DNA from: Kangiella marina
GTDB taxonomy: Bacteria; Pseudomonadota; Gammaproteobacteria; Enterobacterales; Kangiellaceae
DNA length: 64,000 nucleotides
Direction of reading: 5' to 3'
Assembly: GCF_039541235.1 (NCBI RefSeq)
Contig: NZ_BAABFV010000001.1
Coordinates: forward strand, 434,001-498,000
Positions 1-64,000 of the stretch are shown piece by piece; within the stretch, counting starts at the first letter, position 1, and every line of letters begins with the position of its first letter. A program made the position numbers and the translations under genes. The notes beneath the pieces are model-generated. The model was given only the letters and a program-made list of their open reading frames with translations. It was not told where the DNA came from and ran no database searches.

Positions 1-1815
1 CCAGAATACATTTAAGCGGCGTGGAGTGATATTTCGTCCACCCAGCTTGGTGTCTACTCGACCATCATCATCGCTGTCGAACTCACCATCATTATCAGCA
101 TACAAAGCACCAATACTTGCATCTTGGGTCAGTGAGTATTGGGCCGATAACTCAAAACCGTTAATTTCTGTTTTTTCACGATTCACTTCAAAAATACCAT
201 CAGCATTAGGTGATAAACGCGCACCAAGGTCTGAGTCCGATTCAAAGTAACTGATGGATAAAGCTAAGTCACGACCAAAGTACTCAACACCAACTTCGTT
301 GTTTTCAGTCAATACTGGCTGCAAATTCAAGAAAGAATCGACGGACTGATTTGGCTGGTCAATACCACGAAGGACACGACCCACATCCGGCATACTAAAG
401 CCTTCTGAGACGCTGACAAAACCGCGCCATTCATCAGTGAACTCATAAACCACACCAAAGTTAGTCAGGAGCTCATTAAACGATGGCTCACCACCTTCAA
501 CATCTTGGCTGCCGTATGATGCCAACGTCGTAAAATCATCAACGATCAGTTTGCCGTACTCATAACGTAAACCTGCGCTAAAGCTCCACGGCCCTTCGTT
601 TAAACGAGTTTGTAAATAAGGTGCCCAGTTTTCAAAGTCAGTCTCTGGAACCCACTTACGACCTGTTTGCGCCAATTCTTGATAGGTGCGATCGCGTAAA
701 AAGTCGAGACCTGTCGTGATATCAATATTACTATTAGCAACTTCTAGCCAATTTAAAGTGACGCGCGAACCCAGTTTATTCGAATCATTGCGCGACTGAT
801 CATAAAGATCATCGCCGAACGCTGGGTCCTGGAATGTACCGAAGCGACCGCCGCCATACAATGCCGAGAAGTCCTGTGAAAATAGCTGCCACTTCAGATC
901 AGCGCCCAACCAATCAGCATCACTAAAGTTAAGACTAACCGTCGTCACTTCATTTTCTGCTGGTTCACCCTCAATCTCGCCACGAACCGATGTCGCCGGA
1001 ATACCATTAACGCGATCACCGGTCACCGTCACATAATCACCGTTTGTGGCAACCTGATAATGATTCACCATCAACTGCAATTGCTGCTCACTGTTGAATT
1101 GGTAAATAACCTTACCAAACAAATCTTCGCTGCTTGAGTCCATGGTATCGCCTTGCGTGGTATCGACGCCGACTAACTCGCCATTACCATCGACATACAT
1201 CCCAGTTTCACGCAGGTGCAAGCCCGCAACAAACTGCCACTGACCTTCTCCATGCGACACTAAGTAGCCTGCGTCGTATGACATACCTTCTGAGGTTTCA
1301 CTTGTTGGCGCCGATACGCCTGCCGTGACTTGATGCTCAGTGCCGCTTTTAGCCGTTTTTGTAATAATATTAATAATGCCGCCGCTCGCTCCCAAGCCTT
1401 GAATCGCACTAGCGCCGTGAATCACTTCCACGCGCTCAATCATCATCGGATCAATAGTGTTACCTGAGCGCGCACCATTTCTTAGTGGGTTGGACTGTGG
1501 CACCCCATCAATTAAGTACAAAGGGGTTCGTCCGCGTAAGGTTTCACCCGAGCTGGTCAGTTTTTGCCTGGATGGACTATAAGACGGTAACAAGTTTCCC
1601 AGGATGTCTGACAGTGAGTTACTGACCGAGAGTTGCTGTCGAATTTCTTCACCATCAATGATGGTCACCGTCGCCGGAACCGCACTTTGCTGAAGCGGAG
1701 CTCGTGTTGCTGATACCACCATGGTTTCTGTTTTATTATGATCGTCTGCGTTTGCAGAGAAACTTGCTGAAGCCAATACGCCAATTACAGCGCTAGAAAT
1801 GATTGAAAAGTTCAT
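1..1815 (-). CDS. TonB-dependent outer-membrane receptor (3' end beyond window)
   Basis: The frame is open for 605 codons from an ATG at 1815 to the left edge, so the C-terminal barrel strands lie outside the window. The N-terminus is a Sec signal peptide (MNFSIISSAVIGVLASASFS, cleavage likely after ANA). A plug domain follows, with TETMVVSATRAP, LYLIDGVPQ and the VEVIHGASAIQGLGASGG segment, then barrel strands such as SVSEGFSMPDVGRVLRG. The family imports siderophores, haem or other iron chelates with energy from TonB-ExbBD. A perfect Fur-type palindrome 32 bp upstream of the start supports an iron-acquisition role. The ligand cannot be named from sequence alone. Confidence 0.93.
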   Translation of the reverse strand, partial: MNFSIISSAVIGVLASASFSANADDHNKTETMVVSATRAPLQQSAVPATVTIIDGEEIRQQLSVSNSLSDILGNLLPSYSPSRQKLTSSGETLRGRTPLYLIDGVPQSNPLRNGARSGNTIDPMMIERVEVIHGASAIQGLGASGGIINIITKTAKSGTEHQVTAGVSAPTSETSEGMSYDAGYLVSHGEGQWQFVAGLHLRETGMYVDGNGELVGVDTTQGDTMDSSSEDLFGKVIYQFNSEQQLQLMVNHYQVATNGDYVTVTGDRVNGIPATSVRGEIEGEPAENEVTTVSLNFSDADWLGADLKWQLFSQDFSALYGGGRFGTFQDPAFGDDLYDQSRNDSNKLGSRVTLNWLEVANSNIDITTGLDFLRDRTYQELAQTGRKWVPETDFENWAPYLQTRLNEGPWSFSAGLRYEYGKLIVDDFTTLASYGSQDVEGGEPSFNELLTNFGVVYEFTDEWRGFVSVSEGFSMPDVGRVLRGIDQPNQSVDSFLNLQPVLTENNEVGVEYFGRDLALSISYFESDSDLGARLSPNADGIFEVNREKTEINGFELSAQYSLTQDASIGALYADNDGEFDSDDDGRVDTKLGGRNITPRRLNVFW

Positions 1816-1846
1816 GTCTCAACCCATTAACCGAAAAGATGTTGCG

Positions 1847-1865
1847 AATGATAACAGTTATCATT
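1847..1865 (-). promoter_or_regulatory. Fur box upstream of the TonB receptor
   Basis: This is a perfect 9-1-9 inverted repeat, AATGATAAC-A-GTTATCATT, close to the classical Fur consensus. It sits 32 bp upstream of the receptor start codon, a typical position for iron-dependent repression. Binding is inferred from sequence only. Confidence 0.85.
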
Positions 1866-1921
1866 ACGGGATCAAGTCATATTTGCATGTTGGCTTGCTC
1901 TTTCTTGCAGTTAGGACACAA

Positions 1922-1946
1922 AAAAAGCGCCATCTAGGCGCTTTTT
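1922..1946 (-). terminator. Rho-independent terminator of the small lipoprotein gene
   Basis: Arms AAAAAGCGCC and GGCGCTTTTT enclose a 5-nt loop. It lies 28 bp past the stop of the minus-strand lipoprotein gene and has a T run in that reading direction. Confidence 0.85.
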
Positions 1947-1973
1947 AATAAGAATATCAATACGTTATTAACG

Positions 1974-2264
1974 TTATTCTTTGCTCATCTCGATAACTTC
2001 TTCAACAGTTTTACCATCCAGTGCATCTTGGACAGCTTCTTCAGCTTTCTCTGGATTCCCCATGTTTTGCATCGCAACCTTCATTGTCACAGCCATAATC
2101 GCCATGCCAAACTCCGTTTTCTCAGCTTCAGTCATGTCTTTAGTCATTTCTTCCACTGACTCTTTCATCGCTTGTTCGCTTGAGGCATCAATGGTTGGTG
2201 CTCCACAAGCCGTTAGAAATAGAGTCATTGCAAAGGCAACCAACAAATAAGTAAACTTCTTCAT
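1974..2264 (-). CDS. Small lipoprotein of the DUF6694 type
   Basis: The product has 96 residues and starts MKKFTYLL with a lipobox LTAC near residue 20, so it should be a lipid-anchored envelope protein. I chose the ATG at 2264 and not the upstream in-frame one at 2312, because it gives a proper signal peptide and is preceded by AGGAC. The mature part is acidic and helical (QAMKESVEEMTKDM, EEAVQDALDGKTVEEV) and resembles DUF6694 lipoproteins. No function is known. It is followed by its own terminator and is not obviously linked to its neighbours. Confidence 0.8.
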   Translation of the reverse strand: MKKFTYLLVAFAMTLFLTACGAPTIDASSEQAMKESVEEMTKDMTEAEKTEFGMAIMAVTMKVAMQNMGNPEKAEEAVQDALDGKTVEEVIEMSKE

Positions 2265-2417
2265 AATATCGTCCTGTAATAATCCAGAACACATCATACC
2301 GCTAAAGATCAAAAATAGGAATCATGGGAGCTGGCAGCTTTAGCGTGTTAGATTGTGGATTTATTATGACCGCTTTATTGCTACAATGGTCTCACCATAA
2401 AACGTCATACCACAATA

Positions 2418-3311
2418 GTGTCTCAAGCTAACCGCCCTTCTTTCATTCAACTACCCGACAGTGATAACTATGCTACGGTGATAGACTTTCTAGTCAGTCA
2501 CTTCCCCCATATCAGCAAACAGACATGGCTTCAGCGTGCCGCAAACGGCAAACTTTTTTGGAAAGATGGTGCTTCTATTGCTATAGACACTCAATACCAA
2601 GCAAATAGATTGGTAGGCTACTATCGGGAAGTCGTGGCTGAGCCGAAAATTCCTTTTGAAGAAACCATCATAGAGTCGAACTCTCACTTTATAATTGCGC
2701 ACAAACCACCCTTTCTGCCGGTTATGCCTGGGGGTGTTTTCGTCAACGAATGCCTTCAAGAAAGACTGATTAAGCGTACCGGGATTAAGGCGCTACAAGC
2801 AGTTCACCGACTCGATCGTGATACTTCCGGCTTAGTATTATTATCAACCAATCCCGATACTCGCCATCAATACCACCAGTTATTTGCAGATCGAACGATA
2901 AGCAAGCGCTACCAAGCAGTTTCAAATCTCAAATCATCAGAATCAATAGTCGGCAAAACATGGCAGGTAAAGAATTATTTAAGACGTTCAGTCCCACAGT
3001 TTTTATTTGAAAACTGTGAAGACTCAAACGAGGGACAGTACGCTGAATCACATATTCAATGCATTGAGCAGTCGGCTAAGAAGGCCCTGTTTACACTTTC
3101 ACCGCTGACCGGACGTACCCATCAGTTACGATTACACATGATGAGTATCGGCTTCTCAATCGAGAATGATCGCTTTTACCCAACCTTGCAACCTAAGCAG
3201 CCGGATAACTACCAACAGCCAATGCAACTCCATGCTAAATCTCTGGCCTTTACCGATCCGATTAGTGGTAAAGCGCTTGAGTTTCACTCGCCTTTCTCTC
3301 TCAGACTTTAG
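2418..3311 (+). CDS. RluA-family RNA pseudouridine synthase
   Basis: A 297-residue protein with the RluA catalytic motif HRLDRDTSG (residues ~130-138; the Asp after Leu is the nucleophile). The downstream substrate-binding segment includes LTGRTHQLRLHM. The N-terminal ~80 residues resemble an S4-like or accessory RNA-binding region. The family isomerises uridine to pseudouridine in 23S rRNA or tRNA. The form is closest to tRNA-U32/rRNA-U746-type enzymes, but I cannot fix the target. The start codon is GTG with a weak upstream SD. It stands alone between unrelated genes. Confidence 0.85.
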   Translation: MSQANRPSFIQLPDSDNYATVIDFLVSHFPHISKQTWLQRAANGKLFWKDGASIAIDTQYQANRLVGYYREVVAEPKIPFEETIIESNSHFIIAHKPPFLPVMPGGVFVNECLQERLIKRTGIKALQAVHRLDRDTSGLVLLSTNPDTRHQYHQLFADRTISKRYQAVSNLKSSESIVGKTWQVKNYLRRSVPQFLFENCEDSNEGQYAESHIQCIEQSAKKALFTLSPLTGRTHQLRLHMMSIGFSIENDRFYPTLQPKQPDNYQQPMQLHAKSLAFTDPISGKALEFHSPFSLRL

Positions 3312-3406
3312 CACGACTCTTAACGAGTGTTTGACGAAAAATAGCGCAGAAGTTAGACCGAATCAGAGCCGGCAATAATCAACGAAGAGTTCAACCAATC
3401 TTTTAT

Positions 3407-3991
3407 CTACTGAATGTAGTTAACCCAAAGCAGGTAAAAAGACCCCATCATGATCAAGCTGGCAAGAGTTATGACGACACCGTCTTCCGTGCTCAAGCCA
3501 ACCGCCGCAAGAACAATCGCGAATGCAGGCAACATAACAGCAAAAGGCACCAACTCCAAAGGAATCATAATTAACCCCGCTAAAGCGCAAAGTAGCGCCA
3601 CGAGACGCTTAACAACGCCTTGAGAAAGAACAGACACTCTTGGCTTAAACCAACGGTCGACTTTTTGGGTATAGGGTGACGATTTATCAATAACCTGAGC
3701 CAGCTTGTCTTGGCTAAATCCAATAGACTTTAACTTTTGTGGTAGCCAGGGGTGCTTCTTTCCCCAGACCATCTGAATGGCGATTAAAAAGATTAAAATA
3801 CCACACGCGCTCGGAATGCCTGGGATGGCGCCGGTGGGAAATAAAGCGACTAATGCAGGAGCTAACAGTATCGGTCCGAAACCACGGTTTTCTAAATGCT
3901 CAACCACTTCGCCAAGCTCGACCTTCTCCCCTGAAGCGTTTTCTTTTACTGATTGCAACACATCAGTAATGCCCATACGTTTTTGCGACAA
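3407..3991 (-). CDS. ExoD-family membrane protein
   Basis: A 194-residue integral membrane protein of the exopolysaccharide synthesis ExoD family. The family motif region GFGPILLAPALVALFPTGAIPGIP is followed by hydrophobic segments around residues 40-75 and two or three at the C-terminus (ALLCALAGLIMIPL, VVITLASLIMMGSFYLLW). The amphipathic N-terminus (SVKENASGEKVELGEVVEHL) is typical. ExoD was named for an exopolysaccharide and alkaline-sensitivity phenotype in Sinorhizobium, and its biochemical role is unclear. It is convergent with the pseudouridine synthase gene and divergent from the SDR gene. Confidence 0.85.
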   Translation of the reverse strand: MSQKRMGITDVLQSVKENASGEKVELGEVVEHLENRGFGPILLAPALVALFPTGAIPGIPSACGILIFLIAIQMVWGKKHPWLPQKLKSIGFSQDKLAQVIDKSSPYTQKVDRWFKPRVSVLSQGVVKRLVALLCALAGLIMIPLELVPFAVMLPAFAIVLAAVGLSTEDGVVITLASLIMMGSFYLLWVNYIQ

Positions 3992-4117
3992 GCCGACATC
4001 CTTACATTGAAGTTATTGGCTCATATCATACTGAAATTCCGCATAAATCAAAGCCAACCTTGGGCGCTTTTGCAATCCTTCACTTTCTATTCACAATCTG
4101 CGGACGATACTAAGAGG

Positions 4118-4870
4118 ATGAAAACAGCCATTATTTTCGGTTCCAGTGGCGGTATTGGCCACCAATTCGTTGAGTATTGCCTTACTCGATATGAGCATGT
4201 CTTTGCCTGCACACGTCGACTACAACGGTTTAAAACCATCGAAAGGGACAACAGTGGCAAGCTGCATCTAATGCAACTTGATCCAAGCTCTGAAACCGAA
4301 CTACAACTGTTTTCAGAGTATTTAACCGGTCGCGACTTTGACGTACAACTCATCATTAATGCCTGTGGTCTACTTCATGATGAAACACAACAATTGACGC
4401 CGGAAAAGAAAATCGAAGACTTTAATGCAGAGAATTTTGAAAAAGTTATCAGAGCAAATACGTTAATTACCCCTCTAATTGCAAAGCACCTTCTATTACA
4501 CCTTAACAAGGGTGGGAAGGCGCTGAAGCAAACTGCTATTTTCGCAGCGTTATCAGCTCGGGTTGGCAGTATTGGCGATAACCATCTTGGCGGCTGGTAC
4601 AGCTATCGGGCGAGTAAAGCGGCGCTGAATCAAGTTATCAAAACCTTATCGATCGAAGCCAGCAGGCGCTTTAAACATTGCTCAATAATCGCCATTCATC
4701 CTGGAACGACTGACACCAACCTTTCAGAACCCTTTCAAGCAAACGTACCACCAGAAAAACTGTTCACTCCAGAGTTTGCCATCGATAAAATGATGGCGGT
4801 GATCGAGCAAGCGAGCACGGAGGACAGCGGAAAATTCTACGCTTGGGATGGCTCGCTAATCGAATGGTAA
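4118..4870 (+). CDS. Short-chain dehydrogenase/reductase (C-factor-like)
   Basis: The product has 250 residues, starting at the ATG that begins the Rossmann strand (MKTAIIFGSSGGIG). An earlier in-frame ATG at 3953 would add 55 residues of non-conserved sequence and overlap the divergent exoD start. The dinucleotide-binding GxxGGIG and the NACG motif are visible, as is the catalytic YxxxK (YSYRASKAALNQ). The family performs NAD(P)-dependent oxidoreduction of small alcohols or carbonyls. This subtype resembles CsgA/C-factor proteins, and its substrate is unknown. It ends at 4870, right where the frameshifted tail of the convergent flavin reductase gene would end. Confidence 0.85.
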   Translation: MKTAIIFGSSGGIGHQFVEYCLTRYEHVFACTRRLQRFKTIERDNSGKLHLMQLDPSSETELQLFSEYLTGRDFDVQLIINACGLLHDETQQLTPEKKIEDFNAENFEKVIRANTLITPLIAKHLLLHLNKGGKALKQTAIFAALSARVGSIGDNHLGGWYSYRASKAALNQVIKTLSIEASRRFKHCSIIAIHPGTTDTNLSEPFQANVPPEKLFTPEFAIDKMMAVIEQASTEDSGKFYAWDGSLIEW

Positions 4871-4944
4871 CTATTCAAAGCGAGGCTCTTCACCCAGTCT
4901 AGCGTATGGAAACTCATCTTCCTTAGATAAGCGATAATATTGAT

Positions 4945-5502
4945 TCAAACCACCGATCCCCACATTACTTTACTTTCCAAGTCTAAATAGCCTTTATCAT
5001 TGACTGCATCATCAGGAGCAATAATGTGTTGAATTTGACCAATCATTAAGCGCGTCTCATTCAGCTCAATCGGTAGCTGCTGACAGAACTTAACGCCAAA
5101 CTTGATGGTGGCTTCTTTGACGTAAGGTGCTTTAAACCCGTCGATATACTCTTCTGTAAAACCACACTTCTCAAATTCAGAGACATTGCTTGGAAACTTG
5201 GTCGATGTGTAATGCGCATTTTTGATATGACTCGCAGGAACATGGTTCACCGTAAAAAAACTATTTTCCAGAATATTGTCGTAAGTATTTCGCGGGACCT
5301 CATCGGTAGGACGAGTGATAAAGCCCACTAGAGCAGGATCACTCCCTAAGTGCACAACCGAACTAAAAATAGCAAGATTGCTTAGGCCATCACTATTTAT
5401 CGTACCGATAAGGTTCGCAGGCTTCACACCTGTGATGCTATTAATTAAGTTTAGTCGATACTTGCGTTCTAACTGTTGAATATCGCTAACTGATAAATTC
5501 AT
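4945..5502 (-). CDS. Flavin reductase family (FMN-binding split barrel), frameshifted at the C-terminus
   Basis: The product has 185 residues with flavin-reductase-like split-barrel features (SITGVKPANLIGT, NLAIFSSVVHLGSDPALVGF, ENSFFTVNHVP). The frame ends MWGSVV-stop. One base out of frame, the DNA continues without interruption as GLNQYYRLSKEDEFPYARLG and ends at a TAG at 4871-4873. That is the C-terminal signature expected of this family. One extra G in the G4 run near 4963-4966 would restore the full protein (about 210 residues). Either this is a real truncation or a homopolymer sequencing error. The family reduces FMN or acts as a flavin-binding oxidoreductase. Confidence 0.8.
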   Translation of the reverse strand: MNLSVSDIQQLERKYRLNLINSITGVKPANLIGTINSDGLSNLAIFSSVVHLGSDPALVGFITRPTDEVPRNTYDNILENSFFTVNHVPASHIKNAHYTSTKFPSNVSEFEKCGFTEEYIDGFKAPYVKEATIKFGVKFCQQLPIELNETRLMIGQIQHIIAPDDAVNDKGYLDLESKVMWGSVV

Positions 5503-5579
5503 TCAATACCTCCGATTGCGTGGTCCTACTATGACACAATCAATATCAATATTGAGTGAAGGTTTAGAAAGCAAAAAAC

Positions 5580-7025
5580 TTAAATCACCCATAGGTTCAT
5601 AAATTCATTCACCGGGGTTTCAAGCAGTGACTCTTCATCAAGACATAAATCAATAATTTCTTCGCCATGTCTTTTAGGAAAGCGCGTATAAACATTCTTC
5701 TTAAACTTTTCGATTAAGACAGGAATCCCCTCTTCCCTACGTCTTCTATGACCGAGCGGGTATTCAACGGTAACTTTATCGGTAGAGCTGCCGTCTTTAA
5801 AAAACACTTGAACCGCGTTAGCGATACTCCGTTTGCTTGGCTCGTGATAGTCCTTTGACCATTCTTTATTTTCTTGAAGGGTCATCTTGTCACGCAAAAC
5901 ATCGATGCGTGAATCTTGTGCCACATCATCTTCATAATGATCGGCATTTAATTCGCCGAATAATAAACCACACGCCACCATGTACTGAATACAGTGATCA
6001 CGATCAGCAGGATTGTGTAACTCTCCCTCTTTCGAAATAATTCGAATGGCAGATTCGTGGGTGGTCAATTCGATACGCTCGATGTCATCAATTTTGTGAG
6101 CGACACTATCGTGTAACTCGATAGAAGCTTCGACCGCGGTTTGACCGTGGAACTCTGCTGGATACGAAATCTTAAACAAAATGTTTTCCATCACGTAAGA
6201 ACCAAAGTCACGCTGAAAACTAAAAGGGTTGCCGTTAAACGAAACGTCATAGAACCCCCAGGTCTTAGCACTTAATGCGCTCGGATAGCCCATCTCACCG
6301 GTCAATGTCATCATCGCCAATCTAACTGCTCGCGACGTCGCGTCACCCGCAGCCCAGGACTTTCGTGAGCCGGTGTTTGGCGTATGGCGATACGTTCGCA
6401 AAGACTGGCCATCGACAAACGCTTGTGACACCGCATCAATAATATCGTCTCTACTACCACCCATCATTTGCGTCACGACTGCCGTTGATGCCACTTTTAC
6501 CAGAATCACGTGATCCAAACCGACCCGATTGAAACTATTATCCAGTGCTAATACGCCTTGAATTTCATGCGCCTTAACCATCGCCTCTAAAACCGTTTTC
6601 ATGGTCAGCGGTGCGTAACCTTCTGCGATAGACTGGCGACTTAAAAAGTCTGCAATGGCTAGAATTCCACCGAGGTTATCCGAGGGGTGCCCCCACTCTG
6701 CGGCCAGCCAAGTATCGTTGTAATCCAGCCAGCGAATCATACAGCCAATATCAAAAGCGGCTTTGACCGGATCCATTTCGAATTGTGTTCCAGGAACCCG
6801 CGCCCCGTTTGGCACCACAGTGCCTGGTGCCAATGGGCCTAAATGCTTAGTACATTCAGGGTAGCGTAGAGCAAGTAAACCGCAGCCCAATGTATCCATT
6901 AAGCAATATCGAGCTGTGGTCATGGCCTCGTTGCTTTCGACCGTATAATCCGCAATATACTCCGCGATACGAACTAACTCAGGATCTGGATCGGGGCGTA
7001 CGTTCGACTCTACATTATTCGACAT
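5580..7025 (-). CDS. prpD: MmgE/PrpD family, probable 2-methylcitrate dehydratase PrpD
   Basis: A 481-residue protein with the PrpD/MmgE fold throughout. The N-terminal helical domain carries [16 protein letters not shown] and [18 protein letters not shown], followed by [10 protein letters not shown] and the later segment [14 protein letters not shown]. PrpD dehydrates 2-methylcitrate to 2-methyl-cis-aconitate in propionate breakdown and needs no Fe-S cluster. The rest of the cycle (prpB, prpC, acnD, prpF) lies about 8 kb away in this window, so it may duplicate the AcnD step or act on a related acid. It is divergent from the FAD oxidase gene and has GGAG-like ribosome-binding sequence upstream of ATG 7025. 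Confidence 0.85.
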
Positions 7026-7206
7026 GGTAACTCCTTGCTCATGATGAATGTTATTCTATTCACCTTAAACATACGCAGCGCCTATCTCAAGCGACAAATG
7101 TTAAGTTTGATTAATCCTGTCGCGCCTTCTTTTAAAACCCACTTCCAACTTGCATAAAAATCAGCCACAATGATGCTCAGAAAATAAACAACGACAATAA
7201 TAACGG

Positions 7207-8493
7207 ATGAGCCAACACTACCCAAAAAGCTATTACGCGGCGACCAAAAATCACGAGCTAAACGATGACGTTTTTGAAGACAACCTCGAGGTTGAAACCT
7301 GTATCGTCGGCGGAGGCTATGCGGGACTAATGACGGCACTGGGCTTAGTGGAACGTGGGCATACCAATATCGCCATCATAGAAAAGCATGGTGTTGGCTA
7401 TGGCTGCTCAGGTCGCAACGGAGGCTTAGTGTTCGGTGGTTATTCGTTAGGCGCTAGGGCTTTGATCAAACAAGTCGGTCTTGAGCAAGCCAAAGAGTTG
7501 TATCAATTTACTCAAGCAGCCGTAAGCCTCATTCGTCGCCGCGTCGTTCAATACACCATTAACTGTGATTTGGTCGATAAAGGTGCGCTCTGGGCGAACT
7601 GGTTTAAAGATCAAAAACTGCTTCATCGAGAGCGCGACTTCATGCGCGAAACGATGGGCATTGAGTGGGACTACATCACCCCCGAAGCGCTCAAGGAAAA
7701 ATTAAAAACCGAGCAATACCATGGCGCTCTCTACGAGCCCAATGCGATGCACTTCCACCCACTCAACTATGCGTTAGGCATCGCCAAAGAATTACAAAAA
7801 CAAAAGGTCAAAATTTATCAAGGTTGTGAAGTCACGGATATTGATTACAGCAGTGCAACCAAGCGTATCACCACAACCAAAGGAACCCTTCACTCTAAAA
7901 ATCTAGTTGTCTCTGGTGGTGGTTATATTGGAAACTTATTTAAACCAGTTTCACGATCAATCCTACCCATTGCTACCTACGTCATGACCACCGAACCACT
8001 CGGCGAACGGCTTTTGGATGCCATCAATACCCCATCAGCCGTGTACGATACACGCTTTGCCTTCGACTATTACAGGCCGTTAAGAGACGGCCGAATTTTA
8101 TGGGGCGGCCGGATCAATGCCAACACCCAAAAACCCAAAGACCTTAACCATATTCTTCAGCGTGACATGCTAAAAGTCTTCCCGCAGCTCAAAGGTGTTA
8201 ACGTTGAATACGATTGGCAAGGCTGGATGGCTTACGCCAGACATCAAATGGCTCAAATTGGTCAAGTTGCGCCGAACGTTTGGTACAACACCGGCTTTGG
8301 TGGACACGGCGTAGCGCCGACCACAGCCGCCGGTGAAATCGTTGCCGCTGCTATTACTGGCGAAAACGACCATTACAAAAAGTTTGAAGCCTGGGATTTG
8401 CCTTGGAATGGTGGAGCATTTGGCCCACCAGCAGCGCAACTCAGCTACTGGTGGTATCAACTCAAAGACTGGTGGAAAGAAAAGCTGGAGTAA
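7207..8493 (+). CDS. FAD-dependent DAO-family oxidase (gamma-glutamylputrescine oxidase-like)
   Basis: A 428-residue flavoprotein of the D-amino-acid-oxidase fold. The dinucleotide-binding motif CIVGGGYAGL (about residues 35-44) and the following GHTNIAIIEKHGVGYGCSGR match the PuuB/OrdL group. The C-terminal FAD segment is NTGFGGHGVAPTTAAGE. Members oxidise secondary amines such as gamma-glutamylputrescine, releasing an aldehyde and hydrogen peroxide. No other putrescine-utilisation gene is nearby, so the substrate is uncertain. It is transcribed divergently from prpD with a 181-bp gap. Confidence 0.82.
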   Translation: MSQHYPKSYYAATKNHELNDDVFEDNLEVETCIVGGGYAGLMTALGLVERGHTNIAIIEKHGVGYGCSGRNGGLVFGGYSLGARALIKQVGLEQAKELYQFTQAAVSLIRRRVVQYTINCDLVDKGALWANWFKDQKLLHRERDFMRETMGIEWDYITPEALKEKLKTEQYHGALYEPNAMHFHPLNYALGIAKELQKQKVKIYQGCEVTDIDYSSATKRITTTKGTLHSKNLVVSGGGYIGNLFKPVSRSILPIATYVMTTEPLGERLLDAINTPSAVYDTRFAFDYYRPLRDGRILWGGRINANTQKPKDLNHILQRDMLKVFPQLKGVNVEYDWQGWMAYARHQMAQIGQVAPNVWYNTGFGGHGVAPTTAAGEIVAAAITGENDHYKKFEAWDLPWNGGAFGPPAAQLSYWWYQLKDWWKEKLE

Positions 8494-8637
8494 ATTTAAG
8501 TTGGGGAGATTTTATTTGAGCCGGTTTCTTACTGTTAATCCCACGATGCGTTATTTTAGTTCCTTACCTCTTTAGCAAATCAATTAAAAATTGATAACCA
8601 GTCCATATCCCCACTTAAAAAATAGGAATAGGATGGA

Positions 8638-8660
8638 TTACTGGTCATGATGACCAGTAA
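8638..8660. promoter_or_regulatory. Perfect 23-bp palindrome in the leader of the secreted repeat protein
   Basis: Eleven-bp arms TTACTGGTCAT and ATGACCAGTAA flank one central base, ending 8 bp before an AGGAGG ribosome-binding site and 20 bp before the ATG at 8681. It could be an operator or an mRNA hairpin affecting translation. There is no T run, so it is not a terminator. The remaining 8494-8637 interval shows nothing else I can name. Confidence 0.5.
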
Positions 8661-8680
8661 GTAAGTTAGGAGGATTTACG

Positions 8681-9601
8681 ATGAACGATAAAGCCATTAT
8701 AGCCTTAGCATTAAGCGCTATTCTCACTACCCCACTGTTAAGCCCTACAGCTCAAGCCAACCCACAATCGAAACAGGCAGCTTATCTCGAGTTACTCGAC
8801 CAACAAATCGCTATCCTGAATAATTTTGGCTCAGAACAACAAGTCAAGAACTTAGAGTCCGCAAAAAATGGTTTGCTGTTTCTAAGCGATGAAGAATTAA
8901 ATACATTGCCAGATGTAGACTATTTAACTAGCTTGAAAAGTTCTAATCAGATCTTGTTGAATAACATACAAACCACAACTGTTCAAAAGCAAAGCAGTAA
9001 CTTCAACATCCAAGCAACAACAACCTTAACCCCACCCGACTACCCGAACTTCCCTCTTTGTGCCACGTCTCCTGGACAAAGACATGACGATCTAGTCGTA
9101 TTCATCTCAGAGCAAGCCCTTTTTGTCGCTGAGTCGGTGCGCGAAGTCGCATCCAGAGGCTGTGAGCAGGTAGTCGTTGCTTTAGGTGCCGGTGGCAATA
9201 CATCAGCAGCCTGTATCGTAACTGACGCCGTTTATATTGCGGCCAAAGAAGCCCACAATATTATCAGCTTCTGTGACGCCGAAGTTGACGAAGCGCAGCT
9301 TGAAGCAGCATTTCTAAGAACTGAAGATCTATTCAATCTCGGACACGAAATTTCAAGCGAATTGTTGACCCACGACACTGATCTGAAAAGTAACTTAACG
9401 ACTCATGATACTGAGGTTAAAGCAAACCTCATGACTCACGATACGGATATCAAATCCAATCTAGCGACACATGATTTGGACATCAAAAATTTACTCATTC
9501 AGGTTTTAGCCAACCAAGGGGAAATGCTAGCGAATCAAACAACCATTATTGAGTTACTGAATACACCACAGGGTAAACGCCCAGCTTGGAATGATCAGTA
9601 A
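8681..9601 (+). CDS. Secreted hypothetical protein with four 11-residue coiled-coil repeats
   Basis: The product has 306 residues and is not a family I recognise. A Sec signal peptide ends near residue 27 (TAQA-NPQ). The middle has four cysteines (PLCATSP, RGCEQV, AACIVTD, SFCDAEV) that could form two disulfides. Residues ~225-270 contain four tandem undecads of the form LxTHDTDIKSN, ending in a helical segment (LLIQVLANQGEMLANQTTIIELL). Eleven-residue periodicity suggests a right-handed coiled coil or stalk-like oligomer. A strong AGGAGG site precedes the ATG and a perfect terminator follows. It is probably a monocistronic periplasmic or secreted protein. Confidence 0.75.
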   Translation: MNDKAIIALALSAILTTPLLSPTAQANPQSKQAAYLELLDQQIAILNNFGSEQQVKNLESAKNGLLFLSDEELNTLPDVDYLTSLKSSNQILLNNIQTTTVQKQSSNFNIQATTTLTPPDYPNFPLCATSPGQRHDDLVVFISEQALFVAESVREVASRGCEQVVVALGAGGNTSAACIVTDAVYIAAKEAHNIISFCDAEVDEAQLEAAFLRTEDLFNLGHEISSELLTHDTDLKSNLTTHDTEVKANLMTHDTDIKSNLATHDLDIKNLLIQVLANQGEMLANQTTIIELLNTPQGKRPAWNDQ

Positions 9602-9623
9602 TAACCATTTATCTCAAGCAATA

Positions 9624-9651
9624 AATAAAGCCAGCAACCGCTGGCTTTATT
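9624..9651 (+). terminator. Terminator after the secreted repeat protein
   Basis: A perfect 12-bp stem, AATAAAGCCAGC pairing with GCTGGCTTTATT around an AACC loop, lies 22 bp after the stop codon at 9601. It may also serve the convergent Vgb-like gene. Confidence 0.8.
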
Positions 9652-9706
9652 ATAAGCAGTGTCCTGCGGACAATCTGTTGCTAACAAACTCTTGCCCTAG
9701 TGGAAA

Positions 9707-10750
9707 CTATTTAGGCTTACCCTTAACAATAAACCCAGTATCAACACCAAACCAAAATTCGTTTTTGGCTTCGTCATAATACATGTGACGCACTGAGCCG
9801 CCGCTCTCAACAATCGTTTTACTGACAAACGCTTTTGAGTCTGTATCAAAACCCAGCATCACGTTAGGGTAAGGCCCAGTTTCCGCAAACCAAATACGTT
9901 CTTCGCTATCCAAGACCGTACCGTAAGGTTGGCTGTCATGACCGTTTGGCGATAACCACTCCGTAAACTTCTCAGTTTCAGGGTTATACTGACCTAAATA
10001 GCCGCGGTTAAAGTCTACATACCAAACCGAATCATCAGAGGTGACTTCCAAGCGACGCGGACGCGCTTTTTCCCGAGGAATATCGACTTCTTTCAACACC
10101 ATAGTCTCAGGATCAACCGTCGCTAACTTATTAGTACCGACCATCACCACCCAAGGCACGCCCTCTGAATTCAGTTTAATACCGTAAGGACGTGAGCCTT
10201 TTTCAGTGCCTGTTGCAAAACGCACCTCGCCCGACTCAACATCTAAATGCCCAATCACGTTCGAGTGCTGCGCGGTAAACCAAATGTTTTCATCTGAATC
10301 GAAAATCAAGGTGTGTGGATCTTTAATTGCCTCAGGCATTGGGAACTGCTCAATATCACCAGTCTCAGGATCGATTCTACCGATATGAGCATTTTGATTA
10401 CCCGCATACCAAACGCCACCATCGCTCGCCACGATTAAATTATGCGGATGCGAACCTTCTGGAACCGAGAACTGTTTCATAGCGCCCGTCTCAGGGTTCA
10501 AACGAGCAATATAATTACCCGCCTGCCCACAAAACCACACCATACCGTCAGGTGCCACCGCAGGATCACGCGGACGACCGCCCCACTCGACTTCAAAAGG
10601 CTCTAATTCCAATAATGAAGGTAAAGACGAACTATCTTCAGTAGATGACTTTTTATCCTCGGAAGCAACCGCCACCGAACTAAAAGCCAAACTTGACGCA
10701 AACAGCAGTGAAGAAACCACCGCAGGAAAAACTAAATAACGACGAAACAT
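9707..10750 (-). CDS. Exported Vgb-like (virginiamycin B lyase family) beta-propeller protein
   Basis: The product has 347 residues from the ATG at 10750, which has GGAG upstream and begins a signal peptide (MFRRYLVFPAVVSSLLFASS). The longer frame from 10861 is not credible. The mature part has six or seven repeats such as MVWFCGQAGNYIARLNPETG, GVWYAGNQNAHIGRIDPETG and NIWFTAQHSNVIGHLDVESG, the streptogramin lyase propeller pattern. Some family members linearise streptogramin B, but most are uncharacterised. Nothing here shows resistance function, so treat it as a periplasmic propeller of unknown role. Confidence 0.83.
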   Translation of the reverse strand: MFRRYLVFPAVVSSLLFASSLAFSSVAVASEDKKSSTEDSSSLPSLLELEPFEVEWGGRPRDPAVAPDGMVWFCGQAGNYIARLNPETGAMKQFSVPEGSHPHNLIVASDGGVWYAGNQNAHIGRIDPETGDIEQFPMPEAIKDPHTLIFDSDENIWFTAQHSNVIGHLDVESGEVRFATGTEKGSRPYGIKLNSEGVPWVVMVGTNKLATVDPETMVLKEVDIPREKARPRRLEVTSDDSVWYVDFNRGYLGQYNPETEKFTEWLSPNGHDSQPYGTVLDSEERIWFAETGPYPNVMLGFDTDSKAFVSKTIVESGGSVRHMYYDEAKNEFWFGVDTGFIVKGKPK

Positions 10751-10828
10751 ACTAACTCCATGGTTAAAAAGCTTAGAGCCAGTATAAAGATTAAACAATT
10801 CAGTAGCAAAGCGCCACTTAACAAACGA

Positions 10829-10933
10829 GGAGTTGCCAATAGTTATAGGTGACAACTCCACGTAGCCTCGATTAGTTTTAGCGTAATCGAGGTTCCCTTC
10901 TACTTAAAACCTCGAAGTTCCTTCGAGGCTACG
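10829..10933. repeat. Nested inverted repeats at the edge of the DUF262/HEPN module
   Basis: Several overlapping palindromes are present: GGAGTTG (10829-10835) with CAACTCC (10853-10859); CGTAGCCTCGA (10861-10871) with TCGAGGCTACG (10923-10933); inside this, CCTCGATTA with TAATCGAGG (10866-10892) and CCTCGAA with TTCGAGG (10910-10928). The layout allows either one long cruciform or two short hairpins. It lies between the Vgb gene start and the end of the HEPN gene. Confidence 0.7.
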
Positions 10934-10952
10934 CTTCCTAATCTTGCTTAAA

Positions 10953-11633
10953 TTACGCACCTTGATAAGCAGCCAATTCTTCATTCATAACTCGGGTGAA
11001 TTCTGTAAGAACTTTTGAGGATGTATTGATATAAAACTCGAGTGTTTCAAGTGAAATTGATGCATGCAAAGGAGCTCCCTCATGTATTGCAAGATTTCTC
11101 TTTGCAGTTAGCTCACCAATAAATGAAGCCGTATCAAAGTCATCTTCATCAAGTAAAGATGATTCAGGCTGAGGTATATCAATTCGTCTAAATATATTAT
11201 CTATACCAACCTTTTCAAATAGCTTTTTTAATTGTAACTCCCCATGCTTACCTTTTGGGTACTTGACTTTGCAATCAATATTAAAGCTTTCTCCTTCACT
11301 CCATAGTTTTTTTATTATTAATAGTTGCCTTTCAACTTTTCCTATATCCCCTCCATTTTTTACAGCAGAGCTCAACTTATCAACCAACTCTATCGACTGC
11401 TCAACTTTCAATCGGTTGTTTATTTTACATGTTGTGAGTCCAATTTTGTTAACTAGCTTTAAAAATTGCTTTAATAATCTTTCAGTGTATACCTCTATAG
11501 ACGTGACTATATCGATTACGATTAGATTAGTCAGTAACTCCCTCTTTTCATTATCGTCTTTACAGAGCTCATATAGGAAATCCGTTTGTGAAAAATAATC
11601 ATCTCTATCGAAACTTATCATAATTCTAACCAT
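10953..11633 (-). CDS. HEPN-domain protein (MAE_28990/MAE_18760-like)
   Basis: The product has 226 residues, mostly helical and AT-rich compared with its neighbours. It contains the HEPN signature RX4H as RNLAIH at residues 179-184, followed by EGAPL. The N-terminal helix IVIDIVTSIEVYTERLL is typical of MAE_28990/MAE_18760-like HEPN proteins. HEPN domains are often metal-independent RNases in toxin and defence systems. The start overlaps the end of the DUF262 gene by 8 bp, so the two are translationally coupled and probably one functional unit. An alternative start four codons later is possible. Confidence 0.72.
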   Translation of the reverse strand: MVRIMISFDRDDYFSQTDFLYELCKDDNEKRELLTNLIVIDIVTSIEVYTERLLKQFLKLVNKIGLTTCKINNRLKVEQSIELVDKLSSAVKNGGDIGKVERQLLIIKKLWSEGESFNIDCKVKYPKGKHGELQLKKLFEKVGIDNIFRRIDIPQPESSLLDEDDFDTASFIGELTAKRNLAIHEGAPLHASISLETLEFYINTSSKVLTEFTRVMNEELAAYQGA

Positions 11634-12735
11634 TAATTACGGAGTCGAACATTTCTTTCATGAAGCTAACTCTTTTTACGAGTTTCGATTTTGCTGAAGT
11701 ACTAGACGTAATTGACTCAAAAAACTCACCATCCTCCTCTTGTGATGCAAAAATTTTTTTAAATTTTTCTAAAAGCTCATCCTTATGCTCTTGAATGTCT
11801 TGATAACTATAGTTATCAACAGCGATCATCTGACAATCCATCAATGATAGGTTTAATTTTGTATCAAAAACTTCTTGTTCGTAGTCCCACTTTCTAAAGC
11901 TGTTATTTCCAAAAATCGCATGTACCTTTCTAATGTTTTCAGATAACCTCGAGAGTATCTCCTCTATTACTTCACTACCAATGTTCCTATTTGCTAACAT
12001 ATAGTCATTCAAAAACTTCTTCATTACTCCTGGGTAGGTTTCAAAGCTACTTTTTGAAGATTCTGTTACTGCTAAAGCTCTCAATATTATTTCGACATCT
12101 TTAAACCTATTATGGGGTTTTGATAAATTCAATATTGATAATAAGTTTTCGTCCTCAGCCATCTTATGTAATGCATTATTAAACTCACCACGAAATAGAC
12201 AGTTTCTTAATTCTTGGGGGTTAAGCTGAACAGCTCCCTGATTAATACGCATAAACACATCGAACTTTATATCTGGATGAGAGTCTTCATGAATGGCAAC
12301 AATCCTTATATTACCTCCATGGAATAATCTTTGAGGCTTATCATCAAGGCTTGAGTAGTTTAACGTGTTCAATTCAGAAAGTACCTCTAGACCTCGTAGC
12401 TTGAATTGATTAGTGTAAAACCTATAAAGCGATGTTAACCGTTGTTGGCCATCAATCACATTCCATGTCCCATCCTCCTCAACCGAAACAAAGACTTGTG
12501 GTATAGGTATATTTAACCAGATTGACTCAATTAATAATGACGCTCTTTTATTATCCCACACCGAGTTTCTCTGAAAGCTTGGCTTAAGATCTATATCTTC
12601 TCTCTCTATCATGCCCATTAAATCTATGACAGACTTGTCATAAGGCTGTGTTCTAAGCTTACGGACTTCACGAGGTACCTCCGTAATTTCATTTTCTAAC
12701 TCTTCAGACTCTTCAATTTGTAATGCGTCGGACAT
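11626..12735 (-). CDS. DUF262 (GmrSD N-terminal-type) protein
   Basis: The product has 369 residues from the ATG at 12735, which has GGAGAA six bases upstream; the frame extends further upstream without coding signs. DUF262 motifs are clear: KPSFQRNSVW (51-60), then NIPIPQVFVS and DGQQRLTSL (95-103), a ParB/sulfiredoxin-like nucleotide-binding fold. In GmrSD this domain belongs to a modification-dependent restriction enzyme, but no DUF1524 HNH nuclease domain is visible here. The effector may instead be the overlapping HEPN gene. The AT-rich composition suggests horizontal acquisition. Confidence 0.8.
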   Translation of the reverse strand: MSDALQIEESEELENEITEVPREVRKLRTQPYDKSVIDLMGMIEREDIDLKPSFQRNSVWDNKRASLLIESIWLNIPIPQVFVSVEEDGTWNVIDGQQRLTSLYRFYTNQFKLRGLEVLSELNTLNYSSLDDKPQRLFHGGNIRIVAIHEDSHPDIKFDVFMRINQGAVQLNPQELRNCLFRGEFNNALHKMAEDENLLSILNLSKPHNRFKDVEIILRALAVTESSKSSFETYPGVMKKFLNDYMLANRNIGSEVIEEILSRLSENIRKVHAIFGNNSFRKWDYEQEVFDTKLNLSLMDCQMIAVDNYSYQDIQEHKDELLEKFKKIFASQEEDGEFFESITSSTSAKSKLVKRVSFMKEMFDSVING

Positions 12736-12834
12736 ATTATTCTCCTTTTTTTTGTGAACTATCGCACAAAAAATGCCACGTGACAAATGTGGCTTTAATG
12801 CAAATATGACTTAGGTATCAGTTAGTTAGATATT

Positions 12835-14001
12835 TTATTTCCACACTTCCTTCATCAGGTTATAGGCATTTAATCCTAAAACTTTTTCAATACGAGTACT
12901 GCTGTGGCCTCTATCCGCTAACTTATTGGCTAGTTTGTAGAATTGGTCGGGGCCTACAATATCATGCATAAAGTTTAGGTTGCCGATCTTTTCGCCTGCA
13001 GCTGCAGCTCCGTTGTCTAAGCGGTGTTGCGTCATTTTGTCAGTGCTTTGTTGCACCTTTTTCATGTCGTCGATTCCTGTGTAACCACCATCGGTGCCAA
13101 TCGATACATGGTCTTCGCCACAGACGTTTATCGCGTGTTCGATATGTGCGACAAGGTGATCCGAGTTGGCTTTACTGTCGGGCGCGAGGAATGGCATAAA
13201 GTAGACGCCGAACAAACCGCCTTTGTCCGCGAGCAACCGCAATTCTTTGTCGGTCTTGTTTCGTGGGAAGTCTGCTAACGTACGGCAGCCACTATGACTA
13301 ATGGTTACAGGCGCTTTACTCGCGGCTAACGCTTCTAAGCAAGTTCGTTCCCCGCTGTGACTTAAATCGATAAGTACATTCGATTCATTCATCTTCTCGA
13401 CGACCTTGTGGCCAAACTCAGTCAGCGGCAAGCGTGGATTGGTATTCGCCCCGCCACCGATCTGATTCTGGCCGTTATAAGTTAACTGCATGGTTAAGAC
13501 GCCAAGGTGCTTAAAGGTATCAATATGATCGAGGTTATCGCCAATGACGTGGCTGTTTTGGAATCCTAAGGTCACCGCGACTTTATTGTCTTTTTGCGCC
13601 TGCTCAATGTCGTTAAAGGTTCTGACTAGCGTCAGCACGTCTGAATTCGCATCAATCAGCTTTTGATGCTGACTTAAAATCGTTACCGCCTGCTCAAAAG
13701 CATCATCACCTGGATACGCAGGAAAAGGCGCGCCCGTGGTCTGTCGGTAACAGCTTAACCCACTCGCCAATACATCCCCTCGCAAGCGCTCCGTCATGCG
13801 CCAGTTGTCTTGAATACCGCCTGTTGGGTCATTGATGTCATACAACACACCTAAGCCATCAAACACAAACCAATCATCATACTGTTCGCGACTGATACGC
13901 GTAGCACTTGATGAGGACGCAAACGCCCCGCCAGAGCCAAGGTTTAAGCCAACTGTCGCAGCAGCTAGAGCCGTATTCGTCATAAAAGTGCGTCTATTCA
14001 T
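12835..14001 (-). CDS. Tat-exported M19 dipeptidase homologue with degenerate metal site
   Basis: The product has 388 residues. The start at 14001 gives a twin-arginine signal (MNRRTFMTNTALAAA). The fold is peptidase M19 (membrane/renal dipeptidase): LIDLSHSGERT and TISHSGCRTL keep the two later zinc-ligand histidines, and VSIGTDGGYTGI is conserved. The first-strand H-x-D motif (usually DGHNDLP-like) reads FDGLGVLYD, and the bridging glutamate segment reads LGFQNSH. Three canonical ligands therefore appear lost. It may bind metal differently or have a non-peptidase role. Compare the canonical paralogue at 52610-53848. It is divergent from the marR-type gene. Confidence 0.82.
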   Translation of the reverse strand: MNRRTFMTNTALAAATVGLNLGSGGAFASSSSATRISREQYDDWFVFDGLGVLYDINDPTGGIQDNWRMTERLRGDVLASGLSCYRQTTGAPFPAYPGDDAFEQAVTILSQHQKLIDANSDVLTLVRTFNDIEQAQKDNKVAVTLGFQNSHVIGDNLDHIDTFKHLGVLTMQLTYNGQNQIGGGANTNPRLPLTEFGHKVVEKMNESNVLIDLSHSGERTCLEALAASKAPVTISHSGCRTLADFPRNKTDKELRLLADKGGLFGVYFMPFLAPDSKANSDHLVAHIEHAINVCGEDHVSIGTDGGYTGIDDMKKVQQSTDKMTQHRLDNGAAAAGEKIGNLNFMHDIVGPDQFYKLANKLADRGHSSTRIEKVLGLNAYNLMKEVWK

Positions 14002-14135
14002 GGTTTCGTCCTTAATGGAGGTTAACTGTCTATTGCTACAATCTATTGCTACAAACAACAACATTGCAACACATTGCGCAACATGTTACATTTATTTTTG
14101 TAATTAAGTCAACTTTATAGAATTCGAGCTAGAGT

Positions 14136-14621
14136 ATGTATTCAAAAAACGGCATAAACGGTAAGGCGCTATTAGGCAAACGAGCAGAGGATCTCAGTAA
14201 CCTCATCGAAGAACAAAGCCAACCCATATTCGATAGCTTAGGCATAATAGTCCCGATTAAGTCCTGCTCCACCCTACTGAGCCTATTCGAGCTACAACAA
14301 GCCTCCGTCACCGATCTCGCGCGTCAACTCGACCAATCACACCAATTGGTCAAACAAAAGCTACCAAAACTTCTAAAGCTCGAGGTTATACAACAATCTC
14401 CAGACAAAGAAGACAAAAGACGCACCCTCTACTCGCTAACGCCCGAAGGCTTAGTCCAAAGTAAAAAGATTAAAGAATACTTAAAACAATCCGAAAAACT
14501 CGTCAATAGTATTTCCCAAGACATCGGCGTCGATATTTTCGACGCCATTGATAACGCGATTAAAGCTATAAAGGAAAGAAGTTTGTTAGAAAGGTTTCAA
14601 GCAGAAAAAAAAGATAGTTAA
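14136..14621 (+). CDS. MarR-family transcriptional regulator
   Basis: The product has 161 residues with a winged-helix domain. The recognition-helix region ASVTDLARQLDQSHQLVKQKLPKL and the wing QSPDKEDKRRTLYSLTPEG are typical of MarR proteins. The C-terminal helices are charged and likely mediate dimerisation. It is divergent from the M19 homologue 134 bp away and may regulate it, which is inference from position only. A copy of the structured repeat follows it immediately. Confidence 0.82.
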   Translation: MYSKNGINGKALLGKRAEDLSNLIEEQSQPIFDSLGIIVPIKSCSTLLSLFELQQASVTDLARQLDQSHQLVKQKLPKLLKLEVIQQSPDKEDKRRTLYSLTPEGLVQSKKIKEYLKQSEKLVNSISQDIGVDIFDAIDNAIKAIKERSLLERFQAEKKDS

Positions 14622-14642
14622 AATTGGTCACCATTACCCCGT

Positions 14643-14859
14643 CATATTGAGCTTAATTACTTAGAAAATATAGCAATCAAAATCATGGAAGATTTTGATA
14701 AGAATTTTCAACACAGGGATGTGATGTAAATTCTGGTGCGTTAAGTATTTTATAAGAAATTAAGGTAGTCTCGCGAAGCGAGTCCTCAATATGGGGGGGT
14801 CGTTTCTTTTCGTCCCTTTTCTTTGGACAAGCAAAGAAAAGGGACTCGCTGAGTAGCGA
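14643..14859 (+). repeat. Structured intergenic element, copy 1
   Basis: The layout is: outer stem CATATTGAG (14643-14651) with CTCAATATG (14785-14793); hairpin ATCAAAATC-ATGGAA-GATTTTGAT (14676-14699); stem AGAATTT/AAATTCT enclosing CACAGGGATGTG; GGTGCGTTAAG; hairpin CTCGC-GAA-GCGAG; a G-rich spacer; a 14-bp hairpin GTCCCTTTTCTTTG with CAAAGAAAAGGGAC (14812-14845); tail hairpin TCGCT-GAGT-AGCGA. The same order recurs at 48409, 55866 and, inverted, 55623. This fills the 14622-14920 gap. Confidence 0.8.
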
Positions 14860-14884
14860 AAAAGATTAAATATTGAGTCACTGG

Positions 14885-14907
14885 ATACCGTGGTTAAACC
14901 ACGGTAT
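14885..14907. repeat. 23-bp palindrome beyond the prpF stop
   Basis: ATACCGTGGTT and AACCACGGTAT are perfect 11-bp arms around one base, starting 13 bp past the prpF stop codon. It may stabilise or end the prp transcript, but there is no T run. It is the right size for a REP-like repeat. Confidence 0.55.
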
Positions 14908-14920
14908 GACAAGAGAAGAG

Positions 14921-16117
14921 TTAGAAACAATCCCCAGGCACTCTTACCCAGCCTTCCATCAAAATTCTAGCGCTTCGGCTCATGAATACTTTTTTAGCTA
15001 TCCATTGGCCGTTTTGGAGTTCAGTTTCAGCACCGACTTTTAAGGTGCCTGATGGATGACCAAAGACCACACTTTGACGATCACCGCCACCAGCGGCTAA
15101 GTTCACCACTGTGCCCGGAATGGTGGAAGCTGTTGCTATGGCAACGGCAGCTGTGCCCATCATGGCGTGGTGGAGCTTACCCATAGACAAGGCGCGTACA
15201 TTGAGATCGATATCGCTGGCGCTGATGTTTTTACCGCTAGAGGACACGTAGTCTGCTGGCGGTGCGACAAACGCAACTTTGGGCGTGTGCTGACGGTTAG
15301 CGGCCTCTTCGATGTTTTCGATAAGGCCCATCTTCACTGCCCCATGCGCTCGAATCGTTTCAAACATTTCTAAAGCTTCGTCGTCGCTGTTAATGGCTTC
15401 CTGTAACTCGGTGCCGTTATAAGTTTTGCCATTAAAGTTAATTTCGTCAGCGTTTAAGAAAATCGTTGGAATACCCGCGGTAATCATAGTTGCTTTGAAT
15501 GTACCGATGTTCGGTACTTCTAGCTCGTCTACCAAGTTACCCGTTGGGAACATTGAGCCTTCACCTGCTGGATCTAAAAAGTCGACCTGCACTTCTGCCG
15601 CGGGAAACGTCACGCCGTCGAGAATAAAGTCACCCGTTTCTTGCACCTGACCATTGGTAATCGGCACGTGAGCAATAATAGTTTTCTCAATATTAGCCTG
15701 CCAGATACGCACTTCAGCATGACCATTTTCTGGAATACGTTCAGGATCAACTAAACCACTGTTTATCGCAAAAGAGCCAACCGCCGCAGTTAAATTACCG
15801 CAGTTACCACTCCAATCGATAAATGGTTTGTCGATAGAAACCTGACCGAATAAATAATCCACATCATGATCCGCGATGTCGCTTTTCGACAAGATCACTG
15901 TTTTGCTGGTGCTTGACGTTGCGCCGCCCATGCCATCAGTATGTTTACCGTAAGGATCAGGACTTCCCACCACACGTAATAACAAGGCATCACGCGCTGG
16001 CCCCGGAACTTGCGCCTCTTCGGGCAAGTCGCTTAGGTTAAAGAACACACCTTTACTGGTTCCGCCACGCATGTAAGTGGCTGGGATCTTGATTTGTGGA
16101 GAGAAAGTCTGTGACAT
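14921..16117 (-). CDS. prpF: 2-methylaconitate cis-trans isomerase PrpF
   Basis: A 398-residue PrpF-family isomerase. The N-terminal motif PATYMRGGTSKGVFF, then DGMGGATSSTSKT and NCGNLTAAVGSFA, match PrpF/AcnD-accessory proteins of the diaminopimelate-epimerase-like fold. It converts trans-2-methylaconitate formed by AcnD to the cis isomer used by aconitase B in propionate catabolism. It lies downstream of acnD in the prpB-prpC-acnD-prpF order on the minus strand and is the last gene of the group. The 236-bp gap to acnD holds repeat hairpins. Confidence 0.95.
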   Translation of the reverse strand: MSQTFSPQIKIPATYMRGGTSKGVFFNLSDLPEEAQVPGPARDALLLRVVGSPDPYGKHTDGMGGATSSTSKTVILSKSDIADHDVDYLFGQVSIDKPFIDWSGNCGNLTAAVGSFAINSGLVDPERIPENGHAEVRIWQANIEKTIIAHVPITNGQVQETGDFILDGVTFPAAEVQVDFLDPAGEGSMFPTGNLVDELEVPNIGTFKATMITAGIPTIFLNADEINFNGKTYNGTELQEAINSDDEALEMFETIRAHGAVKMGLIENIEEAANRQHTPKVAFVAPPADYVSSSGKNISASDIDLNVRALSMGKLHHAMMGTAAVAIATASTIPGTVVNLAAGGGDRQSVVFGHPSGTLKVGAETELQNGQWIAKKVFMSRSARILMEGWVRVPGDCF

Positions 16118-16172
16118 GGGTTTAACCTTTTGTTCTAGTCATTCTAAGGGATGACAACTGTCTATGTCATAG

Positions 16173-16335
16173 GTTGGGTTAGCTATGCGTAACCCAACAA
16201 TAAGTCTGTAACAATCGTTGGGTTACGAGCCTGCGCTCTAACCCAACCTATATTCACTAATTCAGTCATCCCCGCGGAAGCGGGGATCTTTTTATATCGG
16301 TTATAAGTTTTAAAGATTCCCGCTTTCGCGGGAAT
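16173..16335. repeat. Cluster of short palindromic repeats between acnD and prpF
   Basis: Four hairpins lie in a row: GTTGGGTTA/TAACCCAAC twice (16173-16198, 16217-16247), ATCCCCGC-GGAA-GCGGGGAT (16268-16287) and ATTCCCGC-TTTC-GCGGGAAT (16316-16335). The first type recurs at 21328 and, with G/A changes, at 55568; the last recurs at 19051. These look like REP-type elements that could modulate mRNA stability between the two genes. Confidence 0.75.
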
Positions 16336-16353
16336 GACAGTTCTTGATTAATA

Positions 16354-18942
16354 TTAACTCGCTGCTAAAAAATCTTGCGCGAAACGCTGCAACACACCAC
16401 CAGCGGAATAAATCGAAACTTCTTCCGCGGTATCCAGACGGCAAATCATTGGAACTTCAACTCGCTCGCCGTCTTTACGCTTGATAACCAACGTCATGGT
16501 TGCGCCTGGTGCGATATCACCTTCGACGTCATAAGTCTCAGTACCGTCAATGTTCAGCGTTTTACGAGTGGTTCCTTCTTCAAACTGAAGCGGTAGTACG
16601 CCCATACCAATTAAATTAGTACGGTGAATACGTTCAAAACCTTCTGCCGCAATCACTTGAACACCCGCTAAGCGAACACCTTTCGCCGCCCAGTCACGCG
16701 AAGAACCCTGACCATAGTCAGCACCAGCCACAATAATTAGCGGTTGCTTGCGCTTCATGTAGGTTTCAATCGTTTCCCACATACGCATCTCTTTGCCTTC
16801 CGGCTCAAGGCGTGCCAATGACCCTTGCTTCACTTCGCCATTTCCATCACGAACCATTTCGTTCAATAGCTTCGGGTTAGCGAATGTCGCACGCTGCGCT
16901 GTTAAGTGGTCGCCACGGTGCGTTGCATAAGAGTTATAGTCTTCTTCCGGCACGCCCATTTTATCCAAGTAGGCACCAGCCGCACTCGACTTTTGGATTG
17001 CGTTCGATGGCGACAAGTGATCCGTAGTAATGTTATCGCCAAGCACTGCCAACGGACGCATATCTTTCATGCTACGCTCGCCAGCCAACGCACCTTCCCA
17101 ATAAGGAGGACGACGGATATAAGTGCTCATTTCGCGCCAATCATACAATGGATCGGTTTTATCGCCCATGTCCACTTCAACATTAAACATTGGTTCGTAC
17201 ACATCACGGAATTGTTGCGGCTTCACGCTTTCCGAAATAATCGAATCAATCTCTTCATCGGTTGGCCAAATGTCTTTCAAGGTTACTGGGTTACCGTCTT
17301 GGTCAGTACCTAGAACACCTTTTTCGATATCAAAACGAATCGTACCCGCGATAGCGTAAGCCACAACTAATGGCGGCGAAGCTAGGAACGCTTGATCCGC
17401 GTGTGGATGAATACGACCATCAAAATTACGGTTACCCGATAGCACCGCCGTCGAATACAAATCACGCTCTTCAATTTCCTGCTTAATTTTTGGATCAAGC
17501 GCACCGCTCATGCCGTTACACGAAGTACAGGCGTAACCAACGACACCAAAACCAAGCTTTTCCATTTCAGGCAGTAAGTTTGACTCTTCTAAGTAAGCCG
17601 TTACGGCTTTAGAGCCCGGTGCCAACGATGTTTTCACCCAAGGCTTACGCGTTAAGCCTAGCTTGTTCGCGTTGCGCGCGATAATACCTGCGGCAATCAT
17701 GTTGCGAGGGTTACTGGTATTAGTACAACTCGTAATTGCTGCAATAATACAAGCGCCGTCCGGCATTTTGCCTTCTTCGATCTCGTAATCTTTTACGATG
17801 CCCTTCTCAGCCAAATCCGTTGTTGAAACACGTGCGTGAGGATTCGATGGACCAGCTAAGTTTCGACCTACTGATGATAAATCAAACGTTAATACACGCT
17901 CGTACTCAGCATCTTTCAAACCGTCAGCCCACAGACCTGTTTCTTTGGCGTATTGCTCGACTAACTTAACTTGCTCGTCATCACGGCCAGTAAGCTTTAA
18001 ATAATCAATGGTCTGCTCGTCGATATAGAACATACCTGCAGTCGCGCCGTACTCTGGCGTCATGTTCGAAATCGTCGCACGATCACCCAGCGTTAAGTGC
18101 GAAGCACCTTCGCCAAAGAACTCTAGGTAGGCTGAAACCACACGCTCATTACGTAAGAACTCCGTAATCGCCAATACAATATCCGTACCGGTAATGCCTG
18201 GTTGTGGTTTACCCGTTAGCTCTACGCCCACGATGTCAGGAAGACGCATGTAAGACGCACGGCCTAGCATGACGCTTTCCGCTTCTAGGCCACCAACTCC
18301 CACAGCAATAACACCTAGTGCATCGACCATTGGCGTGTGACTATCGGTGCCTACTAATGTATCTGGAAAAGCAACACCGTCTCGTGCTTGAATTACTGGC
18401 GACATACGCTCCAAGTTAATCTGGTGCATAATACCGTTACCTGGTGGAACCACGTTGACGTTCTTAAACGCTGTTTTACACCAGTTAATAAAGTGGAAGC
18501 GGTCTTCGTTACGACGTTCTTCAATCGCTCGGTTCTTTTCGAAAGCATCTTTCTCAAAACCGCCATGCTCAACGGCTAACGAGTGATCCACGATAAGCTG
18601 TGTTGGAACTACTGGGTTAACCTGCGCCGGATCACCACCACCTTCAGCGATAGCGTCGCGCAAACCCGCCAAATCAACAAATGCCGTTTGACCAAGAATA
18701 TCGTGACAAACTACACGCGCTGGAAACCATGGAAAATCCAAATCACGCTTTCGCTCGATAAGCTGCTTCAAACTCGCCGTCAGTGACTCAGGATCGCAAC
18801 GACGGACCAAGTTCTCAGCGAGAACTTTAGACGTGTATGGAAGTTTATCGTAAGCACCTTCTTGAATATCCTCGACCGCTTGACGCGTATCGAAATAGTC
18901 TAAGTCAGTGCCTTCTAGTTTCTTTCTGTAGTTTGTATTCAT
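16354..18942 (-). CDS. acnD: Fe/S-dependent 2-methylisocitrate dehydratase AcnD
   Basis: An 862-residue aconitase-superfamily enzyme, the usual length for AcnD. Cluster cysteines are visible in AITSCTNTSNP and GYACTSCNGMSG, and the swivel-domain motif GADYGQGSSRDWAAKG is present near the C-terminus. Adjacent prpF and prpC fix the assignment to AcnD and not to AcnA. AcnD dehydrates 2-methylcitrate to trans-2-methylaconitate in the cytoplasm. Translation starts at ATG 18942. It is transcribed with prpB and prpC upstream. Confidence 0.95.
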   Translation of the reverse strand: MNTNYRKKLEGTDLDYFDTRQAVEDIQEGAYDKLPYTSKVLAENLVRRCDPESLTASLKQLIERKRDLDFPWFPARVVCHDILGQTAFVDLAGLRDAIAEGGGDPAQVNPVVPTQLIVDHSLAVEHGGFEKDAFEKNRAIEERRNEDRFHFINWCKTAFKNVNVVPPGNGIMHQINLERMSPVIQARDGVAFPDTLVGTDSHTPMVDALGVIAVGVGGLEAESVMLGRASYMRLPDIVGVELTGKPQPGITGTDIVLAITEFLRNERVVSAYLEFFGEGASHLTLGDRATISNMTPEYGATAGMFYIDEQTIDYLKLTGRDDEQVKLVEQYAKETGLWADGLKDAEYERVLTFDLSSVGRNLAGPSNPHARVSTTDLAEKGIVKDYEIEEGKMPDGACIIAAITSCTNTSNPRNMIAAGIIARNANKLGLTRKPWVKTSLAPGSKAVTAYLEESNLLPEMEKLGFGVVGYACTSCNGMSGALDPKIKQEIEERDLYSTAVLSGNRNFDGRIHPHADQAFLASPPLVVAYAIAGTIRFDIEKGVLGTDQDGNPVTLKDIWPTDEEIDSIISESVKPQQFRDVYEPMFNVEVDMGDKTDPLYDWREMSTYIRRPPYWEGALAGERSMKDMRPLAVLGDNITTDHLSPSNAIQKSSAAGAYLDKMGVPEEDYNSYATHRGDHLTAQRATFANPKLLNEMVRDGNGEVKQGSLARLEPEGKEMRMWETIETYMKRKQPLIIVAGADYGQGSSRDWAAKGVRLAGVQVIAAEGFERIHRTNLIGMGVLPLQFEEGTTRKTLNIDGTETYDVEGDIAPGATMTLVIKRKDGERVEVPMICRLDTAEEVSIYSAGGVLQRFAQDFLAAS

Positions 18943-19050
18943 TATGTAATCTTTGGTCTCTTTTGCATTTGTAGTGCCTTAACGCATAGCACTAAATTTT
19001 TCTTGCCACTTTCACTAAAACGGGAATCTTTCATAGTAACTAATTTCGAG

Positions 19051-19070
19051 ATTCCCGCCTTCGCGGGAAT
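19051..19070. repeat. Short palindromic repeat between prpC and acnD
   Basis: ATTCCCGC-CTTC-GCGGGAAT is the same sequence type as the hairpin at 16316-16335. A half-copy (CGGGAATCTTTC) lies just upstream at 19021. It occupies the 159-bp gap between the prpC stop and acnD start. Confidence 0.7.
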
Positions 19071-19101
19071 GACGAAATCTATACTCTAAAAAACATTTTG
19101 A

Positions 19102-20247
19102 CTATCGTTTGTCGATTTTGACAAACTCCCTCGGCTCCGGCCCCGTATAGTTGGCGCTCGGACGAATAATCTTACCGTCTTGACGCTGTTCCATCACGTG
19201 TGCAGACCAGCCAGTAATACGTGACATCACGAAAATTGGCGTGAACATCGACGTTGGAATACCCATCTTGTTGTAAGACACGGCCGAGAACCAGTCTAGG
19301 TTAGGGAACATTTTCTTTTCGTCCCACATCACTGTTTCAAGGCGCTCTGCGATATTAAACAAGTTGGTATCGCCCTGCTCCACTGACAACTCTTTCGCCA
19401 CTTTCTTGATGACGTCATTACGAGGGTCGCCCGTTGTGTAAACTGGGTGACCGAAACCAATCACGATTTCTTTACGCGCGATACGCTCTTTAATGTCAGC
19501 TTCTGCTTGGTCTGGATTGTCGTAACGCATTTGAATGTCTAGCGCCACTTCGTTCGCACCACCATGCTTAGGACCACGTAGCGCACCAATACCACCACAA
19601 ATCGCTGAGTACATGTCTGAACCTGTACCTGTAATTACGCGGCTAGTAAATGTTGATGCGTTGAACTCATGCTCTGCATAAAGGTTCAATGAAATCTGCA
19701 TCGCACGAACCCATGAGTCTGGGCAAGGCTCGCCGTGTAGTAAGTGTAGGAAGTGACCCGCGATAGATTCTTCGTCTGTTTCTAGCTCAATCGCCACGCC
19801 ATTGTGCGAGAAGTGGTACCAATAAAGAAGCATTGATGGGAACGATGCCATGAGGCGATCCGCGATATCTTTCGCTTCGTTCAACGGTTGGCTTTCACGT
19901 TCTGGTAAAACAGTGCCTAAAATCGAACAACCCGTACGTAGCACGTCCATTGGGTGTGCATTGGCAGGAATAAGTTCTAGTGCGTCTTGGACTAGTGCTG
20001 GCAAACCACGTAGCGCTTTTAATTTACGCTTGTAGTTATTTAATTCAGCAGCGTTAGGCAACTTACCGTGAATTAATAAATGTGCGACTTCTTCAAACTC
20101 ACAGCTTTCTGCCAAATCTAGAATGTCATAACCGCGGTAGTGTAAATCGTTTCCGCTACGACCCACAGTACATAGGGCAGTGTTACCTGCTGGTACGCCT
20201 GATAAGGCTACCGACTTTTTTGGTTTTGGTAAAACTGACTCACTCAT
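19102..20247 (-). CDS. prpC: 2-methylcitrate synthase PrpC
   Basis: A 381-residue citrate-synthase-family enzyme. The ATG at 20247 has AGGAG upstream and begins [17 protein letters not shown]; the upstream in-frame ATG at 20295 is not supported. Family motifs include [33 protein letters not shown] (catalytic His) and [14 protein letters not shown]. It condenses propionyl-CoA with oxaloacetate to 2-methylcitrate. It lies between prpB and acnD in the cluster. Confidence 0.95.
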
Positions 20248-20306
20248 ACTATCTACTCCTGTTTTTAAATTTAAATTCTCTTTAATGTCCAACACCTATG
20301 CTCACT

Positions 20307-20414
20307 CATGTCATCCTGAACTGTGACCAAGGGAAATGCCTTTAGGTAATTCAGGATCTGAGAACTCAGTGGCATAGCCTTGTAAAGATCCTGAATCAAG
20401 TTCAGGATGACATG
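20307..20414. repeat. Nested inverted repeat between prpB and prpC
   Basis: Perfect 16-bp arms CATGTCATCCTGAACT (20307-20322) and its complement (20399-20414) enclose a second pair, ATTCAGGATCT (20349-20359) with AGATCCTGAAT (20386-20396). This BIME-like arrangement starts 11 bp beyond the prpB stop. A half-copy, TGTCATCCTGAA, lies near 27826. Confidence 0.75.
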
Positions 20415-20425
20415 CAAGGTAACGT

Positions 20426-21304
20426 CTACTTTTCTTTACCTTCAGCAAAAAGCTTATCCAGCTTCTGCTCATAATCATGGTAGCCAAGGAAATCATACAA
20501 CTCTTCACGCGTTTGCATAATCTCGACCACATCGCGCTGATGACCTTTTTCTAGAACGTCGCGATAGAAAGTCTCAGCAGCTTTATTCATAGCGCGGTAT
20601 GCACCACAGCAATACAAAACGATATCAACGCCCTGCTCGCCTAACTCTTCACACGAGAATAATGGCGTTTGGCCAAACTCAGTAATGTTCGCCAAAATTG
20701 GAGCGTTCACATGTTCACGGAAATATTTATAATCTTCCAGCTTGCTCATCGCTTCTGGGAAAATCATATCAGCGCCCGCTTCTAAACACGCATTCGAACG
20801 ATCAATCGCTGACTGCATACCTTCGACACCAAGCGCATCAGTTCGTGCCATAATCACGAAGTTTTCGTCGGTACGCGCATCAACTGCTGCTTTAATACGA
20901 TCAACCATTTCCTGCTGGCTAACGATTTCTTTATTTGGACGGTGACCACAACGCTTCGCTGCTACTTGGTCTTCCATGTGGAAGCCTGCCGCGCCAGCTT
21001 TGATTAAAGAACGCGTAGTGCGCGCGATATTAAAAGCGCCACCGAAACCGGTATCGATATCCACTAATAATGGCAGACTACAAACGTCAGTAATACGACG
21101 TATGTCTACTAATAGGTCTTCAGCAGTAGAAATACCTAGGTCAGGCATCCCCAACGAGTTCGCAGCCACACCGCCACCCGAAAGGTAAACCGCCTTGTGA
21201 CCCACTTGCTCAGCCATACGCGCCGCGTACGCTGTAATGGTACCCATTACCTGTAACGGATTATTTTCTTCAACTGCTTTTCTTAATTTTAAACCTGCAC
21301 TCAT
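20426..21304 (-). CDS. prpB: 2-methylisocitrate lyase PrpB
   Basis: A 292-residue member of the isocitrate lyase/PEP mutase superfamily. The catalytic loop [12 protein letters not shown] and the metal-binding [11 protein letters not shown] are clear, as is [23 protein letters not shown] near the N-terminus. It splits 2-methylisocitrate into pyruvate and succinate. It is the first gene of the prpB-prpC-acnD-prpF set. No PrpR or GntR regulator gene is present beside it. Confidence 0.95.
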
Positions 21305-21327
21305 AATTCTTTGCCTTTTTCTTTTTT

Positions 21328-21355
21328 GTTGGGTTACGACTTTGTCTAACCCAAC
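21328..21355. repeat. TAACCCAAC-type hairpin upstream of prpB
   Basis: GTTGGGTTA and TAACCCAAC pair around a 10-nt loop, 24 bp upstream of the prpB start. It is the third copy of the sequence also seen twice at 16173-16247. At this position it lies in the prpB leader or promoter. Confidence 0.65.
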
Positions 21356-21417
21356 CTATTACGTATTTTTCACCAAGATTCCAGCTCAAGGCTGGAATGA
21401 CAAATATCTAACTATTG

Positions 21418-21550
21418 GCGTAGCGAGCGATGGAAAGACAAGGCACAAAACAAAATTTAGATGCGGAGTTTACTAATAGTAAATACCCAAGGGGGCAGAC
21501 CCTGACAAAGCTAAATTTTGTTTTTAACGCCGTATTTCCAAGCGCAGTAG
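21418..21550. repeat. Foldback element between fumarase and prpB genes
   Basis: Fourteen-bp perfect arms AAAACAAAATTTAG (21447-21460) and CTAAATTTTGTTTT (21511-21524) enclose a small hairpin TTTACTAATAGTAAA and a GGGGGCAGACCC segment. Weaker outer complementarity (TGGAAAGACAAGGC against GCCGTATTTCCA) extends the structure. No ORF fits. With the hairpin at 21328 it fills the 265-bp gap. It could be a mobile-element remnant or a structured RNA. Confidence 0.55.
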
Positions 21551-21569
21551 CCAAGCTGCTATAGCTAAA

Positions 21570-23075
21570 TCAGCCTGCTAACTTAACTTTCCAAACTTGC
21601 GGCCCCGTCTTATGGACACTTTCGCCCGACGAGTCCACCGCAACCGTCACTGGCATATCTTCAACTTCAAACTCATACACCGCTTCCATACCAAGCTCTG
21701 GGAAAGCGACGACACGTGAGTTCTTAATCGCTTTAGAGACTAAGTAAGCCGCGCCACCTGTGGCCATTAAGTACACTGATTCATGCTTTTTAATCGCTTC
21801 AATCGCTTCGTCGCCACGTTCAGCTTTACCGATCATGCCGAGTAAGCCCGTCTTATCCAGCATCATTTCAGTGAACTTATCCATACGCGTTGCGGTTGTT
21901 GGGCCTGCAGGGCCTACCGCTTCGTCGCGTACCGCGTCTACTGGGCCTACGTAATAGATAAAACGGTTATTGAAGTCGAGGCCTTCTGGCAAGCCTTCGC
22001 CTGAATCCAGTAAGTCTTTAATCTTTTTATGTGCGGCATCACGGCCGGTTAAAATTTTGCCGTTTAACAACAAGACATCGCCGGGCTTCCAGCTCGCGAC
22101 CTCTTCAGGCGTGACATTGTCCATATCGACTCGCTTAGCGTCAGCAGAAGCTTCATATTCCATATCAGGCCAATCTTCGATAGACGGTGGGGTTAGCATA
22201 GCAGGCCCAGCGCCGTCTAATGTGAAGTGTATATGACGGGTGGCTGCACAGTTTGGAATCATCGCTACCGGTTTTGAGGCTGCGTGAGTTGGCCAATCTT
22301 TGATTTTGACATCAAGAACGGTGGTCACACCGCCAAGACCTTGAGCACCGATACCCAGTTTATTAACCGCCTCGTAAATTTCGATACGCAATTCTTCGAC
22401 TTTATTGCTTGGGCCTTTTTTCAATAAGTCCTGCATATCGATCGGATCCATTAGGGATTCTTTCGCCAGAACCATGGCTTTTTCAGCGGTACCACCGACA
22501 CCAATACCCAGCATGCCCGGTGGACACCAGCCAGCACCCATCTTAGGCACGGTTTCGACAACCCAGTCCACAATCGAATCACTTGGATTTAGCATGACAA
22601 ACTTTGATTTGTTTTCAGAGCCACCACCTTTTGCGGCACAAGTGACGTCGACTTTATCGCCTTTAACCATTTCGACGTGCACCACCGCGGGCGTGTTGTC
22701 TTTAGAGTTAAGACGCTTACCCGCAGGGTCCATTAATACTGATGCGCGAAGAGGATTGTCTTCATTGGTATAAGCGCGACGAACGCCCTCATCCACCATT
22801 TCTTGAATCGTCATGCCGCCTTCAAAGCGTGCGTCCATACCCACTTTGACGAAAGCACAGGCAATTCCAGTATCCTGACAAACAGGTCTATGGCCTGTGG
22901 CAGACATGCGCGAATTGACTAGAATTTGTTTCATGGCGTCTTTAGCGGCAGGACTTTCTTCTTTTTCATAAGCCGCTGACATGGCTTGGACGAAATCTTT
23001 CGGATGGTAATAGGAAATATACTGGAAAGCGTCAGCAACGCTTTCGATAAAATCTTCGGCTTTAATTATGCCCAT
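21570..23075 (-). CDS. Class I (Fe-S) fumarate hydratase
   Basis: A 501-residue iron-sulfur fumarase combining the alpha and beta domains, close to FumA/FumB size. Cluster-region motifs include GHRPVCQDTGIACAFVKVG, AAKGGGSENKSKF and GWCPPGMLGIGVGG. The C-terminal beta domain has GPAGPTTATRMDKF. It interconverts fumarate and malate in the TCA cycle, using succinate-derived fumarate from the neighbouring PrpB product. It is upstream of prpB on the same strand but separated by 265 bp of repeat DNA. Confidence 0.94.
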   Translation of the reverse strand: MGIIKAEDFIESVADAFQYISYYHPKDFVQAMSAAYEKEESPAAKDAMKQILVNSRMSATGHRPVCQDTGIACAFVKVGMDARFEGGMTIQEMVDEGVRRAYTNEDNPLRASVLMDPAGKRLNSKDNTPAVVHVEMVKGDKVDVTCAAKGGGSENKSKFVMLNPSDSIVDWVVETVPKMGAGWCPPGMLGIGVGGTAEKAMVLAKESLMDPIDMQDLLKKGPSNKVEELRIEIYEAVNKLGIGAQGLGGVTTVLDVKIKDWPTHAASKPVAMIPNCAATRHIHFTLDGAGPAMLTPPSIEDWPDMEYEASADAKRVDMDNVTPEEVASWKPGDVLLLNGKILTGRDAAHKKIKDLLDSGEGLPEGLDFNNRFIYYVGPVDAVRDEAVGPAGPTTATRMDKFTEMMLDKTGLLGMIGKAERGDEAIEAIKKHESVYLMATGGAAYLVSKAIKNSRVVAFPELGMEAVYEFEVEDMPVTVAVDSSGESVHKTGPQVWKVKLAG

Positions 23076-23260
23076 GCAAGGTCTCTCCGAATCTTGGTTT
23101 GCTGAGTTTATGTGAGTTACACTGAGCTTCGCTATACAAGCTACACATAAACCTCTAAAATCGGTGCATCATTATACAGGCTGGATCAGGCGTTTCCCAA
23201 ATTTTGGGCGTGAATAAAGCTCAACAGCCTCTCATTTAGCTTACTTTTTAGTCAATCTGC

Positions 23261-24691
23261 ATGAAAAAAGAGCAAACAGAAGCCGCATTCGTTGAATTAC
23301 CTTATCGTGAGCCCGTCGATGTTCGAGCGCTTTTTGGACACTTTGCGGACGAACCTTGGGCGTTACTACTAGACAGTGGAAAGACTCTCCACCAAGCCGC
23401 ACAGTTTGACATTATTCTTGCAAGACCAAGAGCAACCTTTGCTTTCTCAGATGGCGAGTCAGACGTTACAGGCGCGGAGATAACGATCAGCAATGATCCT
23501 TTTGACGATCTCAAGCGTTTTTACCAACTCGGTTTAGAAGATGCCCAGGCATTACCTGACGAGCTATCACAATTACCTTTTCACGGTGGTATCGCCGGTT
23601 ACTGTAGTTATGATGCTGGTCGATACGTGGAAAAGCTTCCGACCAACGCCGAAGACGATATTGAATTGCCCGAACTCGCTTTTGGTTTGTATGAGTGGGC
23701 TTTTATAAGCGATCACCGAAATCACAAAAGTTACTTAGTAAAATTCTGCCACTATTGTGATGCTTATTGGAAAGATATTGTGGCTGAATTTGAAACACTT
23801 TATCAAGACGGCGTTAGCGCGCAACGCGAAGCTTTCCGCTTAAACGGAGGTTGGCAAAGCAACATGAACAAAGAGGGTTACATTAAACGCTTTAACCAAG
23901 TTCATGAATATATCCATGCTGGCGACTGTTATCAGGTGAATCTGGCCCAGCGCTTTACTGCTGACTTTGAAGGACATCCATGGAACGCCTATCTAAGGCT
24001 GACTGAACACAATCAGGCCCCCTTCTCGTCATATATGAATCTTGGAGAGCAACAAATATTGTCGCTGTCACCTGAACGATTTATACAGGTTTACCCTCAA
24101 GGCAAAGGCAAAAATAAAAAGCTGCATGTGGTTACGCAACCGATTAAAGGCACACGCCCACGTAGCAAGGATGAAGCAGAGGATAAACGATTATCCGATG
24201 AGCTAGAGAATAGCGAAAAAGACCGCGCCGAAAACTTAATGATTGTCGATCTGCTTCGTAACGATATTGGGCGCAATGCTGAGATTGGCTCGGTTAAGGT
24301 CACTAAATTATTTGAGCTCCAATCCTTTATTTCAGTTCACCATTTGGTCAGTACCATTGAAGCTGATTTAGCGCAACAAAGCGACGTTTTCACTTTGCTT
24401 AAACATTGCTTCCCGGGTGGCTCTATTACCGGTGCACCGAAAGTTCGGGCGATGGAAATTATCGAAGAACTAGAGCCTCACCGCCGCAGTATTTATTGTG
24501 GCTCAGTGATGTATTTGGATTTCCGAGGCTACCTTGACTCAAACATTGCGATCCGCACTTTAGTCACTGACAACAACAAAATCCATGCTTGGGGCGGTGG
24601 CGGTTTGGTTGCTGACTCAGAAGCAGAAAACGAGTACGAAGAAACGTTACATAAGCTCAGTAAAATACTGCCGGTTCTTGATGATGAGTAA
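23261..24691 (+). CDS. pabB: Aminodeoxychorismate synthase component I
   Basis: A 476-residue chorismate-binding enzyme. The motif PIKGTRPRSKDEAEDKRL carries the PIKGT lysine that distinguishes PabB from anthranilate synthase TrpE (PIAGT). Also visible are AENLMIVDLLRNDIGR, GGSITGAPKVRAMEIIEELE and YCGSVMYLD. It aminates chorismate to 4-amino-4-deoxychorismate for folate synthesis, with ammonia from a PabA/TrpG amidotransferase encoded elsewhere. The 3' end overlaps the next gene. Confidence 0.93.
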   Translation: MKKEQTEAAFVELPYREPVDVRALFGHFADEPWALLLDSGKTLHQAAQFDIILARPRATFAFSDGESDVTGAEITISNDPFDDLKRFYQLGLEDAQALPDELSQLPFHGGIAGYCSYDAGRYVEKLPTNAEDDIELPELAFGLYEWAFISDHRNHKSYLVKFCHYCDAYWKDIVAEFETLYQDGVSAQREAFRLNGGWQSNMNKEGYIKRFNQVHEYIHAGDCYQVNLAQRFTADFEGHPWNAYLRLTEHNQAPFSSYMNLGEQQILSLSPERFIQVYPQGKGKNKKLHVVTQPIKGTRPRSKDEAEDKRLSDELENSEKDRAENLMIVDLLRNDIGRNAEIGSVKVTKLFELQSFISVHHLVSTIEADLAQQSDVFTLLKHCFPGGSITGAPKVRAMEIIEELEPHRRSIYCGSVMYLDFRGYLDSNIAIRTLVTDNNKIHAWGGGGLVADSEAENEYEETLHKLSKILPVLDDE

Positions 24692-25274
24692 GATGATTAC
24701 ACTCGACCAAATCCAGCAGGCATTAGACGCAGCTGATGAAATAACGCCTCGTACTGCGAAGCTAAGACCAAGCGCGGTTCTAGTCCCCCTGATTGAAAAG
24801 TCAGATGGATTGCACCTGCTGTTGACACAACGTGCTGAACATTTGCGTCACCATGCCGGACAAATTAGTTTTCCCGGCGGTAGTATGGACGATACTGATG
24901 ATAATTTAGTCCACACAGCGCTTCGTGAAACCGAGGAGGAAGTGGGGATTGCGCAAGCCGATATTCAAGTGCTCGGCAAACTGCCCTTGCAGCCCACAGG
25001 CTCAGGTTTCTTAATTCAGCCTGTTGTGGGTATCTTACCTAACAATTTTGAGCTGATTTTGTGCCAAGATGAAGTATCGTCTGCTTTTGAAGCACCGCTC
25101 GACTTTCTGTTCGATTCGAACAATCAAATTCACTCATACAAAGAGTATGGCGGCAAAAATTACTCTATCTATTCAATCCCTTACGATGGTTGGAATATCT
25201 GGGGCGCGACCGCTAATATCATCGTAAAATTTTCTCAGTTGATAAACCACTCAACATATATCGATAAGTTATAA
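24684..25274 (+). CDS. NudL-like CoA pyrophosphatase (Nudix)
   Basis: About 196 residues. I choose the ATG at 24684, overlapping the pabB stop; ATGs at 24681 and 24693 are alternatives. The Nudix box GX5EX7REUXEEXGU appears as GSMDDTDDNLVHTALRETEEEVGI within 24886-24960. The preceding LLTQRAEHLRHHAGQISFPGG is typical of the CoA-specific NudL/YeaB group. These enzymes hydrolyse CoA to 4'-phosphopantetheine and 3',5'-ADP. The overlap suggests co-transcription with pabB. Confidence 0.86.
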   Translation: MSKMITLDQIQQALDAADEITPRTAKLRPSAVLVPLIEKSDGLHLLLTQRAEHLRHHAGQISFPGGSMDDTDDNLVHTALRETEEEVGIAQADIQVLGKLPLQPTGSGFLIQPVVGILPNNFELILCQDEVSSAFEAPLDFLFDSNNQIHSYKEYGGKNYSIYSIPYDGWNIWGATANIIVKFSQLINHSTYIDKL

Positions 25275-25374
25275 ATAACTGGTCAGATGTCAGGCTTCTA
25301 ACCGCTTGCTTTCATAGCCAGTGGCACCTATAACCATTACAATAAAGCTATCAACTTCAAATGAGGTAAACACT

Positions 25375-26748
25375 TTGGCGATTAGCGTATTCGACATGTT
25401 CAGCATTGGTATTGGCCCTTCCAGCTCTCACACGGTTGGCCCGATGCGTGCAGCACATCGTTTTATCGAGTTCATCACCGAAAAAGGGTTATTAGACTCG
25501 ACGCATCGTGTTGTCAGTGAGTTATATGGTTCACTAGGAGCTACCGGTAAAGGTCACGGCTCTGACACCGCTGTACTGCTAGGCTTAGAGGGACACTTAC
25601 CCGAGGAAATTAATCCCGATATTATTCCAGAGCGCTTAGAAGTCATTCGTGGTGATGGCAAGATTCACTTGAATGAAGCAAAAGTGATCAACTTTAATGA
25701 AGACAAAGATCTCGTTTTATACAAGAAAAAGTCACTCCCAAAGCATGCCAACGGGATGATTTTTTATGCGTACGACGAAGACGGAAATCAAATAGCGCAA
25801 AGAACTTTTTATTCTGTTGGTGGCGGCTTCGTGGTAAATGATGATGTCGATGCAGATGCGCCCATCATCGAAGATGACACTAAGGTTAAATACCCTTTCA
25901 GCTCGGCTAAAGAGTTAATGGACATTTGCGAAGAAGAAGGCATTTGCATTTCTACTTTGATGATGGAAAACGAAAAGTCATGGCGCTCCGAAGAAGAAGT
26001 CCGCAGTAAGCTTTTGGAAATTTGGCGTGCTATGGAAGAGTGCATTAAGCGCGGCTGTAACCGCGAGGGAATTTTACCGGGTGGCCTAAAAGTAAAACGT
26101 CGTGCGCCGGGAATTTATCGCAAGTTAAAGTCAGAAAGCAACACCACAGATACCTTGTCCACCATGGACTGGGTAGACTTATATGCTCTAGCAGTAAATG
26201 AAGAGAATGCGGCTGGCGGACGTGTTGTCACAGCTCCGACGAATGGTGCTGCGGGCATTATTCCTGCTGTCTTGTATTACTTCATGCGCTTTAATCCAAA
26301 CGCCGATGAAAAAGCCGTCATTCGGTTCTTGCTAACCGCAGGCGCGATTGGCGTTTTGTATAAGTTAAACGCTTCCATTTCTGGTGCAGAAGTGGGTTGC
26401 CAAGGCGAAGTCGGCACAGCCTGCTCGATGGCCGCTGGCGCTTTAACAGAAGTCATGGGCGGCTCTCCCCTGCAAGTGGAAAATGCTGCAGAAATCGGCA
26501 TGGAACATAACTTAGGTTTAACCTGTGATCCGGTGGGCGGTTTAGTGCAGGTGCCATGCATTGAACGTAACGCCATGGGTGCGATTAAAGCCATTAACGC
26601 CTCTCGCTTAGCGATGCGTGGCGATGGTCAACACAAGGTCTCACTGGATAAAGTCATTAAGACCATGTGGGCGACCGGTAAAGATATGCGCGACAAATAC
26701 AAGGAAACTGCTCGTGGCGGTTTAGCGGTACACATTATTGAGTGCTAG
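25375..26748 (+). CDS. sdaA: L-serine ammonia-lyase (Fe-S dependent)
   Basis: A 457-residue protein of single-chain SdaA/SdaB type. The family N-terminus [20 protein letters not shown] begins right after a TTG codon at 25375 preceded by GAGG. That start fits the usual length better than the in-frame GTG at 25321, which would add 18 unconserved residues. Conserved cysteine segments are [26 protein letters not shown] and VQVPCIERN. It converts L-serine to pyruvate and ammonia using a [4Fe-4S] cluster. A terminator follows. Confidence 0.93.
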
Positions 26749-26769
26749 ATTTGTATCTTTTATCCCTGT

Positions 26770-26792
26770 AAAGGCGCTGCGGCGCCTTTTTT
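26770..26792 (+). terminator. Terminator after L-serine dehydratase gene
   Basis: AAAGGCGC pairs with GCGCCTTT around TGCG and is followed by a run of Ts, 22 bp after the stop codon. Confidence 0.88.
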
Positions 26793-26887
26793 GGTTTCTG
26801 CCACAATTAAGCTTCTTCACTTAACTAATGACGCTCTTCTGATATAGTGGTCTTAACAATAGAAATACTATCTCAGGGGGAGTTATT

Positions 26888-27784
26888 ATGTCTCATGTTC
26901 TGATCACTGGTGGTACCGGCTTTATTGGGCGCAACCTTGTGCCTTTGCTTAAAGCTCAATCCCATGAGGTTACGGTCTTAACCCGCTCTCCTGATAAATA
27001 CCGAGCCTACCCAACGTTTAAAGACGTTAAACTCACCAGCTCTTTAACCGAGGTATCGGCTGTCGATGTTGTTATCAATTTGGCCGGGGCCAATTTATCG
27101 GCAAAGCGTTGGAGTGACCGCTATAAGCAAGAAATCGTCGAAAGCCGCTTAAACTTGACCGAGAACTTAGTGCAGTGGATTAATGGCCAACAACAAAAAC
27201 CTCATACTCTCATTAGTGGCTCAGCTATCGGTTATTACGGTGCAAGAGGCAATGAGGAGCTTGATGAAGAGTCAACCTCAGGAAGTGCGTCAGAGTTTCA
27301 GGTGCGGTTATGTTCGCGGTGGGAAGATGCCGCTTATAAAGCCGAGTCGCTCGGCGTTCGTGTCTGCTGCATTCGAACCGGAGTGGTGTTAGGTGATGAA
27401 GGTGCATTGCAGCAAATGGTAACCCCGTTTAAATTTGGAGTCGGTGGTAAACTCGGTAGCGGGAACCAGTATTTTTCATGGATTCATATACACGATCATA
27501 TCAGAGCTATCATGCACCTTATTGATAACGAAGAACTCAAAGGGACTTTCAATCTTACAGCGCCGAATCCAGTAACTAACGAGCGCCTAACCAATGCTCT
27601 AGGCTCTGTATTACACCGCCCCACTTTTGCCACCATGCCAGCATTTGCGTTGAAGATTATTGTTGGCGAAATGGCGACAATGCTGCTCACTGGACAGCGC
27701 GTTTTCCCCAAAAAACTGGTCAAAAGCAGCTTCACCTTTGAGTACTCGACTATTGATGAAGCCTTGGGCGATTTATTGAATTAG
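26888..27784 (+). CDS. TIGR01777-type epimerase (YfcH-like)
   Basis: A 298-residue extended SDR protein. The N-terminal VLITGGTGFIGRNLVPLLK binds NAD(P). VVINLAGANLSAKRWSDRYK, SGSAIGYYG and the C-terminal DUF1731-like segment (FALKIIVGEMATMLLTGQRVFPKKL) define the YfcH/SDR39U1 group. The reaction is unknown for most members. A good GGGGGAG site precedes the ATG. It stands alone; a G/C-rich imperfect hairpin around 27799-27823 may end its transcript. Confidence 0.88.
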   Translation: MSHVLITGGTGFIGRNLVPLLKAQSHEVTVLTRSPDKYRAYPTFKDVKLTSSLTEVSAVDVVINLAGANLSAKRWSDRYKQEIVESRLNLTENLVQWINGQQQKPHTLISGSAIGYYGARGNEELDEESTSGSASEFQVRLCSRWEDAAYKAESLGVRVCCIRTGVVLGDEGALQQMVTPFKFGVGGKLGSGNQYFSWIHIHDHIRAIMHLIDNEELKGTFNLTAPNPVTNERLTNALGSVLHRPTFATMPAFALKIIVGEMATMLLTGQRVFPKKLVKSSFTFEYSTIDEALGDLLN

Positions 27785-27929
27785 ACTTAAGTCAAAAAGG
27801 AAGGCCGGCTGGGCCTCCCTCTCGTGTCATCCTGAATTTCATTCAAAGCCTTCTCGCCACAAGATGCTCATCCTTATTAAGATTCTAATTTTCATCAGAA
27901 TGACCAAAGCATGACTAAGCTTCGCCGGT

Positions 27930-29489
27930 TTACTTCGAGTGCTTAGCTTGCTCAACCAGTTGCTTAACGTCTTCTCGAAGCTGTTTGGCGTCAAAAATAA
28001 TACCGTCTTTGATGGTGTACTTTACGCCTCCAACATACTCCGCCTTGTTATCAAGCCCTAGTCGGTAATGCCCTGTGCCGTACAACACTTTAAAGTTTGC
28101 AATAGGGTTCTCTTCTATGATGACTAAGTCAGCTAACTTACCGGCTTGAATCGTACCAATCTTATCGTCCATGCCGAGTGCCTCGGCACCGTTAATCGTA
28201 GCAGACTGAATAACTTCGAGTGGGTGGAAGCCTGCTTCTTGTAACAACTCTAATTCACGAATAAATCCAAAGCCGAAGATTTTATAAATATACCCCGTAT
28301 CCGATCCCGTGGTCACTCGGCCACCATGGTTTTTAAAATCATTGAGGAAGCTCATCCAGATTCGATAATTGTTTTTCCAATCAATTTCGTTCTGAGTTGT
28401 CCAGTCGAAAAAATAAGAACCGTGTGACTCGCGATTAGGTTCGAAGAACTGCTTGAGCTTAGGGTGAGTAAACTCTTTGTGCCATGGTGCGTTTCGAGCA
28501 CGCATCACATCACGGCTAGCTTCATAAATGGTCAACGTAGGGTTTAGCGTAAAGTCTAACTCAATCAGCTCATCGCGAACCGCGTTCCACCTGTCAGAGC
28601 CTTTCTTAGCAGCCTGTTGCCATAAGCGACCAGCTTCCGTAAAGCGGTGTGACTCGTTGTTGTAGTTATATTCTAGTGGATAATCTTGAATCACTTGATC
28701 TTCAAATAAAGCCTCTGGCAAGCCATACCAATGCTCCATAGATGTCAGTCCTAGACGAGCAGAGTCTAAAGCATTAGTACCGACAACATTCAACTGCGCA
28801 TGATGCATCATGGTGCCTAAGCCTTGCTTATTGGCTTCATCCAGCGCCGCCTCCATCATCGGACGTGGCAAACCAAAGAACTTAATGCCTTTTGCACCTT
28901 TATCAGCCACATGGCGCACCCAGCGTCGAGTGTCCTTCGCCGTAGTAATTTCCTTATCCCAATCCATATTGAAGCCAACATAAGGCACGATCCGTGGCGC
29001 GGTAATTGTGTTATCTTGACTTAACTCTTGATGCTTTAAGGTCCAGTCCAATCCGTTGAAGCTTCCCGGCTCACGGACTGTAGTAATGCCATGCCCTAGC
29101 CATAATTTGAACGGATACTCAGCAGGTAAGCCATCGACACTACCGGCAATATGGCCATGCATATCGACAAACCCTGGCAAGACATAATGCCCCGAAATAT
29201 CCACGACCTTATCGCCCGCTCCAGCTTTAGGACGTTTTGATTCATCAATAGCAACCCCGGGCGCTCCAACCGAGCGTACTGAAACAATTGTATTGTCTTC
29301 AATAATAATATCGACAGGACCAAACGGCGGTGCCCCCTTACCATCAATCACAATCCCACCACGCAAAATCAAACGCTCAAACGGCCCCTGGCCCTCAGCT
29401 CGCTCTGGTGCATCTAAGGTTCGCGCTTTTGCAAAGCTGCTGCCTACAAGCAGACATAAGACTAGTGCTGACTTCAAAAAAAGTTTCAT
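27930..29489 (-). CDS. Exported amidohydrolase family protein
   Basis: A 519-residue metal-dependent hydrolase with a signal peptide (MKLFLKSALVLCLLVGSSFA). Metal ligands typical of the amidohydrolase superfamily are visible: HxH in DMHGHIAG, single histidines in TMMHHAQ and SMEHWYG, and the Asp in TGSDTGY. A lysine in KGIKFFG may be the bridging carboxylated residue. The imidazolonepropionase-like organisation and periplasmic export suggest a dipeptidase- or prolidase-like role, but the substrate is not shown. It has a long 5' gap to the next gene and no operon partners. Confidence 0.87.
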   Translation of the reverse strand: MKLFLKSALVLCLLVGSSFAKARTLDAPERAEGQGPFERLILRGGIVIDGKGAPPFGPVDIIIEDNTIVSVRSVGAPGVAIDESKRPKAGAGDKVVDISGHYVLPGFVDMHGHIAGSVDGLPAEYPFKLWLGHGITTVREPGSFNGLDWTLKHQELSQDNTITAPRIVPYVGFNMDWDKEITTAKDTRRWVRHVADKGAKGIKFFGLPRPMMEAALDEANKQGLGTMMHHAQLNVVGTNALDSARLGLTSMEHWYGLPEALFEDQVIQDYPLEYNYNNESHRFTEAGRLWQQAAKKGSDRWNAVRDELIELDFTLNPTLTIYEASRDVMRARNAPWHKEFTHPKLKQFFEPNRESHGSYFFDWTTQNEIDWKNNYRIWMSFLNDFKNHGGRVTTGSDTGYIYKIFGFGFIRELELLQEAGFHPLEVIQSATINGAEALGMDDKIGTIQAGKLADLVIIEENPIANFKVLYGTGHYRLGLDNKAEYVGGVKYTIKDGIIFDAKQLREDVKQLVEQAKHSK

Positions 29490-29704
29490 AATCGTTTGAT
29501 ATTCCCCAGTTTAAGTGCCAACAAGCTTAAAACAATTAAGGGAACAAAACAAATAAGGGATGGCTGTATTGATGAGGCGTCATAGCCAATGACACCTACT
29601 GAATACGTTGAGTTTTTCCTGAAGTTCTCAATACATAAAGCGCTTTCTATTGATGGCTTTTTTAAGGAGAGATTGGTGTGACTTTTAACTGAATTTAGCG
29701 CTAT

Positions 29705-30505
29705 TTAACCGAAGTCGCTGATATCCAACCCGAACTCATCTAAAGCGCCTTTATCCAGCTTCAACCCTGTTAAAGGAGGAATGACTAAGGTTGAAATCGT
29801 CGATATGTCTATCTGAGGCAACTCTTTAAGCATGAACGTATCTATTCGTGGCTTCTGCACCGGTATAAAAGGAGCTTCATACAGGATCATTTCATGCTGA
29901 AGTGGGTACCATTTATTCAAAATACGCACTGTCGCCTTCAAATTCTCTTGCGTTGTTTTAAGTGTTTTTAGCGTATGCTCACCGGCTAGACCAATTTGCC
30001 ATAAAATGGTGTAGGCTGATGTATTTAGCGGTACTCCGCTAAATAAAAACTGAGTCGCTTCATAAGCTTGGCAACCGGTAGTACCGGGGTCGATACCCAG
30101 ATCGGCATAAAGACACGCATCCGCGGAAACCCCCGGAAGCATCTGAGCTGGATACCCCTCCGTTTTCAAGCGCTCGATAGCAAAATGTCCGACACAGGCA
30201 AAAATACCTGGATGACCATACAGCGCCAGTACGACTTTATTTCCCTCTCGCACCGACTGGCAAACGACCTCGGTCATGTCTTGGTACGTTTGACGACGAG
30301 ACTTACCTTCAGCGTACAAATACTGGAGGCTTTTATAGGATGGATTTATCGACTTTACCCAGTCTTCTGAAAGCTTATCTGGCAAAATGCCAAAAACACG
30401 TTCAGCCTGCTCAAGATAGTTTTTAGATAGGGTTGTAATTTGCCCGGCAAGAGTAATACCAGTGCCAATGCATGTTAAAGAACCATTGGCTTTTTTAATA
30501 TTCAT
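29705..30505 (-). CDS. Split borosin-type peptide alpha-N-methyltransferase (SonM-like)
   Basis: A 266-residue tetrapyrrole-methylase-fold SAM enzyme. The N-terminal CIGTGITLAG and the ALYGHPGIFACVGHF segment form the SAM site, and LPGVSADACLYADLGIDPG is typical of the fold. Tyr64, Arg70 and Tyr74 in YLYAEGKSRRQTY have the same spacing as the catalytic Tyr/Arg/Tyr of the borosin enzyme OphMA (recalled numbering 66/72/76). There is no cobalamin or sirohaem biosynthesis context. A SonA-like precursor is encoded at the head of the same operon. Predicted role: backbone N-methylation of that peptide in trans. It starts 12 bp after the GGDEF stop. Confidence 0.85.
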   Translation of the reverse strand: MNIKKANGSLTCIGTGITLAGQITTLSKNYLEQAERVFGILPDKLSEDWVKSINPSYKSLQYLYAEGKSRRQTYQDMTEVVCQSVREGNKVVLALYGHPGIFACVGHFAIERLKTEGYPAQMLPGVSADACLYADLGIDPGTTGCQAYEATQFLFSGVPLNTSAYTILWQIGLAGEHTLKTLKTTQENLKATVRILNKWYPLQHEMILYEAPFIPVQKPRIDTFMLKELPQIDISTISTLVIPPLTGLKLDKGALDEFGLDISDFG

Positions 30506-30517
30506 AGTTATAACAGC

Positions 30518-32236
30518 TTAATATACTTGGACTTGGTTTCGACCGTTTCTCTTGGCTTGATACATAGCATTATCAGCCTCAATAATCAGCTCTTCTAAAG
30601 ACTCACCGTTACTCTTTTCCGCAACGCCGAAACTTGCAGTAATGCGGAAGTCACTGGGTAGTTTCGCATGCTCTATTTCTTTAAAGGCTTTAGCACAACG
30701 TTCAATAAACTTTATAGCATCTTCGCTCATACACTGAGGCAGGATAACAATAAACTCTTCGCCGCCTAGCCTACCAAATACATCAACCGGGCGTATTCTT
30801 TCCTTCACACAATCGCTCACTTGTTTTAATACCCAGTCACCCATTGCATGGCCAAACCGATCATTAACAGTTTTGAAGTAATCCAAATCAAAAATAATGA
30901 CGCAATAACGGCTATCGTTGATTAGGCTATTATGATGAACATCATTAGCCAGTTTTAATGCAGACCTGCGGTTTAAGGTGTTTGTCAAAGCATCGACTTG
31001 AGAAAGCCTTTGGTAACGTTCTTTTTGTTTTTTTACTCGCCACAACCATAAACTAATCCCTGTTAACACGGTTAGCACTATCACTAGAAGCAATTGAAAG
31101 TTTCTTTTCGACTGAACTTCGACTTGACTGGTCAGTGCTAACAACTTATTTTTTTGATCTAAAATTTTGATTTGTGCGTCTTGATCCAAGTGTGCATATT
31201 TAACTTTTTGAAAAGCTAAGTTTTTATCCGCCTGCTCTTTCAGCATCTTATCTTGGATAATGGCAAGCTCTAATAAAGCCTTATAAGCCTCACTATAGTT
31301 ATTATTTTTTTCATAGTACTTCGCCATTAATTCTGTCGCATCCTTTCGGCTCACACCAGACTCTTGCACTTCAGTTTTATGTAGAACTTCGTCAATATAC
31401 ACCTTAGCCTTTTGAAACTCGCCAGTCTCAATATAGACACGAGCTAAGCCAAGCTTGATCTTCAAAATATCAGGCTGGTAACCATTGTCAGCAGATATTT
31501 TTAGCGCTGCTCTATAAGCTAACTCAGACTTTTCTAGCTGGCCATGATTAAAGTAATTTTGCGCTAAATTTTTATATAAATTGGCATCGACAACCAAGAT
31601 ATTAAGGCCTTTACAATACTCAATGCTTTCTTTAAGCCGCTCGTCATGATTTATGCTCCTATCTTGCCTTAAATAGATATTAGCTACTAATGCTTTCACA
31701 TAGCACTGATTTTCATTATTATTCATCGCCACGGCAATATCACTTGCTTTAAGGACGTACTCTAGAGCTGCGTCGTAATCACCTAACTCTACAAAAATAT
31801 TAGCTGCGGCATAGTATGAAGTGAACTGCAAGGACCGGTCTTGAATTTTAGGCGTTACAGACAAACCTTCAAACAGGTAATTAAAAGCCTTTTGATATTC
31901 ATTCAGGCTCATATAGATTTGAGACAGTAACGAATAAGCAGCTAGCCTTGAGTCCTCAGACACCCCAGGCAGTTGTAACAATAACCTTAAGGGGCTTTGT
32001 GCTTTTTGACTCTCTGATTTCAGTATATAGAAATACGATTCTTGAACGTAAAACCGGGCTTTTTGTTCATCAGTCTCAAAATCTCCCCACCGACTTTTTA
32101 AGTCCTGAATCAGCCGAAACGCTTGCCCAGAGTCGCTAGTATTGCTCTGCTTTAATTGCTGCAAGTCTTGCTCTATATCTGCTTTGGCTGTATCAAATAT
32201 AAAAAGCAGAGCTAGTACTAAAATAAATCTTTTCAC
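30518..32236 (-). CDS. Diguanylate cyclase with periplasmic TPR domain and GGEEF
   Basis: The product has 572 residues from a GTG start. The order is: signal peptide (FILVLALLFIFDTAKA); about 300 residues of TPR-like helical repeats (for example AYSLLSQIYMSLNEYQKAF and AALEYVLKASDIAVAM); a coiled segment; one membrane helix near 380-398 (LLLVIVLTVLTGISLWLW); then a cytoplasmic GGDEF domain with an intact active site GGEEF (491-495) and an I-site RPVD (482-485). It should make cyclic di-GMP under product inhibition, sensing something in the periplasm. It lies between precursor and methyltransferase genes with gaps of only 7 and 12 bp. Confidence 0.92.
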   Translation of the reverse strand: MKRFILVLALLFIFDTAKADIEQDLQQLKQSNTSDSGQAFRLIQDLKSRWGDFETDEQKARFYVQESYFYILKSESQKAQSPLRLLLQLPGVSEDSRLAAYSLLSQIYMSLNEYQKAFNYLFEGLSVTPKIQDRSLQFTSYYAAANIFVELGDYDAALEYVLKASDIAVAMNNNENQCYVKALVANIYLRQDRSINHDERLKESIEYCKGLNILVVDANLYKNLAQNYFNHGQLEKSELAYRAALKISADNGYQPDILKIKLGLARVYIETGEFQKAKVYIDEVLHKTEVQESGVSRKDATELMAKYYEKNNNYSEAYKALLELAIIQDKMLKEQADKNLAFQKVKYAHLDQDAQIKILDQKNKLLALTSQVEVQSKRNFQLLLVIVLTVLTGISLWLWRVKKQKERYQRLSQVDALTNTLNRRSALKLANDVHHNSLINDSRYCVIIFDLDYFKTVNDRFGHAMGDWVLKQVSDCVKERIRPVDVFGRLGGEEFIVILPQCMSEDAIKFIERCAKAFKEIEHAKLPSDFRITASFGVAEKSNGESLEELIIEADNAMYQAKRNGRNQVQVY

Positions 32237-32243
32237 TGGAAGG

Positions 32244-32459
32244 TTACAGGTTATGCTCTTTTACATTATGAACAACAACAGCGTACTCTCCTCCACCTGT
32301 CAACTCTTTTACTTTGTCCATATCAGCATGTTGAACTGCATTAATTTCGTCATCATTTAAACCAGCAGCTTCCATCGTCGCAACAGGCTCAGCTTTATAC
32401 GCTTCCATTAACTTAGCATTAGTGCCAAGCTCGGTTAAAAACTTATTTAACGTTGACAT
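32244..32459 (-). CDS. Borosin precursor peptide (SonA-like)
   Basis: A 71-residue peptide. Residues 1-54 form a helical borosin-binding-type domain (MSTLNKFLTELG, LMEAYKAEPVATMEAAGLND, INAVQHADMDKVKEL). A glycine hinge TGGG follows, then a C-terminal core EYAVVVHNVKEHNL. From memory it aligns end to end with Shewanella SonA, where residues in a YLVISH core are methylated; the matching positions here are in YAVVVH (59-64), probably Ala60 and Val62. A weak GGGAA site precedes the ATG. It is first in an operon with a diguanylate cyclase and the methyltransferase. Nif11/LigA-type leaders look superficially similar. Confidence 0.83.
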   Translation of the reverse strand: MSTLNKFLTELGTNAKLMEAYKAEPVATMEAAGLNDDEINAVQHADMDKVKELTGGGEYAVVVHNVKEHNL

Positions 32460-32604
32460 TTTATTCCCTACGGTAGTTGTTTATTATTTCTGCAACCATA
32501 AATAGTACAGATTTCAACGCATTATGCTACTTTTTTTTGCTACATGATAGATGTCCAGTGATTTTGATACCTCGAAAAGCTCAGCATCAAGACCTGTTAA
32601 ATTG

Positions 32605-32617
32605 TACTCTGACCCTA
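32605..32617. repeat. REP-like inverted repeat, left copy
   Basis: TACTCTGACCCTA is the exact reverse complement of 33309-33321. The sequence ATTGTACTCTGACCC is, from memory, typical of REP elements linked to RAYT (IS200-like) transposases in gammaproteobacteria. The pair brackets the lipoprotein gene and the broken peptidase fragment. Confidence 0.65.
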
Positions 32618-32621
32618 TTTG

Positions 32622-33128
32622 TTATTCTTTAAATTGGAAGCCAGCTTTCCCTCGGAGTTCGTAATCAAAGAACTCTATCTTATTTTGACCACTATCATAA
32701 TGTCCAATGCCTAGTCTAATAATACCGTTTTTTTTGGAGTAATAAATAGTATTTATATTGTCTAAGACTAGACGGTTTATATCAGAATTAACCTCAAGTA
32801 AGACTACGAATATTTTATCTTCATTACTTTCTAATACATGATCTACCACATAATTTATACCGTTAAATGTCCAAGTTTTCGGAAGCTTTGAAGACTTAGG
32901 AATTGCAAAGTTGAAAATGGGACTTTCTATACAGTTAACTTCATTGCTTGAACAATCTTTAAGAAAATATCCTGAACTTCCTATTCCTGCATGATTATCT
33001 ACAACATCTAAAACGAAGGCTGGTTTATATTTATTAACATAAACATAAACTTTATTGTTTGAATGCGTTGTCATACAACCAGCTAGTGAAATTAAAAATA
33101 CATATAACGGTAAAAAATTTACTTTCAT
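32622..33128 (-). CDS. Hypothetical lipoprotein, possible immunity partner
   Basis: A 168-residue AT-rich lipoprotein. The ATG at 33128 has GGAGA upstream and gives MKVNFLPLYVFLISLAGC with a lipobox SLAGC. The mature part is beta-rich with one possible disulfide pair (LKDCSSNEVNCIES). I do not recognise the family. The start codon overlaps the stop of a broken HExxH peptidase frame (TAATG), the usual coupling of a toxin domain with its immunity protein. Immunity is an inference from that arrangement alone. Confidence 0.7.
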   Translation of the reverse strand: MKVNFLPLYVFLISLAGCMTTHSNNKVYVYVNKYKPAFVLDVVDNHAGIGSSGYFLKDCSSNEVNCIESPIFNFAIPKSSKLPKTWTFNGINYVVDHVLESNEDKIFVVLLEVNSDINRLVLDNINTIYYSKKNGIIRLGIGHYDSGQNKIEFFDYELRGKAGFQFKE

Positions 33129-33265
33129 TAATATTCTCCTGGGAACATCCTTTTGAGCCATTCATCAACATTCTTTTCATTATTGGGATGGTCTTTCCAA
33201 GCCCCATTAGCTTTTATCATGTTTTTATTCAGGATACCATGACCCAACTCATGTCCGACCACCCC
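33128..33265 (-). pseudogene. 3' remnant of a gene with a GHELGHG (HExxH) zinc-peptidase motif
   Basis: An uninterrupted frame of about 45 codons with no start encodes GVVGHELGHGILNKNMIK, then ANGAWKDHPNNEKN and VDEWLKRMFPGEY, ending at TAA 33128-33130. HELGH is a zinc-peptidase HExxH motif. An in-frame stop lies at 33266-33268 and a REP-like sequence at 33309, so the 5' part is missing. The product resembles the C-terminal toxin tip of polymorphic toxins, which is inference. A one-base shift in the G4 run near 33262-33265 may add to the damage. Confidence 0.6.
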
Positions 33266-33308
33266 TTAGCAGAATGATCCCCTAGCTTCAAATTAATAAA
33301 ACAATAAT

Positions 33309-33321
33309 TAGGGTCAGAGTA
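33309..33321. repeat. REP-like inverted repeat, right copy
   Basis: TAGGGTCAGAGTA pairs exactly with 32605-32617 and faces it. It appears to interrupt the upstream part of the HExxH peptidase gene, which suggests a REP-mediated insertion or deletion. Confidence 0.6.
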
Positions 33322-33362
33322 TCATTAATTAGTGCAATTACCCGCCGTATTCTTTAGAGCTA

Positions 33363-33389
33363 AAAAAGCCGCAATAAATGCGGCTTTTT
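33363..33389 (-). terminator. Terminator of the large beta-propeller/Ig protein gene
   Basis: AAAAAGCCGC and GCGGCTTTTT form a perfect 10-bp stem with a 7-nt loop, 18 bp past the stop of the minus-strand gene ending at 33408, with T-rich flank in that direction. Confidence 0.88.
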
Positions 33390-33407
33390 ATTTGGTGATT
33401 TAATGCT

Positions 33408-36176
33408 CTACTTGAGCCTTAATCTAGTCACTAATATTGCAAAAAGTAAAGATAGTAGCCACCAGTCATTTGAACCGCCACCGGATGACGGGGCATTAAC
33501 AGTAATACGGACACTTGCTGTAGCAGAAGCTCCGTAAGGGTCAGTCACCGTATACTGGAAGCTATCACTGCCCGAAAAGCCCGCATTTGGTGTATAAGTA
33601 AAGCTGGTTCCTGAAACAGTTAAGCTACCACTTGACGGGTTTGAGTTTTCTATAGTTAACTCATCGCCATCTGAGTCTGTGGTGCTAAAAGTACCTGAAA
33701 CTGCTGTATCTACGCTAGTGCTTATTGTCACCAAATTAGCAACCGGTGCATTATTGATTACTGCTATCGTGACTGTAGCCGTTGACTCTGCACCACTAGC
33801 ATCCATCGCAGTGTATTCAAAAGTATCCTCTCCACTAAACCCTTCGTTTGGCGTATAAACAAAGCTACTGCCTGAAACAGTTAAGCTACCATTTTCTGGG
33901 TTAGTATGGTTATAGGTTAACTCATCGCCATCTGGATCCGACGCTTCAAAGTCACCTGACACTTCTGTTTCTGTTCCTGTTGATAAGTTTACAGGGTTAG
34001 CAACTGGAGCATCATTCACAACATTAACCGTTAATGTTACTGTCGCTTCAGCTTTGCCTCCGTGCACATCCTTTGCTGAGAAAGTAAACGAATCTTGTCC
34101 ATTGAAATTCAAAGCGGGTTCATAAGTAAACAGGCCGTTAGCTGAAATAGTCACTGTACCGTTGGAAGGCTCAGTCACAATACCAAATGTAATGTCGTCA
34201 CCCTCAGGATCGGTAGCACTTACAGACTCATCAATAGATGTGTCTTCATCAAGAGTAAAGTCAGCGCTGGCTGCTGTAGGAGATAAGTTAAACTGATAAG
34301 CTCTAAGCTCGTTCTCGAACTGGACAGCGCCAACGATATCTGAGCCGTCAAATGCTAAACTTGATAATTCAGGTACTGCTTCTAGCTGACTAATGATAGA
34401 AATATTAGCAGAGTCAGAAATATCTACGGCTAACAAGCCATTTGTTGAGCTTAATAGAATCGTATCTGAGTCGATTTCAGTAGCCGCTGTCACAAGACCA
34501 AAACCTGAAAGCTGGCCAATATGATTAGCCGCTGTGAGGTCAGAGATGTCGATTAAGAATACGCCGAAGTCACTTGCAGAAATCGCAACGTCCCCTGTAA
34601 CGAATAATTTTGCTGAGGTTACCTCAGACATCGTCGGAACAGATACAACCGAAGGATTAGCAGTATCAGAAAAATCAACAGCCAACAACTCTGCGTTGAC
34701 ACTTGAAGCTAGTACATAGTCACCATAAGGAGTGATTTCTTTGATGTAGTGCTTAGCTCCTGAGCTTGCGGGCGGCAATGTGATTGACGATACTAACGAT
34801 GGTACATTAGTACTTACATCGTATACTACGATAGTGCCATCACTGGCCCCGACATACAGAGTATTGTCACGTTCTTTAAGGTAAGTGATAAACCCATCTG
34901 CGCTAGGCGTTTTACTATCAAGGAACGAACTAGGATCTAAGGTCGAAAAATCATAGGTATCTAGATTTTTTTCAACACCCAACCAGCCGATATTATTTTT
35001 GATCTCAGCTGCCTGAGTATTAACCCCAGCAACCAAAGGGATGCGGCTTTTTGGTATAAATGAGTATTCAGCATCTATATCGATGATGTGGAACAGTCCA
35101 GTTTCATCAGAAACCAACACTCTTCCATCACTCATATCTAAATCCTCAGGAATCATCGATTGACCGTAGCTACCCAACGGATCCATATAAGGTACGGCCT
35201 CTGATGAAATATCTAAAGTTCTTAGTCCATCAACTCCATAAGCAACATACAGAGCATCTGCACTGTTTGTGAAGCCATATATTTCGTGAGTACCAGCTCT
35301 AATATCATCTTGGAAGGTAGGAGAGTTTGGAGTGCTTATATCGAACTGAAAAATCCAACCATTAAATTTACCAGCAAATAATTTATCTCCAATAACATGA
35401 AGAGACTTTAGAACTTCAATATCTTCAAAGGAGGACCCCGTATTGACAGTGCTTACGAATGACGGATTATTTACATCGGAAATATCATAGACACGCAAAC
35501 CACCTGCAGCTCCAATATATAAAGTATCACCCACTATTGATGCGTCATAGTAAAGGGTACCTTCCGCCTCTGCTAAAGTGAGCTCTGTAATAAGGTTCTC
35601 GTCAGTAAGGTCAAAGGCTCTCACTTTCTTAAAACGACTGACCGTATAGAGGTAATTACCATCTATTTTTGCTTCAGAGACATTTCCTAATGAACCAAAT
35701 GTTTGTGTATTGATATTTTGTAGGTTAGTCAGATCTGATGCATTAAAAACAGCTATATCACTATTGCCACCGATCATGTACATGCGGTTACCTACTAACT
35801 TAACGCTGTTTACTGCATAACCTGAAGAGTCAAATGTCCCGATCAATGTCGGAGCAGAGCTATCTGAGACATCAAAGAAATGAACCTCAAATGCACAGCG
35901 GACAACCAGAGTATTTCCATCGATATCTAAATCTGTTGAACCACAACCAACAGCCAGTTCATCGATTAAAACTACATTCGAGCTATCAGTGACATCTAAT
36001 ATTATTAGATCTTCATTACTATCAACAGCATATGCGGTATTGTTATGGTATGCCACGTCATAGAATGGCCCCATTCCGTAGGATGACTCTAAATCAACCA
36101 AAGTGCCATCAAGAGCACGACTGTCTGTGGAAATAAAGGATAAAGCGCAAGCAAGTGTCGCAAGTATTTTTTTCAT
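33408..36176 (-). CDS. Surface protein with LVIVD propeller repeats, three Ig-like repeats and GlyGly-CTERM
   Basis: A 922-residue exported protein. It has a signal peptide (MKKILATLACALSFISTDSRA) and about 600 residues of LVIVD-type propeller repeats (for example NEDLIILDVTDSSNVVLIDE and LRVYDISDVNNPSFVSTV). Three cadherin/Ig-like tandem repeats follow (VSATDPEGDDITFGIV, FEASDPDGDELTYNH, FSTTDSDGDELTIEN, each with a GxxTYTPN-like turn). The C-terminus SSGGGSNDWWLLSLLFAIL followed by VTRLRLK is a GlyGly-CTERM signal for rhombosortase processing. It is probably cell-surface or type II-secreted. Acidic DxDGD loops suggest calcium binding. No rhombosortase gene is in the window. Confidence 0.88.
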   Translation of the reverse strand: MKKILATLACALSFISTDSRALDGTLVDLESSYGMGPFYDVAYHNNTAYAVDSNEDLIILDVTDSSNVVLIDELAVGCGSTDLDIDGNTLVVRCAFEVHFFDVSDSSAPTLIGTFDSSGYAVNSVKLVGNRMYMIGGNSDIAVFNASDLTNLQNINTQTFGSLGNVSEAKIDGNYLYTVSRFKKVRAFDLTDENLITELTLAEAEGTLYYDASIVGDTLYIGAAGGLRVYDISDVNNPSFVSTVNTGSSFEDIEVLKSLHVIGDKLFAGKFNGWIFQFDISTPNSPTFQDDIRAGTHEIYGFTNSADALYVAYGVDGLRTLDISSEAVPYMDPLGSYGQSMIPEDLDMSDGRVLVSDETGLFHIIDIDAEYSFIPKSRIPLVAGVNTQAAEIKNNIGWLGVEKNLDTYDFSTLDPSSFLDSKTPSADGFITYLKERDNTLYVGASDGTIVVYDVSTNVPSLVSSITLPPASSGAKHYIKEITPYGDYVLASSVNAELLAVDFSDTANPSVVSVPTMSEVTSAKLFVTGDVAISASDFGVFLIDISDLTAANHIGQLSGFGLVTAATEIDSDTILLSSTNGLLAVDISDSANISIISQLEAVPELSSLAFDGSDIVGAVQFENELRAYQFNLSPTAASADFTLDEDTSIDESVSATDPEGDDITFGIVTEPSNGTVTISANGLFTYEPALNFNGQDSFTFSAKDVHGGKAEATVTLTVNVVNDAPVANPVNLSTGTETEVSGDFEASDPDGDELTYNHTNPENGSLTVSGSSFVYTPNEGFSGEDTFEYTAMDASGAESTATVTIAVINNAPVANLVTISTSVDTAVSGTFSTTDSDGDELTIENSNPSSGSLTVSGTSFTYTPNAGFSGSDSFQYTVTDPYGASATASVRITVNAPSSGGGSNDWWLLSLLFAILVTRLRLK

Positions 36177-36349
36177 GGATTGTTTTCCTTTTTTTATATA
36201 TCAAGCCCATTTTTTTCCAAACAGGCGGTAGAACTTTACTGTTTGCGAAAAAAAAACACAAGTAATTCTCAAAAAAATAGAGTTTATAGTAGGTGTTAAT
36301 GCAAATTTGACTTAAGTGGATGCAGGCTTAGATAGAAACAGGTTTTAGC

Positions 36350-37249
36350 TCAGGAGTTAATCACGCCATTGGGGACGTGGCCGCTTGGGACATGGCCTTT
36401 AGCACGGTCTATATGCCCTTCTTGATCATCAAAGAAGACGTCAGCACCAAAAGCTTTGAGGAATTTAGTTTTGTCCATACCACCGAGGAACAGGGCTTCG
36501 TCAATACGGATATCCCAGTAGCGTAAAGTCCGTATAACGCGCTCATGCGCTGGTGCTGAGCGTGCAGTGACGAGTGCGGTACGGATCGGACAATTATCTT
36601 GGGTGTATTCTTTTTGCAGTTTATGAAGCGCGGAAAGGAAGTTTTTGAAAGGACCGCCTTCCAAGGGCTTTTGTGCTGACTGTTTTTCAGAGCGAGTAAA
36701 CTCTTCTAGACCATCTTGTTGGAAGATCTGCTCTGCTTCGTCAGAGAATAAAACGGCGTCGCCGTCAAAGGCGAACTTTATAATGTCGCTTTCGTTGTTG
36801 GACTGTGTCGGAGATACAATGGTTGCAGCGGCAATACCGGCATTAATTGCTTGCAGTACATCTTTCGGGTTAGTCGATAAAAATAGGTGTGCACCAAAGG
36901 CTTCGGCGTAAAGGTACGGGCTATTGCCAGAAGTAAAAGCAGCCCGTGTGATTTTTAATTGATGATTCTCAATAGAGTTAAAGACACGAAGTCCTGTATC
37001 AGCGCTATTTCGGGATAATAAAATCACCTCTACTTTTGGCGTGTCTTTTTTTGTTTCATTCAAAGAAAGGAGTTTTTTTACTAGGCCGAAAGCAGCGCCA
37101 GGCTTAAGCAGTTCATCCTCATGCTCAATCTGATACTGCGCATAACTATTTACGCCACTTTCCATGTAGATGCGGTGACTTTCTGCCAGATCGAACAAGG
37201 CAGTCGATGAAATAGCGATGACTAAGGTATCGTTAAACTCTATCGGCAT
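36350..37249 (-). CDS. Cytosolic 5'-nucleotidase (cN-I family)
   Basis: A 299-residue protein matching the bacterial 5'-nucleotidase family related to eukaryotic cN-IA. The nucleophile motif FAFDGDAVLFSDEAE (HAD-like DxD, around residues 162-176), ALVTARSAPAHERVIRTLR and the C-terminal ADVFFDDQEGHID are visible. It should dephosphorylate nucleoside 5'-monophosphates. It is 14 bp from the mlaA stop on the same strand, so the two are probably co-transcribed, though no functional link is known. Confidence 0.85.
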   Translation of the reverse strand: MPIEFNDTLVIAISSTALFDLAESHRIYMESGVNSYAQYQIEHEDELLKPGAAFGLVKKLLSLNETKKDTPKVEVILLSRNSADTGLRVFNSIENHQLKITRAAFTSGNSPYLYAEAFGAHLFLSTNPKDVLQAINAGIAAATIVSPTQSNNESDIIKFAFDGDAVLFSDEAEQIFQQDGLEEFTRSEKQSAQKPLEGGPFKNFLSALHKLQKEYTQDNCPIRTALVTARSAPAHERVIRTLRYWDIRIDEALFLGGMDKTKFLKAFGADVFFDDQEGHIDRAKGHVPSGHVPNGVINS

Positions 37250-37263
37250 AATGATTTATATTT

Positions 37264-37989
37264 TTACCACTCTTCGCACTCTTCCTCAAACTCACATTCA
37301 TCTTCAATTGGCGGACGCCCATCATGAATCAAAAACTCACGACGCTGCAAGTAAGCATCGCGTACCATGAGATACTCGTCCAAAGCACCTTCAAGTTGTT
37401 CCTCTAGCGGCAGTAGTTCGGCTCGAGTATTGATCAACCATAAGGAGCGAAGTGCCCACTCAGTTTGTGAGTCATTAAGCTCATCATAAGGGCTATAAAA
37501 TGCAAAGGTGTCAATGGCAAAGCCAGAACCATCTCTGACTGTCGAAGGCCCAATAAATGGCAACATGATAAACGGTCCAGACTCAAAGCCCCACACTGCG
37601 AGTGTCTGTCCAAAGTCTTCTTCTTCTCTTTCTAGCCCCATCTCTGTAGCAGGATCGAGTAAACCAGCAATACCAATGGTGCTATTGATTAAAAAGCGCC
37701 CCGTGTCTTTACCGGCTTTGAGAAACTTACCTTGCAAAATATCATTCAGAATCGTGGTGATTTCACCTAGGTTGCTAAAAAAGTTAGAGACACCTTTTTC
37801 AACAGGATCTGGGGTAATGTATTGATAACCTTCAGCAACAGGTTTAAGTAATGCTTTGTCGATGGAGCGGTTAAAATCCCAAACAGCCCTGTTTCGTTCT
37901 TCATAAGGATCTTTTGGATTATCGCCAGTCGTAGCGCAAGCTGTCAGCAAAATAGCGGACAAAAATATTAGGATGGGGTTACTTCTCAT
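37264..37989 (-). CDS. mlaA: MlaA/VacJ outer-membrane lipoprotein
   Basis: A 241-residue lipoprotein with lipobox LTAC (MRSNPILIFLSAILLTACAT). Family motifs DPYEERNRAVWDFNRSID, SNFFSNLGEITTILNDILQGK and FGQTLAVWGFESGPFIMLPF are clear. MlaA removes mislocalised phospholipids from the outer leaflet of the outer membrane and passes them to MlaC. The tail is very acidic (ECEFEEECEEW). The other mla genes are not in this window. Confidence 0.93.
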   Translation of the reverse strand: MRSNPILIFLSAILLTACATTGDNPKDPYEERNRAVWDFNRSIDKALLKPVAEGYQYITPDPVEKGVSNFFSNLGEITTILNDILQGKFLKAGKDTGRFLINSTIGIAGLLDPATEMGLEREEEDFGQTLAVWGFESGPFIMLPFIGPSTVRDGSGFAIDTFAFYSPYDELNDSQTEWALRSLWLINTRAELLPLEEQLEGALDEYLMVRDAYLQRREFLIHDGRPPIEDECEFEEECEEW

Positions 37990-38081
37990 TCCTTAATAAC
38001 CTTAATATTCTCAGTATGCGCTAATCATAAAGCACATCACTTCATATGACTAGTCTTAAGCGGTCTCTACGCGCGGTTTTA

Positions 38082-38870
38082 TTAGGCGGTTCCTAGGAGA
38101 ATGTCACGCTCTAGCAAACTGGTTAAAATTTGCTGGCCACCATTCAGTAGCTGTTCAGGCTGAGGGAAATTGGTTTCCTCAATCAGTTGCTCTAAGGCCT
38201 GTTTGCCCGTGATCTGCCGACCTTCATGCAAGTGTTCAATAAAAATATCCAGCAAGCGATAAGTCATTGAATTTCCTTCCATAAAGTCAACTTCATGCTT
38301 ACGGTTTCGGCTAATCAATAGAAATGTTGGTGTTTCTGGAGGGGTATCTGGCAGATAACTGGGGCCAATTCTGTGCACCGGATATTCATACACTAAGCTA
38401 TGAGCTAAAGGAGACACCACAACCGGCTCGCTAACGAGGTCGCCATTGCGCTCGTGGGGAATTTGCAGGATGTTTTCTTTGGCTGAAACAGTCGCAACCT
38501 CCATCCATTCCCAGTGTGCCAGTTCAAGCATAAATGGAAAATCATCACCTTCGGGCTTTCTGTGCTCTGAAAGATAATTAAAAAACTCTTTTGAAATTTC
38601 AATGAAGTAAGGTGACTCAGCTCTATAGTTCGTAAAAAAATCGCGAACCATGCGATGCCACTTATCATCGGCGGTTATTGACCGCAACACAGGAAAACTG
38701 TTCTTACAGAAGCTTTCGATATTATTGTAGAACAGATCTTGATAGACCTTCATGCGCCGAGCTTCTATCCCTTCTGGTGCTTTCGCCTCAGCGGGATTTC
38801 GCAGGTTCTTTGAGAATTCATATTGGATTTGCTGGAATCTATTGTGAGAGTTAGGTTTTGGATCAGTCAT
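38082..38870 (-). CDS. DUF2063 partner protein of MNIO enzyme (HvfC/BufC-like)
   Basis: The product has 262 residues. The N-terminal DUF2063 domain (RRMKVYQDLFYNNIESFCKN, SFPVLRSI, FFTNYRAESPYFIEISKEF) is followed by a variable C-terminal domain with a winged-helix-like precursor-recognition region. These proteins form heterodimers with DUF692/MNIO enzymes and present the precursor peptide. It starts 11 bp after the MNIO gene stop, the canonical B-C order of hvf/buf loci. Confidence 0.88.
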   Translation of the reverse strand: MTDPKPNSHNRFQQIQYEFSKNLRNPAEAKAPEGIEARRMKVYQDLFYNNIESFCKNSFPVLRSITADDKWHRMVRDFFTNYRAESPYFIEISKEFFNYLSEHRKPEGDDFPFMLELAHWEWMEVATVSAKENILQIPHERNGDLVSEPVVVSPLAHSLVYEYPVHRIGPSYLPDTPPETPTFLLISRNRKHEVDFMEGNSMTYRLLDIFIEHLHEGRQITGKQALEQLIEETNFPQPEQLLNGGQQILTSLLERDILLGTA

Positions 38871-38881
38871 AGGCCTAACTG

Positions 38882-39727
38882 CTATGCAATAGCTGGTTGG
38901 CTATCTTGTTTATCACTATATTGTTCCTGCAACTCTTTAATTTTATCCACTTCAGCAAGCAACTGCGGCATTGCTGGTATGTTAAAGTCACGCTCTAATA
39001 GCGTTGGAAACACACCAAAATGTTGGTACGCGGTTTCCAGTAATGACCACACATCTGCTTTGACGTCGGCACCGTGCGTATCGACTTTTAGATCATCAGC
39101 CTCATCGTAATGCCCTGCTATGTGCGAGTAGGCAACACGATCTTTGGGTAAGGCTAATAAAAATTCTTTAGGGTCATAGTCATGATTAATGCTGTTAACG
39201 TATATATTGTTAATGTCCAATAAAATATCGCAATCAGCTTCTTCGACTACCGATTTGAAAAACTCGAGTTCAGACATTTCCTGTCCTGGCGCAGCATAAT
39301 AAGACACATTTTCCATTGCTAAACGCTGTCCAATAATATCCTGAACCTGTTTGATACGATCAGCCACGTAATGAACCGCATCTTCGGTAAACGGGATGGG
39401 CATAAGGTCATACATGTGACCATCATCACTACAGTAACTTAAGTGTTCGCTGTAACAGCGAATATTGTACTTCTTAATAAACTCAGCCACTTCTTTAACA
39501 AACGCGGTATCTAAAGGGCTTGGACTACCAATTGAGAGTGATAAACCATGAATGACAAACGGAAAGCGCTCTGCATATTGCGCAAAGATTTGTTCCAAAT
39601 GTCCTCCGAAGGGTAGCCAGTTTTCTGGAGCGACTTCCATGAAATCAACGTTAGAAGCGTCCAAAGCCTCAAATTCACGCATGAAATCACGTCTTAAACC
39701 GAGTCCGGCACCTGTTACTGGATACAA
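38882..39727 (-). CDS. DUF692 multinuclear non-haem iron oxidase (HvfB/BufB-like)
   Basis: A 281-residue TIM-barrel MNIO enzyme. Iron-ligand regions of the family appear in FVIHGLSLSIGSPSPLD, YSEHLSYCSDDGHMYDL, MENVSYYAAPGQEMSELEF, DILLDINNIYVNSINHDYD and YSHIAGHYDEADD. Such enzymes convert cysteines in the partner peptide to thiooxazole or oxazolone-thioamide groups. The start is a TTG at 39725-39727, preceded by AAGGTGA at good spacing. It lies between the Cys-repeat precursor gene and the DUF2063 gene. Confidence 0.92.
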   Translation of the reverse strand: MYPVTGAGLGLRRDFMREFEALDASNVDFMEVAPENWLPFGGHLEQIFAQYAERFPFVIHGLSLSIGSPSPLDTAFVKEVAEFIKKYNIRCYSEHLSYCSDDGHMYDLMPIPFTEDAVHYVADRIKQVQDIIGQRLAMENVSYYAAPGQEMSELEFFKSVVEEADCDILLDINNIYVNSINHDYDPKEFLLALPKDRVAYSHIAGHYDEADDLKVDTHGADVKADVWSLLETAYQHFGVFPTLLERDFNIPAMPQLLAEVDKIKELQEQYSDKQDSQPAIA

Positions 39728-39762
39728 AATATCACCTTAGAAGAGTTGGGAGTTGAAAGGAA

Positions 39763-39784
39763 GGGTGGCGGAGAACCACCACCC
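39763..39784 (-). promoter_or_regulatory. Hairpin between precursor and modifying-enzyme genes
   Basis: GGGTGG (39763-39768) can pair with CCACCC (39779-39784), or GGTGG with CCACC at 39776-39780, in the 81-bp gap after the precursor stop. It could partly terminate transcription or protect the precursor mRNA so that peptide is made in excess over enzyme. There is no clear T run. Confidence 0.45.
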
Positions 39785-39808
39785 CATGTTGAAGAATGGC
39801 TTAAAGAA

Positions 39809-40189
39809 TTAAGCTACGCCGCATTTACCTTCGCCGCACTTACCTTCTTTCTCGGCTTTATCTTCGCCGCACTTGCCTTCGCCGCATTTACCTTCTTTCT
39901 CGGCTTTGCCTTCACCACATTTACCTTCGCCGCACTTGCCTTCTTTCTCGGCTTTATCTTCACCGCACTTGCCTTCGCCGCATTTACCTTCTTTCTCGGC
40001 TTTATCTTCACCACACTTGCCTTCGCCGCATTTACCTTCACCTGCGTCGAATTTAGCAAGATCATAGCCAGCTTGAAGGTCGTTTAATGCGAAAGGATTG
40101 TCGCTTGCAGCGGCAGTACCCATGGCAGCAGAAGCTGCGATTGATGCACCAACGATCATGGCTAGTTTTTTCTTGTCTTTGTTTAACAT
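39809..40189 (-). CDS. Cys-repeat metallophore precursor (HvfA/bufferin-like)
   Basis: The product has 126 residues from the ATG at 40189, which has AGGAG eight bases upstream; the frame to 40306 is not credible. A signal peptide (MIVGASIAASAAMGTAAA) is followed by a leader ending FDAG. Residues 51-126 are five units: EGKCGEGKCGEDKAEK repeated four times (the third has EGKAEK) plus a last EGKCGEGKCGVA, giving ten cysteines. EGKCG motifs are the modified sites in Haemophilus HvfA. A copper-chelating, exported RiPP is the likely product, made with the DUF692 and DUF2063 proteins downstream. Confidence 0.9.
   Translation of the reverse strand: MLNKDKKKLAMIVGASIAASAAMGTAAASDNPFALNDLQAGYDLAKFDAGEGKCGEGKCGEDKAEKEGKCGEGKCGEDKAEKEGKCGEGKCGEGKAEKEGKCGEGKCGEDKAEKEGKCGEGKCGVA
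39812..40039 (-). repeat. 48-bp tandem repeats encoding EGKCG units
   Basis: The 228-bp coding stretch is four 48-bp units and a shortened fifth, each encoding 16 residues. Near-identity at the DNA level makes the copy number likely to vary by slippage or recombination. All three forward frames of the opposite strand are also open here, which explains spurious ORFs. Confidence 0.85.
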
Positions 40190-40237
40190 AGAACTTACTC
40201 CTAGGTTGCTTACTTTAGTTAAGTTATTCAGAAACTT

Positions 40238-40264
40238 AGACTTACCATATCTGAATTTGTTACA
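40238..40264 (-). promoter_or_regulatory. Possible ECF-type promoter of the Cys-repeat precursor gene
   Basis: Read on the minus strand, TGTAAC is followed after 17 bases by GTCT, 49 bp upstream of the start codon. A TGTAAC/GTCT pair resembles promoters of some ECF sigma factors, and related bufferin loci are under ECF control. No sigma-factor gene is adjacent. This is a sequence-only suggestion. Confidence 0.35.
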
Positions 40265-40334
40265 GATTTTTCTTATTTCATCTAAATTTCGCTTTTTTTG
40301 GGACAAATGTCACGCAAAAAATAACTTAATACTA

Positions 40335-41360
40335 CTATTCCACGGTTTGTGTGATTTCTACGTGAACAGTTTCACTAGGTGTTAATATTTTTTTCAAACT
40401 GGTACGACCAAAGCGATCGCCCGGCTCCGGCTGTGCTAATCCGCTTTGAGACAAACGAACCTCAATATAGGTGTTTTCGGCAGTCCATAAACTGGTTCCC
40501 GGAAGCATAACGTTCGCAGGTGTCAGCTTTTGAGGCTGATGAAGTTGAGCGACATCCACTGATTTAACGGCGATAGGAGGCCCGCCCTCTTCCTGACGAA
40601 CCAACACGAAAGCTTTTTTGTAACGAGTCAGTAATAATGAATCAACATTATCAACAACTACAGAAATATGATTAAGCTCTGCCAGTTTTAGTTGGCGCTT
40701 GGCTTGATCAATTTGCCCGCTAATAATTTGATACGACTCGCTGCCTGGTTCTCGGTACTGCAATAATTCCTGCCAATAATCAATCGCGGCTTGGTATTCT
40801 TGCTGCTTAAAATGATTAATCCCCTGCATCAACAGTGCGCCTTCGTGCTTTGGCTCTTCCATGAGAACAAGATTGATGTGCCGCTCTGCATTTTCAAACG
40901 CCTCTGCGCTACCTTGCTCCATAAAGTTACGAGCAAACTCAATACGAGTCTCAGCGCCTGGTTTAGCCGCTACCGCTCGATTAAAGGCTTGTTCGGCACG
41001 ACCCACTTCGCCAAAGCGGAGGAAAATATTGCCTAATTCACGCCACTTTTCAAAGTTATGGGGATCACTTTCGGTACGTAGCCTAAGTTCGCTCAATAAC
41101 TCCTGTACCGTAATTTCTTTTTGATCCGCTTTGCTAGCCAGTTCTTTCAAACTCAAACCATCGAGGCGCTGATGCAGCTCGGCAGTGTCTTTTAAGCTTT
41201 GATGCGCACCTTGGAAATAGTAAAGCGTCAAACTGCTTATTGTGGCTATCAATAGAACTGAGATATAAGTAAAAATACGACCTTTACCGGTAAAAACTTG
41301 CCCAAATAACCAGGCAGCCCAAACCAAAACCATTAACAGTAATGCTAACCAAACTAACAT
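40335..41360 (-). CDS. ccmI: Cytochrome c biogenesis protein CcmI
   Basis: A 341-residue membrane protein, last gene of the ccm operon. Two N-terminal membrane helices (LVWLALLLMVLVWAAWLFGQ and IFTYISVLLIATISSLTLYYF) flank a cytoplasmic loop. A periplasmic TPR domain follows (KWRELGNIFLRFGEVGRAEQAFNRAV, GALLMQGINHFKQQEYQAAI). The C-terminal part (about 230-341) is the extra periplasmic domain of long CcmI forms. CcmI chaperones apocytochrome c to the haem ligation complex. It abuts ccmH with no gap. Confidence 0.92.
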   Translation of the reverse strand: MLVWLALLLMVLVWAAWLFGQVFTGKGRIFTYISVLLIATISSLTLYYFQGAHQSLKDTAELHQRLDGLSLKELASKADQKEITVQELLSELRLRTESDPHNFEKWRELGNIFLRFGEVGRAEQAFNRAVAAKPGAETRIEFARNFMEQGSAEAFENAERHINLVLMEEPKHEGALLMQGINHFKQQEYQAAIDYWQELLQYREPGSESYQIISGQIDQAKRQLKLAELNHISVVVDNVDSLLLTRYKKAFVLVRQEEGGPPIAVKSVDVAQLHQPQKLTPANVMLPGTSLWTAENTYIEVRLSQSGLAQPEPGDRFGRTSLKKILTPSETVHVEITQTVE

Positions 41361-41780
41361 TTAAGACTCACCCTCTGAAGCAGACTGCTCAGGCTTCACT
41401 TTGCGGCGGCCAACTTTTGATAGCACTGCAATTAAGATAATAAGAAAAACCAAGATTGGAGCAAACCACAAAAAGTAGTTCGAAGGTTTTACGGGTGGAT
41501 CATAAAGCACAAAATCACCGTAACGCTCCTGCATGTAAGCCAAAATATCGCGCTTAGACTCACCAGCACTCACCTGTTGGTAGACGATATACCGTAAGTC
41601 CTCAGACAAACCAGCATTAGACTCAGCAATAGTCTGGTTTTGACATTTCGGGCAGCGAAGTTCATTGATGATTTCTGTGTAAAGCTGCTCTTGTTGCTCG
41701 GTTTTAAACTCGTAAGTTTCAATCACAGCAAACGCTTGTAAACTCGCCAGGGCGATACATAGGGTTATGAATGTTTTCAT
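41361..41780 (-). CDS. ccmH: Cytochrome c biogenesis thioredoxin-like CcmH
   Basis: A 139-residue protein with a signal peptide, the redox motif LRCPKCQNQTIAESNA (LRCxxCQ) and a C-terminal membrane helix (YFLWFAPILVFLIILIAV). It reduces the apocytochrome haem-binding cysteines before haem ligation. This is the short, CcmL-type form, with the CcmI function in a separate gene. Confidence 0.94.
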   Translation of the reverse strand: MKTFITLCIALASLQAFAVIETYEFKTEQQEQLYTEIINELRCPKCQNQTIAESNAGLSEDLRYIVYQQVSAGESKRDILAYMQERYGDFVLYDPPVKPSNYFLWFAPILVFLIILIAVLSKVGRRKVKPEQSASEGES

Positions 41781-41789
41781 CTGACCTTC

Positions 41790-42374
41790 CTAATTCTTTG
41801 TGACGTCTGTTGAGTTTTGGCTAACCTTCATCGGTGGTTGCCCTGTGATATGCTCTATGACTGGAGAGATCTTCGTCTCCCAAACGCGATCATCGATGAC
41901 GCCGACATACCGGAAACGAACCATTCCGTTTTCGTCTACGACAAATGTCTCTGGAGCACCGTAAACACCTAAATCAATGCCGAACTGTCCGCTTTGATCA
42001 GCAATAATCATAGAATAAGGGTTTCCTTTGTCCTGAATAAACTTAAGGCCATCAATCGTTTTGTCTTTATAATTGACGCCAACGATGGGAACCTCGTACT
42101 GCCTTGAAAACTTCATGAGATATGGGTGTTCAATGTGGCAAGGACCACACCAGGAGCCCCAGACGTTCAGCAGAAACAACTCTTTGGGTAGAGACTCTGA
42201 GGTATAAACCAGTTCTGGGTTTTCCAGTGACGGAAGTTGGAATACCGGAACGGGCTTATCAATCAAATTTGAATTGAGTTTCTTCGGATCTTTATCCAAA
42301 GCAAACCAAAAGAACACCACTAGAATCACAAAGGTGATGATAGGAGCGACTGATAATACAAGTTTCTTATTCAT
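41790..42374 (-). CDS. ccmG: Thiol:disulfide interchange protein CcmG/DsbE
   Basis: A 194-residue thioredoxin-fold protein anchored by an N-terminal helix (LVLSVAPIITFVILVVFFWFA). The active site WGSWCGPCHIEHPYL carries WCGPC, and the family residue pattern GVNYKD and YGAPETFVVDENG is present. It passes reducing power from DsbD to CcmH/apocytochrome in the periplasm. Its start overlaps the ccmF stop by 8 bp. Confidence 0.94.
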   Translation of the reverse strand: MNKKLVLSVAPIITFVILVVFFWFALDKDPKKLNSNLIDKPVPVFQLPSLENPELVYTSESLPKELFLLNVWGSWCGPCHIEHPYLMKFSRQYEVPIVGVNYKDKTIDGLKFIQDKGNPYSMIIADQSGQFGIDLGVYGAPETFVVDENGMVRFRYVGVIDDRVWETKISPVIEHITGQPPMKVSQNSTDVTKN

Positions 42375-44358
42375 TTTCAGACTCTTGAGAATTGTTTTGC
42401 GCTTGCTTTTTCAAACGCTTTTTCTGACGCTTCTTTTGGCGATAACGTTTATCCGAAATTGCCAACAGGCCTCCAAGCGCCATAAAAATCGAGCCCAACC
42501 AAATCCAGCGGACAAAAGGTTTGTAATAAACGCTGATAGCCCAAGCGCCATCATCCAGCGGCTCGCCCATCACAACATACAAATCTCTGAACAGTCCTGC
42601 ATCAATATCAGCTTCAGTCATGACCATTTTAGAAGCGTTATACTTACGTTTTTCTGGACGCAAATCCGTAATTAAATCGCCGTCGGAATAGATACGAAAG
42701 CTACCCGCTGAGGATATGTAGTTTGGTCCAGCGCTATTTTTAAAGTCATAAAACTCTACATCAAGCTCTTCCACCGCGACCGTTTCGCCCAATCGAATCT
42801 TGATATTTTCTTCAATACTAAAGTATGACGTCAGAACAACCCCTAGCACTGTAACTGCAACGCCTAAATGCGCCACTAACATGCCCCAATAACTACGACT
42901 AATTTTTTTCAGCCCTGCAGTAAAGGTTTCGCTTTTAGCGGTTTGCGCCAAAATATACTTCGCACAACCTGCAATCACCCAAAGTCCTAAAGTTGTTCCG
43001 ACAATCGCCATGGGTTCTAAATCGCCCATGACAATAACAATCGCTAAGCCCACAAAAATACTGCTTATCGCCCACAGCCAATACTTGGTTAACAGCGGCT
43101 TAATCGACTCTTGCTTCCAATTGATCTGCTGTCCAATCGGCATCAGTATCAATATTGGAATCATAAAAATTGAGAACATCAAATTAAAGTATGGAGGACC
43201 TACTGATGATTTGTCACCGGTAAATGCTTCTTGAATCAGCGGGTGTAATGTCCCCAACAAGACCATAAAGGTAATCACCGCTAACAACGCATTATTAAAT
43301 AACAAAGCCGTTTCCCTAGAGAACAGCCCGAAGTTGGCTTTAGAGCGGATTTTACTCGATTGAAGCGCGTAAATGAGTAACGAAGCACCAACCACTATCC
43401 CTAAGAACACAAGAATAAAGCGCCCTCTTACCGGATCATTGGCAAAAGAGTGCACAGAAGTTAATACGCCTGAGCGCACTAAGAAAGTTCCAAGCAGGCT
43501 GAGCGAGAAGGTAAGAATCGCCAGCAAGACAGTCCATGACTTAAACACACCACGCTTTTCGGTAGCTGCTAATGAGTGAATCAAAGCGGTACCCGCGAGC
43601 CATGGCATAAAGGACGCATTTTCTACTGGGTCCCAGAACCACCAGCCGCCCCAGCCCAACTCGTAATAGGCCCACCAGCTACCGAGAGCGATGCCCAGCG
43701 ACATAAAGATCCACGCCACGGTTGTCCAAGGGCGACTCCAGCGTGCCCAATGATGATCCAAGTCCCCTTGTAGCAAGCCAGCGATGGCAAAAGCAAAGAC
43801 CACCGAAAAGCCGACATAGCCCATGTAGAGCATCGGCGGATGTACAATCAGCCCAAAATCTTGTAACAACGGATTTAAATCAGCGCCATCAATGGGGATA
43901 AAAGGCAGTGCCCGCTCAAAAGGGTTCGAGGTAAACAAGGTAAAGGCAATAAAGCCAATAGCAATGAAGCCCATAACACCCAAAACACGAGTCACTAAAG
44001 GCTTTGGTAATGATTGACTGAAAATCGCTACCGCCGCCATCCAGCCAGTTAAAATCAATACCCACAGCAGCAACGAACCTTCGTGCGCGCCCCACACGGC
44101 TGAGATACGGTAATAAATCGGTAGCTGAGTATTGGAATGGTTTGCAACGTAAGCGACGGAGAAATCATTGTTGATAAACGATAGCGTCAAGCAAATAAAG
44201 CTGGCTAAGATAAGCACAAAAATGCTTAACGAAGCGCGCTTAGAAAAGCGCATCAAGCCTTCATGTTGCTTGCGCGCCCCTACGAAGGATAAAACACCTA
44301 AAAAGATGGCGTTAACAAACGCCATAATTAATAAAAAGTTACCGAGTTCAGGAATCAA
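42367..44358 (-). CDS. ccmF: Haem lyase subunit CcmF
   Basis: A 663-residue polytopic membrane protein. The WWD haem-handling motif reads WWAYYELGWGGWWFWDPVEN, with histidines in nearby periplasmic loops (VWGAHEGSLLLW, GLIVHPPMLYMGYVG, LHPLIQEAF). The C-terminus is lysine-rich (KKRQKKRLKKQ). CcmF forms the haem ligase complex with CcmH and CcmI, attaching haem from holo-CcmE to apocytochrome c. Confidence 0.96.
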   Translation of the reverse strand: MIPELGNFLLIMAFVNAIFLGVLSFVGARKQHEGLMRFSKRASLSIFVLILASFICLTLSFINNDFSVAYVANHSNTQLPIYYRISAVWGAHEGSLLLWVLILTGWMAAVAIFSQSLPKPLVTRVLGVMGFIAIGFIAFTLFTSNPFERALPFIPIDGADLNPLLQDFGLIVHPPMLYMGYVGFSVVFAFAIAGLLQGDLDHHWARWSRPWTTVAWIFMSLGIALGSWWAYYELGWGGWWFWDPVENASFMPWLAGTALIHSLAATEKRGVFKSWTVLLAILTFSLSLLGTFLVRSGVLTSVHSFANDPVRGRFILVFLGIVVGASLLIYALQSSKIRSKANFGLFSRETALLFNNALLAVITFMVLLGTLHPLIQEAFTGDKSSVGPPYFNLMFSIFMIPILILMPIGQQINWKQESIKPLLTKYWLWAISSIFVGLAIVIVMGDLEPMAIVGTTLGLWVIAGCAKYILAQTAKSETFTAGLKKISRSYWGMLVAHLGVAVTVLGVVLTSYFSIEENIKIRLGETVAVEELDVEFYDFKNSAGPNYISSAGSFRIYSDGDLITDLRPEKRKYNASKMVMTEADIDAGLFRDLYVVMGEPLDDGAWAISVYYKPFVRWIWLGSIFMALGGLLAISDKRYRQKKRQKKRLKKQAQNNSQESENE

Positions 44359-44367
44359 GAGTGCTAC

Positions 44368-44823
44368 CTAATATTCAGTGGATTTTGACTTACCGGGATG
44401 GCCGTACTTTTCCAAAGACTGTTCAATCTCTGGGGGCATGTACTTTTCATCATGTTTGGCTAATACTTTAGTCGCTTTAAAATGTGTCTTGCTGACTAGC
44501 TTACCTTCAGCGATCACGCCCTGTCCTTCTTTAAACAAGTCAGGAAGAATTCCTTCAAAGCTGATGACTAATGAACTTTTATTATCCGTCACAGTAAACT
44601 CAACCTCTAAACCATCTTCTGCGCGCTTCACAGAGTTGTAAGCCACTAAGCCACCGACACGGATAGTTTTATCCAATGGCGCTTTACCTTGGCTGACTTC
44701 CGTTGGCGGGTAAAAGTGATTAATGTTTGAGCTTAGGGCATACAAAATCAGACCTACTGCGCCTGACAGTAATAATAAGCCACCAATAATAGCGATGAGT
44801 TTATTGCGACGATGTGCTTTCAT
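44368..44823 (-). CDS. ccmE: Haem chaperone CcmE
   Basis: A 151-residue protein with one N-terminal membrane helix (LIAIIGGLLLLSGAVGLILYAL) and an OB-fold. The covalent haem-binding motif is VLAKHDEKYMPPE, with the His in HDEKY. It carries haem from the CcmABCD complex to CcmF. It is preceded by ccmD and followed by ccmF 9 bp away. Confidence 0.95.
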   Translation of the reverse strand: MKAHRRNKLIAIIGGLLLLSGAVGLILYALSSNINHFYPPTEVSQGKAPLDKTIRVGGLVAYNSVKRAEDGLEVEFTVTDNKSSLVISFEGILPDLFKEGQGVIAEGKLVSKTHFKATKVLAKHDEKYMPPEIEQSLEKYGHPGKSKSTEY

Positions 44824-44865
44824 GAAACCTACAACTTACTTCTGTAATAAATACTGAAAACTGGA

Positions 44866-45075
44866 TTAGTCAGCTTGTGACACTTTCAGCTTTCGTGCTT
44901 TTTGCTTCTGCGACTCAGGCGCAGAGGCCTCTGCTTGAACTTGCCTTTTAAGCGACTTTAGCATCATGCGAAAGCCGATAAACAAGCCCAACAATACAAC
45001 CAAGCTCATCAAATAGCTCGACCAAACGTAAGCGCCATGCTTACCCATAAAAATAAATTCGTGCCAACTGCTCAT
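44866..45075 (-). CDS. ccmD: Haem exporter accessory protein CcmD
   Basis: A 69-residue protein with one membrane helix (YVWSSYLMSLVVLLGLFIGF) followed by a basic cytoplasmic tail, as in CcmD. The N-terminus WHEFIFMGKHGAYVW is the family motif. It joins CcmC and CcmE in the ABC-type complex that releases holo-CcmE. It overlaps the ccmC stop by 4 bp. Confidence 0.92.
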   Translation of the reverse strand: MSSWHEFIFMGKHGAYVWSSYLMSLVVLLGLFIGFRMMLKSLKRQVQAEASAPESQKQKARKLKVSQAD

Positions 45076-45830
45076 GACTTAACCTCACTACCGCTAGCCC
45101 ACTCCTTGACCCAGCGTGATTTTTGATTGCGCAGAATAATTTCAGCTCGCAAGCGCATAATAACCAATGCCGCAAAGAGCAAATAAATCGCCCCCAGCAT
45201 CAAGAACAATGGCGTTTGGAACGCAGGGTTAAGCGCACCTTTCTCCGTAATCGAGTAACCTTGATGCAGCGTATTCCACCATTTCACCGAAAAATAAATA
45301 ATCGGAATATTGATGACACCAACAATCGCCAAAATCGCACTGGCTTTATCCGCCTTAGAACGGTCAGAAAAGGATGCGTGCAGAGCGATATAGCCCAAAT
45401 AAAGGAACAACAGCAGTAATTCAGACGTCATACGCGCGTCCCACTCCCACCAAGTGCCCCATGTCGGCTTACCCCAAACGGAGCCGGTAAATAAAGCCAA
45501 GAAGGTCATGGCGGCGCCTACTGGCGCAATCGAACGAGTCACGGCAAACGCCATCTTCATTTTCCAAACCAGTCCGACAGTCGCCGCAATCGCCATCGCG
45601 ATATAGCCAATCATGGATAAAGCCGCAGCTGGCACATGCACATACATAATGCGAACGGTATGGCCCTGACCTTGGCGTACCTCGATCGGCGAAGCCCACA
45701 GTGAGTAATACAAGCCGATGGCCAGCAAGATCAAAGTAGACGCCCATATCCATGGAAGCCACTGACCTGTTTTTTGGAATAAATATTTTGGAGAACTTAG
45801 CTGGTGAAACCAGCGCCAAGCGTTTGCCAT
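45072..45830 (-). CDS. ccmC: Haem-handling protein CcmC
   Basis: A 252-residue membrane protein with six predicted helices. The WWD motif reads WGKPTWGTWWEWDARMTSEL, flanked by conserved histidines (MYVHVPAAA and WWNTLHQG). It loads haem onto CcmE. It lies six bp after ccmB in the operon. Confidence 0.95.
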   Translation of the reverse strand: MANAWRWFHQLSSPKYLFQKTGQWLPWIWASTLILLAIGLYYSLWASPIEVRQGQGHTVRIMYVHVPAAALSMIGYIAMAIAATVGLVWKMKMAFAVTRSIAPVGAAMTFLALFTGSVWGKPTWGTWWEWDARMTSELLLLFLYLGYIALHASFSDRSKADKASAILAIVGVINIPIIYFSVKWWNTLHQGYSITEKGALNPAFQTPLFLMLGAIYLLFAALVIMRLRAEIILRNQKSRWVKEWASGSEVKS

Positions 45831-45836
45831 TAAATT

Positions 45837-46508
45837 TTAACCTACTGAAATTTTAAGTGCGCGGCCCGATGCGAAAGGCGCAAATACAACTGCTATTAAC
45901 AAAAAAGCGCCCAAGATGGCGAGTTCGCCATTATAACGCATATTTTCCAAGGATGCTGTAACTGTCGAGGCCCCAAAAATCAAAATCGGCACATACAAAG
46001 GAATGATTAAAATTGACACCAACAGACCGTTACGGCTCGCCGCCAAGGTTAAGCTCATCCCGACCGCACCCAGCAGACACAAGCTTGGCGTGCCTAGGAC
46101 CAAACTCAGCATTAAGACCCAGGTATGCGTCGAGTGCTCAACACCGTGGTTGATCTGCATCAATACACCAAGAAGCGGCGACAGAACCACCAACGGCAAT
46201 CCCGTCAGTAGCCAGTGCGCTAATATTTTGCTGATAGCCACCGATGTCGGCGAACTCATGAGTAGCAATTGCTCTAACGAGCCGTCTTGATAATCGCTAC
46301 GATAAAACTGCTCCAGCGATAGCAGCATTGATAACAACGCCGCTACCCAAATAACGCCTGGCGCAAGCTTCTGTAGCACCGCAGCCTCAGGGCTCACGGC
46401 GAAAGGAAATAAGCTCACCACAATCATGAAAAACAGTAACGGAATCGCTAAACCCATCCAGTTTCGGCGCGCGACTTTAAGTTCACGTTGTAATAGGGTC
46501 AGAATCAT
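45837..46508 (-). CDS. ccmB: Haem exporter membrane subunit CcmB
   Basis: A 223-residue permease with six hydrophobic helices, starting MILTLLQRELKVARRNW. The motif LEQFYRSDYQDGSLEQLLL is characteristic of CcmB. With CcmA and CcmC/D it forms the ABC complex that drives release of holo-CcmE. Its start overlaps the ccmA stop by 4 bp. Confidence 0.94.
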   Translation of the reverse strand: MILTLLQRELKVARRNWMGLAIPLLFFMIVVSLFPFAVSPEAAVLQKLAPGVIWVAALLSMLLSLEQFYRSDYQDGSLEQLLLMSSPTSVAISKILAHWLLTGLPLVVLSPLLGVLMQINHGVEHSTHTWVLMLSLVLGTPSLCLLGAVGMSLTLAASRNGLLVSILIIPLYVPILIFGASTVTASLENMRYNGELAILGAFLLIAVVFAPFASGRALKISVG

Positions 46509-47167
46509 TCGTGTTCTACCCCAACTTTTTGATCGACGGGTAACTCGTCGATGTGATGATGTGACGTAAAGAGCACTACACCACCAGTATTTTTAAACTC
46601 TAGGGTTTTAGCCGCCAACCAGCCACGTGTTTTGTGATCTAAATTGACGAAAGGCTCGTCGAGAATCCAAATTTTCGCTGGCTCTAGCATTAAACGCGCC
46701 AGCGCAACTTTGTGTTGCTGTCCCGCTGATAACTCCGCAAACATGCGATTTTCAAGACCACCGATACCTAACTCCAATAGCACATCAGAAATCTGTTTAG
46801 CGAGATCTTGCTTCGAGATAGCCCCTTTTAAGCGCAAATTAGCGTAAAAGCTTAAATTTTCAGCAATGGTTAGCTCGTTTTTCATCGACAAGCTGTGTGC
46901 TAAGAAAATCAGGTCTTGGAAATAATCAGAATCAGGATGGTTTACTGGCTTTTGGCTCCAATAGACTGTGCCATGATCAGGCTGTAACAAACCCGCCAAG
47001 CACCGCATCAGGCTGGTTTTGCCCGCGCCATTTTCGCCATAAAGATAAGTAATTGTTGATGGCGCTAGATGCAAGTCAGCATCTTCTAGAAGAATCTGCT
47101 CAGATCGAGAAACCGTTAGCTCATGGGCATAAAGTCCATCGAATTGTATGTCTTGAGATTGAGACAT
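46505..47167 (-). CDS. ccmA: Haem exporter ATPase CcmA
   Basis: A 220-residue ABC ATPase. Walker A is GENGAGKT, the signature LSAGQQHK and Walker B IWILDEPFVNLD, with a switch histidine in FTSHH. It energises the CcmABCD step of cytochrome c maturation. It is the first gene of the nine-gene ccm operon. A sigma-70 promoter with an overlapping inverted repeat lies 37-65 bp upstream of the start. Confidence 0.95.
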   Translation of the reverse strand: MSQSQDIQFDGLYAHELTVSRSEQILLEDADLHLAPSTITYLYGENGAGKTSLMRCLAGLLQPDHGTVYWSQKPVNHPDSDYFQDLIFLAHSLSMKNELTIAENLSFYANLRLKGAISKQDLAKQISDVLLELGIGGLENRMFAELSAGQQHKVALARLMLEPAKIWILDEPFVNLDHKTRGWLAAKTLEFKNTGGVVLFTSHHHIDELPVDQKVGVEHE

Positions 47168-47203
47168 TTGAGCTAAGGCTTGGCATAAGTTGCTTTGCCC
47201 TGA

Positions 47204-47232
47204 ATTATAGAGGAGTTAGCCCCTTATGCCAA
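47204..47232 (-). promoter_or_regulatory. Sigma-70 promoter of the ccm operon with overlapping inverted repeat
   Basis: On the minus strand, TTGGCA and a perfect TATAAT are separated by exactly 17 bp, pointing at ccmA. The inverted repeat TTGGCATAAG (arms 47180-47189 and 47223-47232) begins in the -35 box and has its other arm just beyond the start point. A dimeric repressor binding there could block transcription, or the leader could fold. Confidence 0.72.
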
Positions 47233-47262
47233 TGATTTTACGTAGATTTACCTAAGCTGAGC

Positions 47263-48339
47263 TTATGCTAATTCTTTTAAGACAGCGTCGCCCATCTCAG
47301 TGGTCGAAACCAAGGTATCGCCTTCCGTATGAATATCGCCCGTGCGGTAGCCTTGATCCAATACCTTAGAAACGGCTTGATCAATTTTGTCTGCCAAGGC
47401 GCCTTCGCCAAAGCTGTGGCGTAGTAACATAGAAACCGAGAGAATCGTCGCCAATGGATTGGCTTTGTTTTGACCCGCAATATCAGGCGCTGAACCGTGA
47501 ATCGGCTCGTACATGCCTTTACCGTTCGCATCTAGGCTTGCAGACGGCAACATACCGATTGAGCCCGTTAGCATCGCCGCACAATCCGACAGAATATCGC
47601 CGAACATATTGCCCGTTACCATAACGTCGAACTGCTTAGGCGCACGCACTAGCTGCATCGCAGCGTTATCAACATACATATGTGTCAGCTCAACTTTTGG
47701 GTATTCTTTGCCCACACGCTCCATCACTTCACGCCACAGTTCTGTCGCTTCAAGTACATTCGCCTTGTCCACTGAACAAACACGCTTATCACGCAACATC
47801 GCCGCCTTGAAAGCCACGTGAGCAATGCGCTCAACTTCGCTCTCAGAGTAAACGTACGTATTAAAGCCTTGGCGCTCACCATTCTCCAGCGTACGAATTC
47901 CACGCGGTTGACCAAAGTAAATACCACCCGTTAACTCACGAACGATTAACACGTCCAAATCTGCCACTAGCTCAGGTTTCAAGCTTGAAGCATCAGCAAG
48001 TTGCTTATACAAAATCGCCGGACGCAAGTTACCAAACAACTCCAGCTCAGAACGTAATTTCAACAACGCCTTTTCCGGACGCACCGAAATATCGTACTGC
48101 TCCCACTTAGGGCCGCCCACAGCGCCCAACAAAATAGCGTCAGCCTCTTTCGCTTGAGTTAGTACTTCGTCTGTCAATGGCGTTTCGTGCGCATCATACG
48201 AAGAACCACCTACCAACGCAGACTCATAAGTCACGTCCAAACCATGATTTTCAATCAACGCATCCAACACACGCGTCGCTTGCCCTACAATCTCAGGGCC
48301 AATACCGTCACCCGGTAGTACCAATACTTTTTTAGTCAT
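47263..48339 (-). CDS. leuB: 3-isopropylmalate dehydrogenase LeuB
   Basis: A 358-residue beta-decarboxylating dehydrogenase. The ATG at 48339 (AGGA upstream) gives [20 protein letters not shown]; the 14-residue upstream extension is not conserved. Motifs include [28 protein letters not shown], and [20 protein letters not shown]; the NAD-binding loop is [20 protein letters not shown]. It makes 4-methyl-2-oxopentanoate in leucine synthesis. It follows leuD after 276 bp of structured repeat. Confidence 0.95.
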
Positions 48340-48408
48340 ATTAAATCCTAATAAATTGTTCTGTTTCAAATCCTGTAGCACAGGGTTTCAAGAAACTATT
48401 CTCCCCGT

Positions 48409-48607
48409 AATATTGAGCTAAAAGACTCGCAAGTCATAGCAATTCAAAACAGGACGTTTTGAATAGTGACATACGGGCCATGGATGGAACGTATGTCACG
48501 GTGCGTTAAGTGACTTGAGAGTCTTTTTGGGAGTCATTCTTTGAATGACCTCAATATTGGGGTGGCCTTCTTTTGGTTCCTTTTCTTGGCCACGCAAGAA
48601 AAGGAAC
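48409..48607 (+). repeat. Structured intergenic element, copy 2
   Basis: The layout is: outer stem AATATTGAG (48409-48417) with CTCAATATT (48550-48558); a 16-bp stem with one mismatch (48421-48436 with 48511-48526); hairpin ATTCAAAAC-AGGAC-GTTTTGAAT; a 10-bp hairpin GTGACATACG with CGTATGTCAC around a CCATGGATGG-containing loop; GGTGCGTTAAG; hairpin GTCATTC-TTT-GAATGAC; a GGGGTGG spacer; a 13-bp hairpin GTTCCTTTTCTTG with CAAGAAAAGGAAC (48576-48607). It lies in the leuD-leuB gap. Confidence 0.8.
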
Positions 48608-48615
48608 AAATACCA

Positions 48616-49257
48616 TTAACTATTAAATAACCAAGGCGCACGCTTAGCGCGCTCCTTCTCATACGCCGTTATGGCATCTTCTTGCTGCAACGTAATACCA
48701 ATATCGTCCAAGCCATTGTACAAGCTGTGTTTACGATCTGATTCGACATCAAAACTAATCACATCACCGCTTGGCATGGTAATCGTTTGCTTATCAAGGT
48801 CGATATCAAGCTTAAAACCTTCGTTAGCTTCGGTTTGCTCAAACAAGGTATCCATGGTTGCGTGATCAAGTACGATCGGCAAGATACCGTTCTTAAAGCA
48901 GTTATTGAAGAAAATATCGGCATAACTCGGTGCGATGACCGCTTTGATGCCATAGTCTTCTAGCGCCCATGGAGCGTGCTCACGACTTGAACCACAGCCG
49001 AAGTTTTCGCGTGCTAACAAGATCGAAGCCCCTTGATAGCGCTCTTTATTCATCACGAAGTCAGGGTTTAGTGGACGCTTTGAATTGTCCATACCCGGCT
49101 CACCGTGATCTAAATATCGCCACTCATCAAATAAGTTCGGGCCGAAGCCGGTTCGCTTAATCGACTTCAAAAATTGCTTAGGAATAATCGCATCCGTATC
49201 AACGTTTGAACGATCTAAAGGCACGACTAAACCTGTATGTTGCGTAAAGGCTTCCAT
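48616..49257 (-). CDS. leuD: 3-isopropylmalate dehydratase small subunit LeuD
   Basis: A 213-residue small subunit. Motifs [22 protein letters not shown] and [16 protein letters not shown] are those of the swivel domain. With LeuC it isomerises 2- to 3-isopropylmalate. The ATG overlaps the leuC stop (TAATG), so the two subunits are coupled. Confidence 0.95.
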
Positions 49258-50714
49258 TAGTGCACCTCCGATGCTTTTGCTAATTCTGTATCGAGTTCCA
49301 ATTCACGCACGTCAACAAAGTGACCATGAACTGCTGCTGCCGCTGCCATTGCTGGGCTGACGAGGTGAGTACGTCCGCCTTGGCCTTGACGACCTTCAAA
49401 GTTACGGTTTGAGGTCGATGCGCAGTGCTCGCCTGATTCTAAACGGTCAGCGTTCATCGCAAGACACATCGAACAACCCGGCTCACGCCACTCGAAACCC
49501 GCTTCAGTGAAAATGGTGTGCAAACCTTCAGCTTCTGCTTGCTCTTTAACTAAGCCAGAACCTGGTACCACCATCGCCTGTTTAATGCTTGGTGAGACCT
49601 TACGACCTTTTGCTACCGCAGCCGCTTCACGCAAATCTTCGATTCGTGCGTTAGTACAAGAACCAATAAAGACTTTATCCAGCGGAATCGACGTAATTGG
49701 CGTGTCCGCTTTTAAATCCATGTACTGAAGTGCGCGCTCAATACCCTCTTTTTTTACAGGGTTTGATTCTTTTTCAGGGTTTGGGATATTGCCATTCACA
49801 GGCTTCACCATTTCTGGTGAAGTACCCCAAGTCACTTGAGGAATAATATCTTCGGCTTTCAATTCAACCACACGGTCAAACTCAGCGTCAGCATCACTGT
49901 GCAAGTCTTTCCATGCTTCTACCGCCATGTCCCACTGCTCGCCTTTTGGCGCAAAAGGACGTCCTTTTACATACTCAATCGTCTTTTCATCCACAGCGAC
50001 CAAGCCAACGCGTGCGCCCGCTTCGATTGCCATGTTACAAATCGTCATGCGACCTTCCATCGATAAGCTTTCGATCGCCGAGCCAGCAAATTCGATCGCA
50101 TGGCCATTACCGCCAGCCGTTCCGATTTCACCGATAACGGCGAGAACCACGTCTTTCGCAGTCACGCCTGTTCCCAGCTCGCCATCGACACGAACCAGCA
50201 TGTTCTTCATCTTCTTCTGACGTAAACACTGAGTCGCTAAAACATGCTCTACTTCTGAGGTGCCCACACCAAACGCCATTGCGCCAAAAGCACCGTGCGT
50301 GGCTGTGTGTGAATCACCACAGACCATGGTTAAACCTGGAAGCGTGTAACCCTGCTCGGGGCCAACAATATGCACAATACCTTGACGGATATCGTCCATC
50401 TTAAATTCTGTCACGCCGTAACTGTCACAGTTATCGTCCAACGTCTGAACCTGAATACGCGACACAGGATCTTCAATGCCATTCGTACGGTCGGTTGTCG
50501 GTACGTTATGATCCGGCGTCGCTAAGTTTGACTCTAGACGGCGCGGTTTACGACCAGCAATGCGCAGACCTTCAAATGCTTGCGGTGACGTTACTTCATG
50601 TAATAATTGACGATCGATATAGATCAAGGCTGATCCATCATCGTTTTCTGCGACAAGATGGTCTTCCCAAAGCTTGTCGTACAATGTTTTGCCAGATTGG
50701 GTTTTTCCAGTCAT
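49257..50714 (-). CDS. leuC: 3-isopropylmalate dehydratase large subunit LeuC
   Basis: A 485-residue aconitase-family subunit from the ATG at 50714 ([20 protein letters not shown]); the frame upstream of this lacks conservation. Cluster cysteines are in [12 protein letters not shown] and GCSMCLAMN, and the [22 protein letters not shown] motif is intact. The operon order is leuC-leuD-leuB, and leuA is not present here. Confidence 0.95.
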
Positions 50715-50869
50715 TAACTGTGCCTCATTTGGTCTCTTCACATAATTAAAATAGCTACAAATTCGTAGCAAACTGGAACAAGTGTAGACCTTCTTGTAGA
50801 ATAACTCCAATTCATTATTTTTATAAAACCCATAACCATAAGGAATAGCTCACTGCCATTGGTTACAGT

Positions 50870-51733
50870 ATGGATATCGATCTTCTTAAAACCTTCTTGA
50901 CGGTTGCTCGTCTGAAGTCCTTTACCTTGGCGGCTAAAGAGCTGCAACTGACACAACCTGCGTTAAGTAAGCGCGTCAAACGCCTCGAGAATATGGTTGA
51001 TAACCAGCTATTCGATCGCGTGGGTAATCACGTTGTGGTCACAGAAGCAGGCCAACTTTTACAGCAGCAGGCTCCACAAATTATTAGTGACATAGAAGAT
51101 ACTGTGCAGCACATTCGTGATTTGAGCGGTAAAGTCAGTGGTGAATTGCATATCGGTACCAGTCACTATATTGGTTTGCATCTACTCCCAAACTACCTTG
51201 AACAATATGTTGATACTTTTCAGCAAGTCGACGTCAATATTGAGTTTATTGACTCTGAGCTGGCCTACGAGCGTGTACTCAGTGGCGACCTAGAAATGGC
51301 CCTACTGACCTTCCCACAGCAAAAAGACCCAAGGCTGGCGCACGAACTTATATGGAGAGAGCAGTTAGCGATAGTGTGTCACCAAGATTATGACTTGGCT
51401 CAACAACACGATCCCCTGAAACATCTTCAAGACTACCCCTGTATTTTGCCTCCGGCCCACACTTTTCCGCGAGAGCTGTTCGAAGTACAGTTAGAAAACG
51501 CAGGCGTGACGCTCGGTAAAGTTAAAACAGCCAACTATTTAGAAGTGATAGCCAAACTGGTTGCCTGTAAAATGGGCTGGACATTATTACCAACCCGTTT
51601 ACTCAGTCCTCCCCTGAAAAGCCTATCCTCAAAACAACTTTTATCAGCACGCGATATGGGGATCATCTACCGCACCAACAAAACCCTTTCCAATGCATCC
51701 CAAGAGCTGGTTAAATTATTAAAAGCGGTATAA
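50870..51733 (+). CDS. LysR-family regulator divergent from leuC
   Basis: A 287-residue LysR protein. The N-terminal helix-turn-helix reads SFTLAAKELQLTQPALSKRVKRLE, and an effector-binding domain follows (GELHIGTSHYIGLHLLPNYL). The start ATG is 155 bp from the divergent leuC start. Control of the leu operon is likely from position, as for other divergent LysR genes, but the effector is unknown. A TAACCA/TGGTTA pair at 50833-50865 lies in its own leader and is only a weak candidate site. Confidence 0.85.
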   Translation: MDIDLLKTFLTVARLKSFTLAAKELQLTQPALSKRVKRLENMVDNQLFDRVGNHVVVTEAGQLLQQQAPQIISDIEDTVQHIRDLSGKVSGELHIGTSHYIGLHLLPNYLEQYVDTFQQVDVNIEFIDSELAYERVLSGDLEMALLTFPQQKDPRLAHELIWREQLAIVCHQDYDLAQQHDPLKHLQDYPCILPPAHTFPRELFEVQLENAGVTLGKVKTANYLEVIAKLVACKMGWTLLPTRLLSPPLKSLSSKQLLSARDMGIIYRTNKTLSNASQELVKLLKAV

Positions 51734-51773
51734 TCCAAAACAGAATTGAGACAAAAAGTTACTAGGAGACCCC

Positions 51774-52295
51774 ATGAAAATAATACTCATGCTTATGAGC
51801 AGCGCAATGATATTGCTAACCTCGCTATCAGCCGACGCCATTGTCAGCGCACAAAGTAAACAGCATTTTATGGTCAAGATTGAAACCACTATCAAAGCCC
51901 CGGCTGAGGAGGTTTATCAGCAATTTATAAATATCGGTGATTGGTGGGAATCGAGTCATACCTGGTTTGGCGATGCCTCTAAAATGTATATAGAACCTAA
52001 AGCCAACGGCTGCTTTTGTGAAGTGAACGGCGAACAAGAGGCGCTGCATATGACAGTTAGCATGATCATGCCGAATAAAAACGTGCAAATGGTCGGTGGC
52101 TTAGGACCTCTTCAGAGCATGGCCGTCTATGGTCACATGTCGTGGAGCTTTAAAGAACCAACAAAAGGCCTGACAACATTAACCATGACCTATTTAGTCA
52201 AAGGCTTTGTGGGCGAAGAGTCTGAAATGATGGCCAAAGCCGTGGATGGTGTGCTGGCGATACAAATAAACAACTTAAAGTCGACATTTAAGTAG
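51774..52295 (+). CDS. Exported SRPBCC-family protein
   Basis: The product has 173 residues. A signal peptide (MKIILMLMSSAMILLTSLSADA) precedes a START/SRPBCC domain (VKIETTIKAPAEEVYQQFIN, GDWWESSHTWFGDASKMYI, LTTLTMTYLVKGF). The family binds hydrophobic ligands in a deep pocket; no catalytic role can be assigned. It has a GGAGA site and a terminator that also serves the convergent DUF3185 gene. It follows the LysR gene by 40 bp and may be co-transcribed with it. Confidence 0.78.
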   Translation: MKIILMLMSSAMILLTSLSADAIVSAQSKQHFMVKIETTIKAPAEEVYQQFINIGDWWESSHTWFGDASKMYIEPKANGCFCEVNGEQEALHMTVSMIMPNKNVQMVGGLGPLQSMAVYGHMSWSFKEPTKGLTTLTMTYLVKGFVGEESEMMAKAVDGVLAIQINNLKSTFK

Positions 52296-52314
52296 CCCCA
52301 ATAGCAGAAACAAA

Positions 52315-52337
52315 AAAGCCCGCTCAAGGCGGGCTTT
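52315..52337. terminator. Bidirectional terminator
   Basis: AAAGCCCGC pairs with GCGGGCTTT around TCAAG, with A and T runs on both sides. It lies between the convergent SRPBCC and DUF3185 genes. Confidence 0.87.
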
Positions 52338-52354
52338 CATGATGCTTCACAAGA

Positions 52355-52561
52355 CTACTTCTTACCAACAATTAATTGAAGTAAGCCGATAAGACCAAGG
52401 GCACCACCACCAATCATTAGCCAAGTGGCTTTATCAGAGAAAGAACCTGTGAACGCTTCACGGACTTCTTCGCCAACTGATTGAGTCATGTTGTACCCCC
52501 AGAAAAATAAGGCTACACCTACCACCAATAATACAACTCCAATCATTTTCTTATTCATCAT
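52355..52561 (-). CDS. DUF3185 small membrane protein
   Basis: A 68-residue protein with two membrane helices (IGVVLLVVGVALFFWGYNM and WLMIGGGALGLIGLLQLIVG) separated by a soluble segment, matching DUF3185. AGAGGA lies upstream; translation may begin at the second ATG (52558), which has better spacing. Function unknown. Confidence 0.85.
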   Translation of the reverse strand: MMNKKMIGVVLLVVGVALFFWGYNMTQSVGEEVREAFTGSFSDKATWLMIGGGALGLIGLLQLIVGKK

Positions 52562-52609
52562 TTTTCCTCTTTGTTGTTTCGCTTAGTAAATCCTAAAGCT
52601 TCAAGATTA

Positions 52610-53848
52610 TTACTTTTCAGCGCGTCGCTCAACCTCTGACCACACACGCATCAAGTTTCCTGATAGCATTTTTTCTATGTCTTGCTCAGTATATCCGCGC
52701 TCAAGCAAACCTTTGATTAGGTTTGGATAAGTAGAAACATCTTTCAGTCCCGTTGGTAAGCTATCCCCAACGCCATCATAATCAGAGCCAAGCCCAACAT
52801 AATCGACGCCCACTAAATCCACCACATGATCTATGTGATCGAGCACATCTTCACGATCAGCAAATTTAAAAGGTGTTCTTTGGCGGTAACTTTTCTTGAA
52901 GCTTTCGATAGCAGCTACGTCAGCTTCAGGATCTAAGTTATTCGATTCAATGTAATTCTTAATCGCCGCTTTGAACGCATTATTGTTTTCTATCGAGTCT
53001 TGCGCAATAAAGGTCGAGCCAAAATTGATGAAAATCACACCACCCTTCTCAGCCATTTCCTCGATCATGTCATCATCCATATTACGCTCAAAACCTGGTG
53101 TAAAGTCTCGCGCTGATGAGTGACTTGCGATTACAGGAGCATTAGACACTTCCATCACGTCATAAAACGCATCGTCTGAAAGGTGTGAAACGTCGACCAT
53201 AATGCCGAGACGGTTCATTTCACGAACGACGTCTTTACCAAACTCACTCAAGCCTTCATTCGGGCGCGCTTCATCGTACGACGAATCGGACAAATGGTTA
53301 CTGCGTGAGTGCGCTAAGGTGATGTAACGAATGCCTCGGTCGTAGAAGTACTGAACATTTTCAAGCTTACCTTCAATGGGCGAACCGTTCTCCATACCCA
53401 TTGGCAGAGATATTAGACCATTTTTAAAGTTCTCACGAACCTCCGCTGGGCTTGTAGCCAATGCGAACTTATCAGGATTCGCTGCAACGATTGACTCAAC
53501 ATTATCAATCAGCTCGTTCGCCAACGCATAACTCTTGCCCTCTTCTTCAAACTCAAGGTCCGCAGGAATATAGATCGACATGAAAGGCGCATCGAGTCCG
53601 CCAGAAACCGCGCGCGGATAATCAAAATCTCCAGCCTCAGTTGCTTCGCTGATATCCTCGTTAGAGTCGTGTAAACGATGAGGAACATCAATGTGTAAGT
53701 CGGCAATAATGTACTTTTTACTTAGTGCTTCTGCCTCAGCCGTGTAGTCTGGCTCCGGTTCATCCTCTCCCATGAACGGCACGCTGCTGCAAGCCGTTAA
53801 GCCTAGCAATGCCGAAGTCATCAAAGATGCAAGTATTGTCTTTTTCAT
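52610..53848 (-). CDS. Membrane dipeptidase (peptidase M19), lipoprotein
   Basis: A 412-residue lipoprotein from the ATG at 53848 (MKKTILASLMTSALLGLTAC, lipobox LTAC). All M19 metal ligands are present: H-x-D in ADLHIDVPH, Glu in MGMENGSP, and His in MVDVSHLSD and IASHSSARDF. YVGLGSDYDGVGDSLPTGL is also typical. It should hydrolyse dipeptides at the outer membrane or in the periplasm. It is the intact counterpart of the degenerate homologue at 12835-14001. Confidence 0.92.
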   Translation of the reverse strand: MKKTILASLMTSALLGLTACSSVPFMGEDEPEPDYTAEAEALSKKYIIADLHIDVPHRLHDSNEDISEATEAGDFDYPRAVSGGLDAPFMSIYIPADLEFEEEGKSYALANELIDNVESIVAANPDKFALATSPAEVRENFKNGLISLPMGMENGSPIEGKLENVQYFYDRGIRYITLAHSRSNHLSDSSYDEARPNEGLSEFGKDVVREMNRLGIMVDVSHLSDDAFYDVMEVSNAPVIASHSSARDFTPGFERNMDDDMIEEMAEKGGVIFINFGSTFIAQDSIENNNAFKAAIKNYIESNNLDPEADVAAIESFKKSYRQRTPFKFADREDVLDHIDHVVDLVGVDYVGLGSDYDGVGDSLPTGLKDVSTYPNLIKGLLERGYTEQDIEKMLSGNLMRVWSEVERRAEK

Positions 53849-53935
53849 GATACAAGCCTTTTCAGTTATAATTGGAATACATAGCATAATAAAGATATCA
53901 ACAGCAAATGCAAAGCAGACTAGGCCTTAAATAGC

Positions 53936-54160
53936 ATGAACCAAGAACTCCTTCTCGAATCCATCAACCAAACCATGCCCTTTGGCAAGTATAAAGGCCG
54001 TAAACTTCTTGAGTTACCTGAACCCTACCTCGTCTGGTTCCATAAGAACGGCTACCCAGAAGGCAAACTCGGACAACAGCTCGCGCTGATGTATGAAGTG
54101 AAACTTAACGGGCTTGAAGGAATGCTACGACCACTGATGAATAAAAGTCGTAAACAGTAA
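53936..54160 (+). CDS. DUF3820 family protein
   Basis: A 74-residue protein with the family core MPFGKYKGRKLLELPEPYLVWF followed by a helix. This is the DUF3820 (putative quorum-sensing-regulated factor) fold, related to the exonuclease-associated DUF3820 domain. Function unknown. It is divergent from the M19 lipoprotein gene and 72 bp upstream of the helicase gene. Confidence 0.88.
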   Translation: MNQELLLESINQTMPFGKYKGRKLLELPEPYLVWFHKNGYPEGKLGQQLALMYEVKLNGLEGMLRPLMNKSRKQ

Positions 54161-54232
54161 CAGTGCTTTAGAGATAGTGATAGAATTGAGCCAACTTCAA
54201 AAGTCACCTGACGCAGAGAACACAGTAGCCGC

Positions 54233-55564
54233 ATGAGCATTTTTCAAGAACTCAATCCAAAGTTAGTTAAAGCCTTAGATAAACTTAGCATCACTAAGCC
54301 TACCGATATTCAGCAGGAATCGATTCCAGTGGTGCTTGATGGTTTGGATTTAATGGCTAGCGCTGAAACCGGTTCTGGCAAAACAGCGGCCTTCATACTG
54401 CCTATCTTAGAGCAGCTTCTCGCTAAGAAAGCACCGAATACTGGCACTCGAGTCTTAATTTTAGCGCCAACGCGTGAACTGGCGCGTCAAATCCATAAAC
54501 AAACGATGGATTTAGCAAAATTTACGGGCATACAGGCAGGATTAATCACCGGTGGCGAAGAATTTAAAGTACAACGCGCGGCAATGCGTAAAAACCCAGA
54601 AATCATTATCGGTACGCCAGGGCGTATTCTCGATCACAGCCAGCAAGGGGCAACTGACTTTGCTGACTTAGAGTTTTTGGTGCTGGACGAAGCGGACAAA
54701 ATGTTGGATATGGGTTTTAGCGACGATGTGATTGCTATTGCGAATTTCTGCTCTGAAGGTCGTCAGAGCCTTCTATTTTCAGCTACCCTTCAAGGCTCTG
54801 GCATACGCCATATCACCAAAACATTGCTCAAAAATCCAGAGACCATCACGCTCAACACTTACGAAGATGCGCAAGCCAATATTCATCAGTCAATCATCAC
54901 TGCTGATAATTTAGAACACAAAGAAAAGCTCACGGGGCAGTTACTACAAAATGAAAAGTACCGTAAGGCGGTCGTGTTCTGTAATACCAAAACTCAGGTT
55001 GAACGTCTCAGCGGACTCCTTCGTTATCACAAGCTTCGAGTCGGTCATATTCACGGCGATATCAAGCAAGATACTCGTAACCACATCATGGTGCAATTTC
55101 GCGACGGCAAATTCGATGTACTGATAGCCTCTGATGTTGCCGCACGTGGCTTGGATGTCAAAGACGTTGATTTAGTCCTGAACTTCGACATGGCACAAAA
55201 TCTTGAAGATTACATTCACCGAATCGGACGCACAGGACGTGCCGGCGCAGATGGTGCCGCCATATCCTTGATAACCCATAAAGATTGGAACCTGATGGTT
55301 ACCATTCAAACCAAACTCGGCGCACGATTCGACGTCAAAACCGTCAAAAACCTCGTCGCCAAATACCAAGGCCCACAGAAACTCAAAAAGAGCGGCAAAG
55401 CCGCCGGCACTAAAAAGCGTAAGCCCGCCGGCAAAAAAAGCATGACCGCCCGCGACAAAAAACGCCTCGCTAAAAAGCAAGACAAGAAGCAAGACAAAAA
55501 ATCATCAAATGTTGGTACAAAGCCAAAGAAAAAATTTGGTGGTATCAAAAAGTCTGATGATTAA
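54233..55564 (+). CDS. srmB: DEAD-box RNA helicase (SrmB-like)
   Basis: A 443-residue helicase with all conserved motifs: Q motif region DIQQESIPVVLDG, Walker A AETGSGKT, PTRELARQ, TPGRILDH, DEAD in LDEADKMLDMGF, SAT in LLFSATLQ, ASDVAARGLDV and HRIGRTGR. The C-terminal tail (about 385-443) is lysine-rich with KKQDKKQDKK runs that probably bind rRNA. SrmB helps large-subunit ribosome assembly. The choice of SrmB over other DEAD proteins rests on overall length and similarity as I recall them. Confidence 0.85.
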   Translation: MSIFQELNPKLVKALDKLSITKPTDIQQESIPVVLDGLDLMASAETGSGKTAAFILPILEQLLAKKAPNTGTRVLILAPTRELARQIHKQTMDLAKFTGIQAGLITGGEEFKVQRAAMRKNPEIIIGTPGRILDHSQQGATDFADLEFLVLDEADKMLDMGFSDDVIAIANFCSEGRQSLLFSATLQGSGIRHITKTLLKNPETITLNTYEDAQANIHQSIITADNLEHKEKLTGQLLQNEKYRKAVVFCNTKTQVERLSGLLRYHKLRVGHIHGDIKQDTRNHIMVQFRDGKFDVLIASDVAARGLDVKDVDLVLNFDMAQNLEDYIHRIGRTGRAGADGAAISLITHKDWNLMVTIQTKLGARFDVKTVKNLVAKYQGPQKLKKSGKAAGTKKRKPAGKKSMTARDKKRLAKKQDKKQDKKSSNVGTKPKKKFGGIKKSDD

Positions 55565-55567
55565 AGT

Positions 55568-55595
55568 GATGGGTTACAGCTGCGCTTAACCCATC
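55568..55595. repeat. Palindromic repeat directly after the helicase gene
   Basis: GATGGGTTA and TAACCCATC pair around a 10-nt loop, 4 bp after the stop codon. It is a variant of the GTTGGGTTA/TAACCCAAC repeats near 16.2 and 21.3 kb with compensating G/C-A/T changes in both arms, so pairing is preserved. Confidence 0.65.
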
Positions 55596-55622
55596 CTATA
55601 TCCTGTTTGTGGGTTTTATTAC

Positions 55623-55815
55623 GACACTTTTCTTGCATGCCCAAGAAAAGTGTCCAAAAGAAAGGCACCCGTAAATAGAGGTCATAAATGACTCCCTTCA
55701 AAAGCTAAACTCATTTACGCACCATAAAATACAGCCCTTCCATGGGCTGAATTTTATTATTTGAATCATCCACGATTCAAATTGCTATTCGCTATAGCTT
55801 TCTCAGCTCTATTTA
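55623..55815 (-). repeat. Structured intergenic element, copy 4 (inverted orientation)
   Basis: Read on the minus strand, the layout is: outer stem TAAATAGAG/CTCTATTTA (55672-55680 with 55807-55815), hairpin ATTTGAATC-loop-GATTCAAAT with GTGGAT loop, hairpin CAGCCC-ATGGAA-GGGCTG, GGTGCG, hairpin GTCATTTATGAC, and the 13-bp hairpin GACACTTTTCTTG/CAAGAAAAGTGTC (55623-55654). With copy 3 it fills the 515-bp gap 55565-56079. Confidence 0.78.
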
Positions 55816-55865
55816 AAGGGAAATACCCGAGGCTAGCCTCACTGTCTACCGAAACAGCACCCCAT

Positions 55866-56071
55866 AAAAGTTAGCTGATTGAGACATTATTACAGAGCAA
55901 ATTGGACAGGAGAGTCCAATTTAGTCAAAACGAAACAGGGAGGTTTCGTTTGGCGGCTCGTCAGTAATAATGTTGAGAGAGGGAAGTTCGAAGAACCTAA
56001 CTTTTGGGGTGAGCTTCTCTTTGGATACTTTCTCTTGCTCATTCAAGAGAAAGTATCTCGCCGAGTGGCGA
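55866..56071 (+). repeat. Structured intergenic element, copy 3
   Basis: The layout is: outer stem AAAAGTTAG (55866-55874) with CTAACTTTT (55997-56005); stem ACATTATTAC/GTAATAATGT (55884-55893, 55964-55973); hairpins AAATTGGAC-AGGAGA-GTCCAATTT and AACGAAAC-AGGGAG-GTTTCGTT; hairpin GTTC-GAA-GAAC; a GGGGTGAG spacer; a 14-bp hairpin GATACTTTCTCTTG/CAAGAGAAAGTATC (56024-56057); tail hairpin TCGCC-GAGT-GGCGA. Confidence 0.8.
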
Positions 56072-56079
56072 AACCACAG

Positions 56080-56316
56080 TTAACTCTGATACAAATCATA
56101 CAACACCATAAAAAATCCCCCTATCATACTCACCAGCCCAGCAACTACGATGAAAATAGAAACCAAACCCAATATGGTTTGAAGTGCACCAGCAGCAATG
56201 AACGAGGCGAGAAACATCATTGGCAAGCCAATAAAGGCGGCTAGTATAAAACTCAGAATGACGATTTTCCAGCCACGCTGAATTTTTGATTTTAGGATAA
56301 AGTTTAAGGGTTTCAT
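56080..56316 (-). CDS. Small membrane protein downstream of pdxB
   Basis: A 78-residue protein with a basic N-terminus (MKPLNFILKSKIQRGWK) and two hydrophobic helices (IVILSFILAAFIGLPMMFLA and GLVSIFIVVAGLVSMIGGFF). I do not recognise a family. It begins 3 bp after the pdxB stop, so it is probably co-transcribed. An overlapping plus-strand frame lies within structured repeat DNA and is not a gene. Confidence 0.65.
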   Translation of the reverse strand: MKPLNFILKSKIQRGWKIVILSFILAAFIGLPMMFLASFIAAGALQTILGLVSIFIVVAGLVSMIGGFFMVLYDLYQS

Positions 56317-56319
56317 AAG

Positions 56320-57402
56320 TTATAGGGTATCAAGAAATTCCAGTCGTTGCGGGTAGGTTTTTCTGAGGTGGTCAAACTTATTACGTATGTCCGTTTTTAC
56401 CTGACGCATCCGTTTGTCGTCAGCTTGAATATCATAATAAGGCTTGAGGCTTTGATACAAGCCGCTCAGTAAACCGCTCCAGTGCCACTTCGGTGCCTGT
56501 GGTAGCAGAGTGTTTAAGGGTATCGTATTTTCAAGCCCTAGCCACTGATTAACAGCCTGATACAGTTGGTAAGTACCACGAATTTTGCCTTCCTGTGAAT
56601 AGCCTGCAATGTGAGGTGTCGCAATCAAGGTCTTTGCCATAAGTTCGACATTAACTTCTGGCTCTCCTTCCCAAACATCTAAAATATAATCAATGTTTTT
56701 TCCTGCCTGCTTAACACGATAGGCCGCTTTATTATCGAGAACAGCCCCTCGGGCACTGTTGATCAACAGGCTATTGTTTGGCATTGACTCTAAAAACTCC
56801 TCATCCACTAAGTGATAAGTCGCGTACTGACCCGAACGGGTGAAGGGCACATGACATGTCACCACATCACATTGCTGGATTCGATCTAGACTGACAAAAT
56901 GACGGGCATCGCCGGAGTCCTCAAGCGGTGGATCGTTGACCAAGCAGCGAATCCCTAGGCGCTCTAACACTTTGATCACTCGGCTACCAACATTACCTGC
57001 GCCAATAATACCAACAGTAACCTCACTGAGGTCACGATCACGCAGCTCTGCCCAATAAGCAATACTGGTCAAAACATACTCAGCGACACCCTGCGCATTG
57101 CAACCCGGGGCGCTACTAAACTTAATGTCATTGGCGGCGAGGTATTTTGTATCGACGTGGTCAGTACCAATAGTGGCACTGCCGACAAACTTAACCGACG
57201 TTTCTTCAAGGAGCTGCCGATTAACAGAAGTGATAGAGCGCACCAGTAAAATATCAGCGTCAGCGAGGTCTTTACGGGAAATATGCCTTCCCGCTAATCG
57301 TTTGATTTGGTTATTATTTCTTCCTTGCTCGGAGCCAAGTGTCGAGAATAGCTCCTCGACTAATGGCATATTTTCGTCAGCAACGATATTCCACATCGGC
57401 AT
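56320..57402 (-). CDS. pdxB: Erythronate-4-phosphate dehydrogenase PdxB
   Basis: A 360-residue 2-hydroxyacid dehydrogenase. The N-terminus [15 protein letters not shown] and the NAD motif [17 protein letters not shown] are clear, as are [23 protein letters not shown] and [14 protein letters not shown]. The C-terminal dimerisation domain is typical of PdxB. It acts in the DXP-dependent pyridoxal phosphate pathway. The start is ATG 57402 or the Met two codons later; no strong SD is visible. Confidence 0.93.
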
Positions 57403-57482
57403 TACATAATCGTGATATTTATTTGGGTATTGTAACGATATCCATTAGAATTACGACTGAAATTGAAATTGGAAATGGCAAG

Positions 57483-58037
57483 ATGTCCGACAAATTAGCA
57501 AATTTATACAAAGATGTATTAGTAGAGCTTGGTGAAGATGTTTCACGCAATGGTATTCTCGATACACCAACTCGCGCCGCAAAAGCCATGCAATTTTTGA
57601 CTCAAGGCTATGAGCAAGATTTAAATACCGTGGTTAATGGCGCAATTTTTGATTCTGACAATGACTCAATGGTGATCGTAAAAGACATCGAACTTTACTC
57701 TATGTGCGAACATCACATGTTGCCATTTATCGGTAAAGCGCACGTCGGTTATTTACCGACGGGTAAAGTGATCGGCTTGTCTAAAATTGCTCGAATTGTT
57801 GACATGTTTGCGCGTCGTCTACAGATTCAGGAAAACCTAACAAAGCAGATCGCGGAAGCGATTCAGGACGTCACTGGCGCTGCGGGTGTTGGTGTGATTA
57901 TCGAAGCGAAGCATATGTGCATGATGATGCGCGGTGTAGAGAAACAAAACTCGGTCATGACCAGCTCTACTATGCTCGGTCAGTTCCGCTCCTCTCAAAA
58001 TACTCGTAACGAGTTTTTGACCTTAATCGAAAAGTAA
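57483..58037 (+). CDS. folE: GTP cyclohydrolase I FolE
   Basis: A 184-residue protein from the ATG at 57483 ([19 protein letters not shown]); the longer frame from 57339 overlaps pdxB and is not conserved. Zinc and active-site motifs are [20 protein letters not shown] and [15 protein letters not shown]. It converts GTP to 7,8-dihydroneopterin triphosphate for folate. The 9-bp gap to mnmC suggests one transcript. Confidence 0.95.
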
Positions 58038-58046
58038 TACCACTCA

Positions 58047-59951
58047 ATGCATAATGCTTTTCTGGGCGTAAAACCCGCTGTTATCGAATGGCGTCACTAC
58101 GGCTCAGAAAAGCATCAATGGATACCCGCAAGCGACCATCAGCTTCAGTCAAGCAGTCAAGTTGCGCCCTACTCTCCAGCGTTTGATGACATTTACTACA
58201 ATCCTCAAGACGGCATTGCTGAAAGCACCCATGTTTTCCTAGAAGGCAATGATTTAGCGAAACGTTTTACAGAGCACCACCAAGCCTCATCCACAGCGCC
58301 GTTTAAAATATTCGAGACCGGTTTTGGCACAGGTTTAAACTTTCTCTTAACGGCTAAGTTATGGCAGCAATCCTCTAACTCAAACTCCCACAGTAAGCTT
58401 CACTATTGGTCGGTCGAACAGTTTCCAATAAGTCCCGAAGACTTACGTCGAGTCTACCAAATTCTGGGCATCGAATCTGAGCACACGGAGCAACTATTAG
58501 AGCACTACCCTGATGCATTACCCGGGGTTCATGAAATCACTATCGCCGAGAACATTACTCTGCACCTCCTGTTCTACCCTATTGAAAAAGCGTTAAAAGA
58601 AGTTGCTTTGCCAGAAGGTTATGCTTTCGATGCTTGGTACTTAGACGGCTTTGCACCGAGCAAAAACCCTGACATGTGGGCTAAAAGCTTGTTGCACTTT
58701 ATGGTGCTTCATAGCGCAAGAGGCACCAGCCTCTCAACTTTTACGGTAGCTGCCGCCTTACGTAAGCCGCTACCTCATTATGGGTTCGAGATTGAAAAAC
58801 GGCCAGGCTTTGGACGCAAGCGTGACATGCTAACGGCTCGGTTCACCGAAAAAACACTGTCGACACCGAGGCCAACCCTCGCCACAAACTACATAACCCC
58901 GAGACCTCAAGCGCAAAAAGTTGCCATTGTTGGGGCTGGGCTTGCAGGCTGCGCTCTGGCACATGTCTTGCACCAAGAAGGTATTGAGGCACACCTGTAT
59001 GACGCCAACGGTGTTTGCAGTGGTGCGTCAAATATGCCGTCTCTGGTGGGCATGCCGGTGATGTCGATTGATCACAATGCATACAGCCAATTAACCTTTG
59101 AAGGTTATCGTCATCTCCATCGTTACCTAACCCAAAACCCTGAACTCGCTCAAAGTCATTTTGCACATCAGCTCAGTAACGCCAAATACTCACAATTCCA
59201 TCTTGAGCAATATCAAAACATCTATGGGCAACAATGCTGGCATCACGATAAGGCGTGGTTTCAATTTCAAACCATCGAGCTTTCAGCGGAAAATAGCCAA
59301 ACTCAGAATCTAAAAGCTCTAAAAATCCCAGCATTTCAAGTTAATGGAAAAGCATTTTGTCAGCACTTGATTAGCCACTTACCAAGCGAGCAACTGCACC
59401 TAAAGACTTCCATCCGCAACGCCGAACAACTTGAAGCGTTTAATCACATCGTGATCGCTAGTGGCTACCAGAGTCCTCACTTTCACTGGAGTAAAAGCCT
59501 GCCTCAAATAGCGCCCATGCGCGGCCAGTTGACCACATTGAAAGCCCACATTAACCACCAAACACCGATTAATTATGATGGTCATATTGCTCACTGTCAT
59601 AATCAACTCGTGATCGGCGCGACTTTTGATAACAGTGCCGATGACTCGGTTCAGAGGGATAGCTCACTGCTGAATATCGAGCAAGTGAACCAGCGATTTG
59701 GATTGAATTTTAACGAAAAGGATATTATTGGCGAGCACCCCGGAGTCCGTGCGACGAGTTATGATCGCTTTCCGTTTTGTGGTTACTTTGATCACAACCA
59801 AGAGCAAACGCTATGGCTTAATTATGGCTTTGGCGCCAGAGGTCTATGCTACTCAATGCTGTGTGCTGAGGTCATCACAAACGCTATCCTTGGAAAGCCA
59901 TCGCCGCTTCCTAAGACCATCTTAAGTCGCTTATCGCCGTTAAGAGTTTAG
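58047..59951 (+). CDS. mnmC: Bifunctional tRNA mnm5s2U synthase MnmC
   Basis: A 634-residue two-domain protein. The N-terminal SAM methyltransferase part (about 1-250) has FETGFGTGLNFLL and WYLDGFAPSKNPDMW. The C-terminal FAD oxidoreductase (from about 290) begins KVAIVGAGLAGCALAHVL. It removes the carboxymethyl group and methylates the amine to finish mnm5s2U at the tRNA wobble position. The stop codon overlaps that of the convergent fetB gene. Confidence 0.93.
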   Translation: MHNAFLGVKPAVIEWRHYGSEKHQWIPASDHQLQSSSQVAPYSPAFDDIYYNPQDGIAESTHVFLEGNDLAKRFTEHHQASSTAPFKIFETGFGTGLNFLLTAKLWQQSSNSNSHSKLHYWSVEQFPISPEDLRRVYQILGIESEHTEQLLEHYPDALPGVHEITIAENITLHLLFYPIEKALKEVALPEGYAFDAWYLDGFAPSKNPDMWAKSLLHFMVLHSARGTSLSTFTVAAALRKPLPHYGFEIEKRPGFGRKRDMLTARFTEKTLSTPRPTLATNYITPRPQAQKVAIVGAGLAGCALAHVLHQEGIEAHLYDANGVCSGASNMPSLVGMPVMSIDHNAYSQLTFEGYRHLHRYLTQNPELAQSHFAHQLSNAKYSQFHLEQYQNIYGQQCWHHDKAWFQFQTIELSAENSQTQNLKALKIPAFQVNGKAFCQHLISHLPSEQLHLKTSIRNAEQLEAFNHIVIASGYQSPHFHWSKSLPQIAPMRGQLTTLKAHINHQTPINYDGHIAHCHNQLVIGATFDNSADDSVQRDSSLLNIEQVNQRFGLNFNEKDIIGEHPGVRATSYDRFPFCGYFDHNQEQTLWLNYGFGARGLCYSMLCAEVITNAILGKPSPLPKTILSRLSPLRV

Positions 59952-60673
59952 TGATTAGCACTTGGATCGGATGGCAACGCTTTCTGATAACGCCCCATCA
60001 AGTACCAGGCTGTCGAAAAGGCCGATGAACACAGTATCGCCACCATGATGACGATTTGGTAACGAACAGCAACTAATGGACTCACGCCTGATAAAATCTG
60101 ACCTGTCATCATCCCCGGCAAAGCAACCAAACCTACCGCCAACAAACCATTAACCTGGGGGATCATCGCTGTGAAAAATGCTTTATTGCGCGCGCTATCG
60201 ACTTCGCTGCCAGCACTAACTTCAGTATCAAAGCGCTCACCCGATAAACTTAAACTGTTCATGGTATTCGCCAGCAACATCCCAGCCAAAGGAATGACAA
60301 ACCGCGGTTGATACCAAGGGGTTAAATCAAGCACAACCACAATAATCAGCGCCAGAATCGAACCACACCCTATCAAGAGTGCTAACGATAGTTGCCCAAT
60401 ATGGTTTAGGCTTTTGTCCTCCAAAGGTCGCATAGCAATCCAACCGGCTGCCAGCAGCATTATTGTGACCACTAACAGTCCTAACCAACTTGAGGTTTTT
60501 TGAAACAAATAGACCAGCACAAAACCAATCGCTATCAGCTGACCAATCATACGCAGGGTGGCGATAATTAATTCTTTACTGTTCGCTTTCCAGCGGTAGA
60601 AAATCACAGCTACCAGCAGTACAGGCAAACAACTCATGACTAGATCGAAGTAACCAATATCAGGCAATTTCAA
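59948..60673 (-). CDS. fetB: FetB-type (UPF0014) iron export permease
   Basis: A 241-residue membrane protein with about seven helices. The family motifs RMIGQLIAIGFVLVYLF, VIPLAGMLLANTMNSLSLSG and IPQVNGLLAVGLVALPGMMTGQILSG identify FetB/YbbM. FetAB exports iron and relieves oxidative stress. No FetA ATPase gene is adjacent, so this permease is orphaned here. It starts 2 bp after the end of kefB. Confidence 0.88.
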   Translation of the reverse strand: MKLPDIGYFDLVMSCLPVLLVAVIFYRWKANSKELIIATLRMIGQLIAIGFVLVYLFQKTSSWLGLLVVTIMLLAAGWIAMRPLEDKSLNHIGQLSLALLIGCGSILALIIVVVLDLTPWYQPRFVIPLAGMLLANTMNSLSLSGERFDTEVSAGSEVDSARNKAFFTAMIPQVNGLLAVGLVALPGMMTGQILSGVSPLVAVRYQIVIMVAILCSSAFSTAWYLMGRYQKALPSDPSANH

Positions 60674-60675
60674 GA

Positions 60676-62610
60676 CTAAGACTTCTCTTCTGGTTGTTCT
60701 TTCGCTTCACTGCCTGACTGTCGGCCTTTAGCGTTATCATCCAACTCTGAGGCATCACTTTCTTCTTCTTCCAGTGATACCGGCGTATTCCACGCTCTTC
60801 GCATAGCATTCGAGTCTTTTTGATCAGCCTTTAGAACCGCCTCAAGCATTTCCGCTCGCTCAGCTGCCTTGATGACGTATTGTTTGTCGCCCCAAAGCTC
60901 CGCCAACTCTTCTAGGTGCTGTGAATCATAGTGGTAAAAAGCGGTGGCGGTTCGATGCGCTTGATATTTGCGGTAACCCAACCCCATCAGCGCCTCACGA
61001 CCTAAAATCACCGCGGACCCCAAAGTTTCACGCATCACAAAGTCAGCCCCAGCTTTAGTTTGTTCATACGCTTCCCGTCGTCCTTTGGCACGCGAATAGA
61101 TTTTAAGATGCGGGAAGTGCTTATGGCACAAGTCGATCACTTTCAAAGTCTTTTCTTGGTTGCCAACAGCGATTACCATCATTTTCGCATCGTCTGCGCC
61201 AGCGGCTCGAAGCACCTCTTCATTGGTGACATCACCATAATAGGCTTTAGTCCCAAACTTTTTGACCAAATCGATCTGCACCGCATCATATTCGAGCAAG
61301 GTGGTATCAAAGCCTTGTGAGCGCAAGATGCGCGAGACTATTTGTCCAAAACGGCCATAACCCGCCACGATCACTGGCGTCTCACCATCATCCACTTTGT
61401 CGAACTCGCGTCGCTCTTTACCAAACGATAACCGAGGGATAATTAGCTTCTCACATATAATCAGTAATACAGGTGTCAGCGCCATCGACAGTGCGACCAC
61501 AACCGTCAATAAGGAAATAATATCGTTACTTAAGACACCATTTTGAGAGGCAAAGCTGAACAGAACAAAAGCAAACTCTCCGCCCTGAGCAAGGGCAAAC
61601 GAAAATAGCATATTTTCAATCAGCGACATTTTGAACTGTTTCGCTAAGATCATTAGCACGATGATCTTTATAGCGATTAACGAGACTAGAAGTAGCAATA
61701 TTAATCCTGGTGATTGCATTAAAAGCTCAAGGTTGATGCTCGCCCCAACCGTGATAAAAAACAATCCTAGCAATAAACTTTTAAAAGTAACCAGTCCCAC
61801 TTCAAGCTCATGACGGTATTCACTCTCAGCCAAAACGACCCCAGCCAAGAAAGCACCTAACGCCGGTGATAGACCAACCTTTTGCATCGCCACGGTAATG
61901 CTAAGTACCAGCAATAAAGACGTCGCGATAAAAATTTCACGTAAACCGGTGCGTGCGATCCAGTTAAAAATTGGCCGAACTAAATAGCGTCCGATAAGGA
62001 TAATGCCGCTAATAATGGCAAAGACCAGACCTGCTTGCTGCCAGGCCTCTAAATCAGTGTGTCCTACGGATTGTGACGTTTCTACCGGCAATGTAGCCAA
62101 CAGAGGTAATAATGTCAGCATAGGAATGACGGCGATATCTTGGAATAGCAGAACCGAGAAAGCTGACTTACCTGCGTCTGTTCGAAGTAAGTCCTTCTCC
62201 GACAAGGTTTGCAATACAATAGCCGTCGACGATAGCGCTAAAATCATTCCAATCGCCAGAGCCATTTTCCAGTGCAAATCGAATGCTAGGGCTAGCAGGG
62301 TTAGTAAAACCATGGTGATCACGACCTGCAAACCACCGAGCCCTAAAATGGGCATGCGCATTTTCCACAATTTTTTCGGCTGAAGCTCTAATCCAATCAG
62401 GAAGAGCATCATGACCACACCAAACTCAGCAAAATGCATAATGTCAGTAACATCTTGGCCAACCAACCCTAAAGCAAATGGCCCAATAATAATTCCCGCA
62501 ATGAGGTAACCAAGAACCGAACCTAATCCTAACTGTTTAGCGATAGGTACGCCGACAACAGCAGCCAACAAGAAAACCAGTGCTTGATACAGGAAACCTG
62601 CTTCTTCCAT
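60676..62610 (-). CDS. kefB: Glutathione-regulated K+/H+ antiporter (KefB/KefC type)
   Basis: A 644-residue CPA2 antiporter. About 12 membrane helices (for example SVLGYLIAGIIIGPFALGLVG and GLSPALGAFLAGVVLAESEY) are followed by a cytosolic RCK/TrkA-N domain (VIVAGYGRFGQIVSRILRS) and a long acidic tail. Such systems release K+ and acidify the cytoplasm when glutathione adducts of electrophiles bind. The adjoining kefG-like gene points to KefB rather than KefC. Confidence 0.9.
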   Translation of the reverse strand: MEEAGFLYQALVFLLAAVVGVPIAKQLGLGSVLGYLIAGIIIGPFALGLVGQDVTDIMHFAEFGVVMMLFLIGLELQPKKLWKMRMPILGLGGLQVVITMVLLTLLALAFDLHWKMALAIGMILALSSTAIVLQTLSEKDLLRTDAGKSAFSVLLFQDIAVIPMLTLLPLLATLPVETSQSVGHTDLEAWQQAGLVFAIISGIILIGRYLVRPIFNWIARTGLREIFIATSLLLVLSITVAMQKVGLSPALGAFLAGVVLAESEYRHELEVGLVTFKSLLLGLFFITVGASINLELLMQSPGLILLLLVSLIAIKIIVLMILAKQFKMSLIENMLFSFALAQGGEFAFVLFSFASQNGVLSNDIISLLTVVVALSMALTPVLLIICEKLIIPRLSFGKERREFDKVDDGETPVIVAGYGRFGQIVSRILRSQGFDTTLLEYDAVQIDLVKKFGTKAYYGDVTNEEVLRAAGADDAKMMVIAVGNQEKTLKVIDLCHKHFPHLKIYSRAKGRREAYEQTKAGADFVMRETLGSAVILGREALMGLGYRKYQAHRTATAFYHYDSQHLEELAELWGDKQYVIKAAERAEMLEAVLKADQKDSNAMRRAWNTPVSLEEEESDASELDDNAKGRQSGSEAKEQPEEKS

Positions 62611-63183
62611 TTAGCTTGCCTCCTCTTCGCTCTGCTCTAAAAGCCCTAATGATGTAGCCAGCCCCTGAATATAATCTCGGTAACGCTCCGCTTCTTTTTC
62701 AATCCGGCTATGGCTTAGGGTTTCGGCTTCATACAATACAAACGGCTTAACAAACTCCATACCACAGAAATCCGCCGTTTGTTCAAAAGGTCTCAGTAGC
62801 TCGTCGGCAGAAAAATTATTAAAACCATGAGGCGTGTAGCTGTCTTCAGCGGCGCCTGCAGTGATGGCGCTTAACCAACGTCGACCGGCCAACTGATAAC
62901 CCCCTTCACCGTAAGCAAAACCTTCGGCTAGGACCAGATCTTGCCATTCTTTGAGTAGTGACGGGCTGCTGTACCAATAAAAAGGATGTTGGAAGACAAT
63001 CAACGCATGATCCAATAGCAGTTTCTGCTCACGTTGAATATCAATAAAGTAATCCGGGTATTCTTCGTAGAGGTCATTAACTTTGACGTATTTGAGATCT
63101 TTAACCGCCTCTAGCATGGCCTGATTGGCCCACGATTTCTCAAAAATGGGGTGAACTAAATTTAGCAAAACACGAGTGGTCAT
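62611..63183 (-). CDS. kefG: Kef ancillary NAD(P)H oxidoreductase (KefG/KefF type)
   Basis: A 190-residue flavodoxin-fold quinone reductase. The motifs DHALIVFQHPFYWYSSPSLLKEWQD and LAEGFAYGEGG, then RRWLSAITAGAAEDSYTPHG, are those of the KefF/KefG group. It is needed for full activity of the antiporter and may also reduce quinones. Its stop codon abuts the kefB start with no spacer, so the two form an operon. Confidence 0.9.
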   Translation of the reverse strand: MTTRVLLNLVHPIFEKSWANQAMLEAVKDLKYVKVNDLYEEYPDYFIDIQREQKLLLDHALIVFQHPFYWYSSPSLLKEWQDLVLAEGFAYGEGGYQLAGRRWLSAITAGAAEDSYTPHGFNNFSADELLRPFEQTADFCGMEFVKPFVLYEAETLSHSRIEKEAERYRDYIQGLATSLGLLEQSEEEAS

Positions 63184-63288
63184 TGATTGTCAGCGCTTCC
63201 GTTATTGTGCTTATTTACAAACCGTGGTTTGTCCGATAACTACTACTGAGTCTACACAAATTTGCACTGAAAAAGAAATGAAGGCTCA

Positions 63289-63360
63289 ATGAATCAGCAA
63301 GCCGCAACTAGGATGGTTATATCGCTTAGAAAAAAGATGTTTCACGCAAAATTTAGATAA
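63289..63360 (+). CDS. Possible 23-residue small protein before a terminator
   Basis: ATG at 63289 follows GAAGG by four bases and opens a short frame, MNQQAATRMVISLRKKMFH and then AKFR, ending at TAA 63358-63360. A perfect terminator hairpin begins 4 bp later. No longer gene explains that terminator on this strand. The peptide is basic. This may be a small protein or simply part of a small RNA. Confidence 0.3.
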   Translation: MNQQAATRMVISLRKKMFHAKFR

Positions 63361-63363
63361 AAT

Positions 63364-63385
63364 AAAAGCGGCCTAAGCCGCTTTT
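63364..63385 (+). terminator. Rho-independent terminator in the kefG-NAD kinase gap
   Basis: AAAAGCGGC and GCCGCTTTT form a perfect 9-bp stem with loop CTAA, flanked by A and T runs on both sides, so it can act in either direction. It has no annotated plus-strand gene upstream. On the minus strand it lies 350 bp past the NAD kinase family gene. Confidence 0.72.
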
Positions 63386-63687
63386 AATATAGGATGAGTC
63401 CGTCCCACAGTTTTCTGGTATCCAACCTTGGATAATAATTCCTTTTATTTTGTCCTAAATTATTATTCCTTAACCTATCGTTAGATAGTCGATTTGTAGA
63501 TAGTGTGTTCTCCCTGAACACGAGAGGTACTTTAGCAAATCATTCCAATAGAACAATCTACAAATCTAAGAAAAATGAAACCGCAGAAAAGCTGAAAAAC
63601 CATCAAATCCTTATAATTCAATCAGTTACAAAAGATGCATTTAAAAAACCGCTTAAAGCTCCGATGCTTTTCAGACTATGCTCAATA

Positions 63688-63711
63688 CTTTGTGCGAGAT
63701 CTCGCACAAAG
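63688..63711. repeat. Perfect 24-bp palindrome near the end of the NAD kinase family gene
   Basis: CTTTGTGCGAGA is followed directly by its reverse complement TCTCGCACAAAG with no spacer, 25 bp past the stop of the minus-strand gene. The remaining interval 63386-63687 holds AT-rich sequence with a small TAATAATT/AATTATTA hairpin and no supported gene. Confidence 0.6.
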
Positions 63712-63736
63712 CCAAGTGACAAAAGCTTAAAAATTA

Positions 63737-64000
63737 TTAACTTTCGATACCGACAGGGTACAAAATAAAGTCTTCATAGCCTGTGATCACTCTTATCACG
63801 CCTGACAATCGCTGATTCAACGCCTCATCGTCACTGTCAACAATCAAAGGTTTACCCTCCAGCTCTTTCAGCTTGGTCTTGGTGGCGATAACGTAAATAT
63901 CCTCTTTATCGAGCTGTGACAAGACTTTAGCGCTTAACTGCTGATTACCTCGGCCAATAATATGACCTTGCCCACCGATCACCGTAATCACCAGCTTTAC
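63737..64000 (-). CDS. ATP-NAD kinase family protein (5' end beyond window)
   Basis: Only the last 88 codons are present, and the frame is open through the right edge. The sequence VITVIGGQGHIIGRGNQQLS, then YVIATKTKLKELEGKPLIVD and LSGVIRVITGYEDFILYPVG, is the C-terminal part of the AcoX-like ATP-NAD kinase family seen in marine gammaproteobacteria. The apparent start at 63991 is an internal GTG. Members are thought to phosphorylate NAD or a related nucleotide. Confidence 0.82.
   Translation of the reverse strand, partial: VKLVITVIGGQGHIIGRGNQQLSAKVLSQLDKEDIYVIATKTKLKELEGKPLIVDSDDEALNQRLSGVIRVITGYEDFILYPVGIES

Follow-up and report, generated by a model that had tools for sequence, protein, structure and literature searches.

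A minus-strand locus in a 64,000-nucleotide stretch of the Kangiella marina genome (NZ_BAABFV010000001.1, positions 434,001 to 498,000; hereafter the window) adds, by sequence homology, a further member to the known type IV split borosins. The locus looks like a three-gene operon in the order precursor, sensor and methyltransferase (MT), because a gene for a TPR-GGDEF protein sits between the precursor and MT genes, separated from them by 7 nt and 12 nt. Since this sensor family accompanies borosin pairs in many related bacteria, the borosin peptide may be a signal. The locus contains the following features.

32244-32459, minus strand: borosin precursor, 71 aa, SonA-like (phmmer to SonA 8t1s_B)
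32301-32459, minus strand: leader of the precursor, a borosin binding domain (BBD), residues 1-53 by homology to SonA (ungapped SonA alignment)
32247-32285, minus strand: predicted core YAVVVHNVKEHNL, residues 59-71, with predicted N-methyl sites A60 and V62 (alignment to SonA YLVISHG)
30518-32236, minus strand: sensor diguanylate cyclase, 572 aa, with signal-like N-terminus, TPR, membrane helix and GGDEF (Pfam, hydropathy, structure model)
31142-32179, minus strand: TPR sensor part, predicted periplasmic, about residues 20-365 (TPR hits, helical repeats in the model)
30533-31000, minus strand: GGDEF domain, with GGEEF at 30752-30766 and an RxxD I-site five residues before GGEEF (PF00990, motif scan)
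29705-30505, minus strand: backbone N-methyltransferase, 266 aa, SonM-like (phmmer to SonM 7ltc_A)

The initial annotation had located the precursor and MT genes correctly, in both coordinates and strand, and had placed them in a single operon. Their shared strand and close spacing agree with this, but the two genes are not adjacent. The annotation had missed the TPR-GGDEF gene within its own coordinates as well as a second borosin locus elsewhere in the same genome. A promoter and terminator scan gave signals near the shuffled expectation.

To identify the enzyme, we compared the MT with proteins of known structure by phmmer. Residues 8-266 matched SonM (7ltc_A) with E=1.9e-84 and 286 bits, at 49% identity, versus E=0.003 and 20 bits for the best CobA-type chain in the same search. 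The motif Y64-x5-R70-x3-Y74 is present, and residue mapping placed Y64, R70, Y74 and Y96 on SonM Y58, R67, Y71 and Y93. Across 133 borosin MTs, these active-site columns hold Y, R, Y and Y in 130, 132, 132 and 131 proteins, respectively. The Y-x5-R-x3-Y pattern noted in the initial annotation is not a chance resemblance, given the SonM score and an E value of 2.9e-15 between the precursor and SonA. Pfam assigns the MT to the general TP_methylase family only, as would also be expected of a tetrapyrrole (corrin/porphyrin) methylase with no relation to the small protein. However, the top NCBIfam match, YabN, reached 34.6 bits where its cut-off is 525, and cobalamin and siroheme models with cut-offs above 160 scored about 20 bits, including TIGR01469 of the CobA/CysG type (20.1 bits; cut-off 185). 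Together with the preference for SonM and the match of the precursor to SonA, these scores refute a tetrapyrrole methylase at the sequence level and make it extremely improbable.

The precursor, which ends in GGGEYAVVVHNVKEHNL, aligned with SonA (8t1s_B) without gaps over residues 1-65. The BBD of SonA comprises residues 1-53 (PMC8429565). The core aligns with YLVISHG of SonA, in which L63 and I65 are the methylated residues, and A60 and V62 of the precursor fall on these two positions. Methylation of Ala60 and Val62, as had been proposed, is therefore sound as a homology prediction, but site 60 is not fixed: it is proline in three of the five close Kangiella orthologues. As proline cannot be N-methylated, a double methylation is not constant across the family. 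In five Kangiella orthologues, conservation is higher in the core than in the leader (95.7% versus 84.3% amino-acid identity; 140 and 573 codon pairs, respectively). We rejected a LigA dioxygenase subunit, the closest Pfam name for the precursor, as its 23.3 bits fall below the cut-off of 25.3 and the deposited SonA chains carry the same name. Because of the enzyme homology, the active-site residues, the BBD leader and the core aligned with that of SonA, the enzyme and peptide are almost certainly a split borosin MT/precursor pair of the SonA/SonM type, in line with the original proposal.

We then focused on the protein encoded between them. Its GGDEF domain matched PF00990 (E=3.9e-38), its TPR repeats also matched Pfam models, and a structure model (pLDDT 80.4, pTM 0.56) showed helical repeats in the TPR part. 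With a GGDEF fold and an intact GGEEF signature, the protein is a predicted diguanylate cyclase. Foldseek matched the GGDEF domain of the model to SiaD, WspR and PleD; the 50 matches listed, of 387 at E<=0.001, were GGDEF proteins and speak to this domain only, not to the sensor part. The TPR part is predicted to lie outside the cytoplasm, because a hydrophobic stretch is present at the N-terminus and a membrane helix follows the TPR part. Among 102 sensor-GGDEF proteins, 100 have a membrane helix between the sensor and GGDEF parts and 80 have the N-terminal hydrophobic stretch. The K. marina genome has 23 GGDEF matches, yet all other matches to the sensor profile in this genome (E<=1e-30) are located at the second borosin locus, which encodes four TPR-only proteins, only two of which pass the cut for an N-terminal hydrophobic stretch.

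The sensor is linked to borosin genes well beyond this genome. We analyzed 133 MTs at 128 loci, which are not independent events; some of the loci were chosen by hand without knowledge of their neighbours, and many of these at one or two per genus. Of the 133 MTs, 119 have a TPR-sensor gene on the same strand no more than 3.5 kb away (88 with GGDEF, 29 without detected GGDEF and 2 fused to the MT), a recognised precursor lies within 3.5 kb of 123, and the precursor gene is directly 5' of the sensor gene at 105. The MT counts leave out one fragment match (E=4.5e-5), as well as a 50-aa fragment at L039. Open reading frames truncated at the edge of a contig received an initial M, and A was substituted for unknown residues; for L194 just the first half of the MT was aligned, and at L224 the sensor and GGDEF parts fall in two reading frames. 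The 14 MTs lacking a same-strand sensor gene include L149, where precursor and sensor are on the opposite strand and were counted as absent; L039, on a contig of 5.9 kb; L070, with just a distant cyclase-AAA-TPR protein; and seven (L197, L202-L206 and L208) at which a recognised precursor is also absent.

The converse search started from the sensor, with profiles built from borosin-linked genes, which biases it toward such matches. Across 20 Kangiella genomes, we obtained 60 full-length sensor matches (E<=1e-28; counted from match coordinates entered by hand). An MT is present within 6 kb for 55 of these, where about 1% would be expected, and a full-length sensor is near 41 of the 42 MTs. Shewanella genomes, whose counts were read by eye, gave a similar picture at E<=1e-27: the sensor is present in all 20 MT-bearing genomes counted (of 67 such genomes) and in 0 of the 10 without. 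Because the 20 were those whose neighbourhoods had already been fetched, the new information from Shewanella is the 0 of 10. Near an MT were 29 of the 30 Shewanella matches, one gene being counted as two pieces. Partial TPR matches above these thresholds are left out of the sensor counts. Six full-length matches thus have no nearby MT, five in Kangiella and one in Shewanella (G795:C3); a search of four stretches around the five Kangiella genes for MT or precursor pieces found none.

The output attached to the sensor varies. At nine loci (L151, L154, L157, L158, L159, L162, L163, L207 and L209), TPR-sensor matches are joined to HisKA/HATPase, so that a histidine kinase takes the place of the cyclase or is present in addition to it; sensor scores at L157-L159 are low (35-52 bits) and may reflect generic TPR, and L209 gave no Pfam TPR match at E<=1e-4. 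Single-protein TPR-GGDEF-MT fusions occur at L175 (by Pfam) and L191. In Kangiella clade B, TPR-only proteins with no cytoplasmic output domain are encoded beside the MT and precursor. An N-terminal hydrophobic stretch was found in 44 of 49 sensor-only ORFs examined, and most are predicted to be secreted. In all 26 Kangiella loci tested (the 13 two-locus genomes only, out of 38 Kangiella loci), the sensor resembles its counterpart at the nearest-MT locus of another species more closely than its own-genome paralogue. The MT and sensor trees correlate with r=0.70 over 115 pairs (5 of 120 were omitted because their sensor was already in use), a value that plain vertical inheritance would likewise give.

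Taken together, these observations make it very probable that the TPR protein is functionally part of the borosin system. We slightly favor, as the best explanation of the whole, an N-methylated peptide that is read by a periplasmic TPR receptor. The SonM-like enzyme would bind the 71-aa precursor by its helical leader and N-methylate backbone amides of the C-terminal core, most likely at V62 and also at residue 60 unless this is proline. The modified C-terminal peptide would then be cut off and reach the periplasm, where the TPR domain of the membrane protein encoded next to it would bind it and switch the cytoplasmic GGDEF domain, and the peptide would thereby set the c-di-GMP level. The receptor step and the c-di-GMP switch are proposed because the genes are linked and absent together, and because output domains are swapped and fusions occur; for the TPR protein as receptor of the borosin peptide, we regard the chances as even. 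Against this reading, none of the three genes encodes a protease or exporter, as the initial annotation had noted, and no signal peptide was seen in the precursor.

The locus might instead make an ordinary borosin natural product, with the TPR-GGDEF protein sensing something else, such as a surface, the envelope state or another cell's product, and timing production via c-di-GMP. Tight gene spacing and the TPR-GGDEF-MT fusions are as compatible with such regulation of the enzyme as with a receptor, and the GGEEF is intact; however, the TPR-only proteins of clade B, mostly predicted to be secreted, have no cytoplasmic output domain, and other loci use a histidine kinase, and we consider this explanation unlikely. 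A role for the TPR protein in making or handling the peptide, as a chaperone, docking platform or export or retention partner, with the cyclase or kinase output a secondary addition, would account for the TPR-only versions beside MT and precursor and for the precursor gene directly 5' of the sensor gene at 105 of 133 MTs. It appears more doubtful still, because the TPR part is predicted outside the cytoplasm whereas the enzyme and precursor are expected inside, and the exchangeable signalling outputs are left unexplained.

More generally, and with somewhat less than even confidence, we propose that gammaproteobacterial split borosins are peptide signalling systems in which a backbone N-methylated ribosomal peptide is the ligand of a dedicated periplasmic TPR receptor, combined with an interchangeable output (diguanylate cyclase, histidine kinase or none). 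The Discussion of the first description of type IV split borosins ties no pathway to a final natural product (PMC8429565). The linkage, co-absence and output swaps provide a direct, testable candidate role in a laboratory organism, S. oneidensis, where the TPR-GGDEF gene directly follows sonA (L215). If the signalling reading is true, backbone N-methylation would serve bacterial signalling, borosin loci could be sorted by receptor outputs, and the borosin operons of Kangiella, Shewanella and many other genera would form circuits leading from a peptide to c-di-GMP or to a kinase rather than natural-product clusters. In the open-licence literature, 'borosin' with 'GGDEF' returned a figure legend in PMC11395268 alone, 'split borosin' with 'diguanylate cyclase' and 'Kangiella' with 'RiPP' returned nothing, and the locus numbers SO1478-SO1480 returned PMC8429565 only; broader searches showed no mention of borosins among the matches listed (8 of 883 and 6 of 305). 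That legend refers to borosin architectures containing a GGDEF domain, with Imani 2022 and Cho 2022 as the underlying reports, and priority for the GGDEF linkage is accordingly not claimed here. As the legend presents them, with neither a function nor a statement of generality, these architectures tie the MT to GGDEF, perhaps like the L175 and L191 fusions, whereas the cyclase in the window is a separate gene.

Like SonM/SonA of Shewanella oneidensis (PMC8429565), the Kangiella system has a separate MT and precursor, the Y/R/Y/Y residues, a BBD leader and a hydrophobic core aligned with YLVISHG. The corresponding Shewanella locus, L215, carries an MT gene 100% identical to SonM, then SonA, then a TPR-GGDEF gene; the order there is MT, precursor, sensor, whereas here it is precursor, sensor, MT, and the side-clamp spacing and precursor linker are each 3 residues shorter here. 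The fused fungal borosin OphMA belongs to the same MT family (E about 7e-46), but carries its core on the enzyme itself, unlike the separate precursor gene of Kangiella. The Y-x5-R-x3-Y spacing of OphMA is the same as in the Kangiella MT. In RRNPP receptors (PlcR, Rap and ComR), a TPR domain is likewise encoded beside a short peptide gene, and the proposed sensor would work in a similar manner. It is not a member of this family: RRNPP receptors are cytoplasmic, whereas the TPR part of the sensor is predicted to be periplasmic and is joined to a GGDEF domain here or to histidine kinases elsewhere.

The borosin operon of the window comprises three genes, separated by intergenic gaps of 7 and 12 nt:

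32459 to 29705, minus strand: a 71-aa precursor, a 572-aa TPR-GGDEF protein (here called the sensor) and a 266-aa methyltransferase (MT)

The initial annotation had described the precursor and the MT as one minus-strand operon; both genes are indeed on the same strand, but the sensor gene, which it did not mention, sits between them. The MT matched SonM of Shewanella oneidensis (PDB 7ltc) at E=1.9e-84, and fungal OphMA at about 7e-46, against E=0.0027 for the best CobA-type chain, confirming that this tetrapyrrole-methylase-fold enzyme is a borosin MT. The best NCBIfam model was YabN (34.6 bits of 525 needed). Identity as a cobalamin or siroheme methylase was rejected, as those models have cut-offs of more than 160 bits and reached about 20. 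In the alignment, Y64, R70, Y74 and Y96 correspond to SonM Y58, R67, Y71 and Y93, mutation of which lowered the catalytic parameters of SonM (PMC8429565). These columns were kept in 130, 132, 132 and 131 of 133 aligned MTs, respectively. The side-clamp Y-to-R spacing was 5 in the window MT versus 8 in SonM (three residues shorter); it was 8 in all 17 Shewanella-genus loci listed and 5 in all nine Kangiella clade-A loci listed. Kangiella taiwanensis KT1 carries a homologue of the MT with 88% identity.

The 71-residue peptide matched SonA (E=2.9e-15), in agreement with its earlier reading as a borosin precursor, and its linker is three residues shorter than that of SonA. The C-terminus of SonA, taken from a genome (G783) that encodes an MT 100% identical to SonM, reads SGDSSYQSYLVISHGNGD; the published methylation sites of SonA are L63 and I65 (PMC8429565). 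Since the window core YAVVVHN aligned on SonA YLVISHG, A60 and V62 are the predicted methylation sites. A single core position varied across the five close Kangiella orthologues compared (A60 in two, P60 in three); identity was 95.7% in the core (140 codon pairs) and 84.3% in the leader (573), with 34 synonymous codon differences within the core pairs. Proline cannot be N-methylated, yet it is already a tertiary amide; the A60/P60 exchange thus fits a site that may tolerate, or want, an N-alkyl group. Because three of the five carry P60, double methylation cannot be general. Judged from these alignments, the locus adds a new member to the type IV split borosins, and both its enzyme and its precursor are intact.

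Pfam detected TPR repeats and a GGDEF domain in the 572-aa protein. It has a hydrophobic, signal-like N-terminus ending AKA-D and a membrane helix near residues 380-398, followed by GGEEF and an RxxD I-site, and its AlphaFold model (six sequences; mean pLDDT 80.4, pTM 0.56) placed a helical repeat domain before the cyclase. From these features, the TPR part is predicted to be periplasmic and the cyclase cytoplasmic. By sequence comparison, the TPR part resembles the TPR domains of LGN and kinesin light chain, which bind peptides.

MTs were present in 20/20 Kangiella genomes, 28/99 of their own order (Kangiella included), 10/369 sampled across the class, 120/250 of a second order, 4/4 of one family and 67/77 of a genus taken as Shewanella from the 100% SonM match; these samples overlap. 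We read the surroundings of 133 MTs, in 128 neighbourhoods. Beyond the window itself, these comprised 37 other Kangiella loci, four loci of named records, 66 loci that the class, order and family searches had yielded (under 56 genus labels, with two Shewanella loci among them) and a further 20 Shewanella loci. Genes within 3.5 kb included a precursor for 123 MTs and, for 119, a TPR-sensor gene on the same strand (41/42 in Kangiella, 22/22 in Shewanella, 56/69 elsewhere); 88 of these sensors have GGDEF, 29 have no detected GGDEF and two are fused to the MT. The other 14 MTs gave no same-strand sensor gene within 3.5 kb; at L149 there is one on the opposite strand, and the contig of L039 is 5.9 kb long. 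The precursor is directly 5' of a sensor gene at 105/133 MTs, and MT/sensor order varies.

Full-length sensor matches (E<=1e-28) numbered 60 in the 20 Kangiella genomes, 55 of them within 6 kb of an MT, compared with about 1% by chance; such a match was present for 41 of the 42 MTs. Neither an MT nor a precursor was found in the searched surroundings of the five orphan sensor genes. In Shewanella, we searched 30 of the 77 genomes: all 10 without an MT, and 20 of the 67 with one, namely those whose neighbourhoods had been read and whose sensors were known beforehand. The sensor was found at E<=1e-27 in 20/20 and 0/10, respectively (one-sided Fisher 3e-8, a value that ignores kinship and how the 20 were picked). 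The best match in MT-less genomes was partial (3e-22), and such matches occur in MT-bearing genomes too. Of the strong matches, 29/30 were near an MT, the exception being on G795:C3.

The K. marina genome contains another such locus:

G000:C1:1215434-1222500: second split borosin locus (L055, L002), MT at 1220298-1221053, 44% identity

It encodes its own 75-aa precursor, the MT and four tandem TPR-only proteins, two of which have an N-terminal hydrophobic stretch that passes the cut; the adjoining gene is presumably a glycine-cleavage gcvP-like gene. With the whole window sensor as query, the matches elsewhere in this genome that were confined to the TPR part were three second-locus genes (E=4e-11 to 2e-4) and a weak one at 523378 (E=6.6e-4), although GGDEF matches in the genome number 23. 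A seven-row sensor profile recovered all four second-locus genes at E<=7e-63 and, elsewhere, two partial generic TPR matches (E=5e-25 and 9e-11). Across 13 two-locus Kangiella genomes, the sensor at 26/26 loci was nearer to that of the nearest-MT locus in another species than to its own-genome paralogue; the loci thus travel as units.

The output joined to the sensor varies. The sensor of Kangiella clade B is TPR-only and comes in one to four copies. At L151, L154, L157, L158, L159, L162, L163, L207 and L209, the sensor-profile stretch of a neighbouring protein is joined to a histidine kinase, with a receiver domain too in six of the nine; sensor scores were weak in L157-L159, Pfam at the threshold used did not report TPR in L209, and L207 also holds a sensor-GGDEF gene. 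TPR sensor, GGDEF and MT share one ORF, with a precursor gene adjoining, at two loci:

L175:4188-6767: 859 aa, fusion confirmed by Pfam
L191:4282-6807: 841 aa

Further MTs are contained in reading frames 763-881 aa long (e.g. G623, G569, G450, G557). At L194:3826-5448, two TP_methylase stretches lie in one protein of 540 aa, making it a double borosin MT; a precursor adjoins it and a sensor is absent. L196:6868-7707 has three tandem precursors, and L183 and L163 each have two precursor+sensor pairs around one MT. Clade C Kangiella precursors (L040-L042, L054, L057, L061-L067) differ from the clade A core in ending with an acidic tail that follows a hydrophobic stretch (e.g. ...VILAPAEDDED...). 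One stop codon was counted in each of the MT matches L054 (G016:C3:303524-304261), G001:C1:41970, G003:C1:384654 and G004:C1:330613; as ORFs of 245-247 aa are readable there, it is probably near the alignment end.

The window has two other features:

38082-40306, minus strand: RiPP-like locus, MbnB/TglH/ChrH-family enzyme (PF05114, E=4.8e-104) with a DUF2063/NGO1945 partner
33408-36176, minus strand: 922-aa protein with bacterial Ig/cadherin-like repeats

The former, which we take to resemble a bufferin- or methanobactin-type system, includes a Cys-rich repeat ORF built of KCGEGKCGEDKAEKEG units, for a 133-residue part of which no Pfam match was found. The C-terminal GGGSNDWWLLSLLFAILVTRLRLK tail of the 922-aa protein resembles a GlyGly-CTERM sorting signal.

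A TPR domain predicted to lie outside the inner membrane, usually encoded near the peptide gene and joined to exchangeable signalling outputs, is what would be expected of a receptor, and the sensor TPR domain may bind the borosin peptide in this role. Alternatively, the TPR protein might sense something else and control borosin production. This would agree with both the linkage and the fusions, but it accounts less well than a peptide receptor for the output swaps and TPR-only copies.

The class and chemistry of type IV split borosins are already published (PMC8429565), and a review citing 2022 mining papers describes type IV clusters as widespread in bacteria (PMC11285071). GGDEF appears among borosin architectures in a figure legend of PMC11395268; accordingly, the sensor linkage is put forward as evidence, with no claim to be its first report.
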